Source: Thioalkalivibrio sulfidiphilus HL-EbGr7 (GTDB lineage Bacteria > Pseudomonadota > Gammaproteobacteria > Ectothiorhodospirales > Ectothiorhodospiraceae). Taken from it: DNA of 64,000 nt. A program made the position numbers and the translations under genes. The notes beneath the pieces were generated by a model. It had not been told where the DNA came from, ran no database searches, and was given only the letters and a program-made list of their open reading frames with translations. Positions 1 to 64,000 of the stretch are shown one piece after another. Location of the stretch: the NCBI RefSeq assembly GCF_000021985.1, contig NC_011901.1, positions 3,110,501-3,174,500 on the forward strand. The letters are read 5' to 3'. Numbering within the stretch: position 1 is the stretch's first letter; every line of letters begins with the position of its first letter.

Positions 1-2067
1 CAGGAGGGCTGGAAGATCCATTACGTGGCCGCCTCCTTCGCGGAGCTGCTGGAGATGGGCCAAAACCGGGAGATCGACCTGATCGCCGCCATCGCCTACA
101 CCCCGGAGCGGGCCCAGGTGCTGCAGTTCAACCGCGAGGCCATGCTCACCAACTGGGGCGTGATCTACAGGCACCGGGACGTAGTCGTGGATTCCGTCCT
201 GGACCTGGCCGGCGCGCGCATTGCCGTGAAGGCCGGCGACACCCACGCCCGGGCCCTGGAGTCCCTGCTGCGCGAGTTCAACGTGCAGGCGGAGCTCCAT
301 CCCGTGGCCGACTACCGGGAGGTGATGCAGCTGCTTGCCCATGGCGAGGTGGACGCCGCCGCCGTGAACCGCCTGGTGGGACGCCAGTTCCGGGTGCCGG
401 AGGGCATCCCCACCCACATCATCTTCAACCCGGTGGAACTGCACTTCGCCAGCGCCCGCCCGGAGATGGCGCCGGTCCTGCAGGCCATCGACCGGCACCT
501 CAGAGAGCTCAAGACCCAGCCCGGCTCTATGTATCACTTGAGCATGAACCGCTGGCTGGGCGATACCGGAGAGATGCCCAGACAGCTTCCCGGCTGGCAC
601 CCGGTGATTCTTGCCGGCATCGTGCTGCTCACGCTACTGGTCATCGGCCTGGCCCTGTTCCTGCGCCAGCAGATCCGCCACCACACCCGGGCCCTGCGCG
701 CCCAGTCCGAGGCCCTGGCCCAGGAGGTCCGGGAGCGCGAGCAGGCCCAGGAACGGCTCAACGAACTGGCCTACTCCGACAGCCTGACCCATCTGCCCAA
801 CCGCACGCTGTTCCAGGACCGCCTGCACCAGGCCATGGAATACGCCAAGCGCCACGAGCGGCTGATCGCCCTGCTGTTCATCGACCTGGACGACTTCAAG
901 CGGGTCAACGACAGCCTGGGGCATGCGGCCGGCGACCGGCTGCTGCAGGAGATCGCCCGGCGCTTCGGCCGGGTGCTGCGCGAGACCGACACCCTGGCGC
1001 GCCTGGGGGGCGACGAGTTCACCGTGATCCTCACCGACATCCAGCGCCCCGAGGATGCGGTCACCTTCGTGCGCAAGCTGCTGGACACCCTGCGCGCGCC
1101 CTTCATGCTGGGCGAACAGAGCATCACCATGAGCGCCAGCATCGGCATCACCCTCTATCCCAGCGACGACACCGCGGAGGCGGACCTGCTCAAGGACGCC
1201 GACACCGCCATGTACCAGGCCAAGTCCCGGGGCAAGAACACCTTCGACTTCTACGCGCCGGAACTGACCCAGAGCGTGCGCGCCCGGTTGACCATGGAGG
1301 GAGATCTGCGCGCCGCCCTGGACACGAACCAGTTCCTGCTCCACTACCAGCCCATCGTCTCCCTCAACGGCGCGGGCGTGCAGGGGCTCGAGGCCCTGGT
1401 GCGCTGGCAGCACCCGGTGCGCGGCCTGGTGCCGCCGGACGAATTCATCCCCGTGGCCGAGGATTCCGGGCTGATCCACGAGATCGGCGACTGGGTGATC
1501 GATGCCGCCTGCGCGCAGCTGGCCCAGTGGGACGCACGGGGGCTTTCACACCTGACCCTGGCCATCAACCTCTCCCCCGTGCAGTTCCGCCGCGACGGCC
1601 TGGTGAGCCGCATCGCCCGCCGCCTGCGCCAGCACAGCATCGCCAGCGAGCGCCTGCACCTGGAGATCACCGAGTCCCTGCTCATGGAGCAGAACCGCCA
1701 CGTGGCGGAGACCCTGCAGACCCTGGATGCCATGGGCATCGGCCTGTGCATCGACGACTTCGGCACCGGCTATTCGGCGCTCAACTACCTGCGTCACTTC
1801 CCCATCCGGCAGCTCAAGGTGGACAGGAGCTTCGTGGAGGACATGCTGCACGCCGAGGACACCCGTGCCCTGGTGCGCGCCATCGTGCTCATGGCCCACG
1901 CCCTGCGCCTGGAGGTGGTGGCCGAGGGCGTGGAGGAGAAATCCCAGCTGGAGCTGCTGCGGGAGATGGGCTGCGACCAGGTGCAGGGCTACCTGCTGTC
2001 CCGGCCCCTGCCCGCCGCTGAGATCCCCGGCTGGATCGAGTCCCAGCGGCTGCGCATCGTGAGCTGA
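1..2067 (+). CDS. Membrane GGDEF-EAL c-di-GMP enzyme with periplasmic solute-binding-type sensor (5' end missing)
   Basis: Makes and/or degrades cyclic di-GMP in response to a periplasmic signal. The frame is open to base 1, so the start lies upstream. Counting from codon 25: a SBP_bac_3-like periplasmic domain (to about 180), one membrane helix (about 193-215), a short coiled-coil linker, a GGDEF domain with intact GGDEF (about 328-332) and an RxxD inhibitory site five residues before it, then an EAL domain with intact EAL (about 456-458) and the DDFGTGYS motif. Both catalytic signatures look intact, so activity in either direction is possible. The ligand cannot be predicted. It ends about 50 bases before the exonuclease gene and may share its transcript. 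Confidence 0.93.
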   Translation, partial: QEGWKIHYVAASFAELLEMGQNREIDLIAAIAYTPERAQVLQFNREAMLTNWGVIYRHRDVVVDSVLDLAGARIAVKAGDTHARALESLLREFNVQAELHPVADYREVMQLLAHGEVDAAAVNRLVGRQFRVPEGIPTHIIFNPVELHFASARPEMAPVLQAIDRHLRELKTQPGSMYHLSMNRWLGDTGEMPRQLPGWHPVILAGIVLLTLLVIGLALFLRQQIRHHTRALRAQSEALAQEVREREQAQERLNELAYSDSLTHLPNRTLFQDRLHQAMEYAKRHERLIALLFIDLDDFKRVNDSLGHAAGDRLLQEIARRFGRVLRETDTLARLGGDEFTVILTDIQRPEDAVTFVRKLLDTLRAPFMLGEQSITMSASIGITLYPSDDTAEADLLKDADTAMYQAKSRGKNTFDFYAPELTQSVRARLTMEGDLRAALDTNQFLLHYQPIVSLNGAGVQGLEALVRWQHPVRGLVPPDEFIPVAEDSGLIHEIGDWVIDAACAQLAQWDARGLSHLTLAINLSPVQFRRDGLVSRIARRLRQHSIASERLHLEITESLLMEQNRHVAETLQTLDAMGIGLCIDDFGTGYSALNYLRHFPIRQLKVDRSFVEDMLHAEDTRALVRAIVLMAHALRLEVVAEGVEEKSQLELLREMGCDQVQGYLLSRPLPAAEIPGWIESQRLRIVS

Positions 2068-2118
2068 GCGCGCAGCTGATAAGCTACGGGCCTTGCTTTC
2101 TGCCTGCCCGGACACCCC

Positions 2119-3117
2119 GTGACAGATCCCGACCGCGCCAGCCCCCTGTGGCTGGTGGACTCCAGCATCTACGTGTTCCGCGCCTGGTTCACCCTGCCCG
2201 AGGCCATCACCGACCGTGAGGGCCACCCGGCCAATGCGGTGACCGGTTTCGGCGAGTTCCTGGTGCGCCTGCTCACCCGGGCCGCGCCCGCGCCGGTGGT
2301 GTTCGCCTTCGACGAAAGCCTGGGCCAGTCCTACCGTCACGAGATCTACCCCGAGTACAAGGCCAATCGCCCGCCGGCCCCGGAATCCCTCAAGCGCCAG
2401 TTCCGCCAGTGCCGCGCCCTGGTCACTGCCCTGGGCTTTCCGGCCTTCTCCAGCCCCCGCTACGAGGCCGACGACATCATCGGCACCCTGACCGCCCGCC
2501 AGCAGGCCGCGGGCGGCAGCGTGCACCTGATCACCGCCGACAAGGACCTGACCCAGCTGGTGGGCCCCGGCGACCTGTGGTGGGAATTCCAGCAGGACCG
2601 GCGCCTGGACGCCCGGGGCGTGGAGAAGAAGCTGGGCGTGCGCCCGGAGCAGGTGGCCGATCAGCTGGCCCTGGCCGGCGACAAGGTGGACAACATCCCC
2701 GGCGTGCCCGGCATCGGCATGGCCACCGCCGCGCGCATCCTGCGCCGGTTCGGCGACCTGGACACGCTGTTTGCCGACACCGATGAGGTGGCGAAACTGC
2801 ACATCCGCGGCGCCAGGCGCCTGGCGGACCTGGTCCGCGAGCACGAGCACAGCGTGCGCCTCTCGCGTCGGCTCACCGGCATCCACTGCGACATCGAAGA
2901 CCTGCCGCAAGCCCTGGACCTCAGCCCCGCCGCCCCGGACCGCGCGGCGTTGACCGCGCTCCTGGATCAGCTCGGCATCGACGGCCCGCGCCGTGTGCGC
3001 TGGGAAGCGCTGATCGACAGGCTGGAAGACAATTCAAGATTCAAGATTCAAGATTCAAAATTCAAAATTCAAAATTCAAAGAACCACGACTCCACCCCTT
3101 TGAATCTTGAATCTTGA
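2119..3117 (+). CDS. 5'-3' exonuclease of the Pol I N-terminal / Xni type, with a repeat-encoded C-terminal tail
   Basis: Stand-alone flap/5' nuclease homologous to the N-terminal domain of DNA polymerase I. The PIN-like fold shows the early VDSS aspartate, the acidic YEADD and TADKD motifs, and a helix-3-turn-helix segment reading DNIPGVPGIG for DNA binding. The GTG at 2119 gives a normal start. The family domain ends near residue 303. The last 28 or so residues are encoded by the ATTCAAR heptad array at 3032-3147 and are low-complexity Lys/Ser/Gln, so they are probably an accidental extension. No polymerase domain follows. Xni (ExoIX) is the closest stand-alone model, but the assignment to that subfamily is tentative. 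Confidence 0.86.
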   Translation: MTDPDRASPLWLVDSSIYVFRAWFTLPEAITDREGHPANAVTGFGEFLVRLLTRAAPAPVVFAFDESLGQSYRHEIYPEYKANRPPAPESLKRQFRQCRALVTALGFPAFSSPRYEADDIIGTLTARQQAAGGSVHLITADKDLTQLVGPGDLWWEFQQDRRLDARGVEKKLGVRPEQVADQLALAGDKVDNIPGVPGIGMATAARILRRFGDLDTLFADTDEVAKLHIRGARRLADLVREHEHSVRLSRRLTGIHCDIEDLPQALDLSPAAPDRAALTALLDQLGIDGPRRVRWEALIDRLEDNSRFKIQDSKFKIQNSKNHDSTPLNLES

Positions 3118-3147
3118 ATTTTGAATTTTGAATCTTGAATTTTGAAT
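3032..3147. repeat. Palindromic heptad array, 7 + 7 copies of ATTCAAR / YTTGAAT
   Basis: Seven contiguous heptads (ATTCAAG x3, then ATTCAAA x4) occupy 3032-3080. After an 18-nt centre, seven inverse heptads (TTTGAAT or CTTGAAT) occupy 3099-3147. Copy number is equal in the two arms, but the G/A choice at the seventh base is not mirrored, so several paired units differ by one base. The left arm is read through by the exonuclease gene. The right arm ends three bases before the CobW start codon, leaving no obvious Shine-Dalgarno sequence. A 4 + 4 version of the same family lies at 22852-22937. Confidence 0.95.
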
Positions 3148-3150
3148 CCA

Positions 3151-3870
3151 ATGCCCATCCCCACCCACCTGATCACCGGCTTCCTCGGCGTCGGCAAGAC
3201 CACCGCCATCCGCCATCTGCTGGCCCATCGTCCGGCGGGCGAACGCTGGGCGGTGCTGGTCAACGAGTTCGGCCAGGTGGGCGTGGACGAACAACTGATG
3301 GAAGGCGAGGACGTGGCCATCCGCCAGGTGCCGGGCGGGTGTCTCTGCTGCGTCAGCAGCCAGGCCTTCACCGTGGGGCTCAACCGGCTCATCCGGGAGG
3401 AGCGCCCCGAACGCATCCTCATCGAACCCACCGGCCTGGGCCACCCGGCTCGGGTGATCGAGACCCTCACCGGCGAGTTCTACCGGCAGGTGCTGGACCT
3501 GGGCGCCGTGATCACCCTCATGGACGCCCGCCACCTGGCCTCGCCCCGGCACCGGGAGCACCCCACCTGGCAGGACCAGATCCGCCTGGCGGACGTGCTG
3601 GTGGCCAACAAGGCGGATCTGTACAGCGATGCAGAGCGGGAGGTCTTCCTGGACTTCGCCCGTACCCTGGATCCACCCAAGACCCGCACCGCCCTGGTCA
3701 GCCAGGGCACCCTGGACCCCGCCTGGCTGGACCTGCCAGCCGATCCACCGCGATCCGTTGAGGACACCCATGATCTACTTGGGGACATCCATCATCCTGA
3801 CAGTTCACTTGGGGACACCCATCATCCCCATCATCCTGGGCACCATGCGCATGAGGACGCGATCCGTTGA
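3151..3870 (+). CDS. CobW/P47K-type GTPase metallochaperone, N-terminal part of a gene broken by a 109-bp duplication
   Basis: G3E-family GTPase that delivers Zn or another metal to client proteins. Visible: Walker A GFLGVGKTT near the start, the metal-binding GGCLCC motif (about residue 65), and NKAD for guanine recognition. The ATG at 3151 is preferred over an in-frame TTG at 3142 that lies in a repeat arm. The frame runs into a His-rich linker with GDTHHP-like repeats and stops at 3870, before the CobW C-terminal domain. That domain follows in another frame at 3871-4303. Neighbours (DUF1007, NicO) fit a Zn/Ni/Co homeostasis cluster. A truncated GTPase domain may still be made. Confidence 0.85.
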   Translation: MPIPTHLITGFLGVGKTTAIRHLLAHRPAGERWAVLVNEFGQVGVDEQLMEGEDVAIRQVPGGCLCCVSSQAFTVGLNRLIREERPERILIEPTGLGHPARVIETLTGEFYRQVLDLGAVITLMDARHLASPRHREHPTWQDQIRLADVLVANKADLYSDAEREVFLDFARTLDPPKTRTALVSQGTLDPAWLDLPADPPRSVEDTHDLLGDIHHPDSSLGDTHHPHHPGHHAHEDAIR

Positions 3871-3979
3871 GGACACCCATGATCCACTTGGGGACATCCA
3901 TCATCCTGACAGTTCACTTGGGGACACCCATCATCCTCTTGGGGACACCCATCATCCTGGGCACCATGCGCATGAGGAC
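3752..3979 (+). repeat. 109-bp tandem duplication within the CobW His-rich linker
   Basis: A block starting GATCCGTTGAGGACACC begins at 3752 and again at 3861. The offset of 109 bp is 3 x 36 + 1, so the second copy is read in another frame. Copy 2 carries 12 extra bases (four codons) because an internal 21-nt unit encoding LGDTHHP is present once more. The joined copies read His-rich peptide in both frames. Removal of one 109-bp unit would join the GTPase domain to its C-terminal domain in frame. Confidence 0.93.
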
Positions 3980-4303
3980 AGCCATGATTCACCTGCGGGC
4001 ACGCAGTCCGACTGGTTCCTGGCGACCCAGCACGGCGACGGCTACCACGGCATCAGCTGGCTGCTCGACCCCGCCGTTCGGCTGGCGCACGAAGACCTGA
4101 TCGAACTGCTGTACGGGGATGCATGGGACCGGACCAAGGGCGTGCTGCACACCGACCGGGGCTGGTTCGCCATCAACCGGGTCTCCGGCGAGGGCGGCCT
4201 GGAAGCCCGCCCACCCGGGCAGGAGACCCGCCTGGAGATCATTCACCACGCGCCGCTGGATACTGAACGGCTCGATGCCAGGCTCCGTTCCCTGCGGGTC
4301 TGA
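3871..4303 (+). pseudogene. Out-of-frame C-terminal domain of the CobW GTPase
   Basis: This frame, entered from the second copy of the linker repeat, encodes more His-rich linker and then about 95 residues ending in RLRSLRV that match a CobW C-terminal domain in size and position. It has no credible start of its own. Without the duplication the full protein would be about 347 residues, normal for the family. Expression needs either loss of one repeat unit or ribosomal frameshifting in the linker. A misassembly in the repeat is also possible. Confidence 0.8.
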
Positions 4304-4400
4304 ACCGCCCCACGATGAACTTTGCCCAGCCTGCACTTACCAAGCAGTCAGGTTATGTGATAACAAGGCAGCCCACGATCAGCGACCCGTTTCTACCCGA

Positions 4401-5072
4401 ATGCAGCCATTCGCCCTACAGCCCCTGCGCCGCCTGCTCACAGGCCTCGTCCTGTTCCTCACCGTCCTGCTGAGCGCTCAGGCCCACGCCCATCCCCACG
4501 CCTGGATCGACCTGCGGGTGGCGGTGGTGTTCGACGAGACAGGGCGCATCACCGCCCTGCGCCAGGTCTGGCGCATCGACCCCTTCTACAGCCTGGTGCT
4601 GCTGGAGGAGATGGCCACCGATGCCCGGGGCAACACACCGGAGGAAAAGCTCGCGGACATCGGCAACCGCATGATCGAGAACCTCACCCCCTACCAGTAC
4701 TTCACCGAGGTGAGCCACGGCGGGCAGCGCCTGCAGGGTTTCACCGTCCGGGATCATGGCCTGGTCAACGCCGCCGGGCGCCTGGAACTGGGCTTTACCC
4801 TGGTGCTGCCCGAGCCGGTGAACCCGGAGACCGGGCCGCTCAGCTACGCGGTGTTCGATCCCAGCTACTACATCGAGATCCTCCACGACCCGGACGCCAC
4901 CGTGGCCCTGGAGGGCGCCTCTGAGCGTTGCGGCCTGCAGATCAGACAGCCCCGGCCCGATCCCGTGATCGTCGCCCGGGCCGCGGCCCTGGACGCCAAC
5001 CAGACCGGCGACCCGGACCTGGGGCGCCACTTCACCGAACACGGGGAGGTGCGATGCGACCCGGCGCCCTGA
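4401..5072 (+). CDS. DUF1007-family periplasmic protein, partner of a NicO transporter
   Basis: Secreted protein of 223 residues with a clear signal peptide (LVLFLTVLLSAQAHAH) followed by HPHAWIDL, typical of DUF1007. Members usually sit next to Ni/Co or Zn transport genes and are thought to bind or hand over metal in the periplasm; this role is inferred from context. The ATG at 4401 starts just before the signal peptide, although the frame is open further upstream. The stop overlaps the start of the NicO gene by 19 bases, so the two are translationally coupled. Confidence 0.87.
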   Translation: MQPFALQPLRRLLTGLVLFLTVLLSAQAHAHPHAWIDLRVAVVFDETGRITALRQVWRIDPFYSLVLLEEMATDARGNTPEEKLADIGNRMIENLTPYQYFTEVSHGGQRLQGFTVRDHGLVNAAGRLELGFTLVLPEPVNPETGPLSYAVFDPSYYIEILHDPDATVALEGASERCGLQIRQPRPDPVIVARAAALDANQTGDPDLGRHFTEHGEVRCDPAP

Positions 5073-6082
5073 TACCGGCCGTACTGATCGCGCTGCTGCT
5101 GTGGGCACCGCTGCTCGGGGCCTCGCCCCTGTCCGGCGGCAGCACGACGACCCATGCCACGGCCAGCGAGCCGGAGGCCCTGAACGCCTGGGAGCGAGCC
5201 ACTCTGTGGGTGCTCAACACCCAGCGGGACCTCCACCGGCAACTGGCGCGGGGCATGGAGCGCATCCAGAACGCCCCCACCGCCGCCAATACCTTCGCCC
5301 TGGTGCTGGTGGGCTTCCTGTACGGCATCTTCCACGCCGCCGGGCCCGGCCACGGCAAGGCGGTGATCACCACCTACCTGCTCACCCATCGTCAGCACAT
5401 GACGCGCGGCCTGGTGCTCTCCTGGGCCTCATCCCTGCTGCAGGGACTGACCGCCATCGCCCTGGTGGTGGGCGTGGTGGTGATCGCCGAACGTCTGACC
5501 CGTGAGGCCCTGGGCCATGTACGCACCCTGGAGATGGTCAGTTTCGCGCTGGTGGCGGCGGTGGGTGCCTGGCTGGTGTTTCGCGCCCTGCGCGGCCTGT
5601 GGCGCCTGCGCCCGGTGGCGCAGCATGCCCATGATCATGATCACGCGCACGGACACGACCATCATCACGATCATGAACACGGCTGCGGCTGCGGCCACGC
5701 CCACCACGTCACCCCCGAGCAGGCGGCCAGGAGCGACAGCCTGGGTGCCATGATCGGCACCGTGGTGGCCGTGGGCATCCGCCCCTGCACCGGCGCGATC
5801 CTGGTGCTGGCCGTGGCCAACATGCTGGGTCTGTGGATGGCGGGCATCGCCGCCGTGCTGGCCATGTCCGTGGGCACCGCCATCACCGTGTCGGTGCTGG
5901 CGATCCTCGCCGTGCAGGCCCGCCACTGGGCCGGGCGCATCGCCGGCAGCCAGGGCGGCAGCCTGGCCTGGGCCCGGGCCGGACAGGGGGTGGCACTGGC
6001 CGGTGGGCTGCTGATCTTCGCCCTGGGCGTAAGCCTGCTGGGTGCCGGCTTCGACGCCCCCGCCCACCCGCTGGGGCTGTGA
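5054..6082 (+). CDS. NicO-family (RcnA-like) nickel/cobalt membrane transporter
   Basis: Inner-membrane metal exporter of about 342 residues. It has an N-terminal signal/anchor, the motif GIFHAAGPGHGKAV, a cytoplasmic loop very rich in His with a short GCGCGH segment, and the second signature GIRPCTGAILVL. The ATG at 5054 is preceded by GGGAGGT and lies inside the end of the DUF1007 gene. With the adjacent CobW GTPase this forms a small metal-handling operon. Whether the physiological metal is Ni, Co or Zn cannot be told from sequence. Confidence 0.88.
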   Translation: MRPGALIPAVLIALLLWAPLLGASPLSGGSTTTHATASEPEALNAWERATLWVLNTQRDLHRQLARGMERIQNAPTAANTFALVLVGFLYGIFHAAGPGHGKAVITTYLLTHRQHMTRGLVLSWASSLLQGLTAIALVVGVVVIAERLTREALGHVRTLEMVSFALVAAVGAWLVFRALRGLWRLRPVAQHAHDHDHAHGHDHHHDHEHGCGCGHAHHVTPEQAARSDSLGAMIGTVVAVGIRPCTGAILVLAVANMLGLWMAGIAAVLAMSVGTAITVSVLAILAVQARHWAGRIAGSQGGSLAWARAGQGVALAGGLLIFALGVSLLGAGFDAPAHPLGL

Positions 6083-6103
6083 CGCCGGCCGGGTTGCTTC
6101 ACT

Positions 6104-6178
6104 GTAGGAGGACCGACTTCGGGCCGAACTGCGCGGCCCGGTAAACTCCGCTGTTCGCGACGAGGTCGTCGCTCCTAC
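6104..6178. repeat. REP/BIME-like pair with GTAG heads
   Basis: Left head GTAGGAG at 6104 and right inverse head CTCCTAC ending at 6178. Inside are two hairpins: GGGCCG/CGGCCC at 6121-6139 and GCGACGA/TCGTCGC near 6157-6173. The GTAG tetranucleotide at the base of a short hairpin is the hallmark of REP elements mobilised by RAYT transposases. No RAYT gene is visible in the window. Confidence 0.75.
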
Positions 6179-6202
6179 TAACAACCATCCAACGAGGCCC
6201 CG

Positions 6203-6745
6203 GTGCCCCGCATCATCCTGCTCAACAAGCCCTTCGACGTGCTCTGCCAGTTCACCGACCGGGAAGGCCGGCGCACCCTGGCGGTCTACGTGCCCGAACC
6301 CGGCGTCTACGCTGCCGGCCGCCTGGACCGGGACAGCGAGGGCCTGGTGGTGCTCACCGACGACGGCCGACTCCAGGCGCGCATCAGCGATCCGAAGCAC
6401 AAGATGAGCAAGACCTACTGGGTGCAGGTGGAAGGGGTGCCCGATGCCCAAGCCCTCAAGGCCCTGGCCGAGGGGGTGGAACTCAAGGACGGTCTCACCC
6501 TGCCGGCCCGGGTGAAGATCATCGACGAGCCACCTGGTCTCTGGCCGAGAGACCCGCCCATCCGGGTGCGCCAGTCGATCCCCACCAGCTGGCTGGAGCT
6601 GACGATCTCCGAGGGCCGCAACCGCCAGGTCCGGCGCATGACCGCCGCCGTCGGCCACCCCACCCTGCGCCTGATCCGCTACCGGGTCGGCTCCTGGACC
6701 CTGGACGGCCTCGGGCCCGGGGAGCGGCTGGTGCTGGAGATCTGA
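6203..6745 (+). CDS. rluE: 23S rRNA pseudouridine synthase, RluE type
   Basis: RsuA/RluE-family enzyme converting a uridine in 23S rRNA to pseudouridine (position 2457 by homology with RluE). The catalytic block [13 protein letters not shown] carries the nucleophilic aspartate, and the C-terminal [21 protein letters not shown] motif is typical. At 180 residues it lacks the N-terminal S4 domain, as expected for RluE. The start is the GTG at 6203. It stands alone between two repeat elements. Confidence 0.9.
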
Positions 6746-6766
6746 AAGCGAAAACCTTGTGCTCTC

Positions 6767-6949
6767 GCGGAGGCGCAGAGACGCGGAGAAAGAATTGCTG
6801 ATCAGGTTTCCCCGTGCCTCAGTGGCTCCGTGAGAGGATCGTGTTTTCTGCGATGCCCGGCAAAACCCATGTCCTCTCACGGGGGCACAGAGCCACGGGG
6901 AAAGCTGTTTGATCAAATATGGTTTTCCCCGCGTCCCTGCGCCTCCGCG
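6767..6949. repeat. Nested palindromes made of four arrays of three octamers
   Basis: The 366-bp gap between rluE and slt is largely repeat. Four arrays of three 8-mers are visible: 6767-6790 (GCGGAG-type), 6809-6832 (CCCCGTG-type), 6878-6901 (CACGGGG-type) and 6926-6949 (CCCCGCG-type). The first pairs best with the fourth and the second with the third, so one palindrome lies in the loop of another. All four arrays have the same number of units. I see no gene in the gap. Confidence 0.92.
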
Positions 6950-7111
6950 AGAGAACGTCTTTTGATCTTCAGTCGCGACCAGGCAAAGCCCCTCCATCGG
7001 CCATTCCGCGACGCCCCTCGAATATCAACCCGCCCTTATTTGCATTACTTAGGCGGTATATTTAAAGTCGATTCCAGGCGTGGCCGACCCGGCCCGCCGC
7101 GGAGGTAACCC

Positions 7112-9168
7112 GTGTACACGCGCCGTTCACTGTCCTGGCTGCTGGCCCCCCTGCTGGCGGTTCTCCTGGCCGGCTCCGCCAACGCCGCCACCACCCCCGA
7201 ATCCCGGCTCGAAGCACAACGGGCCCTGTTCAAGACCACCGAAGAGGCCCTCAACCGACGGGATCGGGACGCCTTCAGCAAGGGCCTCGAAGGGCTCGCC
7301 GACTACCCCCTGCAGCCCTATCTCCTGTTCGCAGATCTCGAATCACGCCTTTCCCGCGCCAGCGGCAAGGAAGTGCGCGAGTTCCTGAAGGCCCACGCCG
7401 ATACCCCCTACGCCGAACGCCTGCGCCATGCCTGGCTCAACCGCCTGGCCCGGGAAGAACGCTGGGCGGAACTGACCCGCGACTTCCACGCCGCCAGCGC
7501 CACCCCGACCCTCAGCTGCCTGCACAGGCAGGCCCTGCTCAACCTGGGCCACGACGACGAAGCACTGCGCGGCGTGGAACAGATCTGGCTCAGCGGCCGC
7601 TCCCTGCCCGATGCCTGCGACCCGGTGCTGGACGCCTGGCGCAAGGCAGGCCAACTCAGCACCGAACTGGCCTGGGGCCGCTTCAGCCTGGCCATGGAGG
7701 CCGGACAGCCGGGTCTGGCCCGCTACATCTCCCGCTACCTGCCCGAGGCCGAGCGCGCCTGGGCCCAGCGCTGGCTGGACCTCTACCGCCGGCCCGCCCA
7801 GGCAGGCCGGATGGAGTGGAAGGCCGGCGACCACCCCCGCGCCGCCGCCATGCTCGTCCACACCTGGACCCGTCTGGCCCGCCAGGAGCCGGAGCAGGCC
7901 CTGGAGATGTGGCAGCGTTACGGCCAGGCCCAGGAGCTGCCCGAGGCCGAGCGCCTGGCCGTGGAACGCACCCTCGCCCTGCGCCTGGTGCTGCGAACCG
8001 GCGCCGAAAGCCTCCCGCACCTGGCCGGCCTGCCCGCCGAGGTCTTCGATGCCCAGCTGCGGGAATGGCAGGTACGCGCCGCGCCAGCGCCGGTGACTGG
8101 CAGACCGTGCAGCAGGCCATCGCGGCCATGACCCCCGAACAGCGCGATGATCACGCCTGGCGCTACTGGCGCGCCCGGGCCCTGGAGGCCACGGGCCAGA
8201 GTGGCCAGGCCCGCGCCCTGTACGGCGCCCTGGCCGAGGAACGCAACTTCTACGGCTTCATGGCCGCGGACCGGGCCGGCCTGCCCTACCGCATCAGCCA
8301 CCGTCCCCTGGAGGTCCCCGCCGAGCGGCTCGACGGGCTGGCATCCCGGCCCGAACTGCAGCGGGTCCGGGAATGGGTGGCCCTGGAAAGGGGCCTCGAG
8401 GCACGCAGGGAATGGGAACGGGTGCTGGCCGGTCTGGACCGGGAGGACCTGAAGGCCGCAGCCCTGCTGGCCCACCGCTGGGACTGGCACGACCGGGCCA
8501 TCTTCGCCGCGGCCCGGGCCAATGAATTCGACGACATGGACCTGCGCTTCCCCCTGGCCCATGCCCGCCTGATGCTGGAACAGTCCGCCCGCCAGGGCAT
8601 CAACCCCGCCTGGGCCATGGCCGTGGCCCGCCAGGAAAGCGCCTTCATGGTGGACGCCCGCTCCCACGCCGGCGCCCTGGGCCTGATGCAGGTGATGCCC
8701 GACACCGGCCGTGCCATGGCCCGCCACGTGAACATGACCCTGCGCAATCCGAACGACCTGCTGGATCCCCGGGTGAACGTGCCCATCGGCACCTACTACC
8801 TGCGCCGCAACCTGGACCGCTTCGGCGGACACCCCATCCTCTCCACCGCCGCCTACAACGCCGGCGCCCACCGGGTGAGCGGCTGGCTGCCGAAAGAGGG
8901 TTCCATGGACGCGGACATCTGGGCCGAGCTGATCCCCTTCCCCGAGACCCGCGGCTACGTGCGCCGGGTGCTGGCCTACCAGGTAATCTACGAGATGCGC
9001 CTGGGCCTGCCACCCACCCGCATCAGCAGCCTGCTGCCCCCCATCACCGCCCAGTCGGACCTGGAGGCCTCGCGCCTGGCCCACAACGAGCGCTGGGACA
9101 ATGGGGGGCTGGCGGCCTTCACGCAGGTCTGCGATGCGCCGGGTTACGAAGAGATTCCTTGCTCCTGA
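7112..9168 (+). pseudogene. slt: Soluble lytic murein transglycosylase (Slt70-like) with a one-base frame break
   Basis: Periplasmic enzyme cleaving peptidoglycan glycan strands to 1,6-anhydro products. The GTG at 7112 follows GGAGG and starts a signal peptide ending near NAATT. The helical superhelix region fills the first two thirds. The catalytic lysozyme-like domain (about 8590-9000) shows RQESAF with the catalytic Glu, GALGLMQVMP and AAYNAGAHRVSGW. The reading frame changes near 8080-8092: the upstream frame runs on to a stop at 8131, while the correct downstream frame resumes at AGDWQTV. One lost base explains this. Restored length is about 685 residues. A sequencing error or recent mutation is likelier than programmed frameshifting, as no classic slippery site is visible. 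Confidence 0.85.
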
Positions 9169-9173
9169 GAACA

Positions 9174-9266
9174 GTGGCAAGTCTCAAGTGGCTAGTGGCT
9201 AGTGGCTAGTCGCAAGGAAAACCCGCAGTTGCCTTTCCTTGCCACTTGAGACTTGCCACTAGCCAC
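9174..9266. repeat. Palindromic heptad array of GTGGCWA / TWGCCAC words
   Basis: Left arm 9174-9215 holds six heptads of the pattern GTNNCWA, including three identical GTGGCTA units in a row. Right arm 9239-9266 holds four heptads of the inverse pattern. It sits between the slt stop and the globin stop, so it is the shared 3' region of two convergent genes. Confidence 0.93.
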
Positions 9267-9270
9267 TTCA

Positions 9271-9660
9271 TCAGCGCAGCTGATGATGCACCACGATCTG
9301 CCGCAGCCGCCCGGCAATGCCCTCCGCCATGAACACCCACTGCTCCGCCAGCCCCGGTTCCAGGTGCTCGGCGGTGGTGGCGCGGAAATGCTCCAGCCAG
9401 CGGTCGATGTCCGCGTCCTGAATCCCCAGCGGAAAGTGCTTGCCCACCATGTCCACCTGGGGCGGATGCTCCAGCCGCCCGCCCATGGCCGTGTACCAGA
9501 AATCCGAGATCCGGGCCTCGTGGCTGCTGAAGTCCTCGATATGGGCGAAGAAATGGCCCAGCTGCGCGTCGCTGCGCAGCTTGCCGTAGAAGGCATGGAT
9601 CACGGCCTTGATGCGCTCATGGCCGATCTTGTCGCACAGGGGCTGCAGGGTTCGTTTCAT
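9271..9660 (-). CDS. Truncated hemoglobin, group III-like
   Basis: Small globin of 129 residues on the minus strand. The segment FYGKLRSDAQLGHFF and the later KHFPLGIQDADIDRWLEHF pattern, which should contain the proximal heme histidine, resemble group III truncated hemoglobins. Roles in O2, NO or electron chemistry are known in the family but unproven here. The ATG at 9660 is chosen because the open frame upstream of it shows no globin-like sequence. The stop lies right at the edge of the heptad array at 9174-9266. Confidence 0.82.
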   Translation of the reverse strand: MKRTLQPLCDKIGHERIKAVIHAFYGKLRSDAQLGHFFAHIEDFSSHEARISDFWYTAMGGRLEHPPQVDMVGKHFPLGIQDADIDRWLEHFRATTAEHLEPGLAEQWVFMAEGIAGRLRQIVVHHQLR

Positions 9661-9885
9661 AAAAGTTGAGAGGCCAAGAATGAAGGATGAACCCCTAATT
9701 CTACCCCGTAGCAGCCCGGGTCTCTCTGCGAACCGACACCGCCAACCTGGACGGGTTTGCTCCAGGGCTTCCGGACGACTAAAGTCGATGTGAGAAACTG
9801 ATTGCATCAAGCACACCAGCCAACGAACTCCGTATCATCAGGGGTATTGTAGAATCAAACCATTCGGCACTTCTGGAGGCTTGGC

Positions 9886-10155
9886 ATGGGTACTTTGGCG
9901 CTTAACGCTGACGAACGCGTCGCATCGGTGGAATTCTCTGAAGACTACCTGACGGTCAGCCTAAAGGACGGGCGCAGGATTTCTGTACCCGTCGAATGGT
10001 ATCCGCGCCTTGCCCACGCGACAGCGCGTCAGCGCAACAACTGGAAGATCTGTGGCGGAGGCTACGGTATCCATTGGCCTGATCTGGACGAAGACCTCAG
10101 CACCGAGGGACTATTGCGAGGGGCGCCTTCGCCGAAAGCAGCGATTAGCCAATAA
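9886..10155 (+). CDS. DUF2442 domain protein
   Basis: Protein of 89 residues with the DUF2442 pattern: an alternating strand segment DYLTVSLKDGRRISVPVEWYPRL-like (about 20-42), then W-K-I-x-GGGYGIHWPDLDEDLS. A good RBS, GGAGG, lies about 11 bases before the ATG. DUF2442 genes often sit beside a DUF4160 gene in toxin-antitoxin-like pairs. No DUF4160 gene is visible in the 225 bases upstream, where I see no coding sequence. Confidence 0.8.
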   Translation: MGTLALNADERVASVEFSEDYLTVSLKDGRRISVPVEWYPRLAHATARQRNNWKICGGGYGIHWPDLDEDLSTEGLLRGAPSPKAAISQ

Positions 10156-10201
10156 ATAGTGAGGACATGGACTGGTACTATGTAAAAAATCAGCATACGG
10201 C

Positions 10202-10489
10202 ATGGGCCAATCTCAGCGGAAAGAATTGATCGCCATGATCGGCCTGCCGATCCTGACGCTGACCCTGTATCTGCTCTGGATCTGGCCATCCCCACGCAGC
10301 ACTTCCTTTTTCGTCGAACTGACCCCGTATCTCATCTGCCTGCTGACCGGGTTTCCTTTTGCCCTTGCGATCGGCAGGGCGGTACATCATCCGATCTTCA
10401 TTTCACTGCTTTACCTGGTCATCGGGCTGGTCGCCACCTACAGCTATGCCATCGCCTTTCTTTGCGCAGTCCGCGATATCTGCCTTTGA
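10202..10489 (+). CDS. Small three-helix membrane protein of unknown function
   Basis: Reads as 95 residues with three hydrophobic segments, roughly residues 12-29, 38-58 and 66-90, so an integral inner-membrane protein. I do not recognise the family. Base composition is lower in GC than the surroundings. It lies 46 bases after the DUF2442 gene and 77 before the kinase gene, all on the same strand. No strong RBS is seen, so the start is uncertain. Confidence 0.55.
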   Translation: MGQSQRKELIAMIGLPILTLTLYLLWIWPSPRSTSFFVELTPYLICLLTGFPFALAIGRAVHHPIFISLLYLVIGLVATYSYAIAFLCAVRDICL

Positions 10490-10566
10490 ACACTGGCGAT
10501 ACCGGGAAATCTTCAGGCACGATTGTTCTTCAAACTTCCGTCCTCGGGCTTCATCCTTTCTGACCC

Positions 10567-11436
10567 ATGTCTCTCGAATCCCTGATCACACAGTCCACCG
10601 GCAAAGCCTTTCGTCTTGCGGATGAACGCGCGACCGGCGGCGGCTGCATCAACCAGGCCGCCGTCCTCACCGGCACCGACGGGCGCCGCTTTTTCGTCAA
10701 GCGCAACAGCGCCCGGCTCTCGGATATGTTTGCCGCGGAGGCTGAGGGGCTGCTTGCGCTCGCCGAGTCGCAGGCCATCCGCGTGCCGCTGCCCGTGTGC
10801 CACGGGGTGGAGGGCGCCCAGAGCTTCCTGGTCATGGAACTGCTGGAACTGGGTGGACGCCTCGACCCTTCTGTCTTCGGCGAGCAGTTGGCACTGATGC
10901 ACCGGCACACCGCCGGGCGCTTCGGCTGGCACCGTGACAACACCATCGGCGCCACGCCCCAGGTGAACACCTGGCGGGAGGACTGGATCGGCTTCTGGCG
11001 CGAGCAGCGCCTGGGATTTCAGATCGACCTGGCCATGCAACGGGGCGGCGGCAGCGGTCTCCAGGATGCGGTGCGCAGGCTCATGGAGGCCCTGCCCGGC
11101 TTCTTTGACGGCTACAGCCCGGTGCCCTCGGTGCTGCACGGCGATCTGTGGAGCGGCAACTGGGACGCGGACCGGGAAGGCAACCCGGTGATCTATGATC
11201 CGGCGGTGTACTTCGGCGACCGGGAGACGGACCTGGCCATGACCGAGCTGTTCGGCGGCCCGGGGCAACGCTTCTACGACGCCTACCACGCCGTCTGGCC
11301 CATCGACCCGGGCTACCGGGTGCGCAAGGACCTCTACAACCTCTACCACCTGCTCAACCACTACAACCTGTTCGGCGGTGGCTACGCGGGTCAGTCGGAG
11401 CGGCTTGCCAGGCGCCTGCTCAGCGAAGCGCGGTGA
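10567..11436 (+). CDS. Fructosamine/ketosamine-3-kinase family protein
   Basis: Aminoglycoside-phosphotransferase fold kinase of 289 residues. Family members phosphorylate protein-bound fructosamines or ribulosamines for deglycation. Visible: the N-terminal GGCINQAAVL loop, an invariant lysine in FFVKRN, the catalytic loop HGDLWSGN, and DPAVYFGDRETDLAM containing the metal-binding aspartate and the family ExDLAM motif. Length is standard. The ATG at 10567 gives a typical N-terminus. It ends 23 bases before a palindromic repeat. Confidence 0.88.
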   Translation: MSLESLITQSTGKAFRLADERATGGGCINQAAVLTGTDGRRFFVKRNSARLSDMFAAEAEGLLALAESQAIRVPLPVCHGVEGAQSFLVMELLELGGRLDPSVFGEQLALMHRHTAGRFGWHRDNTIGATPQVNTWREDWIGFWREQRLGFQIDLAMQRGGGSGLQDAVRRLMEALPGFFDGYSPVPSVLHGDLWSGNWDADREGNPVIYDPAVYFGDRETDLAMTELFGGPGQRFYDAYHAVWPIDPGYRVRKDLYNLYHLLNHYNLFGGGYAGQSERLARRLLSEAR

Positions 11437-11459
11437 ACCGGCCGGGGTTCGAGGTGGCA

Positions 11460-11543
11460 CGCGGAGATCGCAGAGGCGCAAAGAGCGCAATGAGTTTTTG
11501 ATTCCCTTCTCTTTGCGTTCTCTGCGTCTCTGCGACCTCCGCG
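11460..11543. repeat. Palindromic 8/9-mer array, 4 + 4 units (GCAGAGGC / TCTCTGCG type)
   Basis: Left arm (11460-11494) has four units beginning GCGGAGATC, GCAGAGGC, GCAAAGAGC. Right arm (11509-11543) has four inverse units CTCTTTGCG, TTCTCTGCG, TCTCTGCG, ACCTCCGCG. Unit length alternates between 8 and 9. The centre is a T-rich spacer. It lies between two convergent genes, the kinase and the mechanosensitive channel. Confidence 0.93.
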
Positions 11544-11576
11544 TTCACATCACCAAACCGTCCTGATAAACGATGC

Positions 11577-14500
11577 TCAGGTCGCCTGCGGATCCGGCCT
11601 GGGCGGTTCCGGGTGCCCCTGACCCGCGCGCTTGGCCGGGGGCAGGTCGCGCACGTGGATGTCCATCTGCGGGTAGGCGATCTCGATGCCCTTGTCGCGG
11701 AACGACTTGATGATGCTCCGGTGCAGCTCACTGATGGTGATCAGCCGGTCCTTCATCGCATTGACGTAGACCCGCAGCTCGAAGCTCAGGGCGCTGTCAC
11801 CGAACTTCAGGAAAAACACGGTCGGCGCCGGCTCCTTGAGTACCAGCGGGCTCTCTTCGGCGATGGTCTTCAGGGTGCCCATCACCTCGTCCACGTCGGC
11901 ATCGTAGCTCACGCCCACCGGGATCACGATGCGGGTCATGGTGTCTGAGAGGGTCCAGTTGATCAGGCGCTCGGTGATGAAGTTCTTGTTGGGCACCACG
12001 ATCTCCCGGTTGTCCCAGTCGACGATGGTGGTGGCGCGGGTGCGGATGCGCGCCACGGTGCCGCTGTATTCACCGATGGTGATGGTGTCGCCGACGCGCA
12101 CCGGGCGTTCGAACAGCATGATGATGCCCGAGACGAAGTTGGCCACCACCTCCTGCAGGCCGAAGCCCAGGCCCAGGGTCAGGGCCGCGACCATCCACTG
12201 CAGCTCGCTCCAGCGCAGGCCCAGCAGGGAGAACACGCTGATCACCGCGATCACCGCCAGCACGTAGCGCAGCAGGGTGGTCACGGTGTAGCGGTCCGAG
12301 GCGTCCATCTGGGTGCTGCGCGAAAGCAGGATCTCCACCAGGCCCGGCAGGTTGCGCGCCGCCAGGGTGAAGATCACGCCCAGGAAGATCGCCAGCAGGA
12401 AGTCCTGCAGGCTCACGCGACTCAGGATCTCGGCATCACCCACGGCGATGGTGCGTGACCACAGGGTCACGCGCTCCAGCCAGGTGAGCGCGGGCAGGAT
12501 CTCCGCCCAGACCCACAACAGTCCGAGCACCAGGGCCGCGCCCGCGGTGACCCGCAGCAGCGAGCGGGTCTGCTGATTGATGTTTTCCAGGCTCAGATGG
12601 GGCTCGGGCATGTCGAGCACCGCGCCCTCGCCCACGGCCGCGCTGCCCTCCAGGGCCGCGGCCTTTTCCCGCTGTTCGCGCATGCGGCGCAGGACCAGTC
12701 GGGATTCGCTGAGCAGAAGCGCCCGCGTCGCGAAGCTGTAGCCCAGCCATACGGCGGCCACCACGATCACCGTGTTGATGGTGCGGTCCAGCAGCACCGC
12801 CACGGTGAGCAGGTAGCCGGCCAGGGTGAGGCCCATCAGCACCAGGGTGAACGCCGCCAGCGCGAAACGCACCAGGCGACGCCGGCGCTCCTGCTGCTCG
12901 GTCGCCTCGGACTCCGTCCTCGGTGCCAGCATCTGCCAGGCGAACAGGCCGGACAGGAAGGTCGTCGCCAGCAGACCGATGCGGCCGAACACATCGGGCA
13001 GCAGCTCGTTCGGGTGACCGAAGGTCAGGGCCAGGAACGCCGCCATGAGCAGCAACAGCGGCATGTACCAGGTCAGGTGCCGGCGCAGGCGGCGCACCAC
13101 CAGCGGGTCCCACTGGAAGTGGGCCATGCCGACGCCCTTGCTACTGGAGAACAGCAGGAACAGGTGACCCACCAGCCACCAGAGCGCGGCACCGAACAGC
13201 ACCACGGCCAACACCTCCACGCCCGGACCGATATCCGGCAGCTGCTGCAGGCGATAACCGGTGGAGGCCAGCAACACCGGCACGGGCAGGACGCGCAGCA
13301 GACTCCAGCCCACCGCCTGGAAGGTCAACCCCATGCGATCACTGAAGGGATGCGCGGTCTTCTCCGCGATCTGCGCCAGTTGCTGGTGGGTGCCGCGCCC
13401 GCCCAGGAACAGCAGCGCCGCCAGGAGCAGGGTCAGCAGGGTACCCACCGGTGCGCCGAAGATCACCGAGAACAGGGCGCTGTGGATCTCGCGCCAGGCA
13501 CCGGGGTCCAGCAGGATCAGCGTGGCCGGAAGAATGCGCTTGGCCCACTCCAGCCCGACGGGTTGATGGCTGGGCCACCAGAGCAGCGACTCGCGCAGGA
13601 CCTCGGTCAACTCGTCCACGCGCTCCACCACGGTGCGCAGCCGCAGCTCGGCATTGCGCAGCTGTTCGGTCAGCTGTTCATCGGATTGCAGCTCGATCTC
13701 GATCACCTGGCGCTGCAGGCGCAGGATCTCGAAGCGGGCACGGTCATCGATGAACACCGGCGCCGGCGCCGGCAGTGCGCGCAACTCGTCGCGCACGGTG
13801 ATATCGCGCAGCCGAGACTGGGCCAGCTCCCGCTCCAGATCGTGCAGCGTGAAACGCAGATCCGCGAGCTTGCGAACCCGCCGCTCCTCTTCCATGAGCA
13901 GGCCACCGAGCACATCGGTCAGGCCGCCGATCTCCAGGCGCTCACGGACGCCGGACAGGGTCTGGGTGAGGTCGGCCTCCAGCTGAGTGTAGCGCTCCCG
14001 CTCGACCTGCAGCGCACGCACACGGGACTGGACCTGGGCGATACGGTCGATGCGCTTGAGCAGGGCCTCGATCTCGGTGCTGAAGCGTTGCGCGGCCTCG
14101 GGTTCGCGCTCCGTCAGGCGCCGGATATCGTCACGCAGGGCGCGCAGTTCCTCACCGGAACGCTCCGCATACTCGGTGGACATCTGGGCGACGCGCTGGG
14201 CCAGCCACTGCACCTCGGTCTCCAGGACGCGCAGCTCAAGGCGCAGGATCTCCGTGCGTGGCGCGACCGTCTGCCCGTCCAGTTGCGCCGCGAGCAGGCG
14301 CGCCTCTGCCCGCCTCGCCTGGGCCTGCTCCCAGGCGGCCAGGGCATCTGAGAGTGCCGTTTCCTCCAGCGGCCCCCAAGGCATGGCCACAGGGCCGTCC
14401 GCGAGCCCCTGGCGCAGGCGCTCCAGCAGTTCCGCCTGGGTACGCGCCTGGGTGTCCAGGCGCTCCAGGGTCTGGCGCTTCTGTTCCTGCTCCAGCAACA

Positions 14501-15011
14501 CCTGGGCGCGACGCCGCTCCAGGGTCGCGATATCCGCCTCGATGGCGGACAGGCTGGTGTCGTCACCGGTGCGCGGCTGGGTGCCGAGCATCAGGGTGAT
14601 GCGCTGCACGGCCTCGTCGATGCGCTCTCCCGCTGAGCGGGCCAGTGCCGCCCGTTCCAGGGCGCCGCGCAGACGCTCGGCCCCTTCCGTCTCCAGGTCG
14701 ATGGCTGCCTGCCACATGCCACGCTCCGCGGAGTCCTCGGCCGTGGCCGCCATGCGCTCGGCAAAGCGCGACGCCGGACTGGCCTCCAGCCAGCCCTCTG
14801 CCTGGGTGGTGTCGATCATCTCCGCCATCTGCACCAGGCGCGGGCGGTTGTCCTGGAGCGTGGCGCGCAGCTCCAGCAGCTGCTGGGGCGAAACCGCCGG
14901 CATGGCAGGGCCAACGGCCCCGTTCATGTCCTGTGCCGTGGCGAACGCGAACCAGGGCAGCAGAACGGCTAGGATCAGGAGACGTTGCAAGGTCTTCGAC
15001 GGGAGGCGCAT
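11577..15011 (-). CDS. Large MscS-family mechanosensitive channel, MscK/KefA type
   Basis: Inner-membrane tension-gated channel with 1144 residues, the size of MscK. Order: signal peptide (about 1-27), a long periplasmic region with several coiled coils rich in Glu/Arg/Leu (to about 490), a multi-helix membrane section (about 510-930), and a C-terminal MscS domain (about 935-1125) recognisable by GLGFGLQEVVANFVSGI, FERPVRVGDTI and the beta-domain VPNKNFI. The tail after about 1125 is Pro-rich. In this family the channel releases solutes on hypo-osmotic shock. The ATG at 15011 starts the signal peptide. It is monocistronic, with repeat elements on both sides. Confidence 0.92.
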   Translation of the reverse strand: MRLPSKTLQRLLILAVLLPWFAFATAQDMNGAVGPAMPAVSPQQLLELRATLQDNRPRLVQMAEMIDTTQAEGWLEASPASRFAERMAATAEDSAERGMWQAAIDLETEGAERLRGALERAALARSAGERIDEAVQRITLMLGTQPRTGDDTSLSAIEADIATLERRRAQVLLEQEQKRQTLERLDTQARTQAELLERLRQGLADGPVAMPWGPLEETALSDALAAWEQAQARRAEARLLAAQLDGQTVAPRTEILRLELRVLETEVQWLAQRVAQMSTEYAERSGEELRALRDDIRRLTEREPEAAQRFSTEIEALLKRIDRIAQVQSRVRALQVERERYTQLEADLTQTLSGVRERLEIGGLTDVLGGLLMEEERRVRKLADLRFTLHDLERELAQSRLRDITVRDELRALPAPAPVFIDDRARFEILRLQRQVIEIELQSDEQLTEQLRNAELRLRTVVERVDELTEVLRESLLWWPSHQPVGLEWAKRILPATLILLDPGAWREIHSALFSVIFGAPVGTLLTLLLAALLFLGGRGTHQQLAQIAEKTAHPFSDRMGLTFQAVGWSLLRVLPVPVLLASTGYRLQQLPDIGPGVEVLAVVLFGAALWWLVGHLFLLFSSSKGVGMAHFQWDPLVVRRLRRHLTWYMPLLLLMAAFLALTFGHPNELLPDVFGRIGLLATTFLSGLFAWQMLAPRTESEATEQQERRRRLVRFALAAFTLVLMGLTLAGYLLTVAVLLDRTINTVIVVAAVWLGYSFATRALLLSESRLVLRRMREQREKAAALEGSAAVGEGAVLDMPEPHLSLENINQQTRSLLRVTAGAALVLGLLWVWAEILPALTWLERVTLWSRTIAVGDAEILSRVSLQDFLLAIFLGVIFTLAARNLPGLVEILLSRSTQMDASDRYTVTTLLRYVLAVIAVISVFSLLGLRWSELQWMVAALTLGLGFGLQEVVANFVSGIIMLFERPVRVGDTITIGEYSGTVARIRTRATTIVDWDNREIVVPNKNFITERLINWTLSDTMTRIVIPVGVSYDADVDEVMGTLKTIAEESPLVLKEPAPTVFFLKFGDSALSFELRVYVNAMKDRLITISELHRSIIKSFRDKGIEIAYPQMDIHVRDLPPAKRAGQGHPEPPRPDPQAT

Positions 15012-15227
15012 GTGAGGGTGGCGGCGTCAGGATTGGGGTGATCGGCCGATCGGATTCCCGGGGCGGAAAGGAGGAAGCGCTCATGGATCAATCGTGTGAT
15101 GAAGATCCATAGCATAGTCCGGCACAGATTGGCGCGAAATGCCCTCAGGCAGGCAATGTGATGGGGTCGTTGTCCTGGGGGCTATCAGGGCATGTGCCCC
15201 GCCAGCGCAGTCACTTGTCTTTGGCGG

Positions 15228-15272
15228 CGTCGTGCTGAATGAATCGCCGGGAGCGATTCATTCAGCACGACG
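15228..15272. repeat. Perfect 20-bp hairpin, 5-nt loop
   Basis: The arm CGTCGTGCTGAATGAATCGC (15228-15247) is exactly complementary to 15253-15272. There is no T run, so it is not a standard terminator. It is the only clear structure in the 310-bp gap between the channel gene's start and the dehydrogenase gene's stop; I see no gene there. It may be a single member of a dispersed palindrome family. Confidence 0.88.
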
Positions 15273-15321
15273 GGGTAAGGCGCATGGAAGCGCCGAACAA
15301 GCCTGACCTACGCCAGGGATC

Positions 15322-16203
15322 TTAAGTGCGGTCCGGCTTGCGCTGTTCCAGGCCGAGGTACAGGGCGGAGTAGTCTTCCTCGCCGTGCCCTGCGGCCATG
15401 ACCCGTTCCAGGTTCTCCCGCACCGGCGCCAGCAGGCCCGCGTCCACACCCGCCTCACGGGCAGCCAGGGCCACCAGGTTCACGTCCTTGAGCATGTGCT
15501 TCACGGGGAAGTTGGGGTTGGAGAAATCCGCCTTGAGCATGCGTTCCAGCTTCTTGTCAAAGGTGGGCGCATAGAGGGCGCTCTCGCGCAGCATGTCCAT
15601 GAACAGATCCACGGAGACCCCTTCGCGTCGGATCAGGGCGAGGCTCAGGGAGAAGGCGGTGGTGAGACTGGCGATCAGCTGGTTGAAGGCGAGCTTGAGC
15701 GCCGCCGCCTGGCCCACCCCGCCCACGTGCACCGGGTTCGGTCCGAAGGCAGTGAACACCTCTCGCCATTGCTCGAATGCCTCGGCCGAGTCCGCACCCA
15801 CCATGACCAGCAGGGTCGAGGCCCTGGCCTCCGGAATGCTGCCCAGCACCGGCGCCTCCAGGTACTCGCCGCCCGCCTCGACCACCGCATCGCGCAGGTC
15901 ACGGCTCTCGTTGGGCGCGATGGTGCCCATCTGGATCACCGTACGTCCGGCAAGCGCTGCGCGTGACGCGTCGGACAACAGGCTCGCCTCGATGGCCGCC
16001 CGGTCGCTGAGCATGAGCACCACCACCTCGGAGTCGGTCAGCACCCGGGCCGGCGAGTCGCACCACAGGGCGCCCGCTTCCAGCAGCGGCCGTGCCCGTT
16101 CACGGGTGCGGTTGTAGACCCGCAGTTCGTGCCCCGCGCGCAGCAGCGCCTCGCCCATGGGCACACCCATCAGCCCCGTGCCCAGCAGTCCGACCTTTGA
16201 CAT
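15322..16203 (-). CDS. NAD(P)-dependent beta-hydroxyacid dehydrogenase (HIBADH/GLYR family)
   Basis: Cytosolic oxidoreductase of 293 residues. The Rossmann motif GLLGTGLMGVPMG is at the N-terminus. The substrate-binding block is partly altered (LEAPVLGSIPEA). The catalytic-lysine region reads GVGQAAALKLAFNQL. Relatives reduce glyoxylate/succinic semialdehyde or oxidise 3-hydroxyisobutyrate or tartronate semialdehyde; the substrate here is not decided by sequence. The start at 16203 opens on the Rossmann strand. It appears to be a single-gene unit. Confidence 0.88.
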   Translation of the reverse strand: MSKVGLLGTGLMGVPMGEALLRAGHELRVYNRTRERARPLLEAGALWCDSPARVLTDSEVVVLMLSDRAAIEASLLSDASRAALAGRTVIQMGTIAPNESRDLRDAVVEAGGEYLEAPVLGSIPEARASTLLVMVGADSAEAFEQWREVFTAFGPNPVHVGGVGQAAALKLAFNQLIASLTTAFSLSLALIRREGVSVDLFMDMLRESALYAPTFDKKLERMLKADFSNPNFPVKHMLKDVNLVALAAREAGVDAGLLAPVRENLERVMAAGHGEEDYSALYLGLEQRKPDRT

Positions 16204-16230
16204 GTAGTTCCCCTAAAACCCGAAATACCT

Positions 16231-16403
16231 TGGTCCGCAAATGAACGCGAATAAACGCGAATTGATGCTCAAGCGCCGTGCCGCAAGGCCGGCAAAGATT
16301 TTGCCACGGACACAACGGAGTTATCTCAATGAAATGAGTTCAGGTCCTTGGGCGTTCGAATCTCTATCATTCCATTTGCGTTCATTCGCGTTCATTCGCG
16401 GAC
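16231..16403. repeat. Palindromic decamer array (GCGAATNAAC / GTTCATTCGC), 3 + 3 units
   Basis: Left arm from 16231 reads GGTCC followed by three 10-mers of the GCGAATAAAC type. Right arm ending near 16403 holds three inverse 10-mers, GTTCATTCGC twice in full, then GGACC. About 110 nt separate the arms, with no clear gene. The right arm supplies the rsmD stop codon and last residues. Confidence 0.9.
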
Positions 16404-16999
16404 CCCATCCCGATCGGCGCCGTGAGGAGATGCGCGCTGTCGCCGGCGCGGCCTTCACGGGCGATGCGCCAGCCCTCGGGCAGTGCGGGCGGCTGGCCGG
16501 AGGCGGCGTATTCCACATACACCCGCGCGCCGGGGCGCAGGCAGCGTCCCCGGGCAAGGCCTGCCAGCGCCATGCTCAGCAGGTCGCTGTGAAACGGCGG
16601 GTCCAGGAACACCAGATCGAAACCCTCGTCGCAGCGCGCCAGGTAGGCAAGCGCGTCGGCGGCGATGACCTCCACCCGGTCGGCCGCGCCGAGCAGTTGC
16701 ACCTGCTCGCGCAGGTGAGCCGCCACCCGCGGCGCCGCCTCCACCATCACCACCCGCGCCGCGCCCCGGGAGGCGGCCTCGAAACCGAGCCCGCCGGCGC
16801 CGGCGAACAGATCCAGGCAGCGGGCCCCGGGCACGATGCCCTGCAGCCAGTTGAACAGGGTCTCGCGCACCCGATCCGGCGTCGGCCGCAGCCCCGGCGC
16901 CGAAGGCACCGCGAGCCGCCGTCCGCGCCATTCCCCGGCGACGATACGCAAACGCCCCGGAGCACCGGGGCGTGGCTGGCTGGTGCGGCGTTGTTTCAT
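16382..16999 (-). CDS. rsmD: 16S rRNA (guanine966-N2)-methyltransferase
   Basis: SAM-dependent enzyme methylating G966 of 16S rRNA in the assembled 30S head. Visible: GRLRIVAGEWRGRRL, RPTPDRVRETLFNWL, SAM-binding LDLFAGAGGLGFEAASRGA, and catalytic DPPF. Length is 205 residues. The last nine or so residues (GMGSANERE) are encoded by the decamer palindrome 16231-16403, which also supplies the stop. Proximity to the M16 pair and ftsY is the usual gammaproteobacterial gene order. Confidence 0.92.
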   Translation of the reverse strand: MKQRRTSQPRPGAPGRLRIVAGEWRGRRLAVPSAPGLRPTPDRVRETLFNWLQGIVPGARCLDLFAGAGGLGFEAASRGAARVVMVEAAPRVAAHLREQVQLLGAADRVEVIAADALAYLARCDEGFDLVFLDPPFHSDLLSMALAGLARGRCLRPGARVYVEYAASGQPPALPEGWRIAREGRAGDSAHLLTAPIGMGSANERE

Positions 17000-17022
17000 G
17001 ATGAGACAAGACCTCGTTCGCC

Positions 17023-17179
17023 GCAGAGGCGCGAAGACGCGGAGGAAAAAACAACTGGACAGGATTTACATGATTGACATGATTTCAAGGCAGAAGCTTC
17101 AAGGCCAATGGATCAAATCCTGTTAATCATGTAAATCCTGTCAGATCCCTGGATTTCTCTGCGACTCCGCGCCTCTGCG
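17023..17179. repeat. Nested palindrome: octamer arms enclosing 9-mer arms
   Basis: Outer arms at 17023-17046 and 17155-17179 each have three 8- to 9-nt units of the GCAGAGGC / CCTCTGCG type. Inside them, 17059-17085 holds three 9-mers of the pattern ACAKGATTK, matched by three inverse 9-mers (AAATCCTGT type) at 17115-17141. The centre contains GAAGCTTC. The element fills nearly all of the 199-bp gap upstream of rsmD and downstream of the M16 genes. Confidence 0.94.
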
Positions 17180-17198
17180 GCAAAACCATCCCCGCGCT

Positions 17199-18515
17199 TC
17201 AGCCCTCACCACCCACGATCACCGTGACCATGCGCTCCGGATCGAGGCGGCGCTGGAAGGCGTCGCGGATGGTCCGTTCATTCACGGACTCCACGCGTTC
17301 ATTGAAACGGTCCAGGTAATCCAGGGGCAGGCCGTAGAAGCCCATCATCGCCAGGTTGTCCATCATGGCGCTGTTGGAGGCGATGCGCAGGGGGAAGCCG
17401 CCGGTGATGTTGAGCCTGGAGGCGCGCAGTTCGGTGCTGCTGGGGCCTTTCTCGCGGTACTCGGCGAGGATCTCCTGCATCACCTGGCGGGCCTCGTCGG
17501 CCTGGGCCACCTGGGTCTGTACGCCCATGATGAAGGGACCGTCCGCCTCCATGGGCATGAAGTAGCTGTACACGCTGTAGGCCAGGCCCCGGCGGCCACG
17601 CACCTCCTCGAACAGCCGCGAGGTGAAGCCGCCACCGCCGAGCACGTGGTTGCCCACGAACAGGGGGAAATAGTCCTCATCGCCACGGCGCATGCCCGGC
17701 TGGCCGATGAGCACGTGGGCCTGGGCCGAGGGGAAGGGCACGTGGATGGTGCGGGACTCCGTCAGGGGAGGCACCTCCGGCAACGGGGCCGCGGCACTGC
17801 CCTCGGGCAGCGCGGCGGCGATGCGCCCGGCGATGGCCTCGGCCTGGGCACGGTCGATGCCGCCCACCAGCACCAGCACGCCGTTGCGCGCCACGTAGAA
17901 CTCCCGGTGGAAGCCCACCACCTGTTCCCGGGTGATGGCGCGCACGCCGGCCTCGGTGCCCAGGGGCACGTTGGCGTAGGGGTGATCACCGAACACCGCC
18001 TCGAAGAAGCTGCGCTGAGCCACCGAACCGGGTCGCTGGGCCTCGGCATCCAGGGCCACCAGGGTCTGGCGCCGGCCGCGCTCAAGATCCCTTTCCGGGA
18101 AGCGCGGATCGCCCAGCACGGTGGTGAAGGTGTCCAGGGCCGTCTCCAGCCAGTCGGCCTCCGTGAGCGTGCGCAGGCTCAGGTGTGCCATATCGCGCAG
18201 GGCATCCGAACCGAACTGCGCACCCACGGATTCGAAACGCTCGGCGATGGTGTCCGCGTCCCAGTCGCCGGCACCGGTGTTCAGCAGCCCGTTGGTGAGC
18301 CGCGCGAGACCCGGGGCGTCCCCGTCCCGGGCGCTGCCGGCGCGAAACACCACGCGCAGGTCCAGCATGGGCAGTGCCGGCGCGGGCATGAAGTAGACCT
18401 TGAGCCCGTTGTCGGTCTCCCAGTGTTCGATGGCCGGGTTGGCGTGAACCGGCGCGATGAGCAGCAACGCCAGGAGAATGCCGATCAGGATGCGCATGGA
18501 TCCGAGTTGTTTCAT
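17199..18515 (-). CDS. M16-family peptidase homolog lacking the zinc motif
   Basis: Secreted 438-residue protein with a signal peptide and two M16 half-domains. The region where HxxEH should lie reads LARLTNGLLNTGA, so it cannot bind catalytic zinc. The C-terminal half keeps the G-GGFTSRLFEEVRGRRGLAYS segment that supplies substrate-binding Arg/Tyr in this family. M16B enzymes often work as pairs of one active and one inactive subunit, and the next gene upstream (18666-20066) is the active partner. The two genes are in the same direction, separated by a REP-like element. Confidence 0.88.
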   Translation of the reverse strand: MKQLGSMRILIGILLALLLIAPVHANPAIEHWETDNGLKVYFMPAPALPMLDLRVVFRAGSARDGDAPGLARLTNGLLNTGAGDWDADTIAERFESVGAQFGSDALRDMAHLSLRTLTEADWLETALDTFTTVLGDPRFPERDLERGRRQTLVALDAEAQRPGSVAQRSFFEAVFGDHPYANVPLGTEAGVRAITREQVVGFHREFYVARNGVLVLVGGIDRAQAEAIAGRIAAALPEGSAAAPLPEVPPLTESRTIHVPFPSAQAHVLIGQPGMRRGDEDYFPLFVGNHVLGGGGFTSRLFEEVRGRRGLAYSVYSYFMPMEADGPFIMGVQTQVAQADEARQVMQEILAEYREKGPSSTELRASRLNITGGFPLRIASNSAMMDNLAMMGFYGLPLDYLDRFNERVESVNERTIRDAFQRRLDPERMVTVIVGGEG

Positions 18516-18526
18516 GGATATACCTT

Positions 18527-18554
18527 GTGCTTCGTGCTTTGAGCTTTGTGCTTG
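18527..18554. repeat. Short heptad array GTGCTTN x4
   Basis: Four contiguous heptads (GTGCTTC, GTGCTTT, GAGCTTT, GTGCTTG) lie immediately upstream of the inactive M16 gene's start. A second, different set of three heptads (GCCTGAC, ACCTCAC, GCCTGAC) lies at 18642-18662. The two sets are not complementary. Confidence 0.8.
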
Positions 18555-18570
18555 GGAACTGCTGTCTCTC

Positions 18571-18639
18571 GTAGGTCGGGCTTCAGCCCGACAGCGGCGT
18601 CAGAGGACGCCACACATGTCGGGCTGAAGCCCGATCTAC
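18571..18639. repeat. BIME: inverted pair of REP hairpins with GTAG heads
   Basis: GTAG at 18571 is followed by the hairpin GTCGGGC-TTCA-GCCCGAC. The inverse copy at 18617-18639 ends in CTAC. A small hairpin GGCGTC/GACGCC lies between them. This matches the REP/BIME layout associated with RAYT transposases. A partial REP word, GTAGGTCGGGC, is also seen downstream of rpoH near 23911. Confidence 0.85.
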
Positions 18640-18665
18640 GCGCCTGACACCTCACGCCTGACGGC

Positions 18666-20066
18666 TTAGCGCAGGTGCCCCTCGAAAGTGCTCGGCGGGT
18701 TGTCCGGGTCGATGGGCAGCGGCTCCAGCCAGCCCACGGTGCGCCGGTCCACGTCGAAGTATTTCTGCGCCACCGCCTGCACCTGCTCGGCGGTCACGGC
18801 GCGTACGCGCTCGGCGATCTCGTCCAGGGTGCGCCAGCCCAGGCCCACCTTCTCCAGCATGCCGATCTGCATGGCCTGGCCTTCCACGGAATCCAGCCGG
18901 TAGACCTCCCGGGCCACCACCTGTGCCTTGACCCGTTCCAGTTCCGCCTCGGAGACCGGTTCGCGCTTGAGCCGCTCCAGGGACTCGGTGAGCGCCGCTT
19001 CCAGGTCCGCCAGGCTGGTGCCCTGGGAAGGGGAGGCACTGAGCATGAACAGGGTGTCGAGGCGGTTGAAGGGGCTGTAGCCGGCGCCGGCACCGGCGGC
19101 CAGTTCCTGCTCGCGCACCAGGGTGCGCGCCAGGCGCGCGCTCTCGCCGCCGTCCAGGATGCCGGCGGCCACCAGCAGGGCGTAGGGTTCCCAGTCCTCC
19201 TCGGCGGTGGGCAGCACCGGCACCTTGTAGCCCATGAGCACCGCCGGCACCCGAGCCGGTGCGCGCACGATGATGCGTCGCTCGCCGAGCTGGCGGGTCT
19301 CGGTCCGGGGCTTGATCTCGGGGAGCTCACGGGCCTTGATGGGGCCGAAGTAACGCCGCGCCATGCGATACACCGCATGCGGATCCACGTCGCCCACCAC
19401 CACCAGGGTGGCGTTGTTGGGCGCGTACCAGCGGTCGTACCAGTCGCGCATGTCGGCGATGGTGTAGTGCTCGATGTCGGTCATCCAGCCGATCACGGGG
19501 ATGCCGTAGGGGCTGTTCAGCCAGGCGGTGGCGTTGACCTGTTCGAACAGCAGCGCGTTGGGGTTATCCTCGGTGCGCAGGCGCCGCTCCTCCTTGACCA
19601 CGCGCATCTCCTGCACGAACTCCTCCTCCGGCAGGGTGAGGTTGCGCATGCGGTCGGCCTCGAGCTTGAGCGCGATCTCCAGCCGGCCGGCGGCCAGCAG
19701 CTGGTAGTAGGCGGTGTAATCGCGGCTGGTGAAGGCATTCTCCCGACCGCCCTGCTCGGCGATGATGCGCGAGAACTCACCGGCCGGGTAACGCGCCGTG
19801 CCCTTGAACATCATGTGTTCCAGGGCGTGGGAGATGCCGGTGATGCCGCCGTGCTCATGGGCTGAACCGACCCCGTACCAGACCTGGGACACCACCACCG
19901 GGGCCCGGTTGTCCGGTTTCACCAGGATCTTCATGCCGTTGGAGAGGGTGAATTCGTGCACGCCCTGGGCGGAGGCATTGGCCGGGACATTGGCATGCGC
20001 GGCCAGGGGCGCTAGCGCCAGCAGAAGCGTCAGTAGAACAAGGTGGCAAAGCTGTGAGTACTTCAT
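18666..20066 (-). CDS. Active M16-family zinc metallopeptidase
   Basis: Secreted protease of 466 residues with a signal peptide (about 1-25). The catalytic motif HALEHMMF (HxxEH) is intact, and the distal Glu lies in the segment about 70 residues later. The C-terminal half carries the second M16 domain. Together with the inactive homolog downstream it probably forms a heterodimeric periplasmic peptidase. The start at 20066 is chosen because it opens the signal peptide; the longer frame to 20189 overlaps ftsY on the other strand and has no signal-like sequence. It is divergent from ftsY with 63 bases between. Confidence 0.92.
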   Translation of the reverse strand: MKYSQLCHLVLLTLLLALAPLAAHANVPANASAQGVHEFTLSNGMKILVKPDNRAPVVVSQVWYGVGSAHEHGGITGISHALEHMMFKGTARYPAGEFSRIIAEQGGRENAFTSRDYTAYYQLLAAGRLEIALKLEADRMRNLTLPEEEFVQEMRVVKEERRLRTEDNPNALLFEQVNATAWLNSPYGIPVIGWMTDIEHYTIADMRDWYDRWYAPNNATLVVVGDVDPHAVYRMARRYFGPIKARELPEIKPRTETRQLGERRIIVRAPARVPAVLMGYKVPVLPTAEEDWEPYALLVAAGILDGGESARLARTLVREQELAAGAGAGYSPFNRLDTLFMLSASPSQGTSLADLEAALTESLERLKREPVSEAELERVKAQVVAREVYRLDSVEGQAMQIGMLEKVGLGWRTLDEIAERVRAVTAEQVQAVAQKYFDVDRRTVGWLEPLPIDPDNPPSTFEGHLR

Positions 20067-20129
20067 TTCCGCGTGTAGTCCCCGGTGGTAGGATGGGCGC
20101 TCTCGTGACTGCATAGACATCCAGGATCC

Positions 20130-21119
20130 ATGTTCGGTTTCAGAAAAAATCGCCCCGAGGGCGAAACCAAGTCCCCGTCGCCTGCGCAAAGCGAGGGCCT
20201 ATTCTCCCGGCTGCGCAAGGGTTTGTCCAAGACAGGCCAGGCGCTCACCGAGGGCATGGCCACCCTGGTCATGGGCCGCAAGGCCATCGACGACGAGCTG
20301 CTGGAGGAGCTGGAGACCCGCCTGCTCATGGCCGACGTGGGCGTGGAGGCCACCCAGCGCATCCTGGACGGACTCACCCGCCGGGTGGCCCGCAAGGAGC
20401 TCACCGACGCCGATGCGTTGTTTAAGGCCCTGCACGAGGCCATGACCGAGATCCTGGTCCCCGTGGCACACCCACTGCAGATCGATGCCAGCAAAAAGCC
20501 CTTCGTGATCCTGGTGGTGGGCATCAACGGCGCCGGCAAGACCACCACCATCGGCAAGCTGGCCAAGCGCCTGCAGAACGAGGGCCGCTCGGTGATGCTG
20601 GCCGCCGGCGATACCTTCCGCGCCGCCGCCGTGGAACAGCTGCAGGTCTGGGGCGAGCGCAACCGGATCCCGGTCATCACCCAGGGCAAGGGCGCGGATT
20701 CGGCCTCGGTGATCTACGACGCCGTGCAGGCCGCCAAGGCCCGGGGCGTGGACGTGCTCATCGCCGACACGGCGGGCCGCCTGCACACCCAGACCAACCT
20801 CATGGAAGAAATGAAGAAGGTGCGCCGGGTGATCCAGCGCCTGGATCCGGACGCCCCCCACGAGACCCTGCTGGTGGTGGACGCCGGCACCGGCCAGAAC
20901 GCCCTGAACCAGGCCCGGGAGTTCCACCAGGCCGTGAACCTCACCGGACTCGCGGTGACCAAGCTGGACGGTACCGCCAAGGGCGGCATCGTGTTCGCCA
21001 TGGCCGAGCGCATGGGCATACCGATCCGGTTCATCGGTGTCGGCGAAGGGATCGATGACCTGCGCACCTTCCGTGCCGATGACTTCGTCAAGGCCCTGCT
21101 GAGCACCGATGAACAGTAA
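20130..21119 (+). CDS. ftsY: Signal recognition particle receptor GTPase
   Basis: Docks SRP-ribosome complexes at the membrane for co-translational insertion. The 329-residue protein has a short N-terminal extension instead of the long acidic A domain of E. coli, then the N domain and the G domain: GINGAGKTTTIGKLA (Walker A), DTFRAAAVEQL, DTAGRLHTQTNLMEE, TKLDGTAKGG and a C-terminal FIGVGEGIDDLRTF. First gene of ftsY-ftsE-ftsX-rpoH, a conserved order. A heptad palindrome separates it from ftsE. Confidence 0.97.
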   Translation: MFGFRKNRPEGETKSPSPAQSEGLFSRLRKGLSKTGQALTEGMATLVMGRKAIDDELLEELETRLLMADVGVEATQRILDGLTRRVARKELTDADALFKALHEAMTEILVPVAHPLQIDASKKPFVILVVGINGAGKTTTIGKLAKRLQNEGRSVMLAAGDTFRAAAVEQLQVWGERNRIPVITQGKGADSASVIYDAVQAAKARGVDVLIADTAGRLHTQTNLMEEMKKVRRVIQRLDPDAPHETLLVVDAGTGQNALNQAREFHQAVNLTGLAVTKLDGTAKGGIVFAMAERMGIPIRFIGVGEGIDDLRTFRADDFVKALLSTDEQ

Positions 21120-21122
21120 CGA

Positions 21123-21185
21123 GAGGCAAGAGACAAGATGCAAGTGAATTCAACAGCAAAACCTCTTGTCACTTGTCTCTGCCCC
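21123..21185. repeat. Palindromic heptad array in the ftsY-ftsE gap
   Basis: Three heptads of the pattern GANNCAA (21123-21143), a centre of about three heptad lengths, then inverse heptads CTTGTCA, CTTGTCT, CTGCCCC (21165-21185). The whole stretch stays in 7-nt phase. It ends three bases before the ftsE ATG, so the expected Shine-Dalgarno region is repeat sequence. Confidence 0.85.
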
Positions 21186-21188
21186 TTC

Positions 21189-21869
21189 ATGATCCAGTTC
21201 CAGAACGTCGTCAAACGCTACCCCGGTGGACAGGAAGCCCTGTCCCAGGTGAGCCTGCGCATGGACGAGGGGGCCATGGCCTTCCTGACCGGGCATTCCG
21301 GCGCGGGCAAGAGCACCCTGCTCAAGCTCATTGCGCTCATCGAGCGGCCCACCCGGGGACAGATCACGGTCAACGGCCAGCACCTCAACACCCTGCCCCG
21401 GCGCAAGGTGCCCTACTTCCGGCGCGGCATCGGCATCATCTTCCAGGACCACCACCTGCTGCACGACCGCAGCGTGTTCGACAACGTGGCCCTGCCGCTG
21501 GTGATCCTGGGCTACCGGCGCCCGGAGATCGCCCGGCGGGTGCGCGCGGCCCTGGACAAGGTGGGTCTGCTGCACAAGGAGAAGGCCCAGCCGGTGACGC
21601 TCTCCAGCGGTGAGCAGCAGCGGGTGGGCATCGCCCGGGCGGTGGTGCATAAACCCGCCATCCTGCTGGCGGACGAGCCCACCGGCAACCTGGACCCGGC
21701 GCTGTCCCGGGAGATCATGGAGCTGTTCCTTCAGTTCAACCAGGTGGGCGTGACCACCCTGATCGCCAGCCACGATCTGGAACTGATCACCACCCTGGGC
21801 AAGCCCATCCTCAAGCTCCACGCGGGCAAGCTGGTGCACGCCGAACCGCAGCCGGAAATCGCGCCATGA
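21189..21869 (+). CDS. ftsE: Cell-division ABC-type ATPase FtsE
   Basis: ATPase of the FtsEX complex, which couples septal peptidoglycan hydrolase activation to division. Walker [13 protein letters not shown]-loop IIFQDHHLL, signature [14 protein letters not shown] (SS instead of the usual SG-G), Walker [10 protein letters not shown], and H-loop ASHDLELI. The start is ATG 21189, giving 226 residues and the usual MIQFQNV opening. It overlaps ftsX by 4 bases (ATGA). Confidence 0.95.
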
Positions 21870-22846
21870 GCCGCGCCCCGGCCCGCAAGGCGCGCCCCGC
21901 CCGGGGCAACGCGCCGCCCATCCACACCCGTTTCCAGGCCTGGGGGGTCAACCACGCCCAGGCCCTGGTGTTCAGCCTCGGGCGCCTGTACCGCAACCCC
22001 TTCGGCGCCGCGCTCACGCTCGCGGTGATCGCCATTGCCCTGGCCCTGCCCAGCGGCCTGTGGCTGGCGCTCAAGAACCTGCAGGCGGCCAGCGGCGACT
22101 GGGACCACGGCGCCCAGCTGTCCGTGTTCGTGGCCGACTCGGTGACCGACTCCGCCCTGGCGCAGCTGGCCGGGCGCATCCAGGCACTGGAGGCCGTGGA
22201 ACGGGCCCAGCCGCTCACCCGGGAGGATGCCCTGGCGGAGTTCCGCGCCCTGTCCGGCTTCGGCGAGGCCCTGGACCTGCTGGACCACAACCCCCTGCCC
22301 GCCCTGGTGCTGGTGACCCCGGTGCCCGCCCACCAGGGACCCGCCGAGGTCCAGGCCCTGGCCCGCCAGCTGGAGGCCCTGGAAGGGGTGACCCAGGCCC
22401 AGGTGGACATGCAGTGGGTGCAGCGCCTCCAGGCCTTGCTGGAGATGACCCGCCGGGGGGTGGTGCTGGTGGCCATCCTGCTGGGGCTGGGGGTCTTGCT
22501 GGTGGTGGGCAACACCATCCGCCTGGACATCCTCAACCGGCGCCGGGAGATCGAGGTGGCCAAGCTGGTGGGGGCCACCAACGGCTTCATCCGCCGCCCG
22601 TTCCTCTACGGCGGTCTGTGGCTGGGCCTGTTCGGCGGCCTGCTGGCCCTGTTCATCGTGGGGCTCGCCCTGGTGCTCCTGAACGGCCCCGTGCAGCAGC
22701 TGGCCGCCCTCTACGGCAGCGACTTCCGGCTCCAGGGCCCCGGCTTCAGCGGCGCCCTGGGCCTGCTCGGCACCGCCGTCGCCCTGGGCCTGGGCGGCTC
22801 CTGGATCGCGGTGGGCCGGCACCTGCGGGAGATCGAACCGCAATAA
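21866..22846 (+). CDS. ftsX: Cell-division membrane protein FtsX
   Basis: Permease-like subunit of FtsEX with four membrane segments: one at about 40-60 after a cytoplasmic N-terminus, then a periplasmic domain of about 120 residues, then three helices from about 195 onward. The segment RREIEVAKLVGATNGFIRRPF is the FtsX coupling signature. The 326-residue length is normal. Translationally coupled to ftsE. Confidence 0.94.
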   Translation: MSRAPARKARPARGNAPPIHTRFQAWGVNHAQALVFSLGRLYRNPFGAALTLAVIAIALALPSGLWLALKNLQAASGDWDHGAQLSVFVADSVTDSALAQLAGRIQALEAVERAQPLTREDALAEFRALSGFGEALDLLDHNPLPALVLVTPVPAHQGPAEVQALARQLEALEGVTQAQVDMQWVQRLQALLEMTRRGVVLVAILLGLGVLLVVGNTIRLDILNRRREIEVAKLVGATNGFIRRPFLYGGLWLGLFGGLLALFIVGLALVLLNGPVQQLAALYGSDFRLQGPGFSGALGLLGTAVALGLGGSWIAVGRHLREIEPQ

Positions 22847-22851
22847 GGCAA

Positions 22852-22937
22852 GTTCAAGATTCAACATTCAAAATTCAAAGGAAAGACAAGGACCTGCCAC
22901 CTCACCACCTTTGAATCTTGAATCTTGAATCTTGAAT
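22852..22937. repeat. Palindromic heptad array, 4 + 4 copies of the ATTCAAR family
   Basis: Four heptads (GTTCAAG, ATTCAAC, ATTCAAA, ATTCAAA) at 22852-22879 face four inverse heptads (TTTGAAT, then CTTGAAT x3) at 22910-22937, with a 30-nt centre. Same family as 3032-3147 but with four units per arm instead of seven. It sits between ftsX and the rpoH promoter. Confidence 0.93.
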
Positions 22938-22962
22938 TTTCCCTCCGGAACTCCCTCCCCCT

Positions 22963-22989
22963 TTAGCACTCTAATTCCGCGAGTGCTAA
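22963..22989 (+). promoter_or_regulatory. CIRCE operator (HrcA binding site) of rpoH
   Basis: TTAGCACTC - 9 nt - GAGTGCTAA is a perfect match to the CIRCE consensus in both arms and spacing. CIRCE is the operator of the heat-shock repressor HrcA. It lies 40 bases before the rpoH start codon. An hrcA gene is not in this window. Confidence 0.96.
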
Positions 22990-22991
22990 AA
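22963..22991 (+). promoter_or_regulatory. Candidate sigma70 promoter overlapping CIRCE
   Basis: TTAGCA (22963-22968), 17-bp spacer, TAAAAT (22986-22991). The -35 element is contained in the left CIRCE arm, and the -10 overlaps the right arm by four bases. HrcA binding should therefore block polymerase directly. The start point is inferred to be near 22998, giving a short leader. Confidence 0.65.
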
Positions 22992-23028
22992 TAGGCACCA
23001 TTGAATGCATCAGGGGGTTTGACCACAC

Positions 23029-23892
23029 ATGACGTCTACAGCACTGATGAAAGGCGGCCCGCATCTGGCCATGCCGGTGGGCAGCCTGGACGGTTACATC
23101 CAGGCCATCACCCGCTTGCCGGTGCTGGATGCCGAGGAAGAACAGCGCCTCGCCCGTGACCTGCGGGACCGTCAGGACCTGGAGGCCGCCCGCAAGCTGG
23201 TGATGCACAACCTGCGCTTCGTGGTGCACATCGCCCGGGGCTATTCCGGCTACGGCCTGGGCCTGGGTGACCTGATCCAGGAAGGCAACATCGGCCTGAT
23301 GAAGGCGGTCAAGCGCTTCGATCCGGAGATGGGCGTGCGCCTGATCTCCTTCGCGGTGCACTGGATCCGCGCCGAGATCCATGAATTCATCCTGCGCAAC
23401 TGGCGCATCGTCAAGGTGGCCACCACCAAGGCCCAGCGCAAGCTGTTCTTCAACCTGCGCAGCGCCAAGCAGCGCCTGGGCTGGTTCAACAGCGAGGAAG
23501 TCAACGCCGTGGCCGACGACCTGGGCGTGACCCCGGCCCAAGTGCTGGAGATGGAGTCCCGCCTGGCCGGCCAGGACGTGAGCTTCGACCCGGCCCCGGC
23601 GAGCGATGAGGACGGCCCCAGCCTGTCTCCCGCCGAGACCCTGATCGACGAGTCCGGCGACCCGGCGGAGCGCCTGGAGGCGGACGACTGGGCGGCTCAC
23701 CACGAGACCCGCCTGCACTCGGGCCTGGAGGCCCTGGACCCGCGCAGCCGCGACATCGTCGCCCGTCGCTGGCTGACGGAACAGAAGGCCACCCTGCACG
23801 AGCTGGCCGCCGAGTACGGCATCTCCGCGGAACGGGTGCGGCAGCTGGAGAGCAACGCCATGCGCAAGCTGCGGGCCAGCCTGGCGGCCTGA
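23029..23892 (+). CDS. rpoH: Heat-shock sigma factor sigma32
   Basis: Directs RNA polymerase to heat-shock promoters. The 287-residue protein shows region 2 ([35 protein letters not shown]), the RpoH box QRKLFFNLR that distinguishes it from RpoD, and region 4.2 ending in [17 protein letters not shown]. The perfect CIRCE element over its promoter suggests transcriptional control by HrcA in addition to any translational or proteolytic control. A strong bidirectional terminator follows. Usual position after ftsX. Confidence 0.97.
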
Positions 23893-23947
23893 GTGCGAGA
23901 CCCTTTCCCCGTAGGTCGGGCCTATCAAGCGCAGACACAGAGACACA

Positions 23948-23975
23948 AAAAAAGCGGCCCAATGGCCGCTTTTTT
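23948..23975 (+). terminator. Bidirectional rho-independent terminator after rpoH
   Basis: AAAAAAGCGGCC - CAAT - GGCCGCTTTTTT: a GC stem with an A run before and a T run after, so it can act on both strands. It separates rpoH from the convergent cco genes. Confidence 0.92.
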
Positions 23976-24012
23976 CATGGGGCTGCCTTGGCAGGCAGCC
24001 TGGCGAGATTCC

Positions 24013-24108
24013 TCAGCCGCCGAAGAAGATGACGGACAGGAAGCTCAGCCAGGACATCACGATCAGGGCGATGGTGAGTGTCAGGGGAAAATTCTCGAAA
24101 CTGAACAT
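24013..24108 (-). CDS. 31-residue single-helix membrane peptide downstream of ccoS
   Basis: Reads MFSFENFPLTLTIALI... with one hydrophobic helix and a GG end. An AGAGGG-like RBS lies about 12 bases before the ATG at 24108. It is the last frame of the cco operon, just before the rpoH/cco terminator. Small single-helix subunits such as CcoM occur in some cbb3 oxidases, but I cannot claim homology. A longer frame to 24210 has no membrane-like N-terminus. Confidence 0.5.
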   Translation of the reverse strand: MFSFENFPLTLTIALIVMSWLSFLSVIFFGG

Positions 24109-24210
24109 GGTCTCAGCCCTCTGCTGACGGGTCCGGTGTGTCCGGACCATTTCGAACGGGCGGCGTCCAGACAGACCCCCACCCACATAACCGGGGCACA
24201 TCCTAGACAA

Positions 24211-24420
24211 TCAGTCGCCCCGCTTCAAGTCGTCCCTGTCCCCTGCCTCGCCCTGCTCCTCGTCCCGGGGGATCATGGGGTCGTCGTCATCCATGAGGAT
24301 GCGGTGGGCCGGCCCTTCCAGGTCCTCGTACTGTCCGGAGCGCACCGCCCACAGGAAGGCGGCGATCACCACGGCCAGGAACACCATGCCAAGGGGAATG
24401 AGCAGGTAGAGGATATCCAT
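24211..24420 (-). CDS. ccoS: cbb3 oxidase maturation protein CcoS
   Basis: Small membrane protein (69 residues) required for cofactor insertion into cbb3 oxidase. The opening MDILYLLIPLGMVFLAVVIA and the FLWAVRSGQYEDLEGPAHRIL segment with the conserved GQFDDLEGPA-like motif are diagnostic. The acidic/charged C-terminal tail is cytoplasmic. Follows ccoI in the usual order GHIS. Confidence 0.95.
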   Translation of the reverse strand: MDILYLLIPLGMVFLAVVIAAFLWAVRSGQYEDLEGPAHRILMDDDDPMIPRDEEQGEAGDRDDLKRGD

Positions 24421-24449
24421 GAAACCAGACGTCTCCGAAACGGCGAATG

Positions 24450-26966
24450 TCAGCGCCGGGGTGACGGGTTCTCGCGCAGGCGCAGGGAATTGACCACCAC
24501 GATCAGTGAGGACAGCGACATGCCCAGGGCCGCCATCCAGGGGGTCAGCACACCGCTGGCCGCCACCGGCAGGGCAATGACATTGTAACCGATGGCCCAG
24601 CGGATGTTCTGGCGCACGATCTGCACCATGCGCCGGGACAGGCGGTGGGCGTTGGGCAGCTGGCCCAGGCGGTCACCGTACAGGATCATGTCGGCGCTGG
24701 CCTGGGCCAGGTGCGTGCCCTCGGCCATGGCGATGGACACGTGGGCCCGGGACAGCACGGGCGCGTCGTTGATCCCGTCCCCCACCATGGCCACCACCGC
24801 CCCGGGACGCGCCTGCAGTTCGGCCAGTGCCTGGAGTTTGTCCTCCGGCCTCAGGCCGCCCCGGGCCTGGTCGATGCCCAGGCCCGCGGCCACGTGACGC
24901 ACGGTGTCCGGATGATCCCCGGAGAACAGGTGCACACCGAGGCCCCGGGCCTTGAGGACCGCCACGCACTCGGCGGCGTCCTCGCGCAACCGGTCCTCCA
25001 GGACGAAGGCCGCCAGCGGACCCGACTCGCCGCCCAGCAGCACCAGGCTGCCCGTGGGATGTCTGTGCGCGAGCTCGGCGAGTGCCTGCGTGGGCCAGGG
25101 TTGTGCGGGGGCGAGCGCCGCCACGAAGTCGGCGGCACCGATGCGATAACGCGCTCCATCCACCCGGCCCTCCATGCCCAGTCCCGGCGTGGAGCGCTGT
25201 TCGGTGAGCTGGCCTGCCGGGGTCCCGGCGCGCTGGAACACCCGGGCCACCGGGTGTTCCGAGCCCTGTTCCAGCACCGCCGCCAGGGCCAGGCAGGCGG
25301 CCTCACCCCGGTCCCCCAGCACCAGGGTCTCCGCCCGCGCCAGCCGGCCCTCGGTGAGTGTACCGGTCTTGTCGAACACCACGTCGGTGGCCTCCGCCAG
25401 GGTCTCCAGGGCGTGACCCCGGGTGACCAGGACACCCCGGCCCGTGAGGCTGCCGGTGGCGGCCGTGAGGGCCACCGGGGTGGCCAGGGCCAGGGCGCAG
25501 GGACAGGTCACCACCAGCATGGCCACCATCACCCAGAAGGCCCGGGAGGGATCGATCCAGAACCACCACACCGCGCCCACGATGGCGGTCAGCAGCAGCA
25601 CGGCGGCAACGAAATGCCCCGTGCCCCGCTCGGCCATGCGCGCCAGGCGCGGCTTCTCCGTCTGGGCCCGGTCCAGCAGGCGCTGGATGGCGGAGAGCAG
25701 GGTGTCCGCGCCCACCTTGTCCACGCGCATCACCAGGGGGCTTTCCACGTTCACCGTGCCGCCGGTGAGTTCGTCGCCGCTCTGGCGCAGCCTGGGCAGG
25801 CTCTCGCCGGTGATCATGGCCTCGTTGACGCTGGAGCGTCCCTCCAGCACCGTGCCGTCGGCGGGCACGGTATCGCCCGGGCGAATCCGCACCCGGTCGC
25901 CGGGGGCCAGGTCCGCCACCGGCACCGGCACGTCGCCCTGATCGGTGATGCGGATGGCCATGGCGGGCAGCAGCTTGCCCAGGGCCTCGGTGGCCTGACC
26001 GGCACGCTGGCGCGCACCCATCTCCAGGTAGCGCCCGGTGAGCAGGAAGAACACGAACATGGTGACCGACTCGAAGTAGACCTCCCCCGAGGCGGTGATG
26101 GTGGCCCAGCCGCTGGCCAGGTAGGTGCTGCCGATGGCGAGCGCCACGGGCACGTCCATGCCCAGCTGGCGTTGGCGCAGGTCGCGCCAGGCGCTGGTGA
26201 AGAAGCTGCTCCCGGCGTAGAGCACCACCGGGGTGGCCACCAGGAAGGCCACCCAGCGGATGAACTGCATCATGCCCTCGTAGTCCGGCTCGTCACCGCC
26301 GATCCACAGGGCCACCGCCAGCATCATCACCTGCATCATGCCCAGACCCGCCACGGCGAGCCGGCGCAGGGCGGCGTTGCGCTCCCGCTGGTAGACCTCT
26401 TCCTGGCGCCCCGGGTCGAAGGGGTGGGCACGGTAGCCGATGTCGCGGATGGCCTTGAGGATGTCGCTCAGGTGGATGCGCGAGTCGTCCCAGCGCAGGC
26501 GCGCCCGGTGGGTGGAATAGTTGACCGCGAACTCCAGCACACCGGGCAGGGACTTCACGTGACGCTCGTTGAGCCACACGCAGGCGGCGCACACGATGCC
26601 CTCCAGGATCAGGGCCGCCTCGCGCACGTTGGCATCGTCCACGCGCACGAAGCTGCGCTGCAGTTCGGGTCGATCGTAGAGTGCCAGCTCGTCGCGCAGG
26701 GCGGCGGGCATGGCGTCGGCGGGGCCGGCGGGGGTCTCGGTGCGGTGCAGGTAGTAGTCGCTCAGGCCCGCGTCGACGATGGCCTGGGCCACGGCCTGAC
26801 AGCCCGGGCAGCACATCGCCCGGGGCTGCGTGTGGATGGTCACCCCGTAATGGGCACCGGGGGGGATCGGCTGACCGCAGTGGAAACAGGACGCCTCGGC
26901 GCCCTGACGGTCCGGCGTCGAGGCGTCAGGCGATGACGTGTCCCGGGCGGCGGGGTCTGCGCTCAC
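24450..26966 (-). CDS. ccoI: Copper-exporting P1B-type ATPase for cbb3 assembly
   Basis: Moves copper across the inner membrane for the binuclear centre of cbb3 oxidase. The 838-residue protein has an N-terminal Cys-rich segment (CFHCGQ... CCPGCQ), a heavy-metal-associated domain with GIVCAACVW (CxxC), membrane CPC in TCPCALALATP, the phosphorylation motif DKTGT, SEHPVAR, and VGDGINDAPVL. The FixI/CcoI type is supported by both the N-terminal extra domain and gene position. The start overlaps ccoH by four bases. Confidence 0.96.
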   Translation of the reverse strand: MSADPAARDTSSPDASTPDRQGAEASCFHCGQPIPPGAHYGVTIHTQPRAMCCPGCQAVAQAIVDAGLSDYYLHRTETPAGPADAMPAALRDELALYDRPELQRSFVRVDDANVREAALILEGIVCAACVWLNERHVKSLPGVLEFAVNYSTHRARLRWDDSRIHLSDILKAIRDIGYRAHPFDPGRQEEVYQRERNAALRRLAVAGLGMMQVMMLAVALWIGGDEPDYEGMMQFIRWVAFLVATPVVLYAGSSFFTSAWRDLRQRQLGMDVPVALAIGSTYLASGWATITASGEVYFESVTMFVFFLLTGRYLEMGARQRAGQATEALGKLLPAMAIRITDQGDVPVPVADLAPGDRVRIRPGDTVPADGTVLEGRSSVNEAMITGESLPRLRQSGDELTGGTVNVESPLVMRVDKVGADTLLSAIQRLLDRAQTEKPRLARMAERGTGHFVAAVLLLTAIVGAVWWFWIDPSRAFWVMVAMLVVTCPCALALATPVALTAATGSLTGRGVLVTRGHALETLAEATDVVFDKTGTLTEGRLARAETLVLGDRGEAACLALAAVLEQGSEHPVARVFQRAGTPAGQLTEQRSTPGLGMEGRVDGARYRIGAADFVAALAPAQPWPTQALAELAHRHPTGSLVLLGGESGPLAAFVLEDRLREDAAECVAVLKARGLGVHLFSGDHPDTVRHVAAGLGIDQARGGLRPEDKLQALAELQARPGAVVAMVGDGINDAPVLSRAHVSIAMAEGTHLAQASADMILYGDRLGQLPNAHRLSRRMVQIVRQNIRWAIGYNVIALPVAASGVLTPWMAALGMSLSSLIVVVNSLRLRENPSPRR

Positions 26967-27784
26967 CCTTCACGTACGGAGGTCATGCCGCGCTGCTCAT
27001 GGACCTCATCGCCGCGCCGCACCCTGACATACACCTCCCAGGCGCCCGGCAGGGGGAGGGCCACGGCGCCCTGGAACACGCCGGGGGAGACGGACTGAAG
27101 CTCGAAGCCGGTGTCATCCCGGGCATCCGAGGGGCGTGCGAACATGCCGTACACCTGCACGTCGTTCAGGGGCTGGCCGTCGCGGTCCGTGACCTTGACC
27201 TGGAAGGTGGCAGGCTGGCCGTGACGCGGGGCCTGCAGCCAGCCCTGGCTTACCTGCCAGCCCCGTTCCCGCTGCTCCAGCACGCGGTCCATGTATTCGC
27301 TGTACTGGGTTTCCTTGCGGAAGTGGTCGTTGATCACCGTGCCTGGGAAGTGCGAGGTGACCTGCTGGGCGCCACCCCGGGGTTCGGGCAGCAGGGTGCC
27401 GACCAGGTGGCTGGGCATGCCGTTGTTGGCCAGGTAGATGATGGTGGCGTCCACGCTGGCGATGACGAAGAAGAAGCCCACGATGGTGGCCGGCGCCCAG
27501 TGGAACCAGCGTCCGCCCTTGCGCCCGGTGCCGCGGCTCGCCTCCCACTGGGAGGTGATGATGCCCATGCCATAGGGCACGATCACGAACAGGGCCAGCT
27601 GGATGGCGAACACGTCCGCGCCGTCCCAGAAGATGATCTGCAGGGGCAGGAACACGCACAGCATGGCCACGATCACCACCAGGGTCGCCTGATAGGCGCG
27701 CAGCGTGGTCATGCGGTAGACGAGCACGTAGGCCAGGAACGAGGCCAGCACACCAATGCTCAGTTTGATCAGCAGATGTTCCAC
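26963..27784 (-). CDS. ccoH: CcoH/FixH-family cbb3 assembly protein with an extra N-terminal membrane domain
   Basis: The C-terminal part (about residue 90 on: a membrane helix, then a periplasmic beta domain ending in WEVYVRVRRGDEVHEQR) matches FixH/CcoH. The N-terminal 80 or so residues add about three more hydrophobic segments (KLSIGVLASFLAYVLVYR, then two more). The total of 273 is well above the roughly 160 residues typical of CcoH. It sits between ccoG and ccoI as expected for ccoH. Function in oxidase assembly is inferred from family and position; the role of the extra helices is unknown. Confidence 0.85.
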   Translation of the reverse strand: MEHLLIKLSIGVLASFLAYVLVYRMTTLRAYQATLVVIVAMLCVFLPLQIIFWDGADVFAIQLALFVIVPYGMGIITSQWEASRGTGRKGGRWFHWAPATIVGFFFVIASVDATIIYLANNGMPSHLVGTLLPEPRGGAQQVTSHFPGTVINDHFRKETQYSEYMDRVLEQRERGWQVSQGWLQAPRHGQPATFQVKVTDRDGQPLNDVQVYGMFARPSDARDDTGFELQSVSPGVFQGAVALPLPGAWEVYVRVRRGDEVHEQRGMTSVREG

Positions 27785-27817
27785 GAAAATACCTCCTCTC
27801 GCGGATGGTTCAGCCGC

Positions 27818-29224
27818 TCAGCGGCTGTAAAAATGGCTCGGCAGTTCCAGCACCGAAAGGTCTTCGTTGTCCAGCGGCACGACCCGGAACACGATCTCAC
27901 GCTGGTGCACGCTGGGATCGCTCACGTGATAGCGCACCCGCGCCAGCACCCGGGTGCTGTGTTCCGGGGTCAGGTGCACCACGTCGATGCGCCCGGTGTC
28001 CAGCTCCGCCCCCTCAAGCCCGTGCAGCTCGATGCGCAGGGCCACAGTCTGCTGGGTCTTGTTGTTGATCTTGATCTCGTAGCTGTTCTGGATGGCGCCG
28101 TCCGAGAGCTGCACGAACAGCGGCTGACGCACCTGCGCCACGGAGGCATCCAGCTGGGGCTGGGTGAGGATGCTCCAGGCCAGCAGCACGACCATGATGG
28201 CCAGGGCCACACCGTAGCCAATGTTCTTCAACTTCAGCAAGCGGGTGGGCTTGCCTTCCAGGGCATTCTCCGAGGTGTAGCGGATCAGCCCCCGGGGCCA
28301 GTTCATCTTGTCCATGATGGTGTCACAGGCGTCCACGCACAGGGCACAGTGGATGCACTGGTACTGAAGCCCGTTGCGGATGTCGATGCCGGTGGGGCAG
28401 ACCTGCACGCAGTAGCCGCAGTCGATGCAGTCGCCGACGCCCCTGGCCTGGCGCTCGTCCCGGGACTTGAGCCCGGCAGCCACCTTGGCACGGCCGGCAC
28501 TGCCCTCGCCCCGCTTGTCGTCGTAGGAGACGATCAGGGTGTCCCGGTCGAACATCACGCTCTGGAAGCGGGCATAGGGACACATGTAGGTGCACACCTG
28601 TTCCCGGGCCAGTCCCGCCATCACATAGGTGGTGACGGTGAGGAACACGGTCGTGGCATAGGCCGGGAACGGCGCCTCGCCGGTGAAGAACTCCACGAAC
28701 AGGGTCGGCGCATCGGCCCAGTACAGGGTGAAGGTCAGGCCCGTGGCGAAGGCCGTGAGCAGCCACAGCGCATGGGTGGTGCCCAGCTTGAGGATCTTCT
28801 CGGCGCCCCAGGGCTGCTTGGACAGACGGATGCGCGCCGGGCGCTCGCCCTGCACCAGCCGCTCGAACAGCATGTAGACATCGGTCCACAGGGTCTGGAA
28901 ACAGAAATACCCGCAGAACACCCGTCCCGCCAGGCCCGTGACCAGGAACAGCAGCATGGCGGCGATCATCAGGAAACCCGCCAGCCAGAAGATGTCCTGG
29001 GGATAGACGATCAGGTCGAAGAGGTAGAAGCGGCGGCCGGGGATGTCGAACAGTACCGCCTGGGCGGCGCCGTAGTCCCGGTGCCAGCGCATCCAGGGGA
29101 GCAGGAAGTAGACCGCGTACGCGAGTGCCAGGATGCCCCATTTGAGCGTGCGGAAGCGACCCTTCACCGACCGCGGGTAGATGGCGATTCGGGCCTGGTA
29201 GTCGTGCTCGCGAGCGTCACTCAT
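27818..29224 (-). CDS. ccoG: cbb3 oxidase accessory protein CcoG (FixG-type, 2x[4Fe-4S])
   Basis: Membrane iron-sulfur protein proposed to reduce copper for CcoN maturation. Several N-terminal helices include the FCGYFCFQT motif. The ferredoxin-like domain has CIDCGYCVQVCPTGID and CIHCALCVDAC for two 4Fe-4S clusters. A C-terminal Ig-like domain closes the 468-residue protein. A terminator separates it from ccoP, so the GHIS genes may have their own promoter or depend on readthrough. Confidence 0.96.
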   Translation of the reverse strand: MSDAREHDYQARIAIYPRSVKGRFRTLKWGILALAYAVYFLLPWMRWHRDYGAAQAVLFDIPGRRFYLFDLIVYPQDIFWLAGFLMIAAMLLFLVTGLAGRVFCGYFCFQTLWTDVYMLFERLVQGERPARIRLSKQPWGAEKILKLGTTHALWLLTAFATGLTFTLYWADAPTLFVEFFTGEAPFPAYATTVFLTVTTYVMAGLAREQVCTYMCPYARFQSVMFDRDTLIVSYDDKRGEGSAGRAKVAAGLKSRDERQARGVGDCIDCGYCVQVCPTGIDIRNGLQYQCIHCALCVDACDTIMDKMNWPRGLIRYTSENALEGKPTRLLKLKNIGYGVALAIMVVLLAWSILTQPQLDASVAQVRQPLFVQLSDGAIQNSYEIKINNKTQQTVALRIELHGLEGAELDTGRIDVVHLTPEHSTRVLARVRYHVSDPSVHQREIVFRVVPLDNEDLSVLELPSHFYSR

Positions 29225-29254
29225 AGGATTGCCACATGCGCTTTACAGAGGCGC

Positions 29255-29285
29255 AAAAACCCGGGGCCGGCCAGCCGGCCCCGGG
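29255..29285 (-). terminator. Rho-independent terminator after ccoP
   Basis: The stem CCCGGGGCCGG/CCGGCCCCGGG with a 4-nt loop is followed on the minus strand by TTTTT. It lies between ccoP and ccoG and so divides the structural ccoNOQP from the assembly ccoGHIS genes. Confidence 0.9.
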
Positions 29286-29314
29286 TATTCAGACATCATG
29301 TCTTTGAACGAGTT

Positions 29315-30238
29315 TTACTGACCGCCGCCCAGCTGATGCACGTAGGCCGTCAGGACCTTGATCTCGATGGGCGAGAGACGGTCGGCAAAGGCCGGCATCT
29401 GGCGCTGAATGCCATTGCGCAGCACGCTCTTGACCAGTTCCACGCGGGCGTCATGATCGGCCGCGTTGGGCACGTCGATGATCTGCCAGATGTTGTTGGT
29501 CAGGTTGGGGGCGCCCTGGGAGGTGCGGCCCACACCACCGACGTTGTGGCACTGGAAGCAGCCACCCTCGGCGCCGTGGAAAATGCGATCGCCACGGCCG
29601 ATGGCATCGGCATCACCGCCCTCGTAGCCGGCGATGGACAGCACGTAGACGGCCACGTCGTTCATCTGATCGGCGCTCAGGGTCTCGCGGTAGGAGGGCA
29701 TGTAACCGAGGCGGCCCTGAATCAGGGTCTCCTCGATGCGCTCCACGGTGCCGCCCCACAGCCAGTCGTCGTTGGCCAGGTTGGGATAAAGACCCACGAT
29801 ACCGGCGCCACCCACCTGGTGGCAGGCGGCACAGAAGTCGCCGAAGATGCCGTGGGCGTAGGAGCGCACGAAGGAGATCTTGTCGGCGTCGGTGAGGATC
29901 TCCTCGTAGCTGGCGGCAGCGATCTGCTCCAGGAACTCACGCTGACGCACGGCGGAAGGACTGGACTGCATGTCGCGGACCAGCAGGGCGCGGGTGTTCC
30001 AGTGGGTCGTGCGCTCCTCGCCATCCACCTCGAAGGTGATGGTGTTGAAGCCCTTGGTGAAGGTGTTCCCCACGGGCCAGGCCGGATACATGAGCCAGTA
30101 CACCACGGCGAACACCACGGTGGCGTAGAAGCCCCAGAGCCACCAGCGCGGCAGCGGATTGTTGTATTCCTGCAGATCACCGTCCCAGGCATGACCCGTG
30201 GTCTGGACTGCGCCTTTCTTCTCGGTCGGCTTGCTCAT
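29315..30238 (-). CDS. ccoP: cbb3 oxidase subunit III, diheme cytochrome c
   Basis: Membrane-anchored electron entry subunit of cbb3 oxidase. N-terminal FixP domain with a helix (GDLQEYNNPLPRWWLWG then a membrane segment), then two cytochrome c domains with CAACH and CFQCH heme sites. The 307-residue length is typical. ATG 30238 overlaps the ccoQ stop by four bases. Confidence 0.97.
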   Translation of the reverse strand: MSKPTEKKGAVQTTGHAWDGDLQEYNNPLPRWWLWGFYATVVFAVVYWLMYPAWPVGNTFTKGFNTITFEVDGEERTTHWNTRALLVRDMQSSPSAVRQREFLEQIAAASYEEILTDADKISFVRSYAHGIFGDFCAACHQVGGAGIVGLYPNLANDDWLWGGTVERIEETLIQGRLGYMPSYRETLSADQMNDVAVYVLSIAGYEGGDADAIGRGDRIFHGAEGGCFQCHNVGGVGRTSQGAPNLTNNIWQIIDVPNAADHDARVELVKSVLRNGIQRQMPAFADRLSPIEIKVLTAYVHQLGGGQ

Positions 30239-30435
30239 CGCTTTTTCCCGTTATCGCTGTTCGCCGGTTCGTCGTCATCGTCCAATGGCATGAGACGATA
30301 GGACTCAAGGCGTTTGGATCGCTTCTTGCTGCCGAACAGGTAGATCAGGATGCCGATGTACAGACTGAAGAACAGCAGCAGGGCGACCACCTTGCTGTTG
30401 CTCATATCGGTAAACCAATACCACAAGTCCAGCAA
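30235..30435 (-). CDS. ccoQ: cbb3 oxidase subunit IV (CcoQ)
   Basis: Single-helix subunit of 66 residues that stabilises the complex. The segment WYWFTDMSNSKVVALLLFF followed by a basic stretch and an acidic end is typical. The first codon is TTG at 30435, preferred because AGAGG lies nine bases upstream and the WYWFTD segment is conserved; an ATG at 30405 would remove it. Confidence 0.9.
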   Translation of the reverse strand: MLDLWYWFTDMSNSKVVALLLFFSLYIGILIYLFGSKKRSKRLESYRLMPLDDDDEPANSDNGKKR

Positions 30436-30459
30436 CGTTCTTTACCTCTAGGCCGATCG

Positions 30460-30481
30460 GGCGCGCGACGTGTCGCGCGCC
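30460..30481. repeat. GC-rich hairpin between ccoO and ccoQ
   Basis: The 10-bp inverted repeat GGCGCGCGAC/GTCGCGCGCC is separated by two bases. It has no T run on either strand. It could act as an mRNA processing or stability element within the ccoNOQP transcript. Confidence 0.7.
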
Positions 30482-30487
30482 TGCGGA

Positions 30488-31222
30488 TCAGCGGAATTGG
30501 ACGAAGTAACCGTCATCGTACTGGGTGAAGTCCACCATGGTGCCAAGCACCTGCAGGTAGGCCACCAGGGCATCCATCTCCGTGATGCGGGAGGGGTTGC
30601 CGTCGTAGTTACCCGCCCGGGCCTGGGCGACCAGGTTTTCCTCGGCGCGGTTGATGTCCAGCCAGCGGGCTGCCTCCTCGCCGAAGCGTTCCACGTTGGC
30701 CTGGTACTCCTCGTCGTTGAGGGAGTACGGCACGCCCACCCGGCGCAGGGCGCGCAGACGGGCCTGGATGTCGGAGTACTTGAGATCGTTCTCGATCAGC
30801 CAGGGGTAGCCGGGCATGATGGACTCGGGCACCACGGAGCGCGGATCGATCAGGTGCTGCACCTGCCACTCGTTGGAGTACTTGCCGCCCACGCGGGCCA
30901 GGTCCGGTCCGGTGCGCTTGGAACCCCACTGGAAGGGGTGGTCGAACTGGGACTCGGCCGCCAGGGAGTAGTGGCCGTAGCGCAGCATCTCATCGCGGAA
31001 CGGGCGGATCATCTGCGAGTGGCAGGTGTAGCAGCCTTCACGCACGTAGATGTCACGGCCACGCTGTTCCAGCGGGGTGTAGGGACGCACGCCTTCCACA
31101 TCCTCGATGGTGTCGTTGATATAGAACAGCGGCACGATCTCCACCAGTCCACCCACGCTGATCACCGCCAGCGTCAGGATGATCAGCAGGCCGGCATTGG
31201 TTTCAACGGTTTCATGCTTCAT
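30488..31222 (-). CDS. ccoO: cbb3 oxidase subunit II, monoheme cytochrome c
   Basis: Membrane-anchored cytochrome c passing electrons from CcoP to CcoN. An N-terminal helix (about 8-30) precedes the periplasmic domain, whose heme site is CYTCHSQ. The [19 protein letters not shown] segment is typical of CcoO. The ATG at 31222 follows AAGGAG and is preferred over an in-frame TTG at 31231. It lies 26 bases downstream of ccoN. Confidence 0.97.
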
Positions 31223-31248
31223 TGTCGTCAAACTCCTTCAATGCCGGA

Positions 31249-32739
31249 TCAGGAAGAGGCGCCGGCCATCTTGGCGGCGATCTTCGCTTCCGCACGGGCC
31301 GCTTCACGGCGGGCGGCGGTGACGGTCATGTAGATGTTGTAGGCCATGATCACGATGCCGGTGACGAAGAACATGCCTCCGATCATGCGCACCACGTAGG
31401 GCTTGTGCAGGAACACCACGGACTCGACGAAGGTGTAGGCCAGGTTGCCGTACTCGTCGAAGGCGCGCAGCATCAGGCCTTGGCCGATACCGGCCACCCA
31501 CATGGCGGTGATGTAGAGCACGATGCCGATGGTGGCCAGGAAGAAGTGCACGTACACCAGTTTCAGGCTGTACAGCTTGGTGTTCCACAGGCGCGGGATC
31601 AGGTGGTACAGGGAGCCGAAGGAGATCATGGCCACCCAGCCCAGGGCGCCGGAATGCACGTGGCCCACGGTCCAGTCGGTGTAGTGGGACAGGGCATTCA
31701 CGCTCTTCAGGGACATCATCGGACCCTCGAAGGTGGACATGCCGTAGAAGGACAGCGCGGTGATCAGGAACAGCATGATCGGGTCGGTGCGCAGCTTATC
31801 CCAGGCGCCGGACAGGGTCATGACGCCGTTGATCATGCCGCCCCAGGAGGGCAGCAGCAGCAGGATGGAGAAGGTGGCCGCCAGGGTGGAGACCCAGTCG
31901 GGCAGCGCGGTCCAGTGCAGGTGATGGGCGCCCACCCACATGTACAGGAATACCAGCGCCCAGAAGTGAATGATGGACAGCCGGTAGGAGTAGATCGGAC
32001 GGCCCGCCTGCTTCGGCACGAAGTAGTACATCATGCCCAGGAAGGCCGCGGTCAGGAAGAAGCCTACCGCGTTGTGGCCGTACCACCACTGGGTCATGGC
32101 GTCCTGCACACCGGAGAACAGCGAGTAGGACTCCAGGCTGAACAGGCTCACGGGCACCTGCAGGTTGTTGAAGATGTGCAGCAGGGCGGTGGCCAGGATG
32201 AAGGCCATGTAGAACCAGTTGGCCACGTAGATGTGCGGCTGGGAGCGGCGTAGCAGGGTCTGCAGGAACACCCAGAAGTAGACCACCCAGGTGACGGCGA
32301 TCAGGATGTCGATGGGCCAGACGAACTCGGCGTACTCACGACCCTGGGTGTAGCCCAGCATGTAGGTCACCACGCCCAGGGCGATGGAGATGTTCCAGCC
32401 CCAGAAGGTGAAGGTGGCCAGGGAGTCGCTGTAGAGGCGGGCCTGACAGGTGCGCTGCACCACGTAGTAGGAGGTGGCGAACAGGGCATTACCACCGAAG
32501 CCGAAGATCACCAGGGTGGTGTGCACCGGACGGAAGCGCCCGAAGCTGATCTCGGCGATGTCGAAATTCAGGAAGGGAAACGCCAGCTGGGCGGCGATGT
32601 AGGTGCCTACACTCATGCCCAGCACGCCCCAGATCAGGGCCATGATGGCGAATTTCTTGATGATTTCGTAGTTGTACTGCTCGGCTGAGGCAACGCCTGT
32701 AGCGGCGTGCGCGCCAGCCATGGTCGTGGAATGGGCCAT
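31249..32739 (-). CDS. ccoN: cbb3 oxidase catalytic subunit I
   Basis: Oxygen-reducing subunit with heme b and the heme b3-CuB centre; high-affinity terminal oxidase for low oxygen. 496 residues with 12 or so helices. Ligand regions are visible: [12 protein letters not shown], the [14 protein letters not shown] helix with the cross-linked-Tyr region, VGAHHLHWT (CuB histidines), and [11 protein letters not shown]. The ATG at 32739 follows a GGTGAG RBS and is preferred over the upstream in-frame GTG. First gene of ccoNOQP. No complete FNR/ANR box is visible upstream. Confidence 0.97.
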
Positions 32740-32793
32740 ATCTCTCACCTACCCTGATAGGGGTTTCAACTTCTGGGGCTGAAATCAGGGCGT

Positions 32794-32813
32794 GGAGAAT
32801 ACAGCAATTCTCC
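32794..32813. other. 7-bp inverted repeat in the ccoN leader
   Basis: GGAGAAT - 6 nt - ATTCTCC lies about 55 bases upstream of the ccoN ATG. It could be a short hairpin or an operator. The 168-bp gap between ccoN and ctaA holds no gene. Confidence 0.4.
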
Positions 32814-32907
32814 GGGAGTGGAAACTTAACCGGAGCGCCCTGCTCGGATATCAAAAACTCACCCGGACTCAGGCCATTAACATGACAAATAGAAGGAATA
32901 ACCTTAT

Positions 32908-33927
32908 CTATGACGCGGCCGTGCGTACCCGCGGTGAACGCAGCACGTAAATCAGCGCCAGGACTGAGAGTAGCAGCAAAGCGGCGCCCGCGTTATGGGC
33001 CACTGCCACCGGGAGCGGCAGGTAGAAGACGACGTTGGAAATGCCGAGACTGAGCTGGGCGACCAGCAACACCAGCACCGCCCCGGCCACCGCGCGTACG
33101 GCACCCCGCGCCCGGGCCAGCAGCCAGAGACCGAGGCCGCCGAGCACCAGCAGCGTGGTCAATGCGCCGATGCGGTGGGTCAGGTGGATGGCGGTCCGCG
33201 CCGGCCCGTCCAACACGCCGAACTCGTAGTCGACCCCGGTGCCGCGCCACAGGACGAATCCCTCACTGAAATCGGTGTTTTCAGGCCACCACTGCATCTG
33301 GCACTTGGGAAAATCCGGGCAGGCCAGGGCCGCGTAGTTGGTGCTGACCCAGCCGCCCAGGGTGATCTGCACCACCAGCACCGCCAGGGCCACCAGTACC
33401 AGGGGGCCAGCCGCACGCGGCGCCGCGCCTTCGGGCGGTCCGGCGCGGCGGGTGGACAGCACCATCCACCACAGCAGCGCAAGCGTGGTGAATCCACCCA
33501 GCAGGTGCGCGGTCACGATGGCCGGCTTGAGTTGCAGGGTCACGGTCCACATGCCCAGGGCGGCCTGGAAGATCACCACGCCCAGCAGCACGAAGGGCAG
33601 GACCACCGGCTGGCCAGGCCGACGCCGGCCGCGCCAGGCCAGCACGGCCATGAACAGCACCAGCAAACCCAGCATCCCCGCGGCGTAGCGGTGCACCATC
33701 TCCTTCCAGGCCTTGGCCACCTCCACGGGACGCTCAGGGAAGACCTCGTTGGCACGCTCAATATGCGGCGCCTGGGTAGGCGCCAGCAGGCGGCCATAGC
33801 ATCCGGGCCAGTCTGGACAGCCAAGCCCCGCATCGGAGAGCCGCACCCAGGCACCGAGCACGATCACGATGAGGGTCAATACGAGGGAGAGGCGCAGGGA
33901 TTGACGGAACAGTCGCTCGGCGGTCAT
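32908..33927 (-). CDS. ctaA: Heme A synthase (Cox15/CtaA)
   Basis: Oxidises the C8 methyl of heme O to give heme A for aa3-type oxidase. 339 residues, eight helices, with the typical opening GAWVRLSDAGLGCPDWPGC, an E-M-x-H-R pattern (WKEMVHRYAAG), and the later second half with HLTHR (heme ligands). Present with cyoE, ctaC-E-G and SURF1 in the same region, completing heme A-dependent oxidase biogenesis. Divergent from the orphan oxidase-like gene at 34076. Confidence 0.95.
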   Translation of the reverse strand: MTAERLFRQSLRLSLVLTLIVIVLGAWVRLSDAGLGCPDWPGCYGRLLAPTQAPHIERANEVFPERPVEVAKAWKEMVHRYAAGMLGLLVLFMAVLAWRGRRRPGQPVVLPFVLLGVVIFQAALGMWTVTLQLKPAIVTAHLLGGFTTLALLWWMVLSTRRAGPPEGAAPRAAGPLVLVALAVLVVQITLGGWVSTNYAALACPDFPKCQMQWWPENTDFSEGFVLWRGTGVDYEFGVLDGPARTAIHLTHRIGALTTLLVLGGLGLWLLARARGAVRAVAGAVLVLLVAQLSLGISNVVFYLPLPVAVAHNAGAALLLLSVLALIYVLRSPRVRTAAS

Positions 33928-34075
33928 TGGCTACCCATGAGATGAAACATCGTTACACGTCAGAAAACTGCAAAAAACCCGGCCAGCACTACTGCCGTTC
34001 GCCGCCGGCGGACGAGCTGCCCGTGTAAAATAGCGCCGTCTCCAGGGAAGTTGAAACATAAAAGGGCCAGAAAAC

Positions 34076-35440
34076 ATGACAGCGCAGGATTCTCAGTACG
34101 GACCGCAACCTCTGCCCGCCAGCCGCCGCCTGGCCGCTGCGTGGCTCGGCCTCGGGGTATGTGCCCTCGGCGTGGCCGGCATCTTTGCCATCCTGCTGGT
34201 GCTGGCCCGGGCGCCCGGCACGTCAGCCCTGTTTCCCACCCAGGATTTTTTCCGCACCGCCCTGGTGGTGCACGTGGACCAGTCGGTCCTGATCTGGTTT
34301 CTGGCCTTTGCCGGCATGCTCTGGAGCCTGCATGCCCGGCCCGGGGTGATGCCCATGCGCTGGCTGAGCCTGGCCCTCGCCGCCGGCGGTGCGGCACTGC
34401 TGGCCGCCTCACCCTTCCTGGGTGCCGGTGATCCTTCCCTCAACAACTACGTGCCGGTGTTGCGTCACCCGGTGTTCCATGCCGCCCTGCTGCTGTTCGG
34501 CATCGGCATCGTGCTGCAGGTCCTGAGCTACGGCCTGCGCCACCACCCCGCGCGACTCTGGCCGGACCCGCTGCACATCGGCATCTACACCGCCGGCCTG
34601 GCCACCCTGGCCAGCGTCGGCTCGCTGATCTGGAGCGGGCTTTCCCTGGCCGACCTGCCGGGGCGCGGCCAGAGCGAGGCCTATTTCGAACTGCTGTTCT
34701 GGGGCGGCGGCCATATCCTGCAGTTCGCCTACACCCAGGTCATGCTGGTGGCCTGGATCTGGACCGCCCGCCAGGCCGGCATCCGCATCCCGCTGGCGGA
34801 CCGCTGGCTCAGCCTCGTCCTGGTACTCGGCGTGCTGCCGCTGCTGGCCGCGCCGCTGATCCACCTGGCCTACCCGATCGCCTCAGCGGAGTTTCGCAAT
34901 GGCTTCACCGCCCTGATGCAGTACGGCAACAGCCTGGCCGCCGTACCCATCGGGCTCCTGATCCTGTTCGGCCTGAGCACCGGGCGCGCCTTCCGGGATC
35001 CGGCCATGACCGCCCCCTACCGCGCCCTGCTCGCCTCCCTGCTGCTGTTCGCGGTAGGCGGGCTGCTGGGGGTGATGATCGGTGACGTGAACACCGTGAT
35101 CACCGCCCACTACCATGGCTCCATCGTCGGCGTGACCCTGGCCCTCATGGGCCTCTCCTATCTGCTCCTGCCCCGCCTGGGCTGGGCACCCGCCACCGGG
35201 CGCATGGCCCGCATCCAGCCGGTGATCTACGCCACCGGACAACTGCTGCACATCGGCGGACTGGCGGTGTCCGGGATGATGGGCATCGAGCGCAAGACCG
35301 CCGGCAGCGAGCAGGGCCTGGACGGACTGACCCACTTCTTCATGGGCATCATGGGGCTGGGCGGCCTGCTCGCCGTGATCGGCGGCATCCTGTTCGTACT
35401 GGTGATTGCCCGATCCTTCCTGGGACGCGAGCGGCCCTGA
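34076..35440 (+). CDS. Orphan heme-copper oxidase subunit I-like membrane protein
   Basis: 454 residues and about 12 hydrophobic helices. Ligand positions resemble a compact cbb3/NorB-like subunit I: VVHVDQSVLIWFLAF (helix 2 His), FWGGGHILQFAYTQ (helix 6 His) and the AHYHGSIVGVTLALMG pair (HxH of helix 10). The helix 7 region, where CuB normally has HH, reads APLIHLAYP with one His. No other oxidase subunit is adjacent on this strand; it lies between ctaA and cyoE. It may reduce O2 or NO, or have a non-catalytic role. Family membership is clear but function is open. Confidence 0.75.
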   Translation: MTAQDSQYGPQPLPASRRLAAAWLGLGVCALGVAGIFAILLVLARAPGTSALFPTQDFFRTALVVHVDQSVLIWFLAFAGMLWSLHARPGVMPMRWLSLALAAGGAALLAASPFLGAGDPSLNNYVPVLRHPVFHAALLLFGIGIVLQVLSYGLRHHPARLWPDPLHIGIYTAGLATLASVGSLIWSGLSLADLPGRGQSEAYFELLFWGGGHILQFAYTQVMLVAWIWTARQAGIRIPLADRWLSLVLVLGVLPLLAAPLIHLAYPIASAEFRNGFTALMQYGNSLAAVPIGLLILFGLSTGRAFRDPAMTAPYRALLASLLLFAVGGLLGVMIGDVNTVITAHYHGSIVGVTLALMGLSYLLLPRLGWAPATGRMARIQPVIYATGQLLHIGGLAVSGMMGIERKTAGSEQGLDGLTHFFMGIMGLGGLLAVIGGILFVLVIARSFLGRERP

Positions 35441-35446
35441 AGCCGC

Positions 35447-35476
35447 AAAAAAAGAGCGGCGCATCGGATGCGCCGC
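35447..35476 (-). terminator. Rho-independent terminator of the cyoE transcript
   Basis: The stem GCGGCGCAT - CGG - ATGCGCCGC is followed on the minus strand by seven T. It begins eight bases after the cyoE stop and also lies just beyond the convergent oxidase-like gene. Confidence 0.92.
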
Positions 35477-35483
35477 CCTGTCA

Positions 35484-36392
35484 TCAGGCCATCATCATGC
35501 GCACGTAGTGATCCACCAGCAGCAGGGCGAACATGGCGGTCAGGTAGAAAATCGAGTAGCCGAAGGTGGGCATGGCGTAGCGGTCATCGGGACTGCGCCA
35601 CAGGCGGTAGGCATGGAATACGAAACCGATACCCAGCGCCAGGGCACCGACCAGATAGATCAGGCCGGTCATGTGAATGATGAAGGGCACCAGTGACACG
35701 GTCAGCAGCATCAGGGTGTAGAGCAGCACCTGGAGCTTGGTGAACGCCACGCCGTGGGTGACCGGCAACATGGGGATGCCGGCCCGGGCATAGTCTTCCC
35801 GGCGTCGAATGGCCAGGGCCCAGAAATGGGGTGGCGTCCAGACGAAGATGAGCAGCACCAGCAGCAGCGGCTCCACCGTGATCTGGCCGGTGACCGCGAC
35901 CCAGCCCAGCAGCGGCGGCAACGCACCCGCCAGACCACCCCAGACAATGTTCTGGGGCGTGGTACGCTTGAGGAAGACGGTGTAGATCACCGCGTAGCCG
36001 ATCAGCGCAAAGAAGGTCAGCACCGCGGTCAGCACGTTGACGGCGAGCACCAGGATCCCCATGGCCACCACGCCCATGGCAATGGCAAAGACCAGGGCCT
36101 TCTGGGTCTCCAGCTGTCCGGTGGGCAGCGGGCGGTTGCGGGTCCTGTCCATCACCGCATCGATGCGCCGGTCGATGACGTGATTGAGGGCCGCGCCCGA
36201 GGCCGCGGCCAGCCCGATGCCAAGCAGACCAAACAGCATGGTGTGCCAGGGCACCATGCCGGGCACCGACAGCAGCATCCCCACCAGGGCGGTGAACAGG
36301 ATGAGCGCAACCACCTTGGGTTTGCCCAGCTCGTAGTAGCGGCGCCACGACCCTGCGTGGGACTTGGACAGCGTCAGATCAGCGATGGCCAT
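35484..36392 (-). CDS. cyoE: Heme O synthase (protoheme IX farnesyltransferase)
   Basis: UbiA-type prenyltransferase adding farnesyl to heme B, the step before CtaA. 302 residues, nine helices. First Asp motif DRRIDAVMDRTRNRPLPTG, and the second loop with IRRREDYARAGIPMLPVT. Last gene of the SURF1-Sco-cyoE unit; its start overlaps the end of the Sco-like gene by 14 bases. Also called ctaB. Confidence 0.96.
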   Translation of the reverse strand: MAIADLTLSKSHAGSWRRYYELGKPKVVALILFTALVGMLLSVPGMVPWHTMLFGLLGIGLAAASGAALNHVIDRRIDAVMDRTRNRPLPTGQLETQKALVFAIAMGVVAMGILVLAVNVLTAVLTFFALIGYAVIYTVFLKRTTPQNIVWGGLAGALPPLLGWVAVTGQITVEPLLLVLLIFVWTPPHFWALAIRRREDYARAGIPMLPVTHGVAFTKLQVLLYTLMLLTVSLVPFIIHMTGLIYLVGALALGIGFVFHAYRLWRSPDDRYAMPTFGYSIFYLTAMFALLLVDHYVRMMMA

Positions 36393-37029
36393 AACCAGCT
36401 CCCTTTACCCAGTTTCTTGATGCCTTGAGAAGAAATTCCATGTCCCTGAGGACGTGTTTCGCCGGTGCGTCCCCGGCGTACGCCATCATCAGGTTGCCCA
36501 TGGGGTCCATGATGAGCATGCGACTGTCCGCGGAATCCGGACCTGGCAGCTGCGCCTGCAGGGACTGCAATGCCTCGGGGCCGATCAGCGCCACATGCAT
36601 GCCCGGGAATTCTTCCGCAGTCGCATCCACCGACAGCCCCTGGGGCACGATGAGCAGGCGCTCCACCACGTAACGCCCCTCCCCTACGGCGAGACGAATC
36701 TGACGCATGTCCACCATCTGGCCGCGGCAGGCGTCTGCGCAACCCGTGGAGCTGAGGGTGACCAGGGTCCACTTGCCATGCAGTTGGGCGGGATCGAAGG
36801 CCGCGCCATCGGCCTGGCGCAAGGCGAAGCGTTCGTCGAGGGCCACTACCGGCTCGATCAGCTCACCCAGATTCTTCCGCCCCGTGGGCAACTGGTCGGG
36901 GTTGAGATAGAACCACCACGCCGCCATCACCGGCAGTGAAAAGAGGACCAGCAGGATCCACAAGGGCATCATCCTGCGCCACCCCGGGGTCTGCGTCACA
37001 GAGGCCTGATCGGCCTGCACTGCATTCAT
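36379..37029 (-). CDS. Sco-like copper chaperone for cytochrome oxidase assembly
   Basis: 216-residue membrane-anchored thioredoxin-fold protein: one N-terminal helix (MPLWILLVLFSLPVMAAWWF), then a periplasmic domain with STGCADAC (CxxxC copper site) near residue 100. It departs from classic Sco1 in the rest of the fold, and a C-terminal conserved His is not obvious, so it is called Sco-like. Probable role in delivering Cu or reducing CuA cysteines of CtaC. ATG 37029 overlaps the SURF1 stop (ATGA). Confidence 0.82.
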   Translation of the reverse strand: MNAVQADQASVTQTPGWRRMMPLWILLVLFSLPVMAAWWFYLNPDQLPTGRKNLGELIEPVVALDERFALRQADGAAFDPAQLHGKWTLVTLSSTGCADACRGQMVDMRQIRLAVGEGRYVVERLLIVPQGLSVDATAEEFPGMHVALIGPEALQSLQAQLPGPDSADSRMLIMDPMGNLMMAYAGDAPAKHVLRDMEFLLKASRNWVKGAGYGHR

Positions 37030-37763
37030 TGAGCCTCCCTCATCACGGCTTTGGCGCTCAGACTCAGGCGCAGATAGATGACAATCACGATCAGGGCGAA
37101 GGCAAACCACTGGATCGCGTAACCGATATGCATGCCCACCTTGGGCTCTTCGCGGGGCCAATCACGGACATAACCATGGGGCACTCCTCGATCCAGAAGC
37201 AGCAGCATGGGGACGACCGGCGAATCCACCGTGGCACGGAACAACTCCACGGTCATGTAGGGCCAGCGGCTGCCCCAGTCCCTGGCGGCTTGCGGTCCGG
37301 CGTGCAGGGTGATCGCAGGAGGCGAAGGCTCATAGACCATGCCTGTGACCGACACTTCGCCCTCCGGCACTGGCGCCTCGGGAAGACCGCCTCCGGGCGG
37401 GGCCTCGACCCAGCCCCGATTGACCAGCAGCAGCGCATCGCTGTCTGCGAGCCGCAGCGGCGTGATCACATGGAAACCGGTGCGGCTGCCGTGCCTGCGG
37501 TTTTCAATGAAAAACTGGCTGTCCGCATCAAAAACCCCCAAGGCCTGTGCATGGCGATAACGCAGTTCCTCGGGATCGACCTGAGCATTCACGAGACTGA
37601 CGGGCGGAAGTGCGTTGCGCTCATCCATGCTGCGCGCGAGCTCACGCTTGTATTCAGCGCGCTCCAACTGCCAGGCACCGAGGCTCGAAAACAACGTGAC
37701 CAGTATCAGCATGATGAGTGTCGGTAGCGGGCGGATCCGGAATTCATACTTACCCGCTGTCAT
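37026..37763 (-). CDS. SURF1-family oxidase assembly protein
   Basis: Heme A chaperone for aa3-type oxidase. 245 residues with helices at both ends (about 10-30 and near 220-240) and a periplasmic domain containing LGAWQLERAEYKREL, the VITPL...LLVNRGWV signature and a YAIQWFAFALI end. ATG 37763 is chosen as it places the first helix normally. Divergent from the small DUF2909 gene. Confidence 0.93.
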   Translation of the reverse strand: MTAGKYEFRIRPLPTLIMLILVTLFSSLGAWQLERAEYKRELARSMDERNALPPVSLVNAQVDPEELRYRHAQALGVFDADSQFFIENRRHGSRTGFHVITPLRLADSDALLLVNRGWVEAPPGGGLPEAPVPEGEVSVTGMVYEPSPPAITLHAGPQAARDWGSRWPYMTVELFRATVDSPVVPMLLLLDRGVPHGYVRDWPREEPKVGMHIGYAIQWFAFALIVIVIYLRLSLSAKAVMREAQ

Positions 37764-37816
37764 GGAATTGCTATAGTTGCCTGAATCAAGTGGATGACTC
37801 GCTGCCGCCAAGGGCC

Positions 37817-38029
37817 ATGATCATGAAAATTGTCGTCGTACTCTTCCTGGCCTTCATCGTGTTTTCCCTGTTCCAGGGTATGTATTACCTGGCCAAGGAT
37901 GGCGGGGAGCGAGACAAGACCCGTGTCGTGCGTGCGCTGACCTGGCGCATCGGACTGTCCCTCGTCCTGTTTGCCCTGCTGCTGCTGGGCTATGCCACGG
38001 GACTCCTCCAGCCCACCGGGCTCCGATAA
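37817..38029 (+). CDS. DUF2909-type twin-helix small membrane protein
   Basis: 70 residues with two hydrophobic helices (MKIVVVLFLAFIVFSLFQG and ALTWRIGLSLVLFALLLLG) flanking a charged loop. Genes of this type are often found next to coxIII/SURF1 in gammaproteobacteria; the role in the oxidase is inferred only. It is the one plus-strand gene in the minus-strand cta cluster. ATG 37817 and ATG 37823 are both possible. A longer frame upstream overlaps SURF1. Confidence 0.8.
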   Translation: MIMKIVVVLFLAFIVFSLFQGMYYLAKDGGERDKTRVVRALTWRIGLSLVLFALLLLGYATGLLQPTGLR

Positions 38030-38045
38030 ACCCGCCCCACCTGCA

Positions 38046-38089
38046 CACTCGGGATGGCCAATGGTTGAGTCCATTGGCCATCCCGAGTG
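38046..38089. terminator. Perfect 19-bp hairpin between convergent DUF2909 and ctaE genes
   Basis: CACTCGGGATGGCCAATGG (38046-38064) is exactly complementary to 38071-38089, with a 6-nt loop. It lies between two convergent stop codons (38029 and 38091). It lacks a T run, so it may act by stalling or stabilising both 3' ends rather than as a standard intrinsic terminator. Confidence 0.65.
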
Positions 38090-38090
38090 C

Positions 38091-38966
38091 TTACAGCCAG
38101 TAGACGAACACGAACAGCGCCAGCCACACCACGTCCACGAAGTGCCAGTACCAGGCCGCCGCCTCGAAGGCGAAGTGGTTATGGGGCGAGAAGTGTCCCT
38201 TGATGGCACGACCCAGCACCGCCAGCAGCATGATGGCGCCGACGATCACGTGGAAACCGTGGAAGCCCGTGAGCATGAAGAAGGTGGATCCGTAGATGCC
38301 CTGCTCCAGGGTGAGGTTCAGGTCGCGGTAGGCATGGATGTACTCGTAGGCCTGGAAACCGACGAAGATGAAGCCCAGCACGACCGTCGCGATCAGGCCC
38401 CATATCAGTTGCTTCTGGTCGTTCTTCTTCAGCGCCCAGTGGGCCCAGGTCAGGGTGGCGCCGGAAGACAGCAGGATCGCGGTGTTGAGTGCCGGGATAC
38501 CCCAGGCGCCCATGGCCTCGAACTCACCGGCTGTGGGTTGCGGCCCCGCGCTGGGCCAGACCGCCTCGAAGCCGCTGTAAAGCAGCTGGTGCGTCATGGC
38601 CAGATAGCCCTCGCCACCCAGCCAGGGTAAGGCGATGGTACGCAGATAGAACAGGGCGCCGAAGAAGCTCAGGAAGAAGAATACTTCCGAGGCGATGAAC
38701 CAGAACATGCCCTGGCGGAATGATCGGCTGACCTGTGCATTGTAGACATTGGACAGGTTCTCCCTCACCACGTCGCTGAACCAGCCGTAGAACATCACGG
38801 CCAGCAGGATGAAGCCGGCGAAAAAGATCCAGGCACCGAGACCGACCGCGTTGATCCACAGCGCGAGGCCGAAGACCATGAGCAGGGCCGAGATCATTGC
38901 AACGATCGGCCATGGGCTGGACTCGGGTACGTAGTAATGGTCTTGTCCGTGCTGTGCGCTGGCCAT
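38091..38966 (-). CDS. ctaE: aa3-type cytochrome c oxidase subunit III
   Basis: Seven-helix subunit that stabilises the catalytic core. 291 residues; HYYVPESSPWPIV opening, WFSDVVRENL, FFLSFFGALFYLR, and the C-terminal GFHGFHVIVGA and FEAAAWYWHFVDVVWLALF that are diagnostic. Follows ctaG in the minus-strand cta operon. Confidence 0.96.
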   Translation of the reverse strand: MASAQHGQDHYYVPESSPWPIVAMISALLMVFGLALWINAVGLGAWIFFAGFILLAVMFYGWFSDVVRENLSNVYNAQVSRSFRQGMFWFIASEVFFFLSFFGALFYLRTIALPWLGGEGYLAMTHQLLYSGFEAVWPSAGPQPTAGEFEAMGAWGIPALNTAILLSSGATLTWAHWALKKNDQKQLIWGLIATVVLGFIFVGFQAYEYIHAYRDLNLTLEQGIYGSTFFMLTGFHGFHVIVGAIMLLAVLGRAIKGHFSPHNHFAFEAAAWYWHFVDVVWLALFVFVYWL

Positions 38967-39034
38967 GCTCTACCTCATTTGTAATGTTTTTTATTGAAAT
39001 GCCTTAGCCCGAAGTGAACGGAACTCGCCGCCAC

Positions 39035-39583
39035 TCAACCATCCAGGTGCATGAAGTTGTAGGACAGGGTCAGCGAGGTCACCCCGTCAGGCAATGCCGG
39101 CGACACCACGAAACGCAATGGCATCTCCCTTCTCTCCCCGCCGTCGAGGGTCTGCTTCACGAAGCAGAAACATTCCGTCTTGTTGAAGAAGTCATTGGCC
39201 TGCCACGGGATGACCGTGGGCAGCGCCTGGCCCGTGACCTTGGCCGAGGAGCGATTGCTGGCCACGAACATCACCTCGTGCATCTCGCCCGGCCTCACAC
39301 GCAGGCTGCGCTCGTTCGACTCCAGGGCCCAGGGCAGGCTCGGATGCACGGTGGTATCGAAACGCACCGTCACCCAGCGGTCCTGCACCTCGCCCAGCGG
39401 GTCGACCCTGGCCTGCACGTTGAGCGCCCTCTGCTGATCGGCGGACTGGATGCCGACCACCTGGCAATACAGGTTGTACAGGGGCACCAGGGCAAAACCG
39501 AAGCCGAACATCCCGATGGTCAAGGCGCCCAGCCAGAGCACCATGCGGCCGCTGCCCTTGCGCACATCCGGATCCCTTTCCAT
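39035..39583 (-). CDS. ctaG: Cytochrome c oxidase copper chaperone Cox11/CtaG
   Basis: Delivers copper to the CuB site of subunit I. One N-terminal helix (WLGALTIGMFGFGFALVPLYN) with the adjacent CQV cysteine, then a periplasmic beta domain with the copper motif ECFCFVKQ. ATG 39583 is preferred (GAGGTGA upstream) over the in-frame GTG at 39592 that would extend into the previous small gene. 182 residues, normal for Cox11. Confidence 0.95.
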   Translation of the reverse strand: MERDPDVRKGSGRMVLWLGALTIGMFGFGFALVPLYNLYCQVVGIQSADQQRALNVQARVDPLGEVQDRWVTVRFDTTVHPSLPWALESNERSLRVRPGEMHEVMFVASNRSSAKVTGQALPTVIPWQANDFFNKTECFCFVKQTLDGGERREMPLRFVVSPALPDGVTSLTLSYNFMHLDG

Positions 39584-39588
39584 ACCTC

Positions 39589-39735
39589 TCACCTCAGTCC
39601 CGTGGCCAGTTCAAAGAGCCCGACCCAGAAGGGCACCGCCGTGATGAACATCAGGATCACGATCACCAGCACCCACAGGGCAAGCTTGACGTTCTTGCGT
39701 CTGAGCTCAGGCGGGTACTCGGGTCTGCTCATCAT
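39589..39735 (-). CDS. 48-residue single-helix membrane protein between ctaD and ctaG
   Basis: Reads MMSRPEYPPELRRKN, then a helix (KLALWVLVIVILMFITAV) and a short PFWVGLFELATGLR end. Position between coxI and cox11 is where many proteobacteria encode a small oxidase-assembly membrane protein. An alternative ATG lies one codon in. The gene is short but has coding-like codon use and ends six bases before the ctaG start. Confidence 0.8.
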   Translation of the reverse strand: MMSRPEYPPELRRKNVKLALWVLVIVILMFITAVPFWVGLFELATGLR

Positions 39736-39756
39736 GGTTTGCCTCTCTTTCTCAGG

Positions 39757-39781
39757 GCGAAGGCGGCAGCGCCGCCTTCGC
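39757..39781. other. Hairpin between ctaD and the 48-aa gene
   Basis: The 11-bp stem GCGAAGGCGGC/GCCGCCTTCGC with a 3-nt loop lies nine bases after the ctaD stop. There is no T run. It probably protects the ctaCD message or sets lower expression of the downstream assembly genes. Confidence 0.7.
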
Positions 39782-39789
39782 TGTCAGGG

Positions 39790-41391
39790 TCAGGCCGTCT
39801 TGATGGTCGGCGGCGTGGTCCAGGTGTGATGGGGCGGCGGAGACTCCACTTCCCATTCCAGACCCTGGGCGTTCTCCCAGGACCGGGCCTTGGCCTTCTC
39901 GCCGCCCCGCACCGCCTTGATGATGATGTACAGGAACAACAGATGGCTGATGCCGAAGAAGAAGGCACCCACGGACGAGATCATGTTGAACTCCGTGAAC
40001 ATCACGTTGTAGTCCACGATGCGCCGCGGCATACCCGCCAGGCCGATGAAGTGCTGCGGGAAGAAGGTGATGTTGAAGCTCACCACGTGCAGCCAGAAGA
40101 AGGTCTTGGCCAGCTTCTCGTCATACATGTGCCCGGTCCACTTGGGCAGCCAGTAGAACACGCCGGCAAACAGACCCCAGACGGCACCCGGCAGCAGCAC
40201 GTAGTGGAAGTGCGCCACCACGAACATGGAGTCGTGGTACTGCATGTCGGCGGGGACCACCGCGAGCATCACACCCGTCAGTCCTCCGAAGGAGAACATC
40301 AGGATGATGGCGATCGCGAACAGCATGGGCGTCTCGAAGGTCATGGCGCCCCGCCACATGGTCATCATATAGTTGAAGATGATCAGGCCCACCGGGATCG
40401 AGATCAGGATGGTCATGATCATGAAGTACTGCACGGCGGCCAGGGACATGCCGACGGTGTACTGGTGATGCGCCCAGACGATCATGCCCAGGGCCGCAAT
40501 GGCGATCATCGCACCGATCAGCGAGTGATGGCCGAACAGCGGCTTGCGGGAGAAGGTGGGCAGGATGGAGGCCAGCACACCCAGGGAGGGCAGGATCAGG
40601 ATATACACCTCGGGATGACCGAAGAACCAGAACAGGTGCTGGAACAGCACCGGGTCACCACCGCCGGCCGCGATGAAGAAGCTGGTGCCGAAGTGACGAT
40701 CGAACAGCAGCATGGTCACGCCGGCCGCCAGCACGGGCACCACCAGGATCAGCAGGAAGGCGGTGACCAGCCAGGCCCACACAAAGATGGGCAGCTGGAT
40801 CATGCGCAGACCCGGGGCGCGCATGTTGAAGATGGTGACGATGATGTTTATGGACGCCAGCACCGACGACACACCCAGCAGGTGGATGGCGAAGATGAGG
40901 AAGTCCATGGACATGCCCACCTGCAGGGACAGGGGTGGGTACAGCGTCCAGCCGGTGTTGATCTGGGTGCCGCCGCCGGGGAAGAACGGCACGATGAACG
41001 ACAGGATCAGCATCAGGGCCGCCGCGGGGAGGATCCAGAAACTCAGGTTGTTCATACGCGGCAGGGCCATGTCCGGCGCGCCGATCATGAGGGGGATCAT
41101 CCAGTTGGCCAGACCCGCAGCCGCCGGCATCACCGCGCCGAAGATCATGATCAGGGCGTGGTTGGTGACCAGGTTGTTGTACAGGTCGGGCTGCACCAGC
41201 TGCAGACCCGGCATGAACAGCTCGGCACGGATCACCATGGCACTGGCGCCGCCCAGGAACAGCATGATCAGGGCGAACACCAGGTACATGGTCCCGATGT
41301 CCTTGTGGTTGGTAGAGAACAGCCAGCGCTTCAGGCCGCTCGGCGGGCCGTGATGCTCGTGATCGGCGTGGGCATGTGTGGCGGTCGTCAT
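39790..41391 (-). CDS. ctaD: aa3-type cytochrome c oxidase subunit I
   Basis: Catalytic subunit with heme a and heme a3-CuB. 533 residues, 12 helices. Ligand motifs: NHALIMIFGAVMP (heme a His), WFFGHPEVYI with the cross-linked His-Tyr, AHHQYTVG (CuB), and AHFHYVLLPG (heme a3/a). Proton-channel residues of the A1 type (EVYILILPS) appear intact. Directly downstream of ctaC. Confidence 0.98.
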   Translation of the reverse strand: MTTATHAHADHEHHGPPSGLKRWLFSTNHKDIGTMYLVFALIMLFLGGASAMVIRAELFMPGLQLVQPDLYNNLVTNHALIMIFGAVMPAAAGLANWMIPLMIGAPDMALPRMNNLSFWILPAAALMLILSFIVPFFPGGGTQINTGWTLYPPLSLQVGMSMDFLIFAIHLLGVSSVLASINIIVTIFNMRAPGLRMIQLPIFVWAWLVTAFLLILVVPVLAAGVTMLLFDRHFGTSFFIAAGGGDPVLFQHLFWFFGHPEVYILILPSLGVLASILPTFSRKPLFGHHSLIGAMIAIAALGMIVWAHHQYTVGMSLAAVQYFMIMTILISIPVGLIIFNYMMTMWRGAMTFETPMLFAIAIILMFSFGGLTGVMLAVVPADMQYHDSMFVVAHFHYVLLPGAVWGLFAGVFYWLPKWTGHMYDEKLAKTFFWLHVVSFNITFFPQHFIGLAGMPRRIVDYNVMFTEFNMISSVGAFFFGISHLLFLYIIIKAVRGGEKAKARSWENAQGLEWEVESPPPHHTWTTPPTIKTA

Positions 41392-41416
41392 GTCTTTATT
41401 CTCCTAGCAGACTCAA

Positions 41417-42559
41417 TCAGCGCGCGGCATTCACGTCGGAGGGCTGGACCACGTCACCGGTATCGTTACCCCAGGCATTGCGCTGGTAGGTGATGATGGA
41501 TGCGATCTCCAGATCGTTCAGGGAATTCCAGGCAGCCATGGCGGTGCCCGGGACGCCCTTGAGGACGACCTCCATGTGGCGGGGGATGGGACCCGTCGCC
41601 ACGGCACTGCCCCGGATGGCCGGGAAGGCCGGTGGCATGCCGGAACCATCCGCCTGATGGCAGGCGGCACACATGGTGTTGTAGAGCCTTTCCCCGCGGG
41701 CCATCAGCTCGTCCTTGTCCCATTCACGCTCGGCGGTCGCCTCGGCCAGTGCAGCCAGCTTGACCTGCTTCTGCTCCTCGATCCAGGCGTCGAAACGTTC
41801 CTGGGAGACACTCTCCACCACGATGGGCATGCGCGCATGCCAGGTGCCGCACAGCTCGGCACACTGGCCGCGGAACACGCCTTCACGGGTGAGGTTCACC
41901 CAGGTCTCGGTGACATAGCCCGGAATGGCGTCCTTCTTCACGGCCAACTCGGGGACCCAGAAGGCGTGCAGCACGTCACTGGCGGTGTGCAGGAAACGCA
42001 CCCGCTGGTGGGTCGGCAGCACCAGCCGGTTATCCACTTCACGCAGGTAGTGGATGCCCGCCTCCTCCTTGGGCACGTAGCGGCTCTCGATCTTCACGTC
42101 GTGATCCAGGTAGACGAACTCCCAGTACCACTGGTGACCGATCACCTTCACATCCAGGAGCGGCTGATCCTGGGGCACCACCCAGACCCGCTCGAGGGTC
42201 TTCTGGGCCGCGCCGGCAATGGTCAGGTCCACCCCGAGCACCATCACGGGCACGAACACCCAGGACCAGCGACCGAACCAGGTTTCATGGAAACGCTGGT
42301 CGGCGGGATAGCCCCGGGACTTGCGGTGAACGATCAGGGAGTAGATCACCACGGCGAAGATGATCACCAGCAAGATCGTGGCGATGCCCATGGTGAGCAT
42401 GTGAATGTCATAGATCTCCTGCGCCGTGGTGGAAGCCGGCGGGGGGAAGTTGATTCCCCAACGCTGCACCTCGTCCGCGGCCGCAGTGGCACCGAAACCG
42501 GTGACCGCCAGGGCAGCGGCAAGAAGGGATCTGGATCGTGATCGCTTGGTGGCCAACAT
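41417..42559 (-). CDS. ctaC: Cytochrome c oxidase subunit II with C-terminal cytochrome c domain (caa3 type)
   Basis: Accepts electrons and passes them to subunit I. Signal peptide, two helices (about 50-70 and 95-115), CuA domain with the first His in VLHAFWVPE and the CAELCGTWHARM cluster, then a linker and a cytochrome c domain with CAACH and a Met region. 380 residues, so a covalent cytochrome c makes this a caa3-type enzyme. GAGGAG precedes the ATG. Confidence 0.97.
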   Translation of the reverse strand: MLATKRSRSRSLLAAALAVTGFGATAAADEVQRWGINFPPPASTTAQEIYDIHMLTMGIATILLVIIFAVVIYSLIVHRKSRGYPADQRFHETWFGRWSWVFVPVMVLGVDLTIAGAAQKTLERVWVVPQDQPLLDVKVIGHQWYWEFVYLDHDVKIESRYVPKEEAGIHYLREVDNRLVLPTHQRVRFLHTASDVLHAFWVPELAVKKDAIPGYVTETWVNLTREGVFRGQCAELCGTWHARMPIVVESVSQERFDAWIEEQKQVKLAALAEATAEREWDKDELMARGERLYNTMCAACHQADGSGMPPAFPAIRGSAVATGPIPRHMEVVLKGVPGTAMAAWNSLNDLEIASIITYQRNAWGNDTGDVVQPSDVNAAR

Positions 42560-42705
42560 GAGGCTCCTCGTCCTGCTTAGTTATTATTCAAGGCTGGTCT
42601 TCGTGCTCGCAGCGGCTCCGGATGACCCCGGCGTCCACCCCACGAAGGACTCCCCCATTTCCATCAACACCCGACCGACCGCACTAGGCGCGGCCGCTCG
42701 ATACT

Positions 42706-43197
42706 TCATCTGACGACCACAGGCCCGTAGATGGCGGAGCGCAGGGCGCTTGCCAGTCCGCGCCGCTCGTCTTCACGCAGGCAACTGCCCACCTCGACCC
42801 AGACATCGCGGGCCGCCAGGAACAGCCGACTGGGATGACCTCGCCAGGGCGGGGGCCTGAGCACCACCCTGGAATCCTCCCGCGGCAGGCGCGTGGAACG
42901 CTCAAAGCGCCTGCCGACCACCGACACGGTGACCGCCCGGGCGGTGATATCGATGATTTCCGTGATCAGTCCGCGCCGGTACAGACTCAGTACCGCCAGG
43001 ATGATCACCAGGAGTTCCAGACCCGCAAACGGCGCGACCACCCAGTAGCCGGCGCTGACGAACACCGCCGCAATGATCCCGAGTGCCAGCGCCACCACGG
43101 CGATGAACAGGAGATTGCCACCCAGACTCAGGGAGCGATTGGGGCGAATCACGAAACGACGTTCGCTGGCTTCGCTTTCAGGAGTGACGACTCGCAT
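42706..43197 (-). CDS. DUF2244 membrane protein
   Basis: 163 residues: a cytoplasmic start (FVIRPNRSLS), two adjacent helices (about 28-70), then a soluble domain rich in beta strands (VVLRPPPWRGHPSRLFLAARD). DUF2244 genes are often near cox genes, as here just upstream of ctaC on the same strand. Function is not known. Confidence 0.85.
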   Translation of the reverse strand: MRVVTPESEASERRFVIRPNRSLSLGGNLLFIAVVALALGIIAAVFVSAGYWVVAPFAGLELLVIILAVLSLYRRGLITEIIDITARAVTVSVVGRRFERSTRLPREDSRVVLRPPPWRGHPSRLFLAARDVWVEVGSCLREDERRGLASALRSAIYGPVVVR

Positions 43198-43533
43198 CAG
43201 ATCATGAGCCTCGCGTACAGCAGCCCTTTTATAATTCTTATGTTTCGGGAATCTAGAGGTTATCCGGGCGGCATTAAAATCAATATTTTTAATGCTGCTT
43301 ATAATGAAAAACCTCGAGACCAGCCCTTTTTCTTATTTTCCAAGGCTTCCAGCCCTTAGAAACCAATTTAATTCTTATAGCACCTATTTGTTTTTTTTCA
43401 GGGATGACATCCCAATAACGGATAGAAATTGAAGAAATCAGCGCTGGCGCAGGCCGTGAATGCCTGACCACAGAGGGACAGAGCGGGGTTTGCTCACAGG
43501 AAAAACGGGGCGGCAGTCCGCCCCGCCGCCCGA
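43198..43533. other. AT-rich gap with short repeats; no gene seen
   Basis: 336 bases, much richer in A/T than the surroundings. It has an inverted repeat GCATTAAAA/TTTTAATGC (43271-43295), three copies of CAGCCCTT (43221, 43321, 43350), two AATTCTTAT words, and TATAAT-like words on both strands. The minus-strand ones could serve DUF2244/ctaC. It may be remnant foreign DNA or a promoter region. Confidence 0.6.
43501..43525 (-). terminator. Rho-independent terminator after bioC
   Basis: CGGGGCGG - CAGT - CCGCCCCG stem followed on the minus strand by TTTTT; nine bases after the bioC stop. Confidence 0.92.
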
Positions 43534-44409
43534 TCAGGATTCGGGCTTGATGGGAATGAAGCGCTCGGGGCGGCCGGCAGGCCCCACCACAGGGACATTC
43601 GGCGCCCAGGCGTGGCCGTAGATGACCTCGTAGCTGGCCGGCAGACTGCCGTCTTCCCGACGGAAGACCTCGTAGGCGGCTTCCAGCGCCTGCAGCCGGG
43701 AACGGGGCGTGAGTCCCCGAGGCCGGCCGGCATTGGCGTTGCTGGCGCCGATGGCGCGCAGGTCATGCATCAGCTGGCCCAGTTCGGCGTAGGTGACCGT
43801 CATCATTTCCATGTCCATCACCGGGTCCGCGAACCCGGCACGCACCAGGGCGTCGCCGATGTCATGCATGTCCAGGAAACGATTGACGTGGGTACCCTCG
43901 GGGTCCACCCGGCGCCAGGCCTCGCGCAGCTCTCGCAGGGTGTCGGGCCCGAAGGTACTGAACTGGAACAACCCGCCGGGGGCAAGCGCACGCCGCACGC
44001 CGGCGAAGGTGCGGTCCAGGTCATCGCACCATTGCAGCGCGAGACTGGACACGACCAGGTCGAAGACCCCGTCGGCGAAGGGCAGGCGCTCCGCGTCGCC
44101 GGCCACCCACACCGGGCGGCGCCACCAGCCGGCAGCGCGGCGCGCCTGGTGGAGCATGGCCTCGGACAGATCCAGCCCGCACACCAGAGACCGCTTGTAG
44201 TGGCTGCGCAGGCCCCGGGCAGCGCGCCCTGTGCCCGTGCCGATGTCCAGAACCCGGGCGGGGGACAGCCTCACCAGGTCCAGGCGTTCCAGCAGGCGGT
44301 CACAGACCTCGTGCTGCAGCACGGCCGTGCGATCATACCCGCTGGCTGCCCGCTCGAAGGTGGCCCGCACCCGGCGCTTGTCGAGGCGGTAGGGTTCGTC
44401 AAGCGCCAT
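43534..44409 (-). CDS. bioC: Malonyl-ACP O-methyltransferase
   Basis: Starts pimeloyl-ACP synthesis for biotin by methylating malonyl-ACP so that it can enter the fatty acid cycle. About 291 residues; opening DKRRVRATFERAASGYDRTA, SAM motif VLDIGTGTGRAARGL, and LALQWCDDLDRTF are typical of BioC. ATG 44409 gives the usual N-terminus and overlaps the end of bioH by 11 bases, so the two are coupled. The other bio genes are not in the window. Confidence 0.93.
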   Translation of the reverse strand: MALDEPYRLDKRRVRATFERAASGYDRTAVLQHEVCDRLLERLDLVRLSPARVLDIGTGTGRAARGLRSHYKRSLVCGLDLSEAMLHQARRAAGWWRRPVWVAGDAERLPFADGVFDLVVSSLALQWCDDLDRTFAGVRRALAPGGLFQFSTFGPDTLRELREAWRRVDPEGTHVNRFLDMHDIGDALVRAGFADPVMDMEMMTVTYAELGQLMHDLRAIGASNANAGRPRGLTPRSRLQALEAAYEVFRREDGSLPASYEVIYGHAWAPNVPVVGPAGRPERFIPIKPES

Positions 44410-45163
44410 CGCACCACTCCAGCAGGCGATCCGCCACCTCCTGCACATGGGTCAGCAGGGGTGCATGCCCCGCCCCGCGCAGCACATGCACCGACATGTC
44501 CGGCCGCAGCCGCTGCAGGTCCGGGACCACGGCCACCGGTACCAGGGTATCCAGATCGCCGAACAGGCCATGTACCGGCGCCGTAAGGCCGGCGAGTTCG
44601 GCACGCAGATCCGTGCCCCGCAGGATCTCGAGCCCTTCCGCCAGGCCCCCCGGCGCGGGCGGCATGGCCAGGCAACGGGCCTTCAGGGTGCGCAGGGCCT
44701 CGCCGCGACCGGGCGCGCCGAGAAACTGCAGGGCGAGAAACCGGGCCAGGGTGGACGAAAAGTCGCCCGCCAGATCCCGGGCGAAGTCCGCCAGCACCCC
44801 GGGATCCATGGCGTGGGGCCAGTCGGGGGCGCGCACGAAACGGGGGGTGGCGGCCAGCAGCACCAGGGAAGACACCTTGTCGGGATGACGCCGCGCCAGG
44901 CTCAGGGCCAGCAGCCCGCCCAGTGACCAACCCACCACACAGACACGCGCGTCCAGCCCGGCGGCCAGCTCGTCCGCCACGGCCTCGAGGCCGCCGAAAC
45001 GGCCTTCACCGGCCCGGGCGCCATGCCCAGGCAGGTCCGGGGCCAGCACCCGGGCACGCCCGGCCAGGGCGCCGGCCAGATCCTGCCAGACCGAACCATT
45101 GAGCCCCCAGCCATGGATGCACAACAGGGTCGGCGGCATGCCCGCGGCAGATTCCCGGCTCAC
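44399..45163 (-). CDS. bioH: Pimeloyl-ACP methyl ester carboxylesterase
   Basis: Alpha/beta hydrolase removing the methyl ester once the pimeloyl chain is complete. Motifs: CIHGWGLNGSVW (oxyanion), VVGWSLGGLLAL with the nucleophilic Ser, GLFGDLDTLVP with Asp, and GAGHAPLLTH with His. The GTG at 45163 leaves about 16 residues before the HGWG strand as in other BioH proteins; an ATG at 45139 is possible but leaves a short N-terminus. No clear RBS favours either. Confidence 0.91.
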   Translation of the reverse strand: MSRESAAGMPPTLLCIHGWGLNGSVWQDLAGALAGRARVLAPDLPGHGARAGEGRFGGLEAVADELAAGLDARVCVVGWSLGGLLALSLARRHPDKVSSLVLLAATPRFVRAPDWPHAMDPGVLADFARDLAGDFSSTLARFLALQFLGAPGRGEALRTLKARCLAMPPAPGGLAEGLEILRGTDLRAELAGLTAPVHGLFGDLDTLVPVAVVPDLQRLRPDMSVHVLRGAGHAPLLTHVQEVADRLLEWCDGA

Positions 45164-45256
45164 GGATTGCCGCCCCGCCCAACTCGGGTATCATGCCCAG
45201 TCCTGTTGTCCACAGCTTCAACCCACATCATTCAAATTCTCTAAGGGATCTGTCTC

Positions 45257-45868
45257 ATGTTGCTGGCCTCAGCCCTGGTCCTCGGCGCCTACCTGCTGGG
45301 CTCGGTGTCCACCGCCATCCTGGTCTGCCGCCTGGCCGGCCTGCCTGACCCCCGCAGCCAGGGCTCCGGCAATCCCGGCGCCACCAATGTGCTGCGCACC
45401 GGGCGCAAGGGGGCGGCCATCATCACCCTGCTGGGGGATCTGCTCAAGGGGCTGGTGCCGGTGCTCGTCGCCCACGCACTGGGGCTCGAACCGGTCTGGA
45501 TCGCCGCCGTGGCCCTGGCCGCCTTCCTGGGGCATCTCTTTCCCGTCTACCACGGCTTCCGGGGTGGCAAGGGTGTGGCCACGGCGCTGGGCGTGATCCT
45601 GGGCATCCAGGCCTGGGTCGGGCTCGCCGCCCTGGCCACCTGGCTGATCGTGGCCGCCATCAGCCGGATCTCATCCCTGTCCGCCCTGACCGCCGCCACC
45701 CTGACGCCGGTGTACATGTATCTGCTCACCGGCGAGCGCTGGTACGTGGCCGCCGGCGTGCTGCTCGCCGCGCTGATTTACTGGCGCCACCGGGCAAACA
45801 TCCGCCGCCTGCTGCGCGGCGAGGAACCGAAGATCGGCAACAAGACTAAGAACAAGTCGGAAGTGTGA
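45257..45868 (+). CDS. plsY: Glycerol-3-phosphate acyltransferase PlsY
   Basis: Acylates glycerol-3-phosphate from acyl-phosphate to start phospholipid synthesis. Five or so helices; LGSVSTAILVCRL, GSGNPGATNVLRTGRKGA, FPVYHGFRGGKGVAT (substrate loops) are diagnostic. 203 residues; the last few (NKTKNKSEV) extend into the palindrome at 45854-45920, which supplies the stop. Convergent with tsaD. Confidence 0.95.
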   Translation: MLLASALVLGAYLLGSVSTAILVCRLAGLPDPRSQGSGNPGATNVLRTGRKGAAIITLLGDLLKGLVPVLVAHALGLEPVWIAAVALAAFLGHLFPVYHGFRGGKGVATALGVILGIQAWVGLAALATWLIVAAISRISSLSALTAATLTPVYMYLLTGERWYVAAGVLLAALIYWRHRANIRRLLRGEEPKIGNKTKNKSEV

Positions 45869-45920
45869 ATTGGGAACTGAAACCCTTTACTTCACACTTC
45901 CCAATTCACACTTCCGACTT
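45854..45920. repeat. Palindromic heptad array between convergent plsY and tsaD; 23-bp perfect arms
   Basis: The arms 45854-45876 and 45898-45920 are exactly complementary over 23 bp and read as heptads of the pattern KTNNGAA / TTCNNAM. Four heptads on each side of a 7-nt centre keep 7-nt phase. The plsY stop is in the left arm (45866-45868) and the tsaD stop overlaps the right arm (45906-45908). Confidence 0.94.
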
Positions 45921-46916
45921 CGACTCCAGGTTCCACCGGGCGCGCGCCCGGATGGTCAGGTCCTCGCCCGCACCCGCCTGGAAACGCATCAACCCCGCCA
46001 GGGCAATCATGGCGCCGTTGTCGGTGCAGAACTCGAATGGCGGGTAGTGCACGCTGGCGCCCTCGGCGCCCACCGCTTCCTTGAGCCGCTGCCGCAGGCG
46101 GCGGTTGGCGCCCACGCCACCGGCCACCACCAGGCGCTCAGCCCCGGTCTCCTGCACCGCCCGCAGACACTTGATCACCAGGGTATCCACCACCGCCTCC
46201 TCGAAGGCCCGCGCCACGTCGGCCCGGTCCTGCTCGGTGCGCGTCTCGCGCAGGGTGGTCAGGGCCCGGGTCTTGAGCCCGGAGAAACTGAAGTCCAGGC
46301 CCGGGCGGTCGGTCATGGGGCGGGGAAAGCTGAAACGCGCCGGATCACCCCGTTCCGCCAGGGCCGCCAGGGCCGGGCCGCCGGGGTAGCTCAGCCCGAG
46401 CAGCTTGGCGGTCTTGTCGAAGGCCTCGCCGGCGGCGTCGTCCAGGCTCTCGCCCAGGATCCGGTAACGCCCCACCCCCTGCACGTCCACCAGCATGGTA
46501 TGCCCGCCGGAGACCAGCAGGGCCAGGAAGGGAAACTCGGGCGGTTCATCGCCCAGCAGGGGCGCGAGCAGGTGCCCCTCCATGTGGTGCACGCCCACGG
46601 CGGGCAGGCCCCAGGCCCAGGCGAGACTGCGCGCCACCCCGGCACCCACCAGCAGCGCACCCAGCAGGCCGGGGCCCGAGGTATAGGCGATGCCGGTGAG
46701 ATCCGAGGCGGCGGTGTCCGCCCCGTCCAGGGCCTGGCGCACCAGGGGCAGCAGCTTGCGGATATGGTCCCGGGAGGCCAGCTCCGGCACGACGCCGCCG
46801 TATTCCGCGTGCAGGGCCACCTGGCTGTAGAGGGCATGGGACAGCAGCCCGCGCTCGGCATCGATCACCGCCACGCCGGTCTCATCACAGGAGGTCTCGA
46901 TACCCAGGATGCGCAT
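45906..46916 (-). CDS. tsaD: tRNA N6-threonylcarbamoyladenosine synthase subunit TsaD
   Basis: Transfers threonylcarbamoyl to A37 of ANN-decoding tRNAs together with TsaB, TsaC and TsaE. 336 residues; [11 protein letters not shown], the iron-binding [11 protein letters not shown] motif, SGGHTMLV, and [13 protein letters not shown] are typical. The C-terminal residues (ESKSEV) come from the repeat. It faces rpsU divergently, a common order. Confidence 0.96.
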
Positions 46917-47108
46917 TCAGGGGTCCGGATTCAGAAGCAAATCAAGAAGATGACAAGCAAATCGGGGCAAGGTGGCCCGATCAAACCCGGGCGACACCCA
47001 TCAAGCCAGTCGCCGCAGGCGATCGGCCGATCATTATAGCCATGTGAACCCCGAAAAATCCTGTTCATCCCGGGCACGACGGCCCCTCACCCGGCGCACA
47101 CGGAAACT

Positions 47109-47137
47109 TTGGCATTTCCCGGATGAATCCTTATAAT
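47109..47137 (+). promoter_or_regulatory. Strong sigma70 promoter of rpsU
   Basis: TTGGCA - 17 bp - TATAAT, near consensus, ending 61 bases before the rpsU ATG. The rest of the 282-bp tsaD-rpsU gap has a perfect palindrome GATCGGCCGATC at 47021-47032 and a minus-strand TATAAT at 47033-47038 that could serve tsaD. Confidence 0.85.
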
Positions 47138-47198
47138 GCGCGATTCTCTGTCCCCGGAAGCCGGGGCGTTGAACGTCTAACCCTGACAGGATGATCTG

Positions 47199-47414
47199 AT
47201 GCCTCACGTACGCGTCAAAGAAAACGAACCCTTCGAGGTGGCCCTGCGCCGCTTCAAGCGCACCTGTGAAAAGGCCGGTGTGCTGACCGAAGTCCGTCGT
47301 CGCGAGTTCTACGAAAAGCCCACCGAGATCCGCAAGCGCAAGGCCGCTGCCGCCGTCAAGCGCCAGGCCAAGCGCGTGTCCAAGGAAGTGGCTCGCCGCG
47401 AGCGCCTGTACTAA
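47199..47414 (+). CDS. rpsU: 30S ribosomal protein S21
   Basis: 71-residue highly basic protein needed for translation initiation. [21 protein letters not shown] and the [14 protein letters not shown] segment are typical. It has a strong promoter. yqeY follows, but dnaG and rpoD of the usual macromolecular-synthesis operon do not. Confidence 0.97.
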
Positions 47415-47433
47415 GTCTCGACCGACTGACTCG

Positions 47434-47455
47434 GGGTTCGCCTTGACGCGAACCC
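47434..47455 (+). other. Hairpin between rpsU and yqeY
   Basis: The 8-bp stem GGGTTCGC/GCGAACCC with a 6-nt loop and no T run. It may attenuate or process the rpsU-yqeY message. Confidence 0.6.
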
Positions 47456-47474
47456 GCCCCGGAGAGCCCGGACC

Positions 47475-47930
47475 ATGTCCACCGACAGCCCGCTGAAGGC
47501 CCGCATCACCGAGGACATGAAGTCGGCCATGCGCGCCGGCGACAAGCCTCGGCTGGGCACCATTCGCCTGATGCTCGCCGCCGTGAAGCAGGTGGAAGTG
47601 GATACCCGCGTATCCCTGGACGACACCCAGGTGCTGGCCGTGCTCGACAAGATGGTCAAGCAGCGCCGGGAATCCATCGAGCAGTACCGGGGCGCGGGCC
47701 GGGACGACCTGGCTGACGTAGAGGTGCGGGAACTGGAGGTCATCCAGTCCTATCTGCCCGAACCCCTATCCGAGGGCGAGATCACGGCGATGATCGACGC
47801 GGCCATCAGCGAGACCGGCGCCAGCTCCGTGCGTGACATGGGCCAGGTCATGGGCTTGATCAAGCCCCGGATCCAGGGCCGCGCCGACATGGCGGCGGTC
47901 AGTGCCCAGGTGAAGGCCCGCCTCGCCTGA
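47475..47930 (+). CDS. GatB/YqeY-domain protein
   Basis: 151-residue helical protein resembling the tail domain of GatB amidotransferase. Opening LKARITEDMKSAMRAGDKPRLGTIRLML and the YLPEPLSEGEI and MGQVMGLIKPRIQGRADMA segments are typical of YqeY. Its biochemical role is unknown; its consistent position after rpsU suggests translation. Co-transcribed with rpsU across a 60-base gap. Confidence 0.9.
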   Translation: MSTDSPLKARITEDMKSAMRAGDKPRLGTIRLMLAAVKQVEVDTRVSLDDTQVLAVLDKMVKQRRESIEQYRGAGRDDLADVEVRELEVIQSYLPEPLSEGEITAMIDAAISETGASSVRDMGQVMGLIKPRIQGRADMAAVSAQVKARLA

Positions 47931-47938
47931 CCCGCCCG

Positions 47939-47963
47939 GCAACCCCAGCGCCCCTGGGGTTGC
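47939..47963 (+). terminator. Hairpin after yqeY, probable terminator
   Basis: The 10-bp stem GCAACCCCAG/CTGGGGTTGC with a 5-nt loop lies eight bases after the yqeY stop. There is no T run, so termination strength is uncertain. Confidence 0.6.
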
Positions 47964-47997
47964 ACACCGCCAACCGGCGCATTCATGCTTGATGTGA

Positions 47998-49467
<1,470 letters not shown>

Positions 49468-49471
49468 AGCA

Positions 49472-49579
49472 GTGGCAAGTGGCAAGTGGCTAGTTGCATG
49501 GCAAAACCACTTCCTTGCCCTCCCGAATATCCGGGGTCACAAGGCTGTTCCTTGCCACTTGAGACCAGCCACTGGCTAC
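49472..49579. repeat. Palindromic heptad array, 4 + 4 (GTGGCAA / TTGCCAC family), gltD-hemE gap
   Basis: Four heptads (GTGGCAA twice, GTGGCTA, GTTGCAT) at 49472-49499 face four inverse heptads at 49552-49579 across a 52-nt centre. Same family as 9174-9266. It ends seven bases before the hemE ATG. Confidence 0.92.
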
Positions 49580-49586
49580 TGACGTT

Positions 49587-50642
49587 ATGAATGAACTGAA
49601 AAACGATCGCCTGCTGCGTGCCCTGTTGCGCGAACCCGTGGACACCACGCCCGTGTGGATCATGCGTCAGGCGGGCCGTTATCTGCCCGAGTACCGGGCC
49701 ACCCGGGCCCGGGCGGGCAGCTTCATGGATCTGTGCCAGAGCCCGGAGATGGCCTGCGAGGTCACGCTTCAGCCCCTGGAGCGCTTCCCCCTGGATGCGG
49801 CCATCCTGTTCTCCGACATCCTCACCATCCCCGACGCCATGGGCCTGGGCCTGTATTTCTCCGAAGGGGAAGGCCCGCGCTTCGAGCGCCCGGTACAGGA
49901 CGCCGCCGCCATTCGCGCCCTGGGCGTGCCCGATCCCGAGACTGAACTGCGCTACGTCACCGACGCGGTGCGCTTGATCCGCCGCGAACTGGACGGACGG
50001 GTGCCCCTGATCGGCTTCTCCGGCAGCCCCTGGACCCTGGCCACCTACATGGTGGAAGGCGGTTCTTCCAAGGAATTCGCCCGCATCAAGGGCATGCTCT
50101 ACGACGATCCGTCCACCCTGCACCACCTGCTGGGGGTGCTGGCCGAGGCGGTCACCGTGTACCTGAACGCACAGATCGCCGCCGGCGCCCAGGCGGTGAT
50201 GGTGTTCGACACCTGGGGCGGCAGCCTGACCCCCGAGGGCTACCGGGAGTTCTCACTCGCCTACATGCAGCGCATCGTGGCGGGACTGACCCGGGAGCAC
50301 GAGGGTCGGCGCGTGCCCGTGACCCTGTTCACCAAGGGCGGCGGCGCCTGGCTGGAGGTCATGGCGGAAACCGGCTGCGACGCCCTGGGACTGGACTGGA
50401 CGGTGAACATCGGCGAGGCGCGCCGGCGCGTCGGCGACCGGGTGGCGCTGCAGGGCAACCTGGATCCGGCGGTACTCTACGCCTCCGCCGAGCGCGTGCG
50501 CGCAGCCGCCCGCAAGGTGGTCGAGGACTTCGGCCCCGGCAGCGGCCATGTCTTCAATCTGGGCCACGGCATCCACCCGGGCATCGACCCGGAGAAGGTC
50601 GCGGCCCTGGTGGATGAGGTGCACAAGGCCGGTATGAAGTAG
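49587..50642 (+). CDS. hemE: Uroporphyrinogen decarboxylase
   Basis: Converts uroporphyrinogen III to coproporphyrinogen III in heme synthesis. 351 residues; [30 protein letters not shown] and the [16 protein letters not shown] and [12 protein letters not shown] segments are all typical. ATG 49587 follows the repeat with no good RBS. The stop is at the first base of the next repeat element. Confidence 0.97.
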
Positions 50643-50729
50643 GAAGTTAAAAGTAAGAAGTGTGAATTGGGAGGTGCGAAGTGAAGGCTTTCAATTCCCA
50701 CTTCCCAATTCACACTTCTCACTTCCCAG
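50639..50729. repeat. Thirteen heptads in phase: palindromic array of 7 + 6 units
   Basis: From 50639 to 50729 every seventh base starts a new unit: seven of the form GTNNGAA (left, 50639-50687) then six of the form TTCNNAM (right, 50688-50729), with no extra spacer. The core GAAGTGTGAATTGGGA has an exact inverse. The hemE stop is in the first unit and the stop of the minus-strand gene at 50691 is in the right arm. Confidence 0.93.
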
Positions 50730-51311
50730 CAGCCCCCTGACCTCCTTGATCCCCGCCCGGCGCATGGGCTTGCCATCCACCGGACTGGGCGGCGCCTGGC
50801 GGATGCCCTTGACGGGGAACACCACGGCCTCCACGTCGGCACCCGGGCCGGAGAAGGCAATCACCGGGTAGAACACGTAACCCTGTCCCGAACGCATGCG
50901 ACGTTCGTCACCGCGCCAGCGGATACCCCGATCCTCCAGGTGGAAGATCACCTCCTCCACGCTGTCGGCGAACAGGTGCAGGGTGATCTCTTCGCGCCCG
51001 TTGACCAGACCCTCCAGCACCGGCCCCACCAGGCGCGGCTCGAACGGGGCCAGCAGTTCCATGGCCTGCACAGCCGCCTCGCGCAGCCGTGTCAGCGCCT
51101 CGCGGCTGGCATCGTCCTCGAACAGCCGCTGGCGGGCATGCACCGCCTCCTCGATCTCCACGTTGCGCGGCAGGTTGCGAGTCTGCCCGGCGCCCAGTCG
51201 CTCGGCGGCCTTGCGCTTGGCAAGCCCGTAATCGGCCACACCTTCGTCCAGGATGATGCGCGCCGCCTCCTCCATGATGAGCTGGCGTACTCTGAGATCA
51301 TTGGTGGACAT
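50691..51311 (-). CDS. Nucleotidyltransferase-like protein, apparently without catalytic motif
   Basis: 206 residues. The helical start MSTNDLRVRQLIMEEAARI and YGLAKRKAAERLG resemble a family of small nucleotidyltransferase-fold proteins that have a GS...DxD site. Here the matching region reads LVGPVLEGLVNGREEITLHLFAD, without GS or DxD, so it is probably non-catalytic. The comparison is from memory and tentative. The last dozen residues and stop come from the heptad array 50639-50729. ATG 51311 is chosen; a longer frame to 51581 does not look like protein. Confidence 0.65.
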   Translation of the reverse strand: MSTNDLRVRQLIMEEAARIILDEGVADYGLAKRKAAERLGAGQTRNLPRNVEIEEAVHARQRLFEDDASREALTRLREAAVQAMELLAPFEPRLVGPVLEGLVNGREEITLHLFADSVEEVIFHLEDRGIRWRGDERRMRSGQGYVFYPVIAFSGPGADVEAVVFPVKGIRQAPPSPVDGKPMRRAGIKEVRGLLGSEKCELGSGN

Positions 51312-51420
51312 GGAACGACTCCGGATACCGGGGAAATCCCGGTTCAGTCTACCCCGCGAACGGCGGGGATCACCATGCGACGTATGCGTCGATGCGGCAG
51401 AATGCGAGTTGACGCGGGGC

Positions 51421-53874
51421 TCAGAACAGGAACTCGGGGCGTACTTCGTCCTGCCCGGCCCCAGGCATCTCGCCAGCGGGCGCGGGCACGCCGTCCTGCG
51501 CCTCCGGTACCTGTTCGGGCGTGAAGGTCTCAAACAGGGCGCGCCGGGTTCGGGCGGTGGCCAGGCCACCGGTCTCGGCATCGATGCGTACCGTCACCAT
51601 ACCCTCGGGCTCATCCATGACGCGCAAAGGACGGCCTGACAGGGCCTCGCGCATGTATTCGATCCACATGGGCAGGGCGGTCGCGCCCCCGGACTCCCGG
51701 GGACCCAGCGGCGAGTTGTCGTCAAAGCCGACCCAGGCGGTGGTCACCACCTCCCCATTGAAGCCGCTGAACCAGGCGTCGCGCAGATCGTTGGTGGTGC
51801 CGGTCTTGCCGGCGATGTCCTCACGGGCCAGGGCCCGGGCACGGCGCGCGGTCCCGTCCTGGATCACGTCGCGCATCATGCTCACCATCTGGTAGGCATT
51901 GGCGGGTGAAAGCACCCTCTCCGCCACCCGCAACTCATCGGCCACCAGCGGCTCGGCGACCTCGCCCGCCCCCATGGCCGCCACCTGCAATTCGGCCCGC
52001 TGTTGTGGTTCGCAGGGGGCCTCGCAGACCCGGATCGGGTTGGCCTGTTCCAGGATCTCGCCATCGGGTCCCTCGATACGCTCGATGAACCAGGGTTCGA
52101 TACGATAGCCGCCGTTGGCAAACACCGCATACGCGGCGGTCATCTCCAGAGGCGTGACGGCACCGCTGCCCAGGGCCAGGGACAGGTCCCGCGGATGGCG
52201 GGAAGGATCCAGGCCAAAACGGCTGGAGACGTAATCGTGGGCATAACGCACCCCGATGGCATGCAGCAGCCGGATGGAGACCAGGTTGCGCGATTCGGTC
52301 AGGGCCTCTCGCAGGCGGGTGGGGCCATAGAAGCGGCCGCTGTAATTGGTGGGCCTCCAGGTATCCTCCAGGGCGGGATCCTCGAACACCACCGGGGCGT
52401 CGTTGATCAGGCTCGCCGGCGAATAGCCGCGCTCCAGGGCTGCGGAATAGATGAAGGGCTTGAAGGCGGAACCCGGCTGACGCGAGGCCTGCACGGCACG
52501 GTTGAAACTGGCCTGGAAGAAGTCGTAGCCCCCCACCAGGGCGATGATGGAGCCGTCCCGGGGGTCCAGGGACACCAGGGCGCCACCCACAACGGGCATC
52601 TGGGCCAGGCGCCATGACACATCCCCCTGACGCTCCACCCGCACCAGGTCACCGGCGCTGAGCACGTCGCTCACCCGTTCCGGCACGGGTCCCGTACGGG
52701 ATACATCAATATAGGGACGCGCCCAGGACACCGCCTCCAGGTTCAGGGGCACCCGACTGCCCGAGCCCAGGTAGACCTCCGCAGTCTCGGCAGTCACCCG
52801 GGTCACGACCCCCGGCCAGAGCCGGCCACCGACCCGCGCCACCTGGCCCAGCACCCTGTCCAGGGCGGCGTCATCGGCATGCTCGGACAGGTCAATACGC
52901 GCCTCCGGGCCGCGATAGCCATGGCGGCGGTCGTACTCCATCAGGCCGTTGCGCAGGGCGTTGTTGGCAGTGCGCTGCAGGCGGCTGTCCAGGGTCGTGT
53001 GGACGCGGAAACCCTCGGTGTAGGCAGCCTCGCCAAAGCGAGCCAGCATCTCCTGACGCACCATCTCGCCCACATAGGCGGCCTCCAGTTGCACCACCGG
53101 GTTGTGCAGGCGGGCCACCACCGGCCTGGCGCGCGCCTCGGCGAAGGTCTCCTCGTCGATCATGCCCAGATCGCGCATGCGCCCGAGGACATAGTTGCGC
53201 CGTATCTCGGCGCGCCGCGGGCTGGTCACCGGGTTGGTGGTGGATGGCGCCTTGGGCAGGCCGGCGATGGTGGCCATCTGGTCCAGGCTGAGCTCAGCGA
53301 CCGGGACGCCGTAATAGACCTGAGCTGCGGCGCCGACCCCGTAGGCCCGCTGACCGAGGTAAATCTTGTTCAGGTACAGCTCGAGGATCTCGTCCTTGCT
53401 GAGCTCGCGCTCGATACGGAAGGAGAGGAAGATCTCGGTGATCTTGCGGGTATAGGTGCGGTCGCGGGTCAGGAAGAAGTTGCGCGCCAGCTGCATGGTG
53501 ATGGTGCTGCCGCCCTGGGTCTTCTCGCCGGTGGTGATCAGATTCACCGCCGCCCGCAGCAGGCCGTGATAATCCACCCCGGGGTGGCGGTAGAAACGGT
53601 CATCCTCGGCGGCCAGAAAGGCCTGGACCAGGGGCTCGGGCATGTCCTCCAGGCGCAGGGGCTCACGGCGCTGCTCGCCATACTCGGCGATCATGAGGCC
53701 GTCCTGACTGAAGACCCGCAGGGGAACCTGCAGCCGAACCTCACGCAGACTGTCCACCTCGGGCATGTCCGGGGCTACATATAGATAGGCACCGGCTACC
53801 ACCAGCACGCCGACGAAGAACAGGGCGAACAGGGTAGTCACACCCCAGCGGAGAACATTCAGAACAAAGCGCAT
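51421..53874 (-). CDS. ponA: Penicillin-binding protein 1A, bifunctional peptidoglycan synthase
   Basis: Class A PBP making glycan strands and cross-linking them. Membrane anchor (about 12-32), GT51 domain with EDDRFYRHPGVD and GGSTITMQLARNFFL, an OB-like insert, then the transpeptidase with SxxK in QPGSAFKPF, SRN in TESRNLVSIR, and KTGTTND. 817 residues, usual size. It is divergent from pilM, the common gammaproteobacterial arrangement. Confidence 0.97.
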   Translation of the reverse strand: MRFVLNVLRWGVTTLFALFFVGVLVVAGAYLYVAPDMPEVDSLREVRLQVPLRVFSQDGLMIAEYGEQRREPLRLEDMPEPLVQAFLAAEDDRFYRHPGVDYHGLLRAAVNLITTGEKTQGGSTITMQLARNFFLTRDRTYTRKITEIFLSFRIERELSKDEILELYLNKIYLGQRAYGVGAAAQVYYGVPVAELSLDQMATIAGLPKAPSTTNPVTSPRRAEIRRNYVLGRMRDLGMIDEETFAEARARPVVARLHNPVVQLEAAYVGEMVRQEMLARFGEAAYTEGFRVHTTLDSRLQRTANNALRNGLMEYDRRHGYRGPEARIDLSEHADDAALDRVLGQVARVGGRLWPGVVTRVTAETAEVYLGSGSRVPLNLEAVSWARPYIDVSRTGPVPERVSDVLSAGDLVRVERQGDVSWRLAQMPVVGGALVSLDPRDGSIIALVGGYDFFQASFNRAVQASRQPGSAFKPFIYSAALERGYSPASLINDAPVVFEDPALEDTWRPTNYSGRFYGPTRLREALTESRNLVSIRLLHAIGVRYAHDYVSSRFGLDPSRHPRDLSLALGSGAVTPLEMTAAYAVFANGGYRIEPWFIERIEGPDGEILEQANPIRVCEAPCEPQQRAELQVAAMGAGEVAEPLVADELRVAERVLSPANAYQMVSMMRDVIQDGTARRARALAREDIAGKTGTTNDLRDAWFSGFNGEVVTTAWVGFDDNSPLGPRESGGATALPMWIEYMREALSGRPLRVMDEPEGMVTVRIDAETGGLATARTRRALFETFTPEQVPEAQDGVPAPAGEMPGAGQDEVRPEFLF

Positions 53875-53994
53875 GATGAGGACAGGGCCGCAGGGCCGCG
53901 AAGGGGCATGATGTCGGTCAAATGATACCGTTGCTCAGGACAAGTGGGAAGTCGGCCAGATTTTGCACAAATATAAGCTAGTATTTTTATGGGG

Positions 53995-54023
53995 TTGGGA
54001 CTAGTATCTAGAAAAAATATAAG
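53995..54023 (+). promoter_or_regulatory. Candidate promoter of the pilMNOPQ operon
   Basis: TTGGGA - 17 bp - TATAAG in an AT-rich patch of the 328-bp ponA-pilM gap. AAATATAAG occurs at 53969 and again at 54015, and CTAGTAT at 53978 and 54001, so the patch contains direct repeats that may be regulator sites. No gene is seen in the gap. Confidence 0.5.
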
Positions 54024-54046
54024 TTATACCTAGCCGCAAAGAATAA

Positions 54047-55263
<1,217 letters not shown>

Positions 55264-55264
<1 letters not shown>

Positions 55265-55767
55265 TGTCCCATATCAACCTGCTCCCGTGGCGCGCACAGC
55301 GGCGCAAGGAACAGCAGAAGGAATTCGGCATCCTCGCGGGCGTCGCCGCCGCGGTCGCCGCGCTGGCCGTATTTCTGGGTCATATCCATGTCAATGGTCT
55401 GATCGAGCATCAGCAGGCACGCAATGCCTTCCTGCAGAACGAGATCCGCATTCTCGACCGCCAGATCGCCGAGATCCGCGACCTTGAAGCCACCAAGAAG
55501 GCGCTGATCGACCGCATGACCATCATCCAGGAGCTGCAGAGCAGCCGCCCGGTGGTGGTCAGGTTGTTCGACGAGCTGGTGGTGCAGTTGCCCGACGGCA
55601 CCTTCTACACCGCCATAGAGCAGCGCGGCAACAACCTGACGCTGCGCGGCCGGGCTGAGTCCAACGCACGCATCTCCGCCATGATGCGCAACCTGGAGGC
55701 ATCCCCCTGGTTCGGGGAGCCCAGCCTTCAGGTGATCGAAACCCGGGAACAGCAAGGGAAACTCTGA
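55264..55767 (+). pseudogene. pilN: Type IV pilus protein PilN, 5' part interrupted by an IS5-family element
   Basis: Inner-membrane alignment protein. Reads HINLLPWRAQRRKEQQKEFG (the PilM-binding IN-LPWR motif), one helix (about 22-42), a coiled coil and part of the periplasmic domain, then stops after REQQGKL at the left end of the IS. The missing C-terminal end is found beyond the IS at 56942-57028. About 167 residues are made, lacking only the last 28 or so, so some function could remain. Confidence 0.9.
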
Positions 55768-56941
55768 AAAAGACTTTCTGATTTGGCAAAATACCGCGAC
55801 CCCACCCACCGAGTTTCCCGATGAAGCAGATGACCTTCGCCGACGCCGAGTACGCTGGCAAGCGCAAGCAAACCCGCAAGGAGTTGTTCCTGATCGAGAT
55901 GGATCGGGTGGTGCCGTGGAAGGGCTTGATTGCTTTGATCGAGCCACATTATCCGAAGGGTGAAGGTGGCCGTCCGGCCTACCCGTTGATGGCGATGCTG
56001 CGTGTGCATCTGCTGCAGAACTGGTTCGGCTACAGCGATCCAGCGATGGAGGAAGCGCTGTACGAAACCACGATCCTGCGCCAGTTTGCCGGGCTGAACC
56101 TGGAGCGCATCCCCGACGAAACCACCATTCTCAACTTCCGCCGCTTGCTGGAGAAACACGAGCTGGCGGCCGGCATCCTCGCTGTCATCAATGGCTATCT
56201 GGGCGACCGCGGCCTGTCGCTGCGCCAGGGCACCATCGTCGATGCAACGCTGATCAATGCGCCCAGTTCGACCAAGAACAAGGACGGCAAGCGCGACCCG
56301 GAAATGCACCAGACCAAGAAGGGAAACCAGTATTATTTTGGCATGAAGGCCCACATCGGCGCCGATGACGAATCGGGTCTGGTGCACAGCGTAGTGGGCA
56401 CGGCGGCCAATGTGGCGGATGTCACCCAGGTGGACAAATTGCTGCATGGCGACGAAAACGTGGTCTGCGCCGATGCAGGCTACACCGGTGTCGAAAAGCG
56501 GCCCGAGCATGAAGGACGTGAAGTTATCTGGCAGGTGGCGGCACGCCGCAGCACCTACAAAAAACTCGATAAGCGCAGCGTGCTGTACAAAGCCAAGCGC
56601 AAGATTGAAAAGGCCAAGGCTCAGGTGCGCGCCAAGGTCGAGCATCCGTTCCGGGTAATCAAGCGCCAGTTCGGTTACACCAAGGTGCGCTTTCGCGGCT
56701 TGGCCAAAAACACGGCGCAACTGGTGACACTGTTCGCTCTGTCGAACCTGTGGATGGCGCGCCGACATTTACTGGCGAATGCAGGAGAGGTGCGCCTGTA
56801 ATGTGGAAAATGGCTGCCGCGAGGTGCTCGCGGCGGCTAAAAACACAGAAATAAGCGGGTGATCTGAGCGTTTTTGATCGATTTGCCGCTTTTAAAATCG
56901 GCAGGGGCTGAAGTCAGCCAGAAATACACAACTACTTCAGA
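55763..56941 (+). mobile_element. IS5-family insertion sequence in pilN
   Basis: About 1.18 kb with one transposase gene and imperfect terminal repeats that begin TCTGAA (left, 55763) and end TTCAGA (right, 56941). The ends are provisional: similarity inward is weak, and no target duplication is obvious on either side. It splits pilN. GC content is lower than in the flanking genes. The right part beyond the transposase (56802-56941) has no gene. Confidence 0.85.
55821..56801 (+). CDS. IS5-family DDE transposase
   Basis: 326 residues. DDE residues fit IVDATLI, VCADAGYTGVEKR and AKVEHPFRVIKRQFG (Y-x2-R-x3-E-like region). The N-terminal segment LMAMLRVHLLQNWFGYSDPAMEEALYE is typical of IS5. The frame is intact, so the element may still move. 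Codon use differs from its neighbours. Confidence 0.95.
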   Translation: MKQMTFADAEYAGKRKQTRKELFLIEMDRVVPWKGLIALIEPHYPKGEGGRPAYPLMAMLRVHLLQNWFGYSDPAMEEALYETTILRQFAGLNLERIPDETTILNFRRLLEKHELAAGILAVINGYLGDRGLSLRQGTIVDATLINAPSSTKNKDGKRDPEMHQTKKGNQYYFGMKAHIGADDESGLVHSVVGTAANVADVTQVDKLLHGDENVVCADAGYTGVEKRPEHEGREVIWQVAARRSTYKKLDKRSVLYKAKRKIEKAKAQVRAKVEHPFRVIKRQFGYTKVRFRGLAKNTAQLVTLFALSNLWMARRHLLANAGEVRL

Positions 56942-57028
56942 CCATCCCAAGGCACCCGCATCAGGGACTTCGTCCTCAACGTACGCCAGGCTACACCCAA
57001 GAAGGACAACGAAGAGGGGGCGTCGTGA
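56942..57028 (+). pseudogene. pilN: 3' remnant of pilN after the IS
   Basis: In one frame it reads PSQGTRIRDFVLNVRQA... to a TGA at 57026-57028, which matches the expected end of PilN (vsnF-lrvrq pattern). The stop overlaps the pilO GTG (GTGA), as would be expected of the original operon. It has no start of its own. Confidence 0.85.
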
Positions 57029-57612
57029 ACCTCCAGGATCTGAACAACATTGACCTCAAGACCATTGGCACGGCCCCAGCCGCGGTCAAAGGGATTGCCA
57101 TTGCCATCGTGGTCATCGCCATCCTGGGCGTCGGGTACTGGTTCGTCATCAAGGACCAGCTGGAACAACTGGACCGGGTACAGGCCCAGGAAACCCAGCT
57201 GCGCCAGACCTTCGAGACCCGCCAGCGCCGCGCCGCCAACCTGCAGGCCTACAAGGATCAGCTGGAGGAAATGCAGCGCACCTTCGGCACCATGCTGCGC
57301 CAGTTGCCGAGCCGCACCGAGATCCCCAGCCTGCTGGTCGACATCTCCCAGACAGCATTGGCCAGCGGCCTGGAGATCGACCTGTTCCGCCCCCAGGCCG
57401 AACAGCGCCGCGGCTTCTATGCCGAAGCCCCCATACAGCTGCGCATGCATGGTAGCTACGAACAGATGGCCGAATTCACCAGCGGCGTAGCCAGCCTGCC
57501 GCGCATCGTGACCCTGCACGACGTGGTGATCCGCCCTACACAGGACGGCACCCGGCTGACCATGGAAGCCACCGCCAAGACCTACCGCTACCTGGATGAG
57601 ACCGATGGCTGA
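57025..57612 (+). CDS. pilO: Type IV pilus alignment protein PilO
   Basis: 195-residue inner-membrane protein pairing with PilN. One N-terminal helix (IAIAIVVIAILGVGYWFV), a coiled coil (about 45-90), then a ferredoxin-like periplasmic domain. Its transcription in the presence of the upstream IS depends on readthrough or a promoter in the IS. Overlaps pilP by eight bases. Confidence 0.94.
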   Translation: MNLQDLNNIDLKTIGTAPAAVKGIAIAIVVIAILGVGYWFVIKDQLEQLDRVQAQETQLRQTFETRQRRAANLQAYKDQLEEMQRTFGTMLRQLPSRTEIPSLLVDISQTALASGLEIDLFRPQAEQRRGFYAEAPIQLRMHGSYEQMAEFTSGVASLPRIVTLHDVVIRPTQDGTRLTMEATAKTYRYLDETDG

Positions 57613-58165
57613 TCTTCATACCGCGTCAACCGCCTACGCGACGCGACTGGGCGTTGCCATCTCCGCAACCGTGCTGCTGGTGGCCTCCCTGACCGGCTGC
57701 GGCAGCGGCATGAACGATCTGCAACAGTACGTGGAACAGACCAAGGCCCGCCCCGGTGGACGTATCGAGCCGATTCCCGAGGTCCAGCCCCAGGAGGTCT
57801 TCGTCTATCCGGGGCATGAACGGGATCCCTTCGACGCCTCTGTGATCATCACCCGCGCGGCACCGCAGAGGCCGGTTTCCACCAGCACGATCAGCATCGA
57901 CCCGAACAGACCCCAGGAATACCTGGAAAACTTCCCCCTGGACACCCTGCGCATGGTGGGCACTCTGCAGCAGGATGGCACCACCTGGGCGCTGATCCGC
58001 ACGCCGGATCGCACCATCCAGCGGGTCACCCAGGGCAATTACATGGGACAGAACCATGGACGCATCACCCGAATCAGTGAAAGCGGTGTCGATCTGACCG
58101 AGATCGTCCCGGACGGCTTCGGCGGATACATGGAGCGAGCCGGCTCCGTTGCGCTCAGCGAATAA
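57605..58165 (+). CDS. pilP: Type IV pilus lipoprotein PilP
   Basis: Lipoprotein linking the PilNO alignment complex to the PilQ secretin. Signal peptide with lipobox SLTGC, a flexible Pro-rich linker, and a beta domain (LRMVGTLQQDGTTWALIRTPDRTI and the V-x-x-GNYMGQNHGRI motif). 186 residues from ATG 57605. Confidence 0.95.
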   Translation: MADLHTASTAYATRLGVAISATVLLVASLTGCGSGMNDLQQYVEQTKARPGGRIEPIPEVQPQEVFVYPGHERDPFDASVIITRAAPQRPVSTSTISIDPNRPQEYLENFPLDTLRMVGTLQQDGTTWALIRTPDRTIQRVTQGNYMGQNHGRITRISESGVDLTEIVPDGFGGYMERAGSVALSE

Positions 58166-58184
58166 GAAACGAGGAACCGACGTT

Positions 58185-60320
58185 ATGAGACTGGCGACAC
58201 TCACCTGCCTCCCCCACCGCAACCGGACGCCTGTGAAGGCATCTGGCACGGGCCTGATGCGCAACACCATCACCTTCTTCGCGCTGTGTCTGCTGCTGGC
58301 AGCCATCAGCAGCCCGGCACTGGCCCAGGGCAACGTGCTCGAGCGCATCACCTACACCACCCTGCCGGGTGACCGGCTCCAGGTGACCATGGGCTTTGCC
58401 AGCCAGCCGGGAGAGCCGACCAGCTTCACCATCGACAACCCGGCGCGCATCGCCCTGGACTTTCCTGACACCCGTATCGGACTGGCCCAGCGCAACCAGG
58501 ACATCGGTGTCGGGCTGGCACGCTCCATCTCCACCGCGGAAGCCCGCGACCGCACCCGCGTGGTGGTCAATCTGGTGCGCATGATGGCGTTCGAGACCCA
58601 GGTGCGCGGCAACGAACTGGTACTGACCCTGTCGCCTGATGCCGGCGCCCCTGCCGCCACAGCGACCCAGACCGCTGCTGCGGCCACTGCCCGAGCGGCT
58701 ACCGGCGAGATCCGAATCAGCAACGTGGACTTCCGCCGCGGCGCCGAGGGTGAGGGTCGGGTCGTGGTGCACCTCACCGATCCCAGGACCCGCGTGGATG
58801 TCCGTGAGCAGGCGGGCCGCATCGAGCTCAACTTCCTGCGTACCGGCCTGCCCGAGGACCTGGAGCGCCGTCTGGACGTGATCGACTTCGCGACCCCGGT
58901 GCAGACCATCGATACAATTCGAGAGTCCGACCGGGTTCGCATGGTCGTGGCTGCCACGGGCAGATACGACACCCTCTCCTACCAGGTGGAAAACCGTTAT
59001 GTCCTGGAAGTCAAGCCGATCACCGAGGCCGAGGCCGAGGAGATTCAGCGCGACCGATTCACCTACACAGGCGAACGCCTGTCCCTGAACTTCCAGGACA
59101 TCGAGGTTCGCTCGGTGCTGCAGTTGATCGCCGATTTCACCGACCTGAACGTGGTGGTGAGCGACTCGGTCACCGGCAACATCACCCTGCGCCTGCGCAA
59201 CGTACCCTGGGACCAGGCCCTGGACATCATCCTGCGCTCCAAGGGCCTGGGCATGCGTGAGGCCGGCAATGTGATCTTTGTCGCCCCCACGGAAGAGATT
59301 GCCGCCCGGGAGAAGCTGGAAATGGAAAGCCGCAAGCAGGTGGAAGAACTGGCCCCGCTGCGTGCTGAGTTCATCCAGGTGAACTACGCCCGTGCAGATG
59401 ACGTCGCTTCCATCATCAGAAGTGACCGCACCACCTTCCTGTCCGATCGCGGCAGCCTGACTGTGGACAACCGCACCAACACTCTGCTGGTGCAGGACAC
59501 CGAGGCCAAGTTGGCAGATATCCGTCGTCTGATCGACCGGCTCGACATTCCAGTCCAGCAGGTGCTGATCGAGACCCGCATCGTGATCGCCAGCGATGAT
59601 TTCGCCCGTGACCTGGGCGCCCGCTTTGGCGTGACCGGCGTGGGGCAGACCGGGCGGACCCAGACCTTCACCACCGGCAACCTGTCGGGTACCACGGAGA
59701 TGATCCGGGGTGACGAATTGAGTCTATTGAACCGCCTGAACACCAACCTTCCCGTCATCTCACCCAGCGCCGGCAGCATCGCCCTGTCCATCCTGCGTCC
59801 CGACGTGCTGCTGGACCTGGAGATCTCCGCACTGCAAGTGGAAGGCCGCGGCGAGATCATCTCCAGCCCGCGGGTGATCACCGCCAACGGCCAGACCGCC
59901 CGCATTCAGCAGGGTGAGCGCATCCCCTACCAGGAGGCCACCTCAAGCGGCGCCACAGCGGTACAGTTCATCGAGGCTGTGCTGGCCACGGAGGTCACCC
60001 CTCAGATCACCCCCAACGGCAACATCATCCTCAATATCAGGGTGAACAAAGACAACCCGGGCACGCTGGTGGTGCAGGGCACCCCCTCCATCGAAACCCG
60101 CGAGGTGGAGACCCAGGTGTTCGTGCGCAATGGCGAGACCGTGGTGCTGGGCGGTGTCTACGAGATCGACAGTCTGGAGACCCTGGAGAAGGTGCCCTTC
60201 TTTGGCGATCTGCCTGGCATCCGCCACCTGTTCCGACGCACCGGCAAATCCACCCGCAAGGCGGAACTGCTGATCTTCGTGACCCCGAAGGTAATCGAGG
60301 AGACGGCCCTCAACCGTTGA
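58185..60320 (+). CDS. pilQ: Type IV pilus secretin PilQ
   Basis: Outer-membrane pore for the pilus. Signal peptide after a longer than usual N-terminus, AMIN domains (about 40-240), secretin N domains including LSLNFQDIEVRSVLQLIADFT, and the C-terminal secretin core with GEIISSPRVITANGQ and GNIILNIRVNKDNPG. ATG 58185 follows GAGGAA. 711 residues, typical. A strong terminator follows before aroK. Confidence 0.96.
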   Translation: MRLATLTCLPHRNRTPVKASGTGLMRNTITFFALCLLLAAISSPALAQGNVLERITYTTLPGDRLQVTMGFASQPGEPTSFTIDNPARIALDFPDTRIGLAQRNQDIGVGLARSISTAEARDRTRVVVNLVRMMAFETQVRGNELVLTLSPDAGAPAATATQTAAAATARAATGEIRISNVDFRRGAEGEGRVVVHLTDPRTRVDVREQAGRIELNFLRTGLPEDLERRLDVIDFATPVQTIDTIRESDRVRMVVAATGRYDTLSYQVENRYVLEVKPITEAEAEEIQRDRFTYTGERLSLNFQDIEVRSVLQLIADFTDLNVVVSDSVTGNITLRLRNVPWDQALDIILRSKGLGMREAGNVIFVAPTEEIAAREKLEMESRKQVEELAPLRAEFIQVNYARADDVASIIRSDRTTFLSDRGSLTVDNRTNTLLVQDTEAKLADIRRLIDRLDIPVQQVLIETRIVIASDDFARDLGARFGVTGVGQTGRTQTFTTGNLSGTTEMIRGDELSLLNRLNTNLPVISPSAGSIALSILRPDVLLDLEISALQVEGRGEIISSPRVITANGQTARIQQGERIPYQEATSSGATAVQFIEAVLATEVTPQITPNGNIILNIRVNKDNPGTLVVQGTPSIETREVETQVFVRNGETVVLGGVYEIDSLETLEKVPFFGDLPGIRHLFRRTGKSTRKAELLIFVTPKVIEETALNR

Positions 60321-60342
60321 GAATCGGCAACGCCTGATGAAC

Positions 60343-60376
60343 CACGACGCCCGCCACTCGGCGGGCGTCGTGTTTT
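60343..60376 (+). terminator. Terminator-like hairpin between pilQ and aroK
   Basis: The 13-bp stem CACGACGCCCGCC/GGCGGGCGTCGTG with a 4-nt loop is followed by TTTT. It ends seven bases before the aroK ATG, so it must include the aroK ribosome-binding area; aroK has no visible RBS. Confidence 0.85.
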
Positions 60377-60382
60377 GAAACC

Positions 60383-60955
60383 ATGACCCAGACCAGCAAC
60401 ATCATCCTCATCGGCCCCATGGGCGCTGGCAAGTCCACCATCGGACGCCAGCTGGCCGCTGCCCTGCACCTGCCCTTCCGGGACAGCGACAAGGAGATCG
60501 AGAAGCGCACCGGGGTGGATATCCCCACCATCTTCGAATTCGAGGGTGAAGAGGGTTTCCGCAACCGGGAGTCCGCCATGCTCGAGGAGTTGTGCACCGA
60601 GCAGGGCATCGTGCTGGCCACCGGCGGCGGCGCGGTGATGCGGCCGCAGAATCGCGCCCTGCTCAGGGACTGCGGCCTGGTGGTTTACCTGAAGACTTCT
60701 GTCAAGACCCAGTTGCGCCGCACTGCCCGGGACCGCAACAGGCCTCTGCTGCAGACGGAAAACCCCCGCGCCCGGCTGGAGGAGCTCATGCGCATCCGCG
60801 ACCCCCTGTACCGGGAGATCGCAGAGCTGACCGTGGATACCGACCGGGATTCCATCCGCAAAGTGGTGCAGGAGATCTCGCGGTACTACCGCATGAATAA
60901 CAAGGACAGTATTCCACAGGACGACAGCAACACAGAACCACAGGGCGACGGCTGA
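60383..60955 (+). CDS. aroK: Shikimate kinase
   Basis: Phosphorylates shikimate in aromatic amino acid synthesis. Walker [41 protein letters not shown] and [10 protein letters not shown] (shikimate binding) are typical. The C-terminal tail is extended and polar. 190 residues. Next to aroB as in most gammaproteobacteria, but separated from pilQ by a terminator-like hairpin. Confidence 0.96.
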
Positions 60956-60993
60956 AGGGGTGAAACAACCCCTGTTTCGCCAGCCAACCCGGT

Positions 60994-61030
60994 CAAATCC
61001 TGTTAATCTTGGACAATCCTGTCCATCCTG
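60994..61030. repeat. Unpaired 9/10-mer array of the AATCCTGT type before aroB
   Basis: Four units of 9 to 10 nt (AAATCCTGT, TAATCTTGG, ACAATCCTGT, CCATCCTGT) in one orientation, without a matching inverse arm. Related to the inner arms of 17023-17179. It lies 17 bases upstream of the aroB ATG. A single matching word, AATCCTGTTCATCC, is seen near 47057. Confidence 0.8.
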
Positions 61031-61047
61031 TCTGATCCAGCCTGCCC

Positions 61048-62133
61048 ATGCAGACCCTCACCGTAGAACTCGGCGACCGCAGCTACCCCATCCACATCGG
61101 CCGTGGCCTGCTGGACGATCCGACCCGCTTCGCGCCGCGCATCCGTGGCAAGCGGGTGATGATCGTCACTAATGAGACCGTCGCCCCCCTCTACCTGGAC
61201 CGCCTCAAGCGCACTTTGGGTGACTTCCGAGTGGAGGCGGTCATCCTGCCCGACGGGGAGGAATACAAGACCATGGAGACCCTCAATCAGGTCTATACCG
61301 CCCTGCTCGAGGCTCGCTTCGACCGCAAGGCGACCCTGGTGGCCCTGGGCGGCGGCGTGATCGGCGACATCACCGGCTTTGCCGCGGCCAGCTATCAGCG
61401 GGGTGTGGACTTCATCCAGGTGCCCACCACCCTGCTTTCCCAGGTGGACTCCTCCGTGGGTGGCAAGACCGGCGTCAACCATCCGCTGGGCAAGAACATG
61501 ATCGGCGCCTTCCACCAGCCCCGCTGCGTGGTGATCGACACCGACACCCTGGACACCCTGCCGGACCGGGAACTGCGTGCCGGCATTGCCGAGGTCATCA
61601 AGTACGGGCTGATCTGCGACCGGCCGTTCTTCGACTGGCTGGAAGCAAACATGGACCGCCTGCTGGCCCGCGACCCCGAGGCCCTGGCCTATGCCATTCA
61701 CCGCTCCTGCCATGACAAGGCCCAGGTGGTGGCCGAGGACGAGCGGGAAGGCGGACGCCGCGCCATCCTCAACCTGGGCCATACCTTCGGCCACGCCATC
61801 GAGACCGGCATGGGCTATGGTGTGTGGCTGCATGGCGAGGGCGTGGCCACGGGCATGGTCATGGCCGCGCGCATGTCCCGGCGCCTGGGCTGGCTGGATG
61901 CGGAGGATCTGCATCGCACCGAGGCGCTGATCGCCAGGGCAGGCTTGCCGGTCGAGCCGCCTCCCGAGATCACCGCGGAGCGTTTCGCGGAACTCATGTC
62001 CGTGGACAAGAAGGTCCTGGACGGCCAGCTACGCCTGGTACTGTTGCGCGGCATCGGCGAGGCGGTGGTTACCGCCGATTTCGATCCAGCGGCCCTGGAC
62101 GCCACGCTGAATCAGGTAGGAAGTGGGAATTGA
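61048..62133 (+). CDS. aroB: 3-Dehydroquinate synthase
   Basis: NAD- and Zn-dependent enzyme of the shikimate pathway. 361 residues; [25 protein letters not shown] (NAD), and [19 protein letters not shown] and [12 protein letters not shown] with metal ligands. The stop codon is in the left arm of the heptad element 62116-62182, which gives the last residues (VGSGN). Confidence 0.97.
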
Positions 62134-62182
62134 GAAGTGCGAAATTCTTCCCACCTCCCACTTCCTACTTCTCACTTCCCAC
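62116..62182. repeat. Palindromic heptad array, 4 + 5 units, between aroB and the dGTPase-like gene
   Basis: Four heptads of the form KTNNGAA (62116-62143), four bases, then five of the form YTCNNAC (62148-62182). The array ends at the base before the dgt ATG and contains the aroB stop, so it occupies the whole intercistronic region and the position of the ribosome-binding site. Confidence 0.92.
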
Positions 62183-63340
62183 ATGGATGACAGGACCCTC
62201 GCCCCCTACGCCGCCAGCGACGCCACCAGCCGAGGGCGTCGCCATCCGGAACCCCCGCCCCAGTACCGCAGCGAATACCAGCGCGACCGGGACCGCATCA
62301 TTCACTCCACCGCCTTCCGCCGTCTGGAATACAAGACCCAGGTATTCGTCAATCATGAGGGCGACCTGTTCCGCACCCGCCTGACCCACTCCCTGGAAGT
62401 GGCGCAGATCGCCCGCTCCATCGCCCGGGTACTGCATCTGAACGAGGACCTTACCGAGGCCATCGCCCTGGCCCACGACATGGGGCACACACCCTTCGGC
62501 CACGCGGGTCAGGACGCGCTCAACACGTGCATGGCCGACTACGGCGGCTTCGAGCACAACCTCCAGTCCCTGCGCGTGGTGGACGAACTGGAACGGCGCT
62601 ATGCCAGTTTCGATGGACTGAATCTCACCTTCGAGACCCGCGAGGGTATTCTCAAGCACTGCAACCTGCGCATCGCGTACACCCTGGGCGACGTGGGCGA
62701 ACGCTTCATCCACAAACGCGAGCCAGGTCTCGAGGCCCAGCTCACCAACCTGGCCGACGAGATCGCCTACAACAACCATGACGTGGATGATGGCCTGCGC
62801 GCCGGACTCATCACGCTCGAGCAGCTGCTCGACACCCGACTGTTCCGGCGCCAGTACGATGCGGTGAATCGCGAACACCCCGCCCTGGACGCCAAGCGCC
62901 TGCGCCACGAGATCATCCGGCGCATGATCAATGAACTGGTCGGCGACCTGGTCAACACCAGCCGCGCGCGCATCGAGGCCGCCTCACCGAAGAGCCCCGA
63001 TGAAGTGCGCCTGCAGGCCGAGGCATTGATCGGCTTCAGTCCACAAATGCGCGCCGACAGCCTTGAACTCAAGCGCTTCCTGCGCGAGCATCTGTACCGC
63101 CACGAACGGGTCCGGCACATGACCGGCAAGGCCGCCGAACTGATCCGGCGCCTGTTCACCGCCTACCTGGAGGACATCGCTCTGCTGCCCCCCGAACACC
63201 AGCAAGAGGTCAGCCGCAGGGCCGAGTCCCACGGACAGGCAGGCCGCGCCCGGGCCGTGGCCGACTACATCGCCGGCATGACCGACCGCTTTGCCATCGC
63301 CGAACACGCCCGCCTGTTCCATCCCGAGACCCTGACATGA
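62183..63340 (+). CDS. dgt: Deoxyguanosinetriphosphate triphosphohydrolase-like HD protein
   Basis: HD-domain enzyme splitting dNTPs to deoxynucleosides and triphosphate. 385 residues from ATG 62183; [20 protein letters not shown] provides the first His, [13 protein letters not shown] the HD pair, and [16 protein letters not shown] the last Asp. The size fits the type 2 (dgt-like) group. Overlaps the next gene by four bases (ATGA). Confidence 0.92.
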
Positions 63341-64000
63341 CGCAGTCCGCCGAGTCGATTCACACCGCGCCCCTTCCCATGGACTGCCTGCTGCGGCACG
63401 GGCTGGAACAACAGCCCTTCGACGCCGTCGCCGGCGACACCTTCCTCTACACCGACCCGGCCCTGGACATGCCCCTGGGTGTGCTGCTCGACCACCTGCA
63501 CAAGGACGACAACCTGCTGGTGTTCAAGGGTGACCTGGGCGCCGGCAAGAGCACCCAGCTGCTGCGTCTGCTCTCCCGGAGCGCCGAGACCCTGGACTTC
63601 TGCGCCTTCAAGGCCCGCCCGGGCACCAGCTTCGCTGCCATCGACTACACCATCCGCCAGTTCTGGGGCGAACGCACCGACTCCGACGAGGAGACACCCC
63701 TGGCCGAAATGCTGTGTGCCATCGCGCAGGGTAGCAAGCGGCCGGTGCTGGTCATCGACGACGCCCACCACATCGAATCCGGCGCGCTGGCCGAACTGCT
63801 CAAGCTGCGCCGCCAGACCCACACCCTGTGCGATCACGCGCCGGGCATCCTGCTGGTGGGTGAGCCGCGCCTGGAACTGCTGCTGGAACAGGCCAACGCC
63901 GGCGACCAGCCCAGCGAGGCTCACATCAGCGTGCAACTACGCCCCCTGACCCGCGAGCAGACCGAGGCCTACCTGCGCCACCGGCTCCAGGTGGCCGGCG
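63337..64000 (+). CDS. AAA ATPase, DamX/ExeA-like (3' end beyond window)
   Basis: The open frame runs off the end of the window. Walker [13 protein letters not shown] and Walker [10 protein letters not shown] with a following RRQTHTL sensor region mark an AAA ATPase. In gammaproteobacteria a DamX-like protein with an N-terminal ATPase-like domain and a C-terminal SPOR domain often follows aroB, so a cell-division role is likely. The C-terminal part needed to prove this is missing. Confidence 0.82.

Follow-up and report, generated by a model that had tools for sequence, protein, structure and literature searches.

The COG0523/CobW gene of Thioalkalivibrio sulfidiphilus HL-EbGr7 is interrupted by a tandem duplication in the segment that encodes its histidine-rich linker. 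The reading that accounts best for the data, with a probability of about 0.7, is that a His-rich linker derived from repeats kept in frame was hit in this strain by a young, frame-breaking duplication. The gene lies in a window of 64,000 nucleotides, the whole stretch of DNA that was analysed, and coordinates refer to this window unless indicated otherwise. The genome is a single contig of 3,464,554 bp.

As sequenced, the open reading frame extends from ATG 3151 to position 3870 (+) and encodes 239 aa, consisting of a GTPase part and a 38-aa His-rich tail with 10 histidines. The GTPase part matches PF02492 in a profile search (E=6.1e-47) and is assigned to COG0523 by its Walker A motif, GFLGVGKT, and a CxCC motif, CLCC. 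The frame is closed by a TGA stop (3868-3870, +) just beyond the duplication junction. The CobW_C-like C-terminal half is located at 3995-4303 (+) in the +1 frame, stop-free until 4301-4303, and does not share a chain with the GTPase domain in HL-EbGr7 as sequenced. Its match to PF07683 is weak and under the cut-off (E=0.0054); it can be aligned along its whole length with the proteins of intact relatives, and neither a further stop nor a further frameshift was found in it. The genome yielded no second confident COG0523 paralogue, the remaining PF02492 matches being judged by ORF length alone and fitting other GTPase genes. Directly downstream of cobW lie a gene for a DUF1007 protein (4401-5072, +; PF06226, E=4.1e-60) and a gene for a NicO-family metal transporter with a His-rich loop (5054-6082, +; PF03824, E=3.7e-38). 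The transporter loop is likewise long and rich in both His and Asp (AHDHDHAHGHDHHHDHEHGCGCGHAHH).

The duplication consists of a direct repeat, 3749-3827 and 3858-3936, with 78 of 79 nucleotides identical at an offset of 109, and of a second stretch of 32 nt, 3827-3858 and 3948-3979, which matches exactly at an offset of 121. The initial annotation had placed it at 3752-3979, which is essentially correct, inside the His-rich linker of a CobW GTPase, which is borne out by the profile match and the reading frames. An end-to-end alignment of copy 1 (109 nt, 3749-3857, +) with copy 2 (121 nt, 3858-3978, +) shows one substitution and one indel, 12 nt that are present only in copy 2. At such identity a chance origin is no serious option. 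Copy 1 is read by the upstream ORF in the frame that contains DTHHP, as RSVEDTHDLLGDIHHPDSSLGDTHHPHHPGHHAHE, followed by TGA 3868 right on entry into copy 2; the DTHHP frame of copy 2 is read by the downstream frame only. The initial annotation had assumed that His-rich sequence is kept in both frames across the repeat. This is wrong, as the upstream frame is His-rich through copy 1 alone and the downstream frame through copy 2 alone, and the other readings of the copies run ...LGTPII... or contain stops.

Both unit lengths, 109 and 121 nt, equal 1 modulo 3. Removal of the 109-nt unit in silico yields a single ORF of 347 aa and removal of the 121-nt unit one of 343 aa, whereas arrays of 2, 3 or 4 copies always yield 239 aa, because the first junction places the TGA in the upstream frame. 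Copy number sets the frame, as in a contingency locus, with one unit in frame and two or more out of frame. The expectation that one copy is in frame and two copies are not was confirmed by these constructs. The arithmetic on which it had been based (109 = 3n + 1) holds when one copy is compared with two, but it fails for three and four. Since the same TGA is met at any copy number above one, there is no period-of-three cycling with copy number, and a three-state count with 1, 4 and 7 copies in frame was ruled out by the common end point of 2, 3 and 4 copies.

The linker sequence is a member of a repeat family that flanks a transposase gene, which the initial annotation had overlooked. The repeat core is ACTTKGGGACACCCATCATC, listed for the eight-copy array as GRGGACANCCATNATY, and the eight cores of the HL-EbGr7 linker (3760-3988, +) start at 3760, 3781, 3811, 3869, 3890, 3920, 3941 and 3974. 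A loose 19-mer of the core gave 48 matches in the HL-EbGr7 genome versus 2 for a reversed control. With the stricter pattern ACTTKGGGACACCCATNATY, which was used for the family counts in 40 genomes, 18 sites were found in HL-EbGr7, 35 in T. sulfidiphilus ALJ17 and none in the 38 other relatives, and the reversed-pattern control gave none. Among these 40 genomes, linkers with the repeat family occur in HL-EbGr7 and ALJ17 only. The strict sites of HL-EbGr7 are confined to cobW and to a second locus, L061, where a Y1_Tnp gene has one cluster on each side, the two being inverted relative to each other; in the coordinates of that locus, the clusters lie at 3126-3344 (+) and 5234-5494 (-) and the transposase gene at 4158-5204 (-). 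The product is an IS200-like (RAYT-like) transposase, whose PF01797 score of 23.6 bits is barely above the cut-off of 23. In ALJ17 a 98%-identical transposase adjoins its own repeat array. In two further congeners, relatives of the transposase or fragments of them have ACTTYGGGGACACCCA or a one-mismatch form within ~150 bp, so that repeat and transposase appear to travel together more widely.

The Y1 transposase gene with inverted flanking repeats resembles the RAYT/REP units described in PMC2817692. The REP reported there for HL-EbGr7, GTAGGTCGGCCTTCAGGCCGAC, belongs to a different family from the linker repeat. The consensus of the linker repeat, ACTTTGGGACACCCATCATCC, is without a GTAG-type head tetranucleotide, and the folding of two repeat units is no more stable than that of shuffled sequences (z=0.51 and 0.32), giving no sign of a stable hairpin or palindrome. 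Classification as a classical GTAG REP was ruled out on these two grounds, and for the same reason any movement driven by the transposase is putative. Linker copies have TTGGGG where the dispersed copies have TTTGGG, and the linker array may have expanded by local amplification following one single event. Like intragenic REPs, of which REP dimers in a Thioalkalivibrio uvrA gene are an example (PMC3733652), and like the Rickettsia RPEs, the sequence is a short dispersed repeat, linked to an IS200-like transposase, which lies inside an ORF and adds amino acids. Unlike intragenic REPs, it has neither a GTAG nor a CGTC tag, is not palindromic, and forms a tandem array in a linker that is His-rich in the orthologues too. 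Elsewhere in the genome, at L064 (~2520-2950; G000:C1:1805016-1805455), a related IS200-like transposase is present in broken copies, which lie beside a repeat variant of their own, AAGAGGACACCCATCATT; this suggests several repeat-transposase lineages in HL-EbGr7.

A scan of genome contigs for further close relatives of the strain gave ALJ17 alone, which carries the closest orthologue. Its GTPase part is 95% identical, the gene is intact (355 aa, linker SVEDTHDPLGDTHHPGHDDLLGDTHHPEYAHGDLLGDTHHPEYAHGDSHDSPAGT), and the exonuclease, cobW, DUF1007 and NicO genes follow one another as they do in HL-EbGr7. The region equivalent to CobW_C is part of the one chain in ALJ17, where the full-length query gave no PF07683 match. 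The ALJ17 linker array differs from that of HL-EbGr7, is wholly in frame, and is not the one-copy version of the latter. Its cores are spaced by 21, 36, 42 and 30 nt; those of HL-EbGr7 are spaced by 21, 30, 58, 21, 30, 21 and 33 nt, the 58 nt spanning the duplication junction. Spacings divisible by three make up 10 of 11 in the linkers of the two strains, the exception being that at the junction, versus 9 of 40 in arrays elsewhere (Fisher p=6e-5, a value that is only indicative, as copy 2 duplicates copy 1 and both strains share ancestry, which makes the spacings partly non-independent). Multiple-of-three spacings everywhere save at the junction argue for an array that stayed in frame up to the duplication, the sole frame-breaking event. 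The orthologues of the two further congeners (77-79% identity) have short, ordinary His-rich HDHGHG linkers from which the repeat is absent, and relatives from another genus of the family have an HDHDHDHD linker at the same place. The cobW proteins of the relatives are all single-chain.

A stepwise history is the most likely account of these observations. In the T. sulfidiphilus lineage the His-rich linker of the COG0523 gene would have been built from, or expanded by, transposase-linked repeats, and the array would have been retained in the one frame in which the repeat spells Gly-Asp-Thr-His-His-Pro, which makes it probably a metal-binding linker. Linker length would have varied in codon multiples, the array of ALJ17 being a putative product of such variation. 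The later 109/121-nt tandem duplication in HL-EbGr7 would then have broken the frame, leaving at most the 239-aa GTPase with its His-rich tail and removing the C-terminal domain from the predicted product. The two copies differ by 1 substitution per 109 aligned bases and the two strains by ~5-7% around the locus; with copies more alike than strains, the duplication seems to postdate the divergence of the two strains, provided that the copies have not been made alike by gene conversion. Their identity of 78/79 also suggests that the repeat may be unstable. If one unit were lost, by slippage or by recombination between copies so nearly identical, a protein of 343 or 347 aa would result, so that the allele is revertible in principle and the lesion plausibly reversible. 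Near-identical tandem copies are well known to lose units by deletion; for tandem repeats of ~100 bp the literature search returned no directly usable measured rate.

The locus shares with the COG0523 metal chaperones (PMC2770081) a GTPase domain with CxCC, a His-rich linker, a CobW_C-like end and adjacent metal-transport genes, and departs from them in that transposase-linked repeats form its linker, which in HL-EbGr7 is out of frame. Each element has precedent; the combination, a transposase-linked repeat both as His-rich linker and as source of breakage, is new as far as the literature was searched. It makes a compact case in which a mobile-element-linked repeat apparently supplies a protein segment, being His-rich in one frame and kept there, and in which the instability that lengthens the linker can equally disable the gene.

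Simple pseudogenisation, in which the gene was inactivated by a random duplication not long ago and is now decaying, differs from the preferred reading only in the permanence of the loss and is possible, at odds well short of even. A total of 36 pseudogenes is reported for the HL-EbGr7 genome (PMC3072093), and dN/dS is 0.62 in the C-terminal half of the gene, compared with 0.22 in the N-terminal half and ~0.11 in neighbouring genes. However, the contrast between the two halves is not significant (p=0.11), and the C-terminal half is looser in intact pairs as well (0.49 vs 0.13 and 0.29 vs 0.14), for which reason relaxed selection was dropped as proof of decay. Changes that could be polarised to the HL-EbGr7 branch are few, with 2 of 13 in the C-terminal half, which carries no second lesion. 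With the same tendency in intact pairs and p=0.11, long-term decay is neither shown nor excluded.

Adaptive phase variation, which the initial annotation had raised as a possibility, would mean high-frequency switching of the chaperone with one unit as the on state and two or more as the off state; it appears improbable. Near-identical tandem units of ~110 nt that break the frame, an in-frame one-unit form and a C-terminal half free of any other stop or frameshift would all fit it, as would the 12-nt length change that already separates the copies and marks the array as labile. A precedent exists in the phase variation of the pneumococcal capsule genes cap3A, cap8E and tts, which is attributed to tandem duplications that arise spontaneously (Waite et al. 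2001, 2003, as cited in PMC4022640); there too the gene is disrupted by a tandem duplication within its ORF and becomes intact again when one copy is lost. In the capsule genes, however, switching was observed, whereas here one state of one strain is known, from one genome with no sign of mixed states. Moreover, the array of ALJ17 is different and entirely in frame, and the same picture would be expected of any lineage in which a duplication has just occurred. The HL-EbGr7 repeat also departs from the capsule duplications in its coding role as a His-rich linker and in its association with a transposase. Slightly more doubtful still is a combined role in this haloalkaliphilic sulfur oxidiser, in which a domesticated, transposase-linked mobile repeat would serve the chaperone as its metal-binding linker and, being unstable as a tandem array, would also turn metal handling on and off. 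If reversible switching were true, duplication-based phase variation would extend from the surface genes of pathogens to metal homeostasis in an environmental chemolithotroph.

An assembly error, with only one unit in the true genome, is very unlikely because the sequence was finished from Sanger and 454 data (8.19x and 23.3x, respectively), with 518 additional finishing reads made partly for repeats and a stated error rate of less than 1 in 100,000 (PMC3072093). Tandem repeats in general are often misassembled, and contigs from pyrosequencing did enter the assembly; however, the array of ~230 nt fits within one Sanger read, and mere duplication during assembly would not account for the base and the 12-nt indel that distinguish the copies. 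Hardly credible is a split gene, in which the GTPase and its His-rich tail would form one subunit and the C-terminal domain, also His-rich and translated from a start of its own, a second: ATG 3845 and ATG 3851 of the downstream frame do lie just upstream of the stop at 3868, which a reading frame begun at either would overlap, and each product would retain one His-rich copy, but the relatives are all single-chain, separate translation was dropped as no recognisable ribosome-binding site was seen by eye upstream of 3845, and a programmed +1 frameshift was dropped as the CGT-TGA-G junction is a poor site for it, with no prfB-like context seen by eye.

A further repeat was observed just upstream of cobW. 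At 3031-3148 copies of a 7-bp repeat (TTGAATC/T) make up an inverted pair of 50 nt, which overlaps the 3' end of the exonuclease ORF, and the heptad also occurs at 22911-22937. Each arm contains ~7 heptads in HL-EbGr7 versus 4 in ALJ17; as both arms differ alike between the strains, the arm lengths have changed together. The tail of the exonuclease differs by 7 aa between HL-EbGr7 and ALJ17 (332 vs 325). All five congeners that were tested have the heptad family, with 67-307 matches in each genome; three genomes from further away gave no match.

Follow-up and report, generated by a model that had tools for sequence, protein, structure and literature searches.

The nearest published relatives of the element described here are the repeat classes 1 to 4 of Geobacter metallireducens, arrays of three to five tandem units of 7 to 9 nucleotides (nt) that are paired on opposite strands (PMC2700814). 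Paired opposite-strand units, a variable distance between them, tens of copies per class, and an intergenic position are common to both, and we also count it as a likeness that four sites are common to classes 1 and 2. Indeed, the two-layer element studied here (the composite) likewise consists of two tandem arrays of 7- to 9-nt units on opposite strands at a variable distance. However, the words of G. metallireducens are different, and a fixed two-layer unit, inversion, slot swapping, and a cross-phylum composite are not reported in the portion of that paper available to us.

Other known systems share single features with the composite. In the Nostoc intron hairpins, degenerate tandem heptanucleotide words on both sides pair with each other, and the number of units varies between strains; the accessible text, however, describes a single locus inside an intron, with 7-nt words only and with neither dispersed copies nor a nested second word (PMC3488679). 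REP and REPIN sequences, which are accompanied by RAYT genes, are dispersed intergenic hairpins formed by inverted pairs and occur in the very species studied here (PMC3116915, PMC3733652). The composite is also an inverted pair that forms a hairpin and is dispersed between genes. As presented in the available sections of those papers, REP/REPIN sequences are tagged by GTAG, lack tandem words, and lie beside RAYT genes, whereas the composite shares none of these traits. The heptameric GGGAATC repeats of Xanthomonas are intergenic arrays of a 7-nt word, some of them in convergent pairs, but the excerpts accessible to us characterize them as G-quadruplex words mainly in single arrays (PMC4692102).

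A further comparison concerns quasipalindromes. According to the parts of these reports at our disposal, a template switch from one short inverted repeat to its partner turns the spacer around and homogenizes the arms (PMC8604942), and hairpins can be both created and repaired in this way (PMC8794818). Inverted arms that homogenize and turn the spacer are the likeness to the composite, but those sites are single short inverted repeats, while here a dispersed two-layer family was found in which both layers turn. In our search of the open journal literature, no description of the composite was found, which argues weakly that it has not been described before. When exact words were searched, six long ones had no occurrence, and six shorter ones occurred in 20 papers, of which the 15 listed deal, by their titles, with other matters. 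In general, the geometry is known in kind, whereas the fixed order of the two layers, their separate turning, and the reach across phyla appear to be new.

Architecture and folding of the window element

The window is the whole stretch of DNA that was analyzed, 64,000 nucleotides from the sulfur bacterium Thioalkalivibrio sulfidiphilus HL-EbGr7, whose genome (G000) comprises a single contig of 3,464,554 bases. The true extent of the element in the window is approximately 17020-17181, slightly wider than the 17023-17179 of the preliminary description. Sequence reading and an inverted-repeat search confirmed that 8-nt arms lie outside and 9-nt arms inside at 17021-17180 and that each of the four arms holds three units, both as first described. 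The left outer arm (17021-17044, plus strand) is formed by the 8-nt units CCGCAGAG GCGCGAAG ACGCGGAG and is separated by the spacer GAAAAAACAACTG (17045-17057) from the left inner arm (17058-17084, plus strand), which is formed by the 9-nt units GACAGGATT TACATGATT GACATGATT. Beyond the centre (17085-17115), the right inner arm (17116-17142, minus strand) with the units AATCCTGTT AATCATGTA AATCCTGTC is followed by the spacer AGATCCCTGGATTT (17143-17156) and the right outer arm (17157-17180, minus strand) with the units CTCTGCGA CTCCGCGC CTCTGCGG. The GAAGCTTC word that had been named as the centre does lie near the middle, at 17093-17100; however, the centre differs from those of the other copies, so this word is a property of the window copy only.

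The element is about 160 bp long, has inverted arms that reach both ends, and has no coding capacity, which places it within the size (100-400 bp) and TIR definition of a MITE. On one side lies the gene for the 16S rRNA methyltransferase RsmD (16382-16999, minus strand; TIGR00095, 164.5 bits against a cut-off of 117.5), the start of which faces the element. On the other side, the element starts 15-18 nt behind the stop codon of a gene for an M16-peptidase-like protein (17199-18515, minus strand; YfmF family, E value of 1.2e-15, below the family's cut-off). As RNA, the element has a predicted fold of -90.5 kcal/mol (z -9.0), and as DNA, one of -51.9 (z -8.3); in both cases, 0 of 200 shuffles folded as well. 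No match to known RNA families of Rfam was obtained in the window.

A dispersed family with a fixed order of layers

Further nested cases, on which the preliminary description had made its reading depend, were sought in the genome and found, as copies of the same nest and as other nests. With the element as the query, 90 matches at E values up to 10, merged by hand over both strands, gave 40 places in G000 that hold the composite; since 40 of 148 candidates were scored, the copy number is at least 40. The common layout is TGCCGCAGAG-type 8-mers, a spacer, GACAGGATT-type 9-mers, a variable centre, and the mirror image. From the 40 copies, 35 centres, 28 sets of inner arms, and 23 sets of outer arms were used for comparison. 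The 56 arm ends of the family have GCCGC in common, which was the search key itself; outside it, conservation drops within about 3 bases, and no conserved tag lies beyond.

The order of the two layers is fixed. When GCRGAG followed by 9-mers was used as the pattern, with overlapping matches counted apart, the 8-outside/9-inside order was matched 94 times in G000, 74 times in its near relative G003, and 14 times in G001, with no match in G002 or G004. In contrast, the opposite order was matched once in G003 and never in the other four genomes. In 13 other composite genomes, which were picked for holding the forward order, that order occurred 125 times and the reverse 9 times, several of the 9 resembling chance six-mers. 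Such a fixed order indicates that the nest spreads or is inherited as one unit. For the 8/9 nest, it leads us to reject an origin by chance, in which one family would have inserted into the other without regard to its words. In addition, the third inner unit is asymmetric, with ATG in one arm and AGG in the other, and this asymmetry recurs in both orientations, which argues that the copies share an ancestor.

These results bear on two earlier proposals. The preliminary description took the nesting of unlike families as support for a shared mechanism that does not depend on the word sequence. With orders of 94 versus 0 in G000 and 74 versus 1 in G003, this inference from nesting fails here; what does speak for a mechanism of that kind is that the 8-nt and 9-nt layers are inverted separately (see below). 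It was also proposed to test whether inner elements lie at the centre more often than random insertion predicts. The inner part is indeed central, the median difference between left and right arm-plus-spacer lengths being 5 nt (23 copies), but as the copies are related, their central position is no gauge of insertion.

Other inverted tandem-word elements

The composite is part of a larger population. A detector of inverted tandem arms found 51 elements, that of the window included, in an even 464-kb sample of G000, compared with a mean of 0.33 in three Markov-resampled versions and 0 in 100 kb of Escherichia coli. The period was 7 nt in 23 elements, 8 nt in 14, 9 nt in 11, 6 nt in 2, and 10 nt in 1, and the words included ATTCAAR, AGTGGCW, GAAGTGGGAA, AAGAGGC, CGCAGAGR, CGCAAAGR, CACGGRG, and CACAGAGGT. 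Nests other than the 8/9 composite were also present. The site L037 is a three-layer nest with 7-nt words outermost, then 8-nt words, and 9-nt words innermost, and CGC-type 8-mers surround CACGG-type 8-mers in L078 (9821-10001) and L093 (7432-7602).

Eight further elements with 7-, 8/9-, or 10-nt units were noticed in the window, at 3032-3147, 9173-9267, 11455-11547, 16236-16400, 22853-22940, 49471-49570, 50644-50728, and 62116-62182. Unit numbers changed from 7+7 in G000 to 4+4 in G003 in the element at 3032 and from 4+4 to 9+3 in that at 22853. The window also contains GTAG-type REP palindromes at 18571-18641 (GTAGGTCGGGCTTCAGCCCGAC and an inverted mate) and a 51-bp tandem repeat containing the words GGGGACA/CCCATCATCC at 3758-3959, both of which are shorter in G003. 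Elsewhere, an inverted tandem element of CAAGATA words (L034, 50-134) lies less than 1.5 kb from a Y1_Tnp gene, the sole one of the five Y1_Tnp loci of G000 that has both arms.

Location behind stop codons

The gene context of the 40 sites was determined with a simple ORF caller. Genes flanking the composite were co-directional at 26 sites, convergent at 11, and divergent at 2, and one site lay inside an ORF. All 26 co-directional sites were nearer to the upstream stop than to the next start (median, 12 versus 42 nt), and most copies lay 5-30 nt behind a stop codon. This location suggests a role of the hairpin at transcript ends. To judge from position, the hairpin is plausibly tolerated or of use at the ends of transcripts or genes.

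Inversion in place

When orthologous sites were matched by their flanks, 31 of the 40 G000 sites could be compared with G003, typically at a flank identity of 92-98%. The same core was present in both genomes at 18 sites; its orientation was conserved at 13 (12 by computation, L068 by inspection) and reversed at 5 (the window copy, L041, L043, L050, and L071). In the window copy, the G003 core is about 99% alike once turned, and the flanks are collinear; the left spacer of one genome is the reverse complement of the right spacer of the other, and vice versa. The spacers between the 8-mers and 9-mers are likewise inverted at four of the five flipped sites, which points to a crossover within the 8-nt arms by which the whole element was flipped. 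In L041, the spacers are direct and the centre alone is turned, as a crossover in the 9-nt arms, turning only the inner layer, would leave it. The two layers can therefore be inverted in place separately. As G003 is a draft of 70 contigs, with the copy L064 at contig ends, single flips there could be assembly errors. Among the few scorable sites of the 7-nt families, no flip was seen.

At the window site, there are 3+3 8-mer units in G000 versus 4+2 in G003. In this one case, the change is as expected from an exchange between arms that were out of register. The remaining sites in the comparison had changed further. A different 9-mer core was found at seven (L037, L039, L042, L052, L059, L060, and L066) and a whole element of another word family at three (L036, L040, and L058), L045 was a half element in this comparison, and L056 and L069 were left unclassified. 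In L069 (1450-1590), the inner array counts 2-3 9-mer units in G000 but about eight in one arm of the G003 ortholog (in L214).

Local inverted copying and slot turnover

Within G000, some neighboring copies have their centres in common, in inverted orientation. Among the 595 pairs formed by 35 centres, 4 were alike beyond every shuffled pair, and three of these lay 1.4, 2.3, and 3.9 kb apart, all three inverted. Counted from positions, only four site pairs in all lie within 4 kb (Fisher P value of 5e-7). The inner core alone is inverted in L040/L044, and the whole element in L047/L048 and L045/L062. Because G000 is one contig, these paralogue inversions cannot be explained by the draft assembly of G003. 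In G003, a composite copy lies 1 kb from its twin, and the corresponding slot of G000 is occupied by a pure 8-mer element. Copying to nearby slots thus involves whole units, with centre and spacers included.

The slots themselves change occupants. The window's own slot holds CTCTGTGCC arrays in G002, CCTCTGTGA arrays in G001, and 7-mers in G004. For the ortholog comparison above, the G003 stretches were mostly taken around G003 matches, so empty slots are undercounted there; an even sample was obtained from three syntenic blocks with 32 G000 slots. Compared with G003, 18 slots were the same, 2 were inverted, 9 held other or altered elements (several being the same family with changed arms), and 1 was different, while the remaining 2 were marked empty but on reading held another element or half an element. 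One clean filled/empty pair was found, for the pure 8-mer element at 11455 in the window, and it showed no target duplication. The gaps behind genes are refilled by other word families.

Mechanism and alternative explanations

At a probability of roughly 0.6, we read the composite as a dispersed two-layer hairpin that is flipped and locally copied in inverted form by polymerase template switching between its inverted arms and that is kept at gene ends. A DNA polymerase would switch template between the inverted arms at the replication fork. A switch within one site would invert the spacer in place, as observed at 5 of the 18 same-core sites, and a switch to a neighbor kilobases away would lay down an inverted copy that overwrites the previous occupant. 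Tandem units would be good switch points, and slippage by whole units would turn 3+3 into 4+2, as at the window site. Copies would be retained at gene ends, where a strong hairpin may be tolerated or useful, for the transcript end or for protection of the mRNA 3' end. If this is right, the intergenic hairpins of bacteria include a large class (about 11 per 100 kb here) that is constantly turning, copying locally, and being replaced without a known mobile gene, and these dozens of concentric inverted repeats are a natural set for counting template switching.

As the mechanism of turning, template switching is moderately likely. The inner arms of a copy match each other no better than swapped arms do (0.906 versus 0.903; P = 0.30), so the homogenization of arms is only weakly seen, which counts against template switching. 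By single units, unit 2 does match better (P = 0.0008), unlike unit 3 (P = 0.99); covariation of the arms as proof of selection on pairing was therefore dismissed, being seen in unit 2 only. The flips may also come from RecA recombination or an invertase. Template switching covers the turning, the unit changes, and the local copying, but not the entry into the genome or the presence in other phyla. Loss of the palindrome nuclease SbcD was considered as well. No SbcD scored over the family cut-off in any of the 5 genus genomes (G000-G004) or the 13 other composite genomes (G005-G017), nor in 42 of 47 family genomes. However, among sister-genus genomes that lack such elements, three have no SbcD (G018, G022, and G027) and four have it (G019, G024, G025, and G026), so that SbcD showed no link to element density, and the candidate was rejected; this test covered 80 kb per sister-genus genome, and G020, G021, and G023, with a contig C1 of about 1 kb, were dropped.

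A nonautonomous MITE or REPIN that a Y1 (REP-associated) transposase mobilizes in the form of a single-stranded hairpin would be expected in either orientation and without target duplication. The composite is palindromic, 160 bp long, intergenic, and present in many copies, G000 has five Y1_Tnp genes, and the one filled/empty pair, although of a pure 8-mer relative, is free of a target duplication; moreover, GTAG REPs and RAYT genes are on record for T. sulfidiphilus in the parts of the papers seen (PMC3733652, PMC3116915). Nevertheless, we consider this origin unlikely: none of the five Y1_Tnp loci has 8-nt or 9-nt arrays within 1.5 kb, a GTAG (or CGTC) end tag is absent from the 56 arm ends, and inversion of the inner layer alone is left unaccounted for by a Y1 model. 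Nor does gene presence follow the elements, since 43 of the 47 family genomes carry Y1 genes, yet seven sister-genus genomes (80 kb each) lack the element, and G002 and G004 have Y1 genes but no composite. With neither neighborhood nor such a link, a RAYT/Y1 transposase was rejected as the mover. Recombinase-driven, site-specific inversion with a switching role (an inverton) would agree with in-place inversion at several loci, but the number of sites (at least 40), the variability of their arms, the altered unit numbers at one of them, and a second flipping layer of unrelated words make it the least probable of the explanations.

By analogy with G. metallireducens, where the available text proposes arrays of 8-, 9-, and 7-nt repeats with the same geometry as global sites of the IHF/HU type (PMC2700814), the paired tandem 7- to 9-nt sites on opposite strands might bind a nucleoid or regulator protein, turning and swapping being by-products of repeat instability. 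Copies lie behind stop codons rather than before starts, however, and slots swap unrelated words between sister strains, which a word-reading protein would not tolerate, so such binding is an improbable explanation. Word-templated synthesis would need no transposable unit: at a break, an enzyme would extend both ends with tandem words, rejoining would produce inverted arms, and a later break at the hairpin tip would give the inner layer. Such a process would cover the inverted tandem arms, the difference between the words, the central nesting, and the lack of relation among the centres. We regard it as very improbable, because the order of the two words is fixed, the ATG/AGG third inner unit in both orientations indicates a common ancestor, and whole units are copied with their centres and spacers.

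Occurrence in other phyla

The left-half pattern (8-mers then 9-mers) was searched in 84,980 species, each represented by one genome, and was found in 49 stretches. By record title, 16 of these belong to T. sulfidiphilus ALJ17, 2 to T. denitrificans, 22 to Verrucomicrobiota-named records, 7 to uncultured organisms without a phylum, and 1 each to Nitrospinae and Muproteobacteria. The Verrucomicrobiota-named records include Kiritimatiellae, Lentisphaerae, Pedosphaera, and others; we take the first two to be placed within Verrucomicrobiota. Several of the distant stretches, such as L156 and L159, have the full two-layer mirror form. Such elements were absent from the seven sister-genus genomes of the home family, at 80 kb each. 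Patchy occurrence together with common words suggests horizontal spread. If our reading is right, it poses the question of how an identical pair of words, identically ordered, reached both Gammaproteobacteria and Verrucomicrobiota. It is possible, although we hold this tentatively and at a low probability, that the two-layer word-array hairpin is its own kind of mobile unit, one that lacks its own transposase gene yet passes between phyla, being carried from genome to genome and copied inside each via its hairpin arms, with both layers flipping freely and slots being refilled by rival word families.

In Kiritimatiellae-type records, long frames without stops (309-848 codons, one strand), which are likely protein genes, enclose the composite, namely, at L135 3800-4010, L143 3740-3900, L158 2760-2920, L139 1750-1870, and L165 4740-4850. 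These are possibly in-frame insertions. The flanks are similar among L135, L143, and L158. In Pedosphaera (L117, approximately 3700-3900), 8-mers and ACAGGATT, AAAGGGACC, and CACGGACG 9-mers stand in a row with no mirror symmetry.
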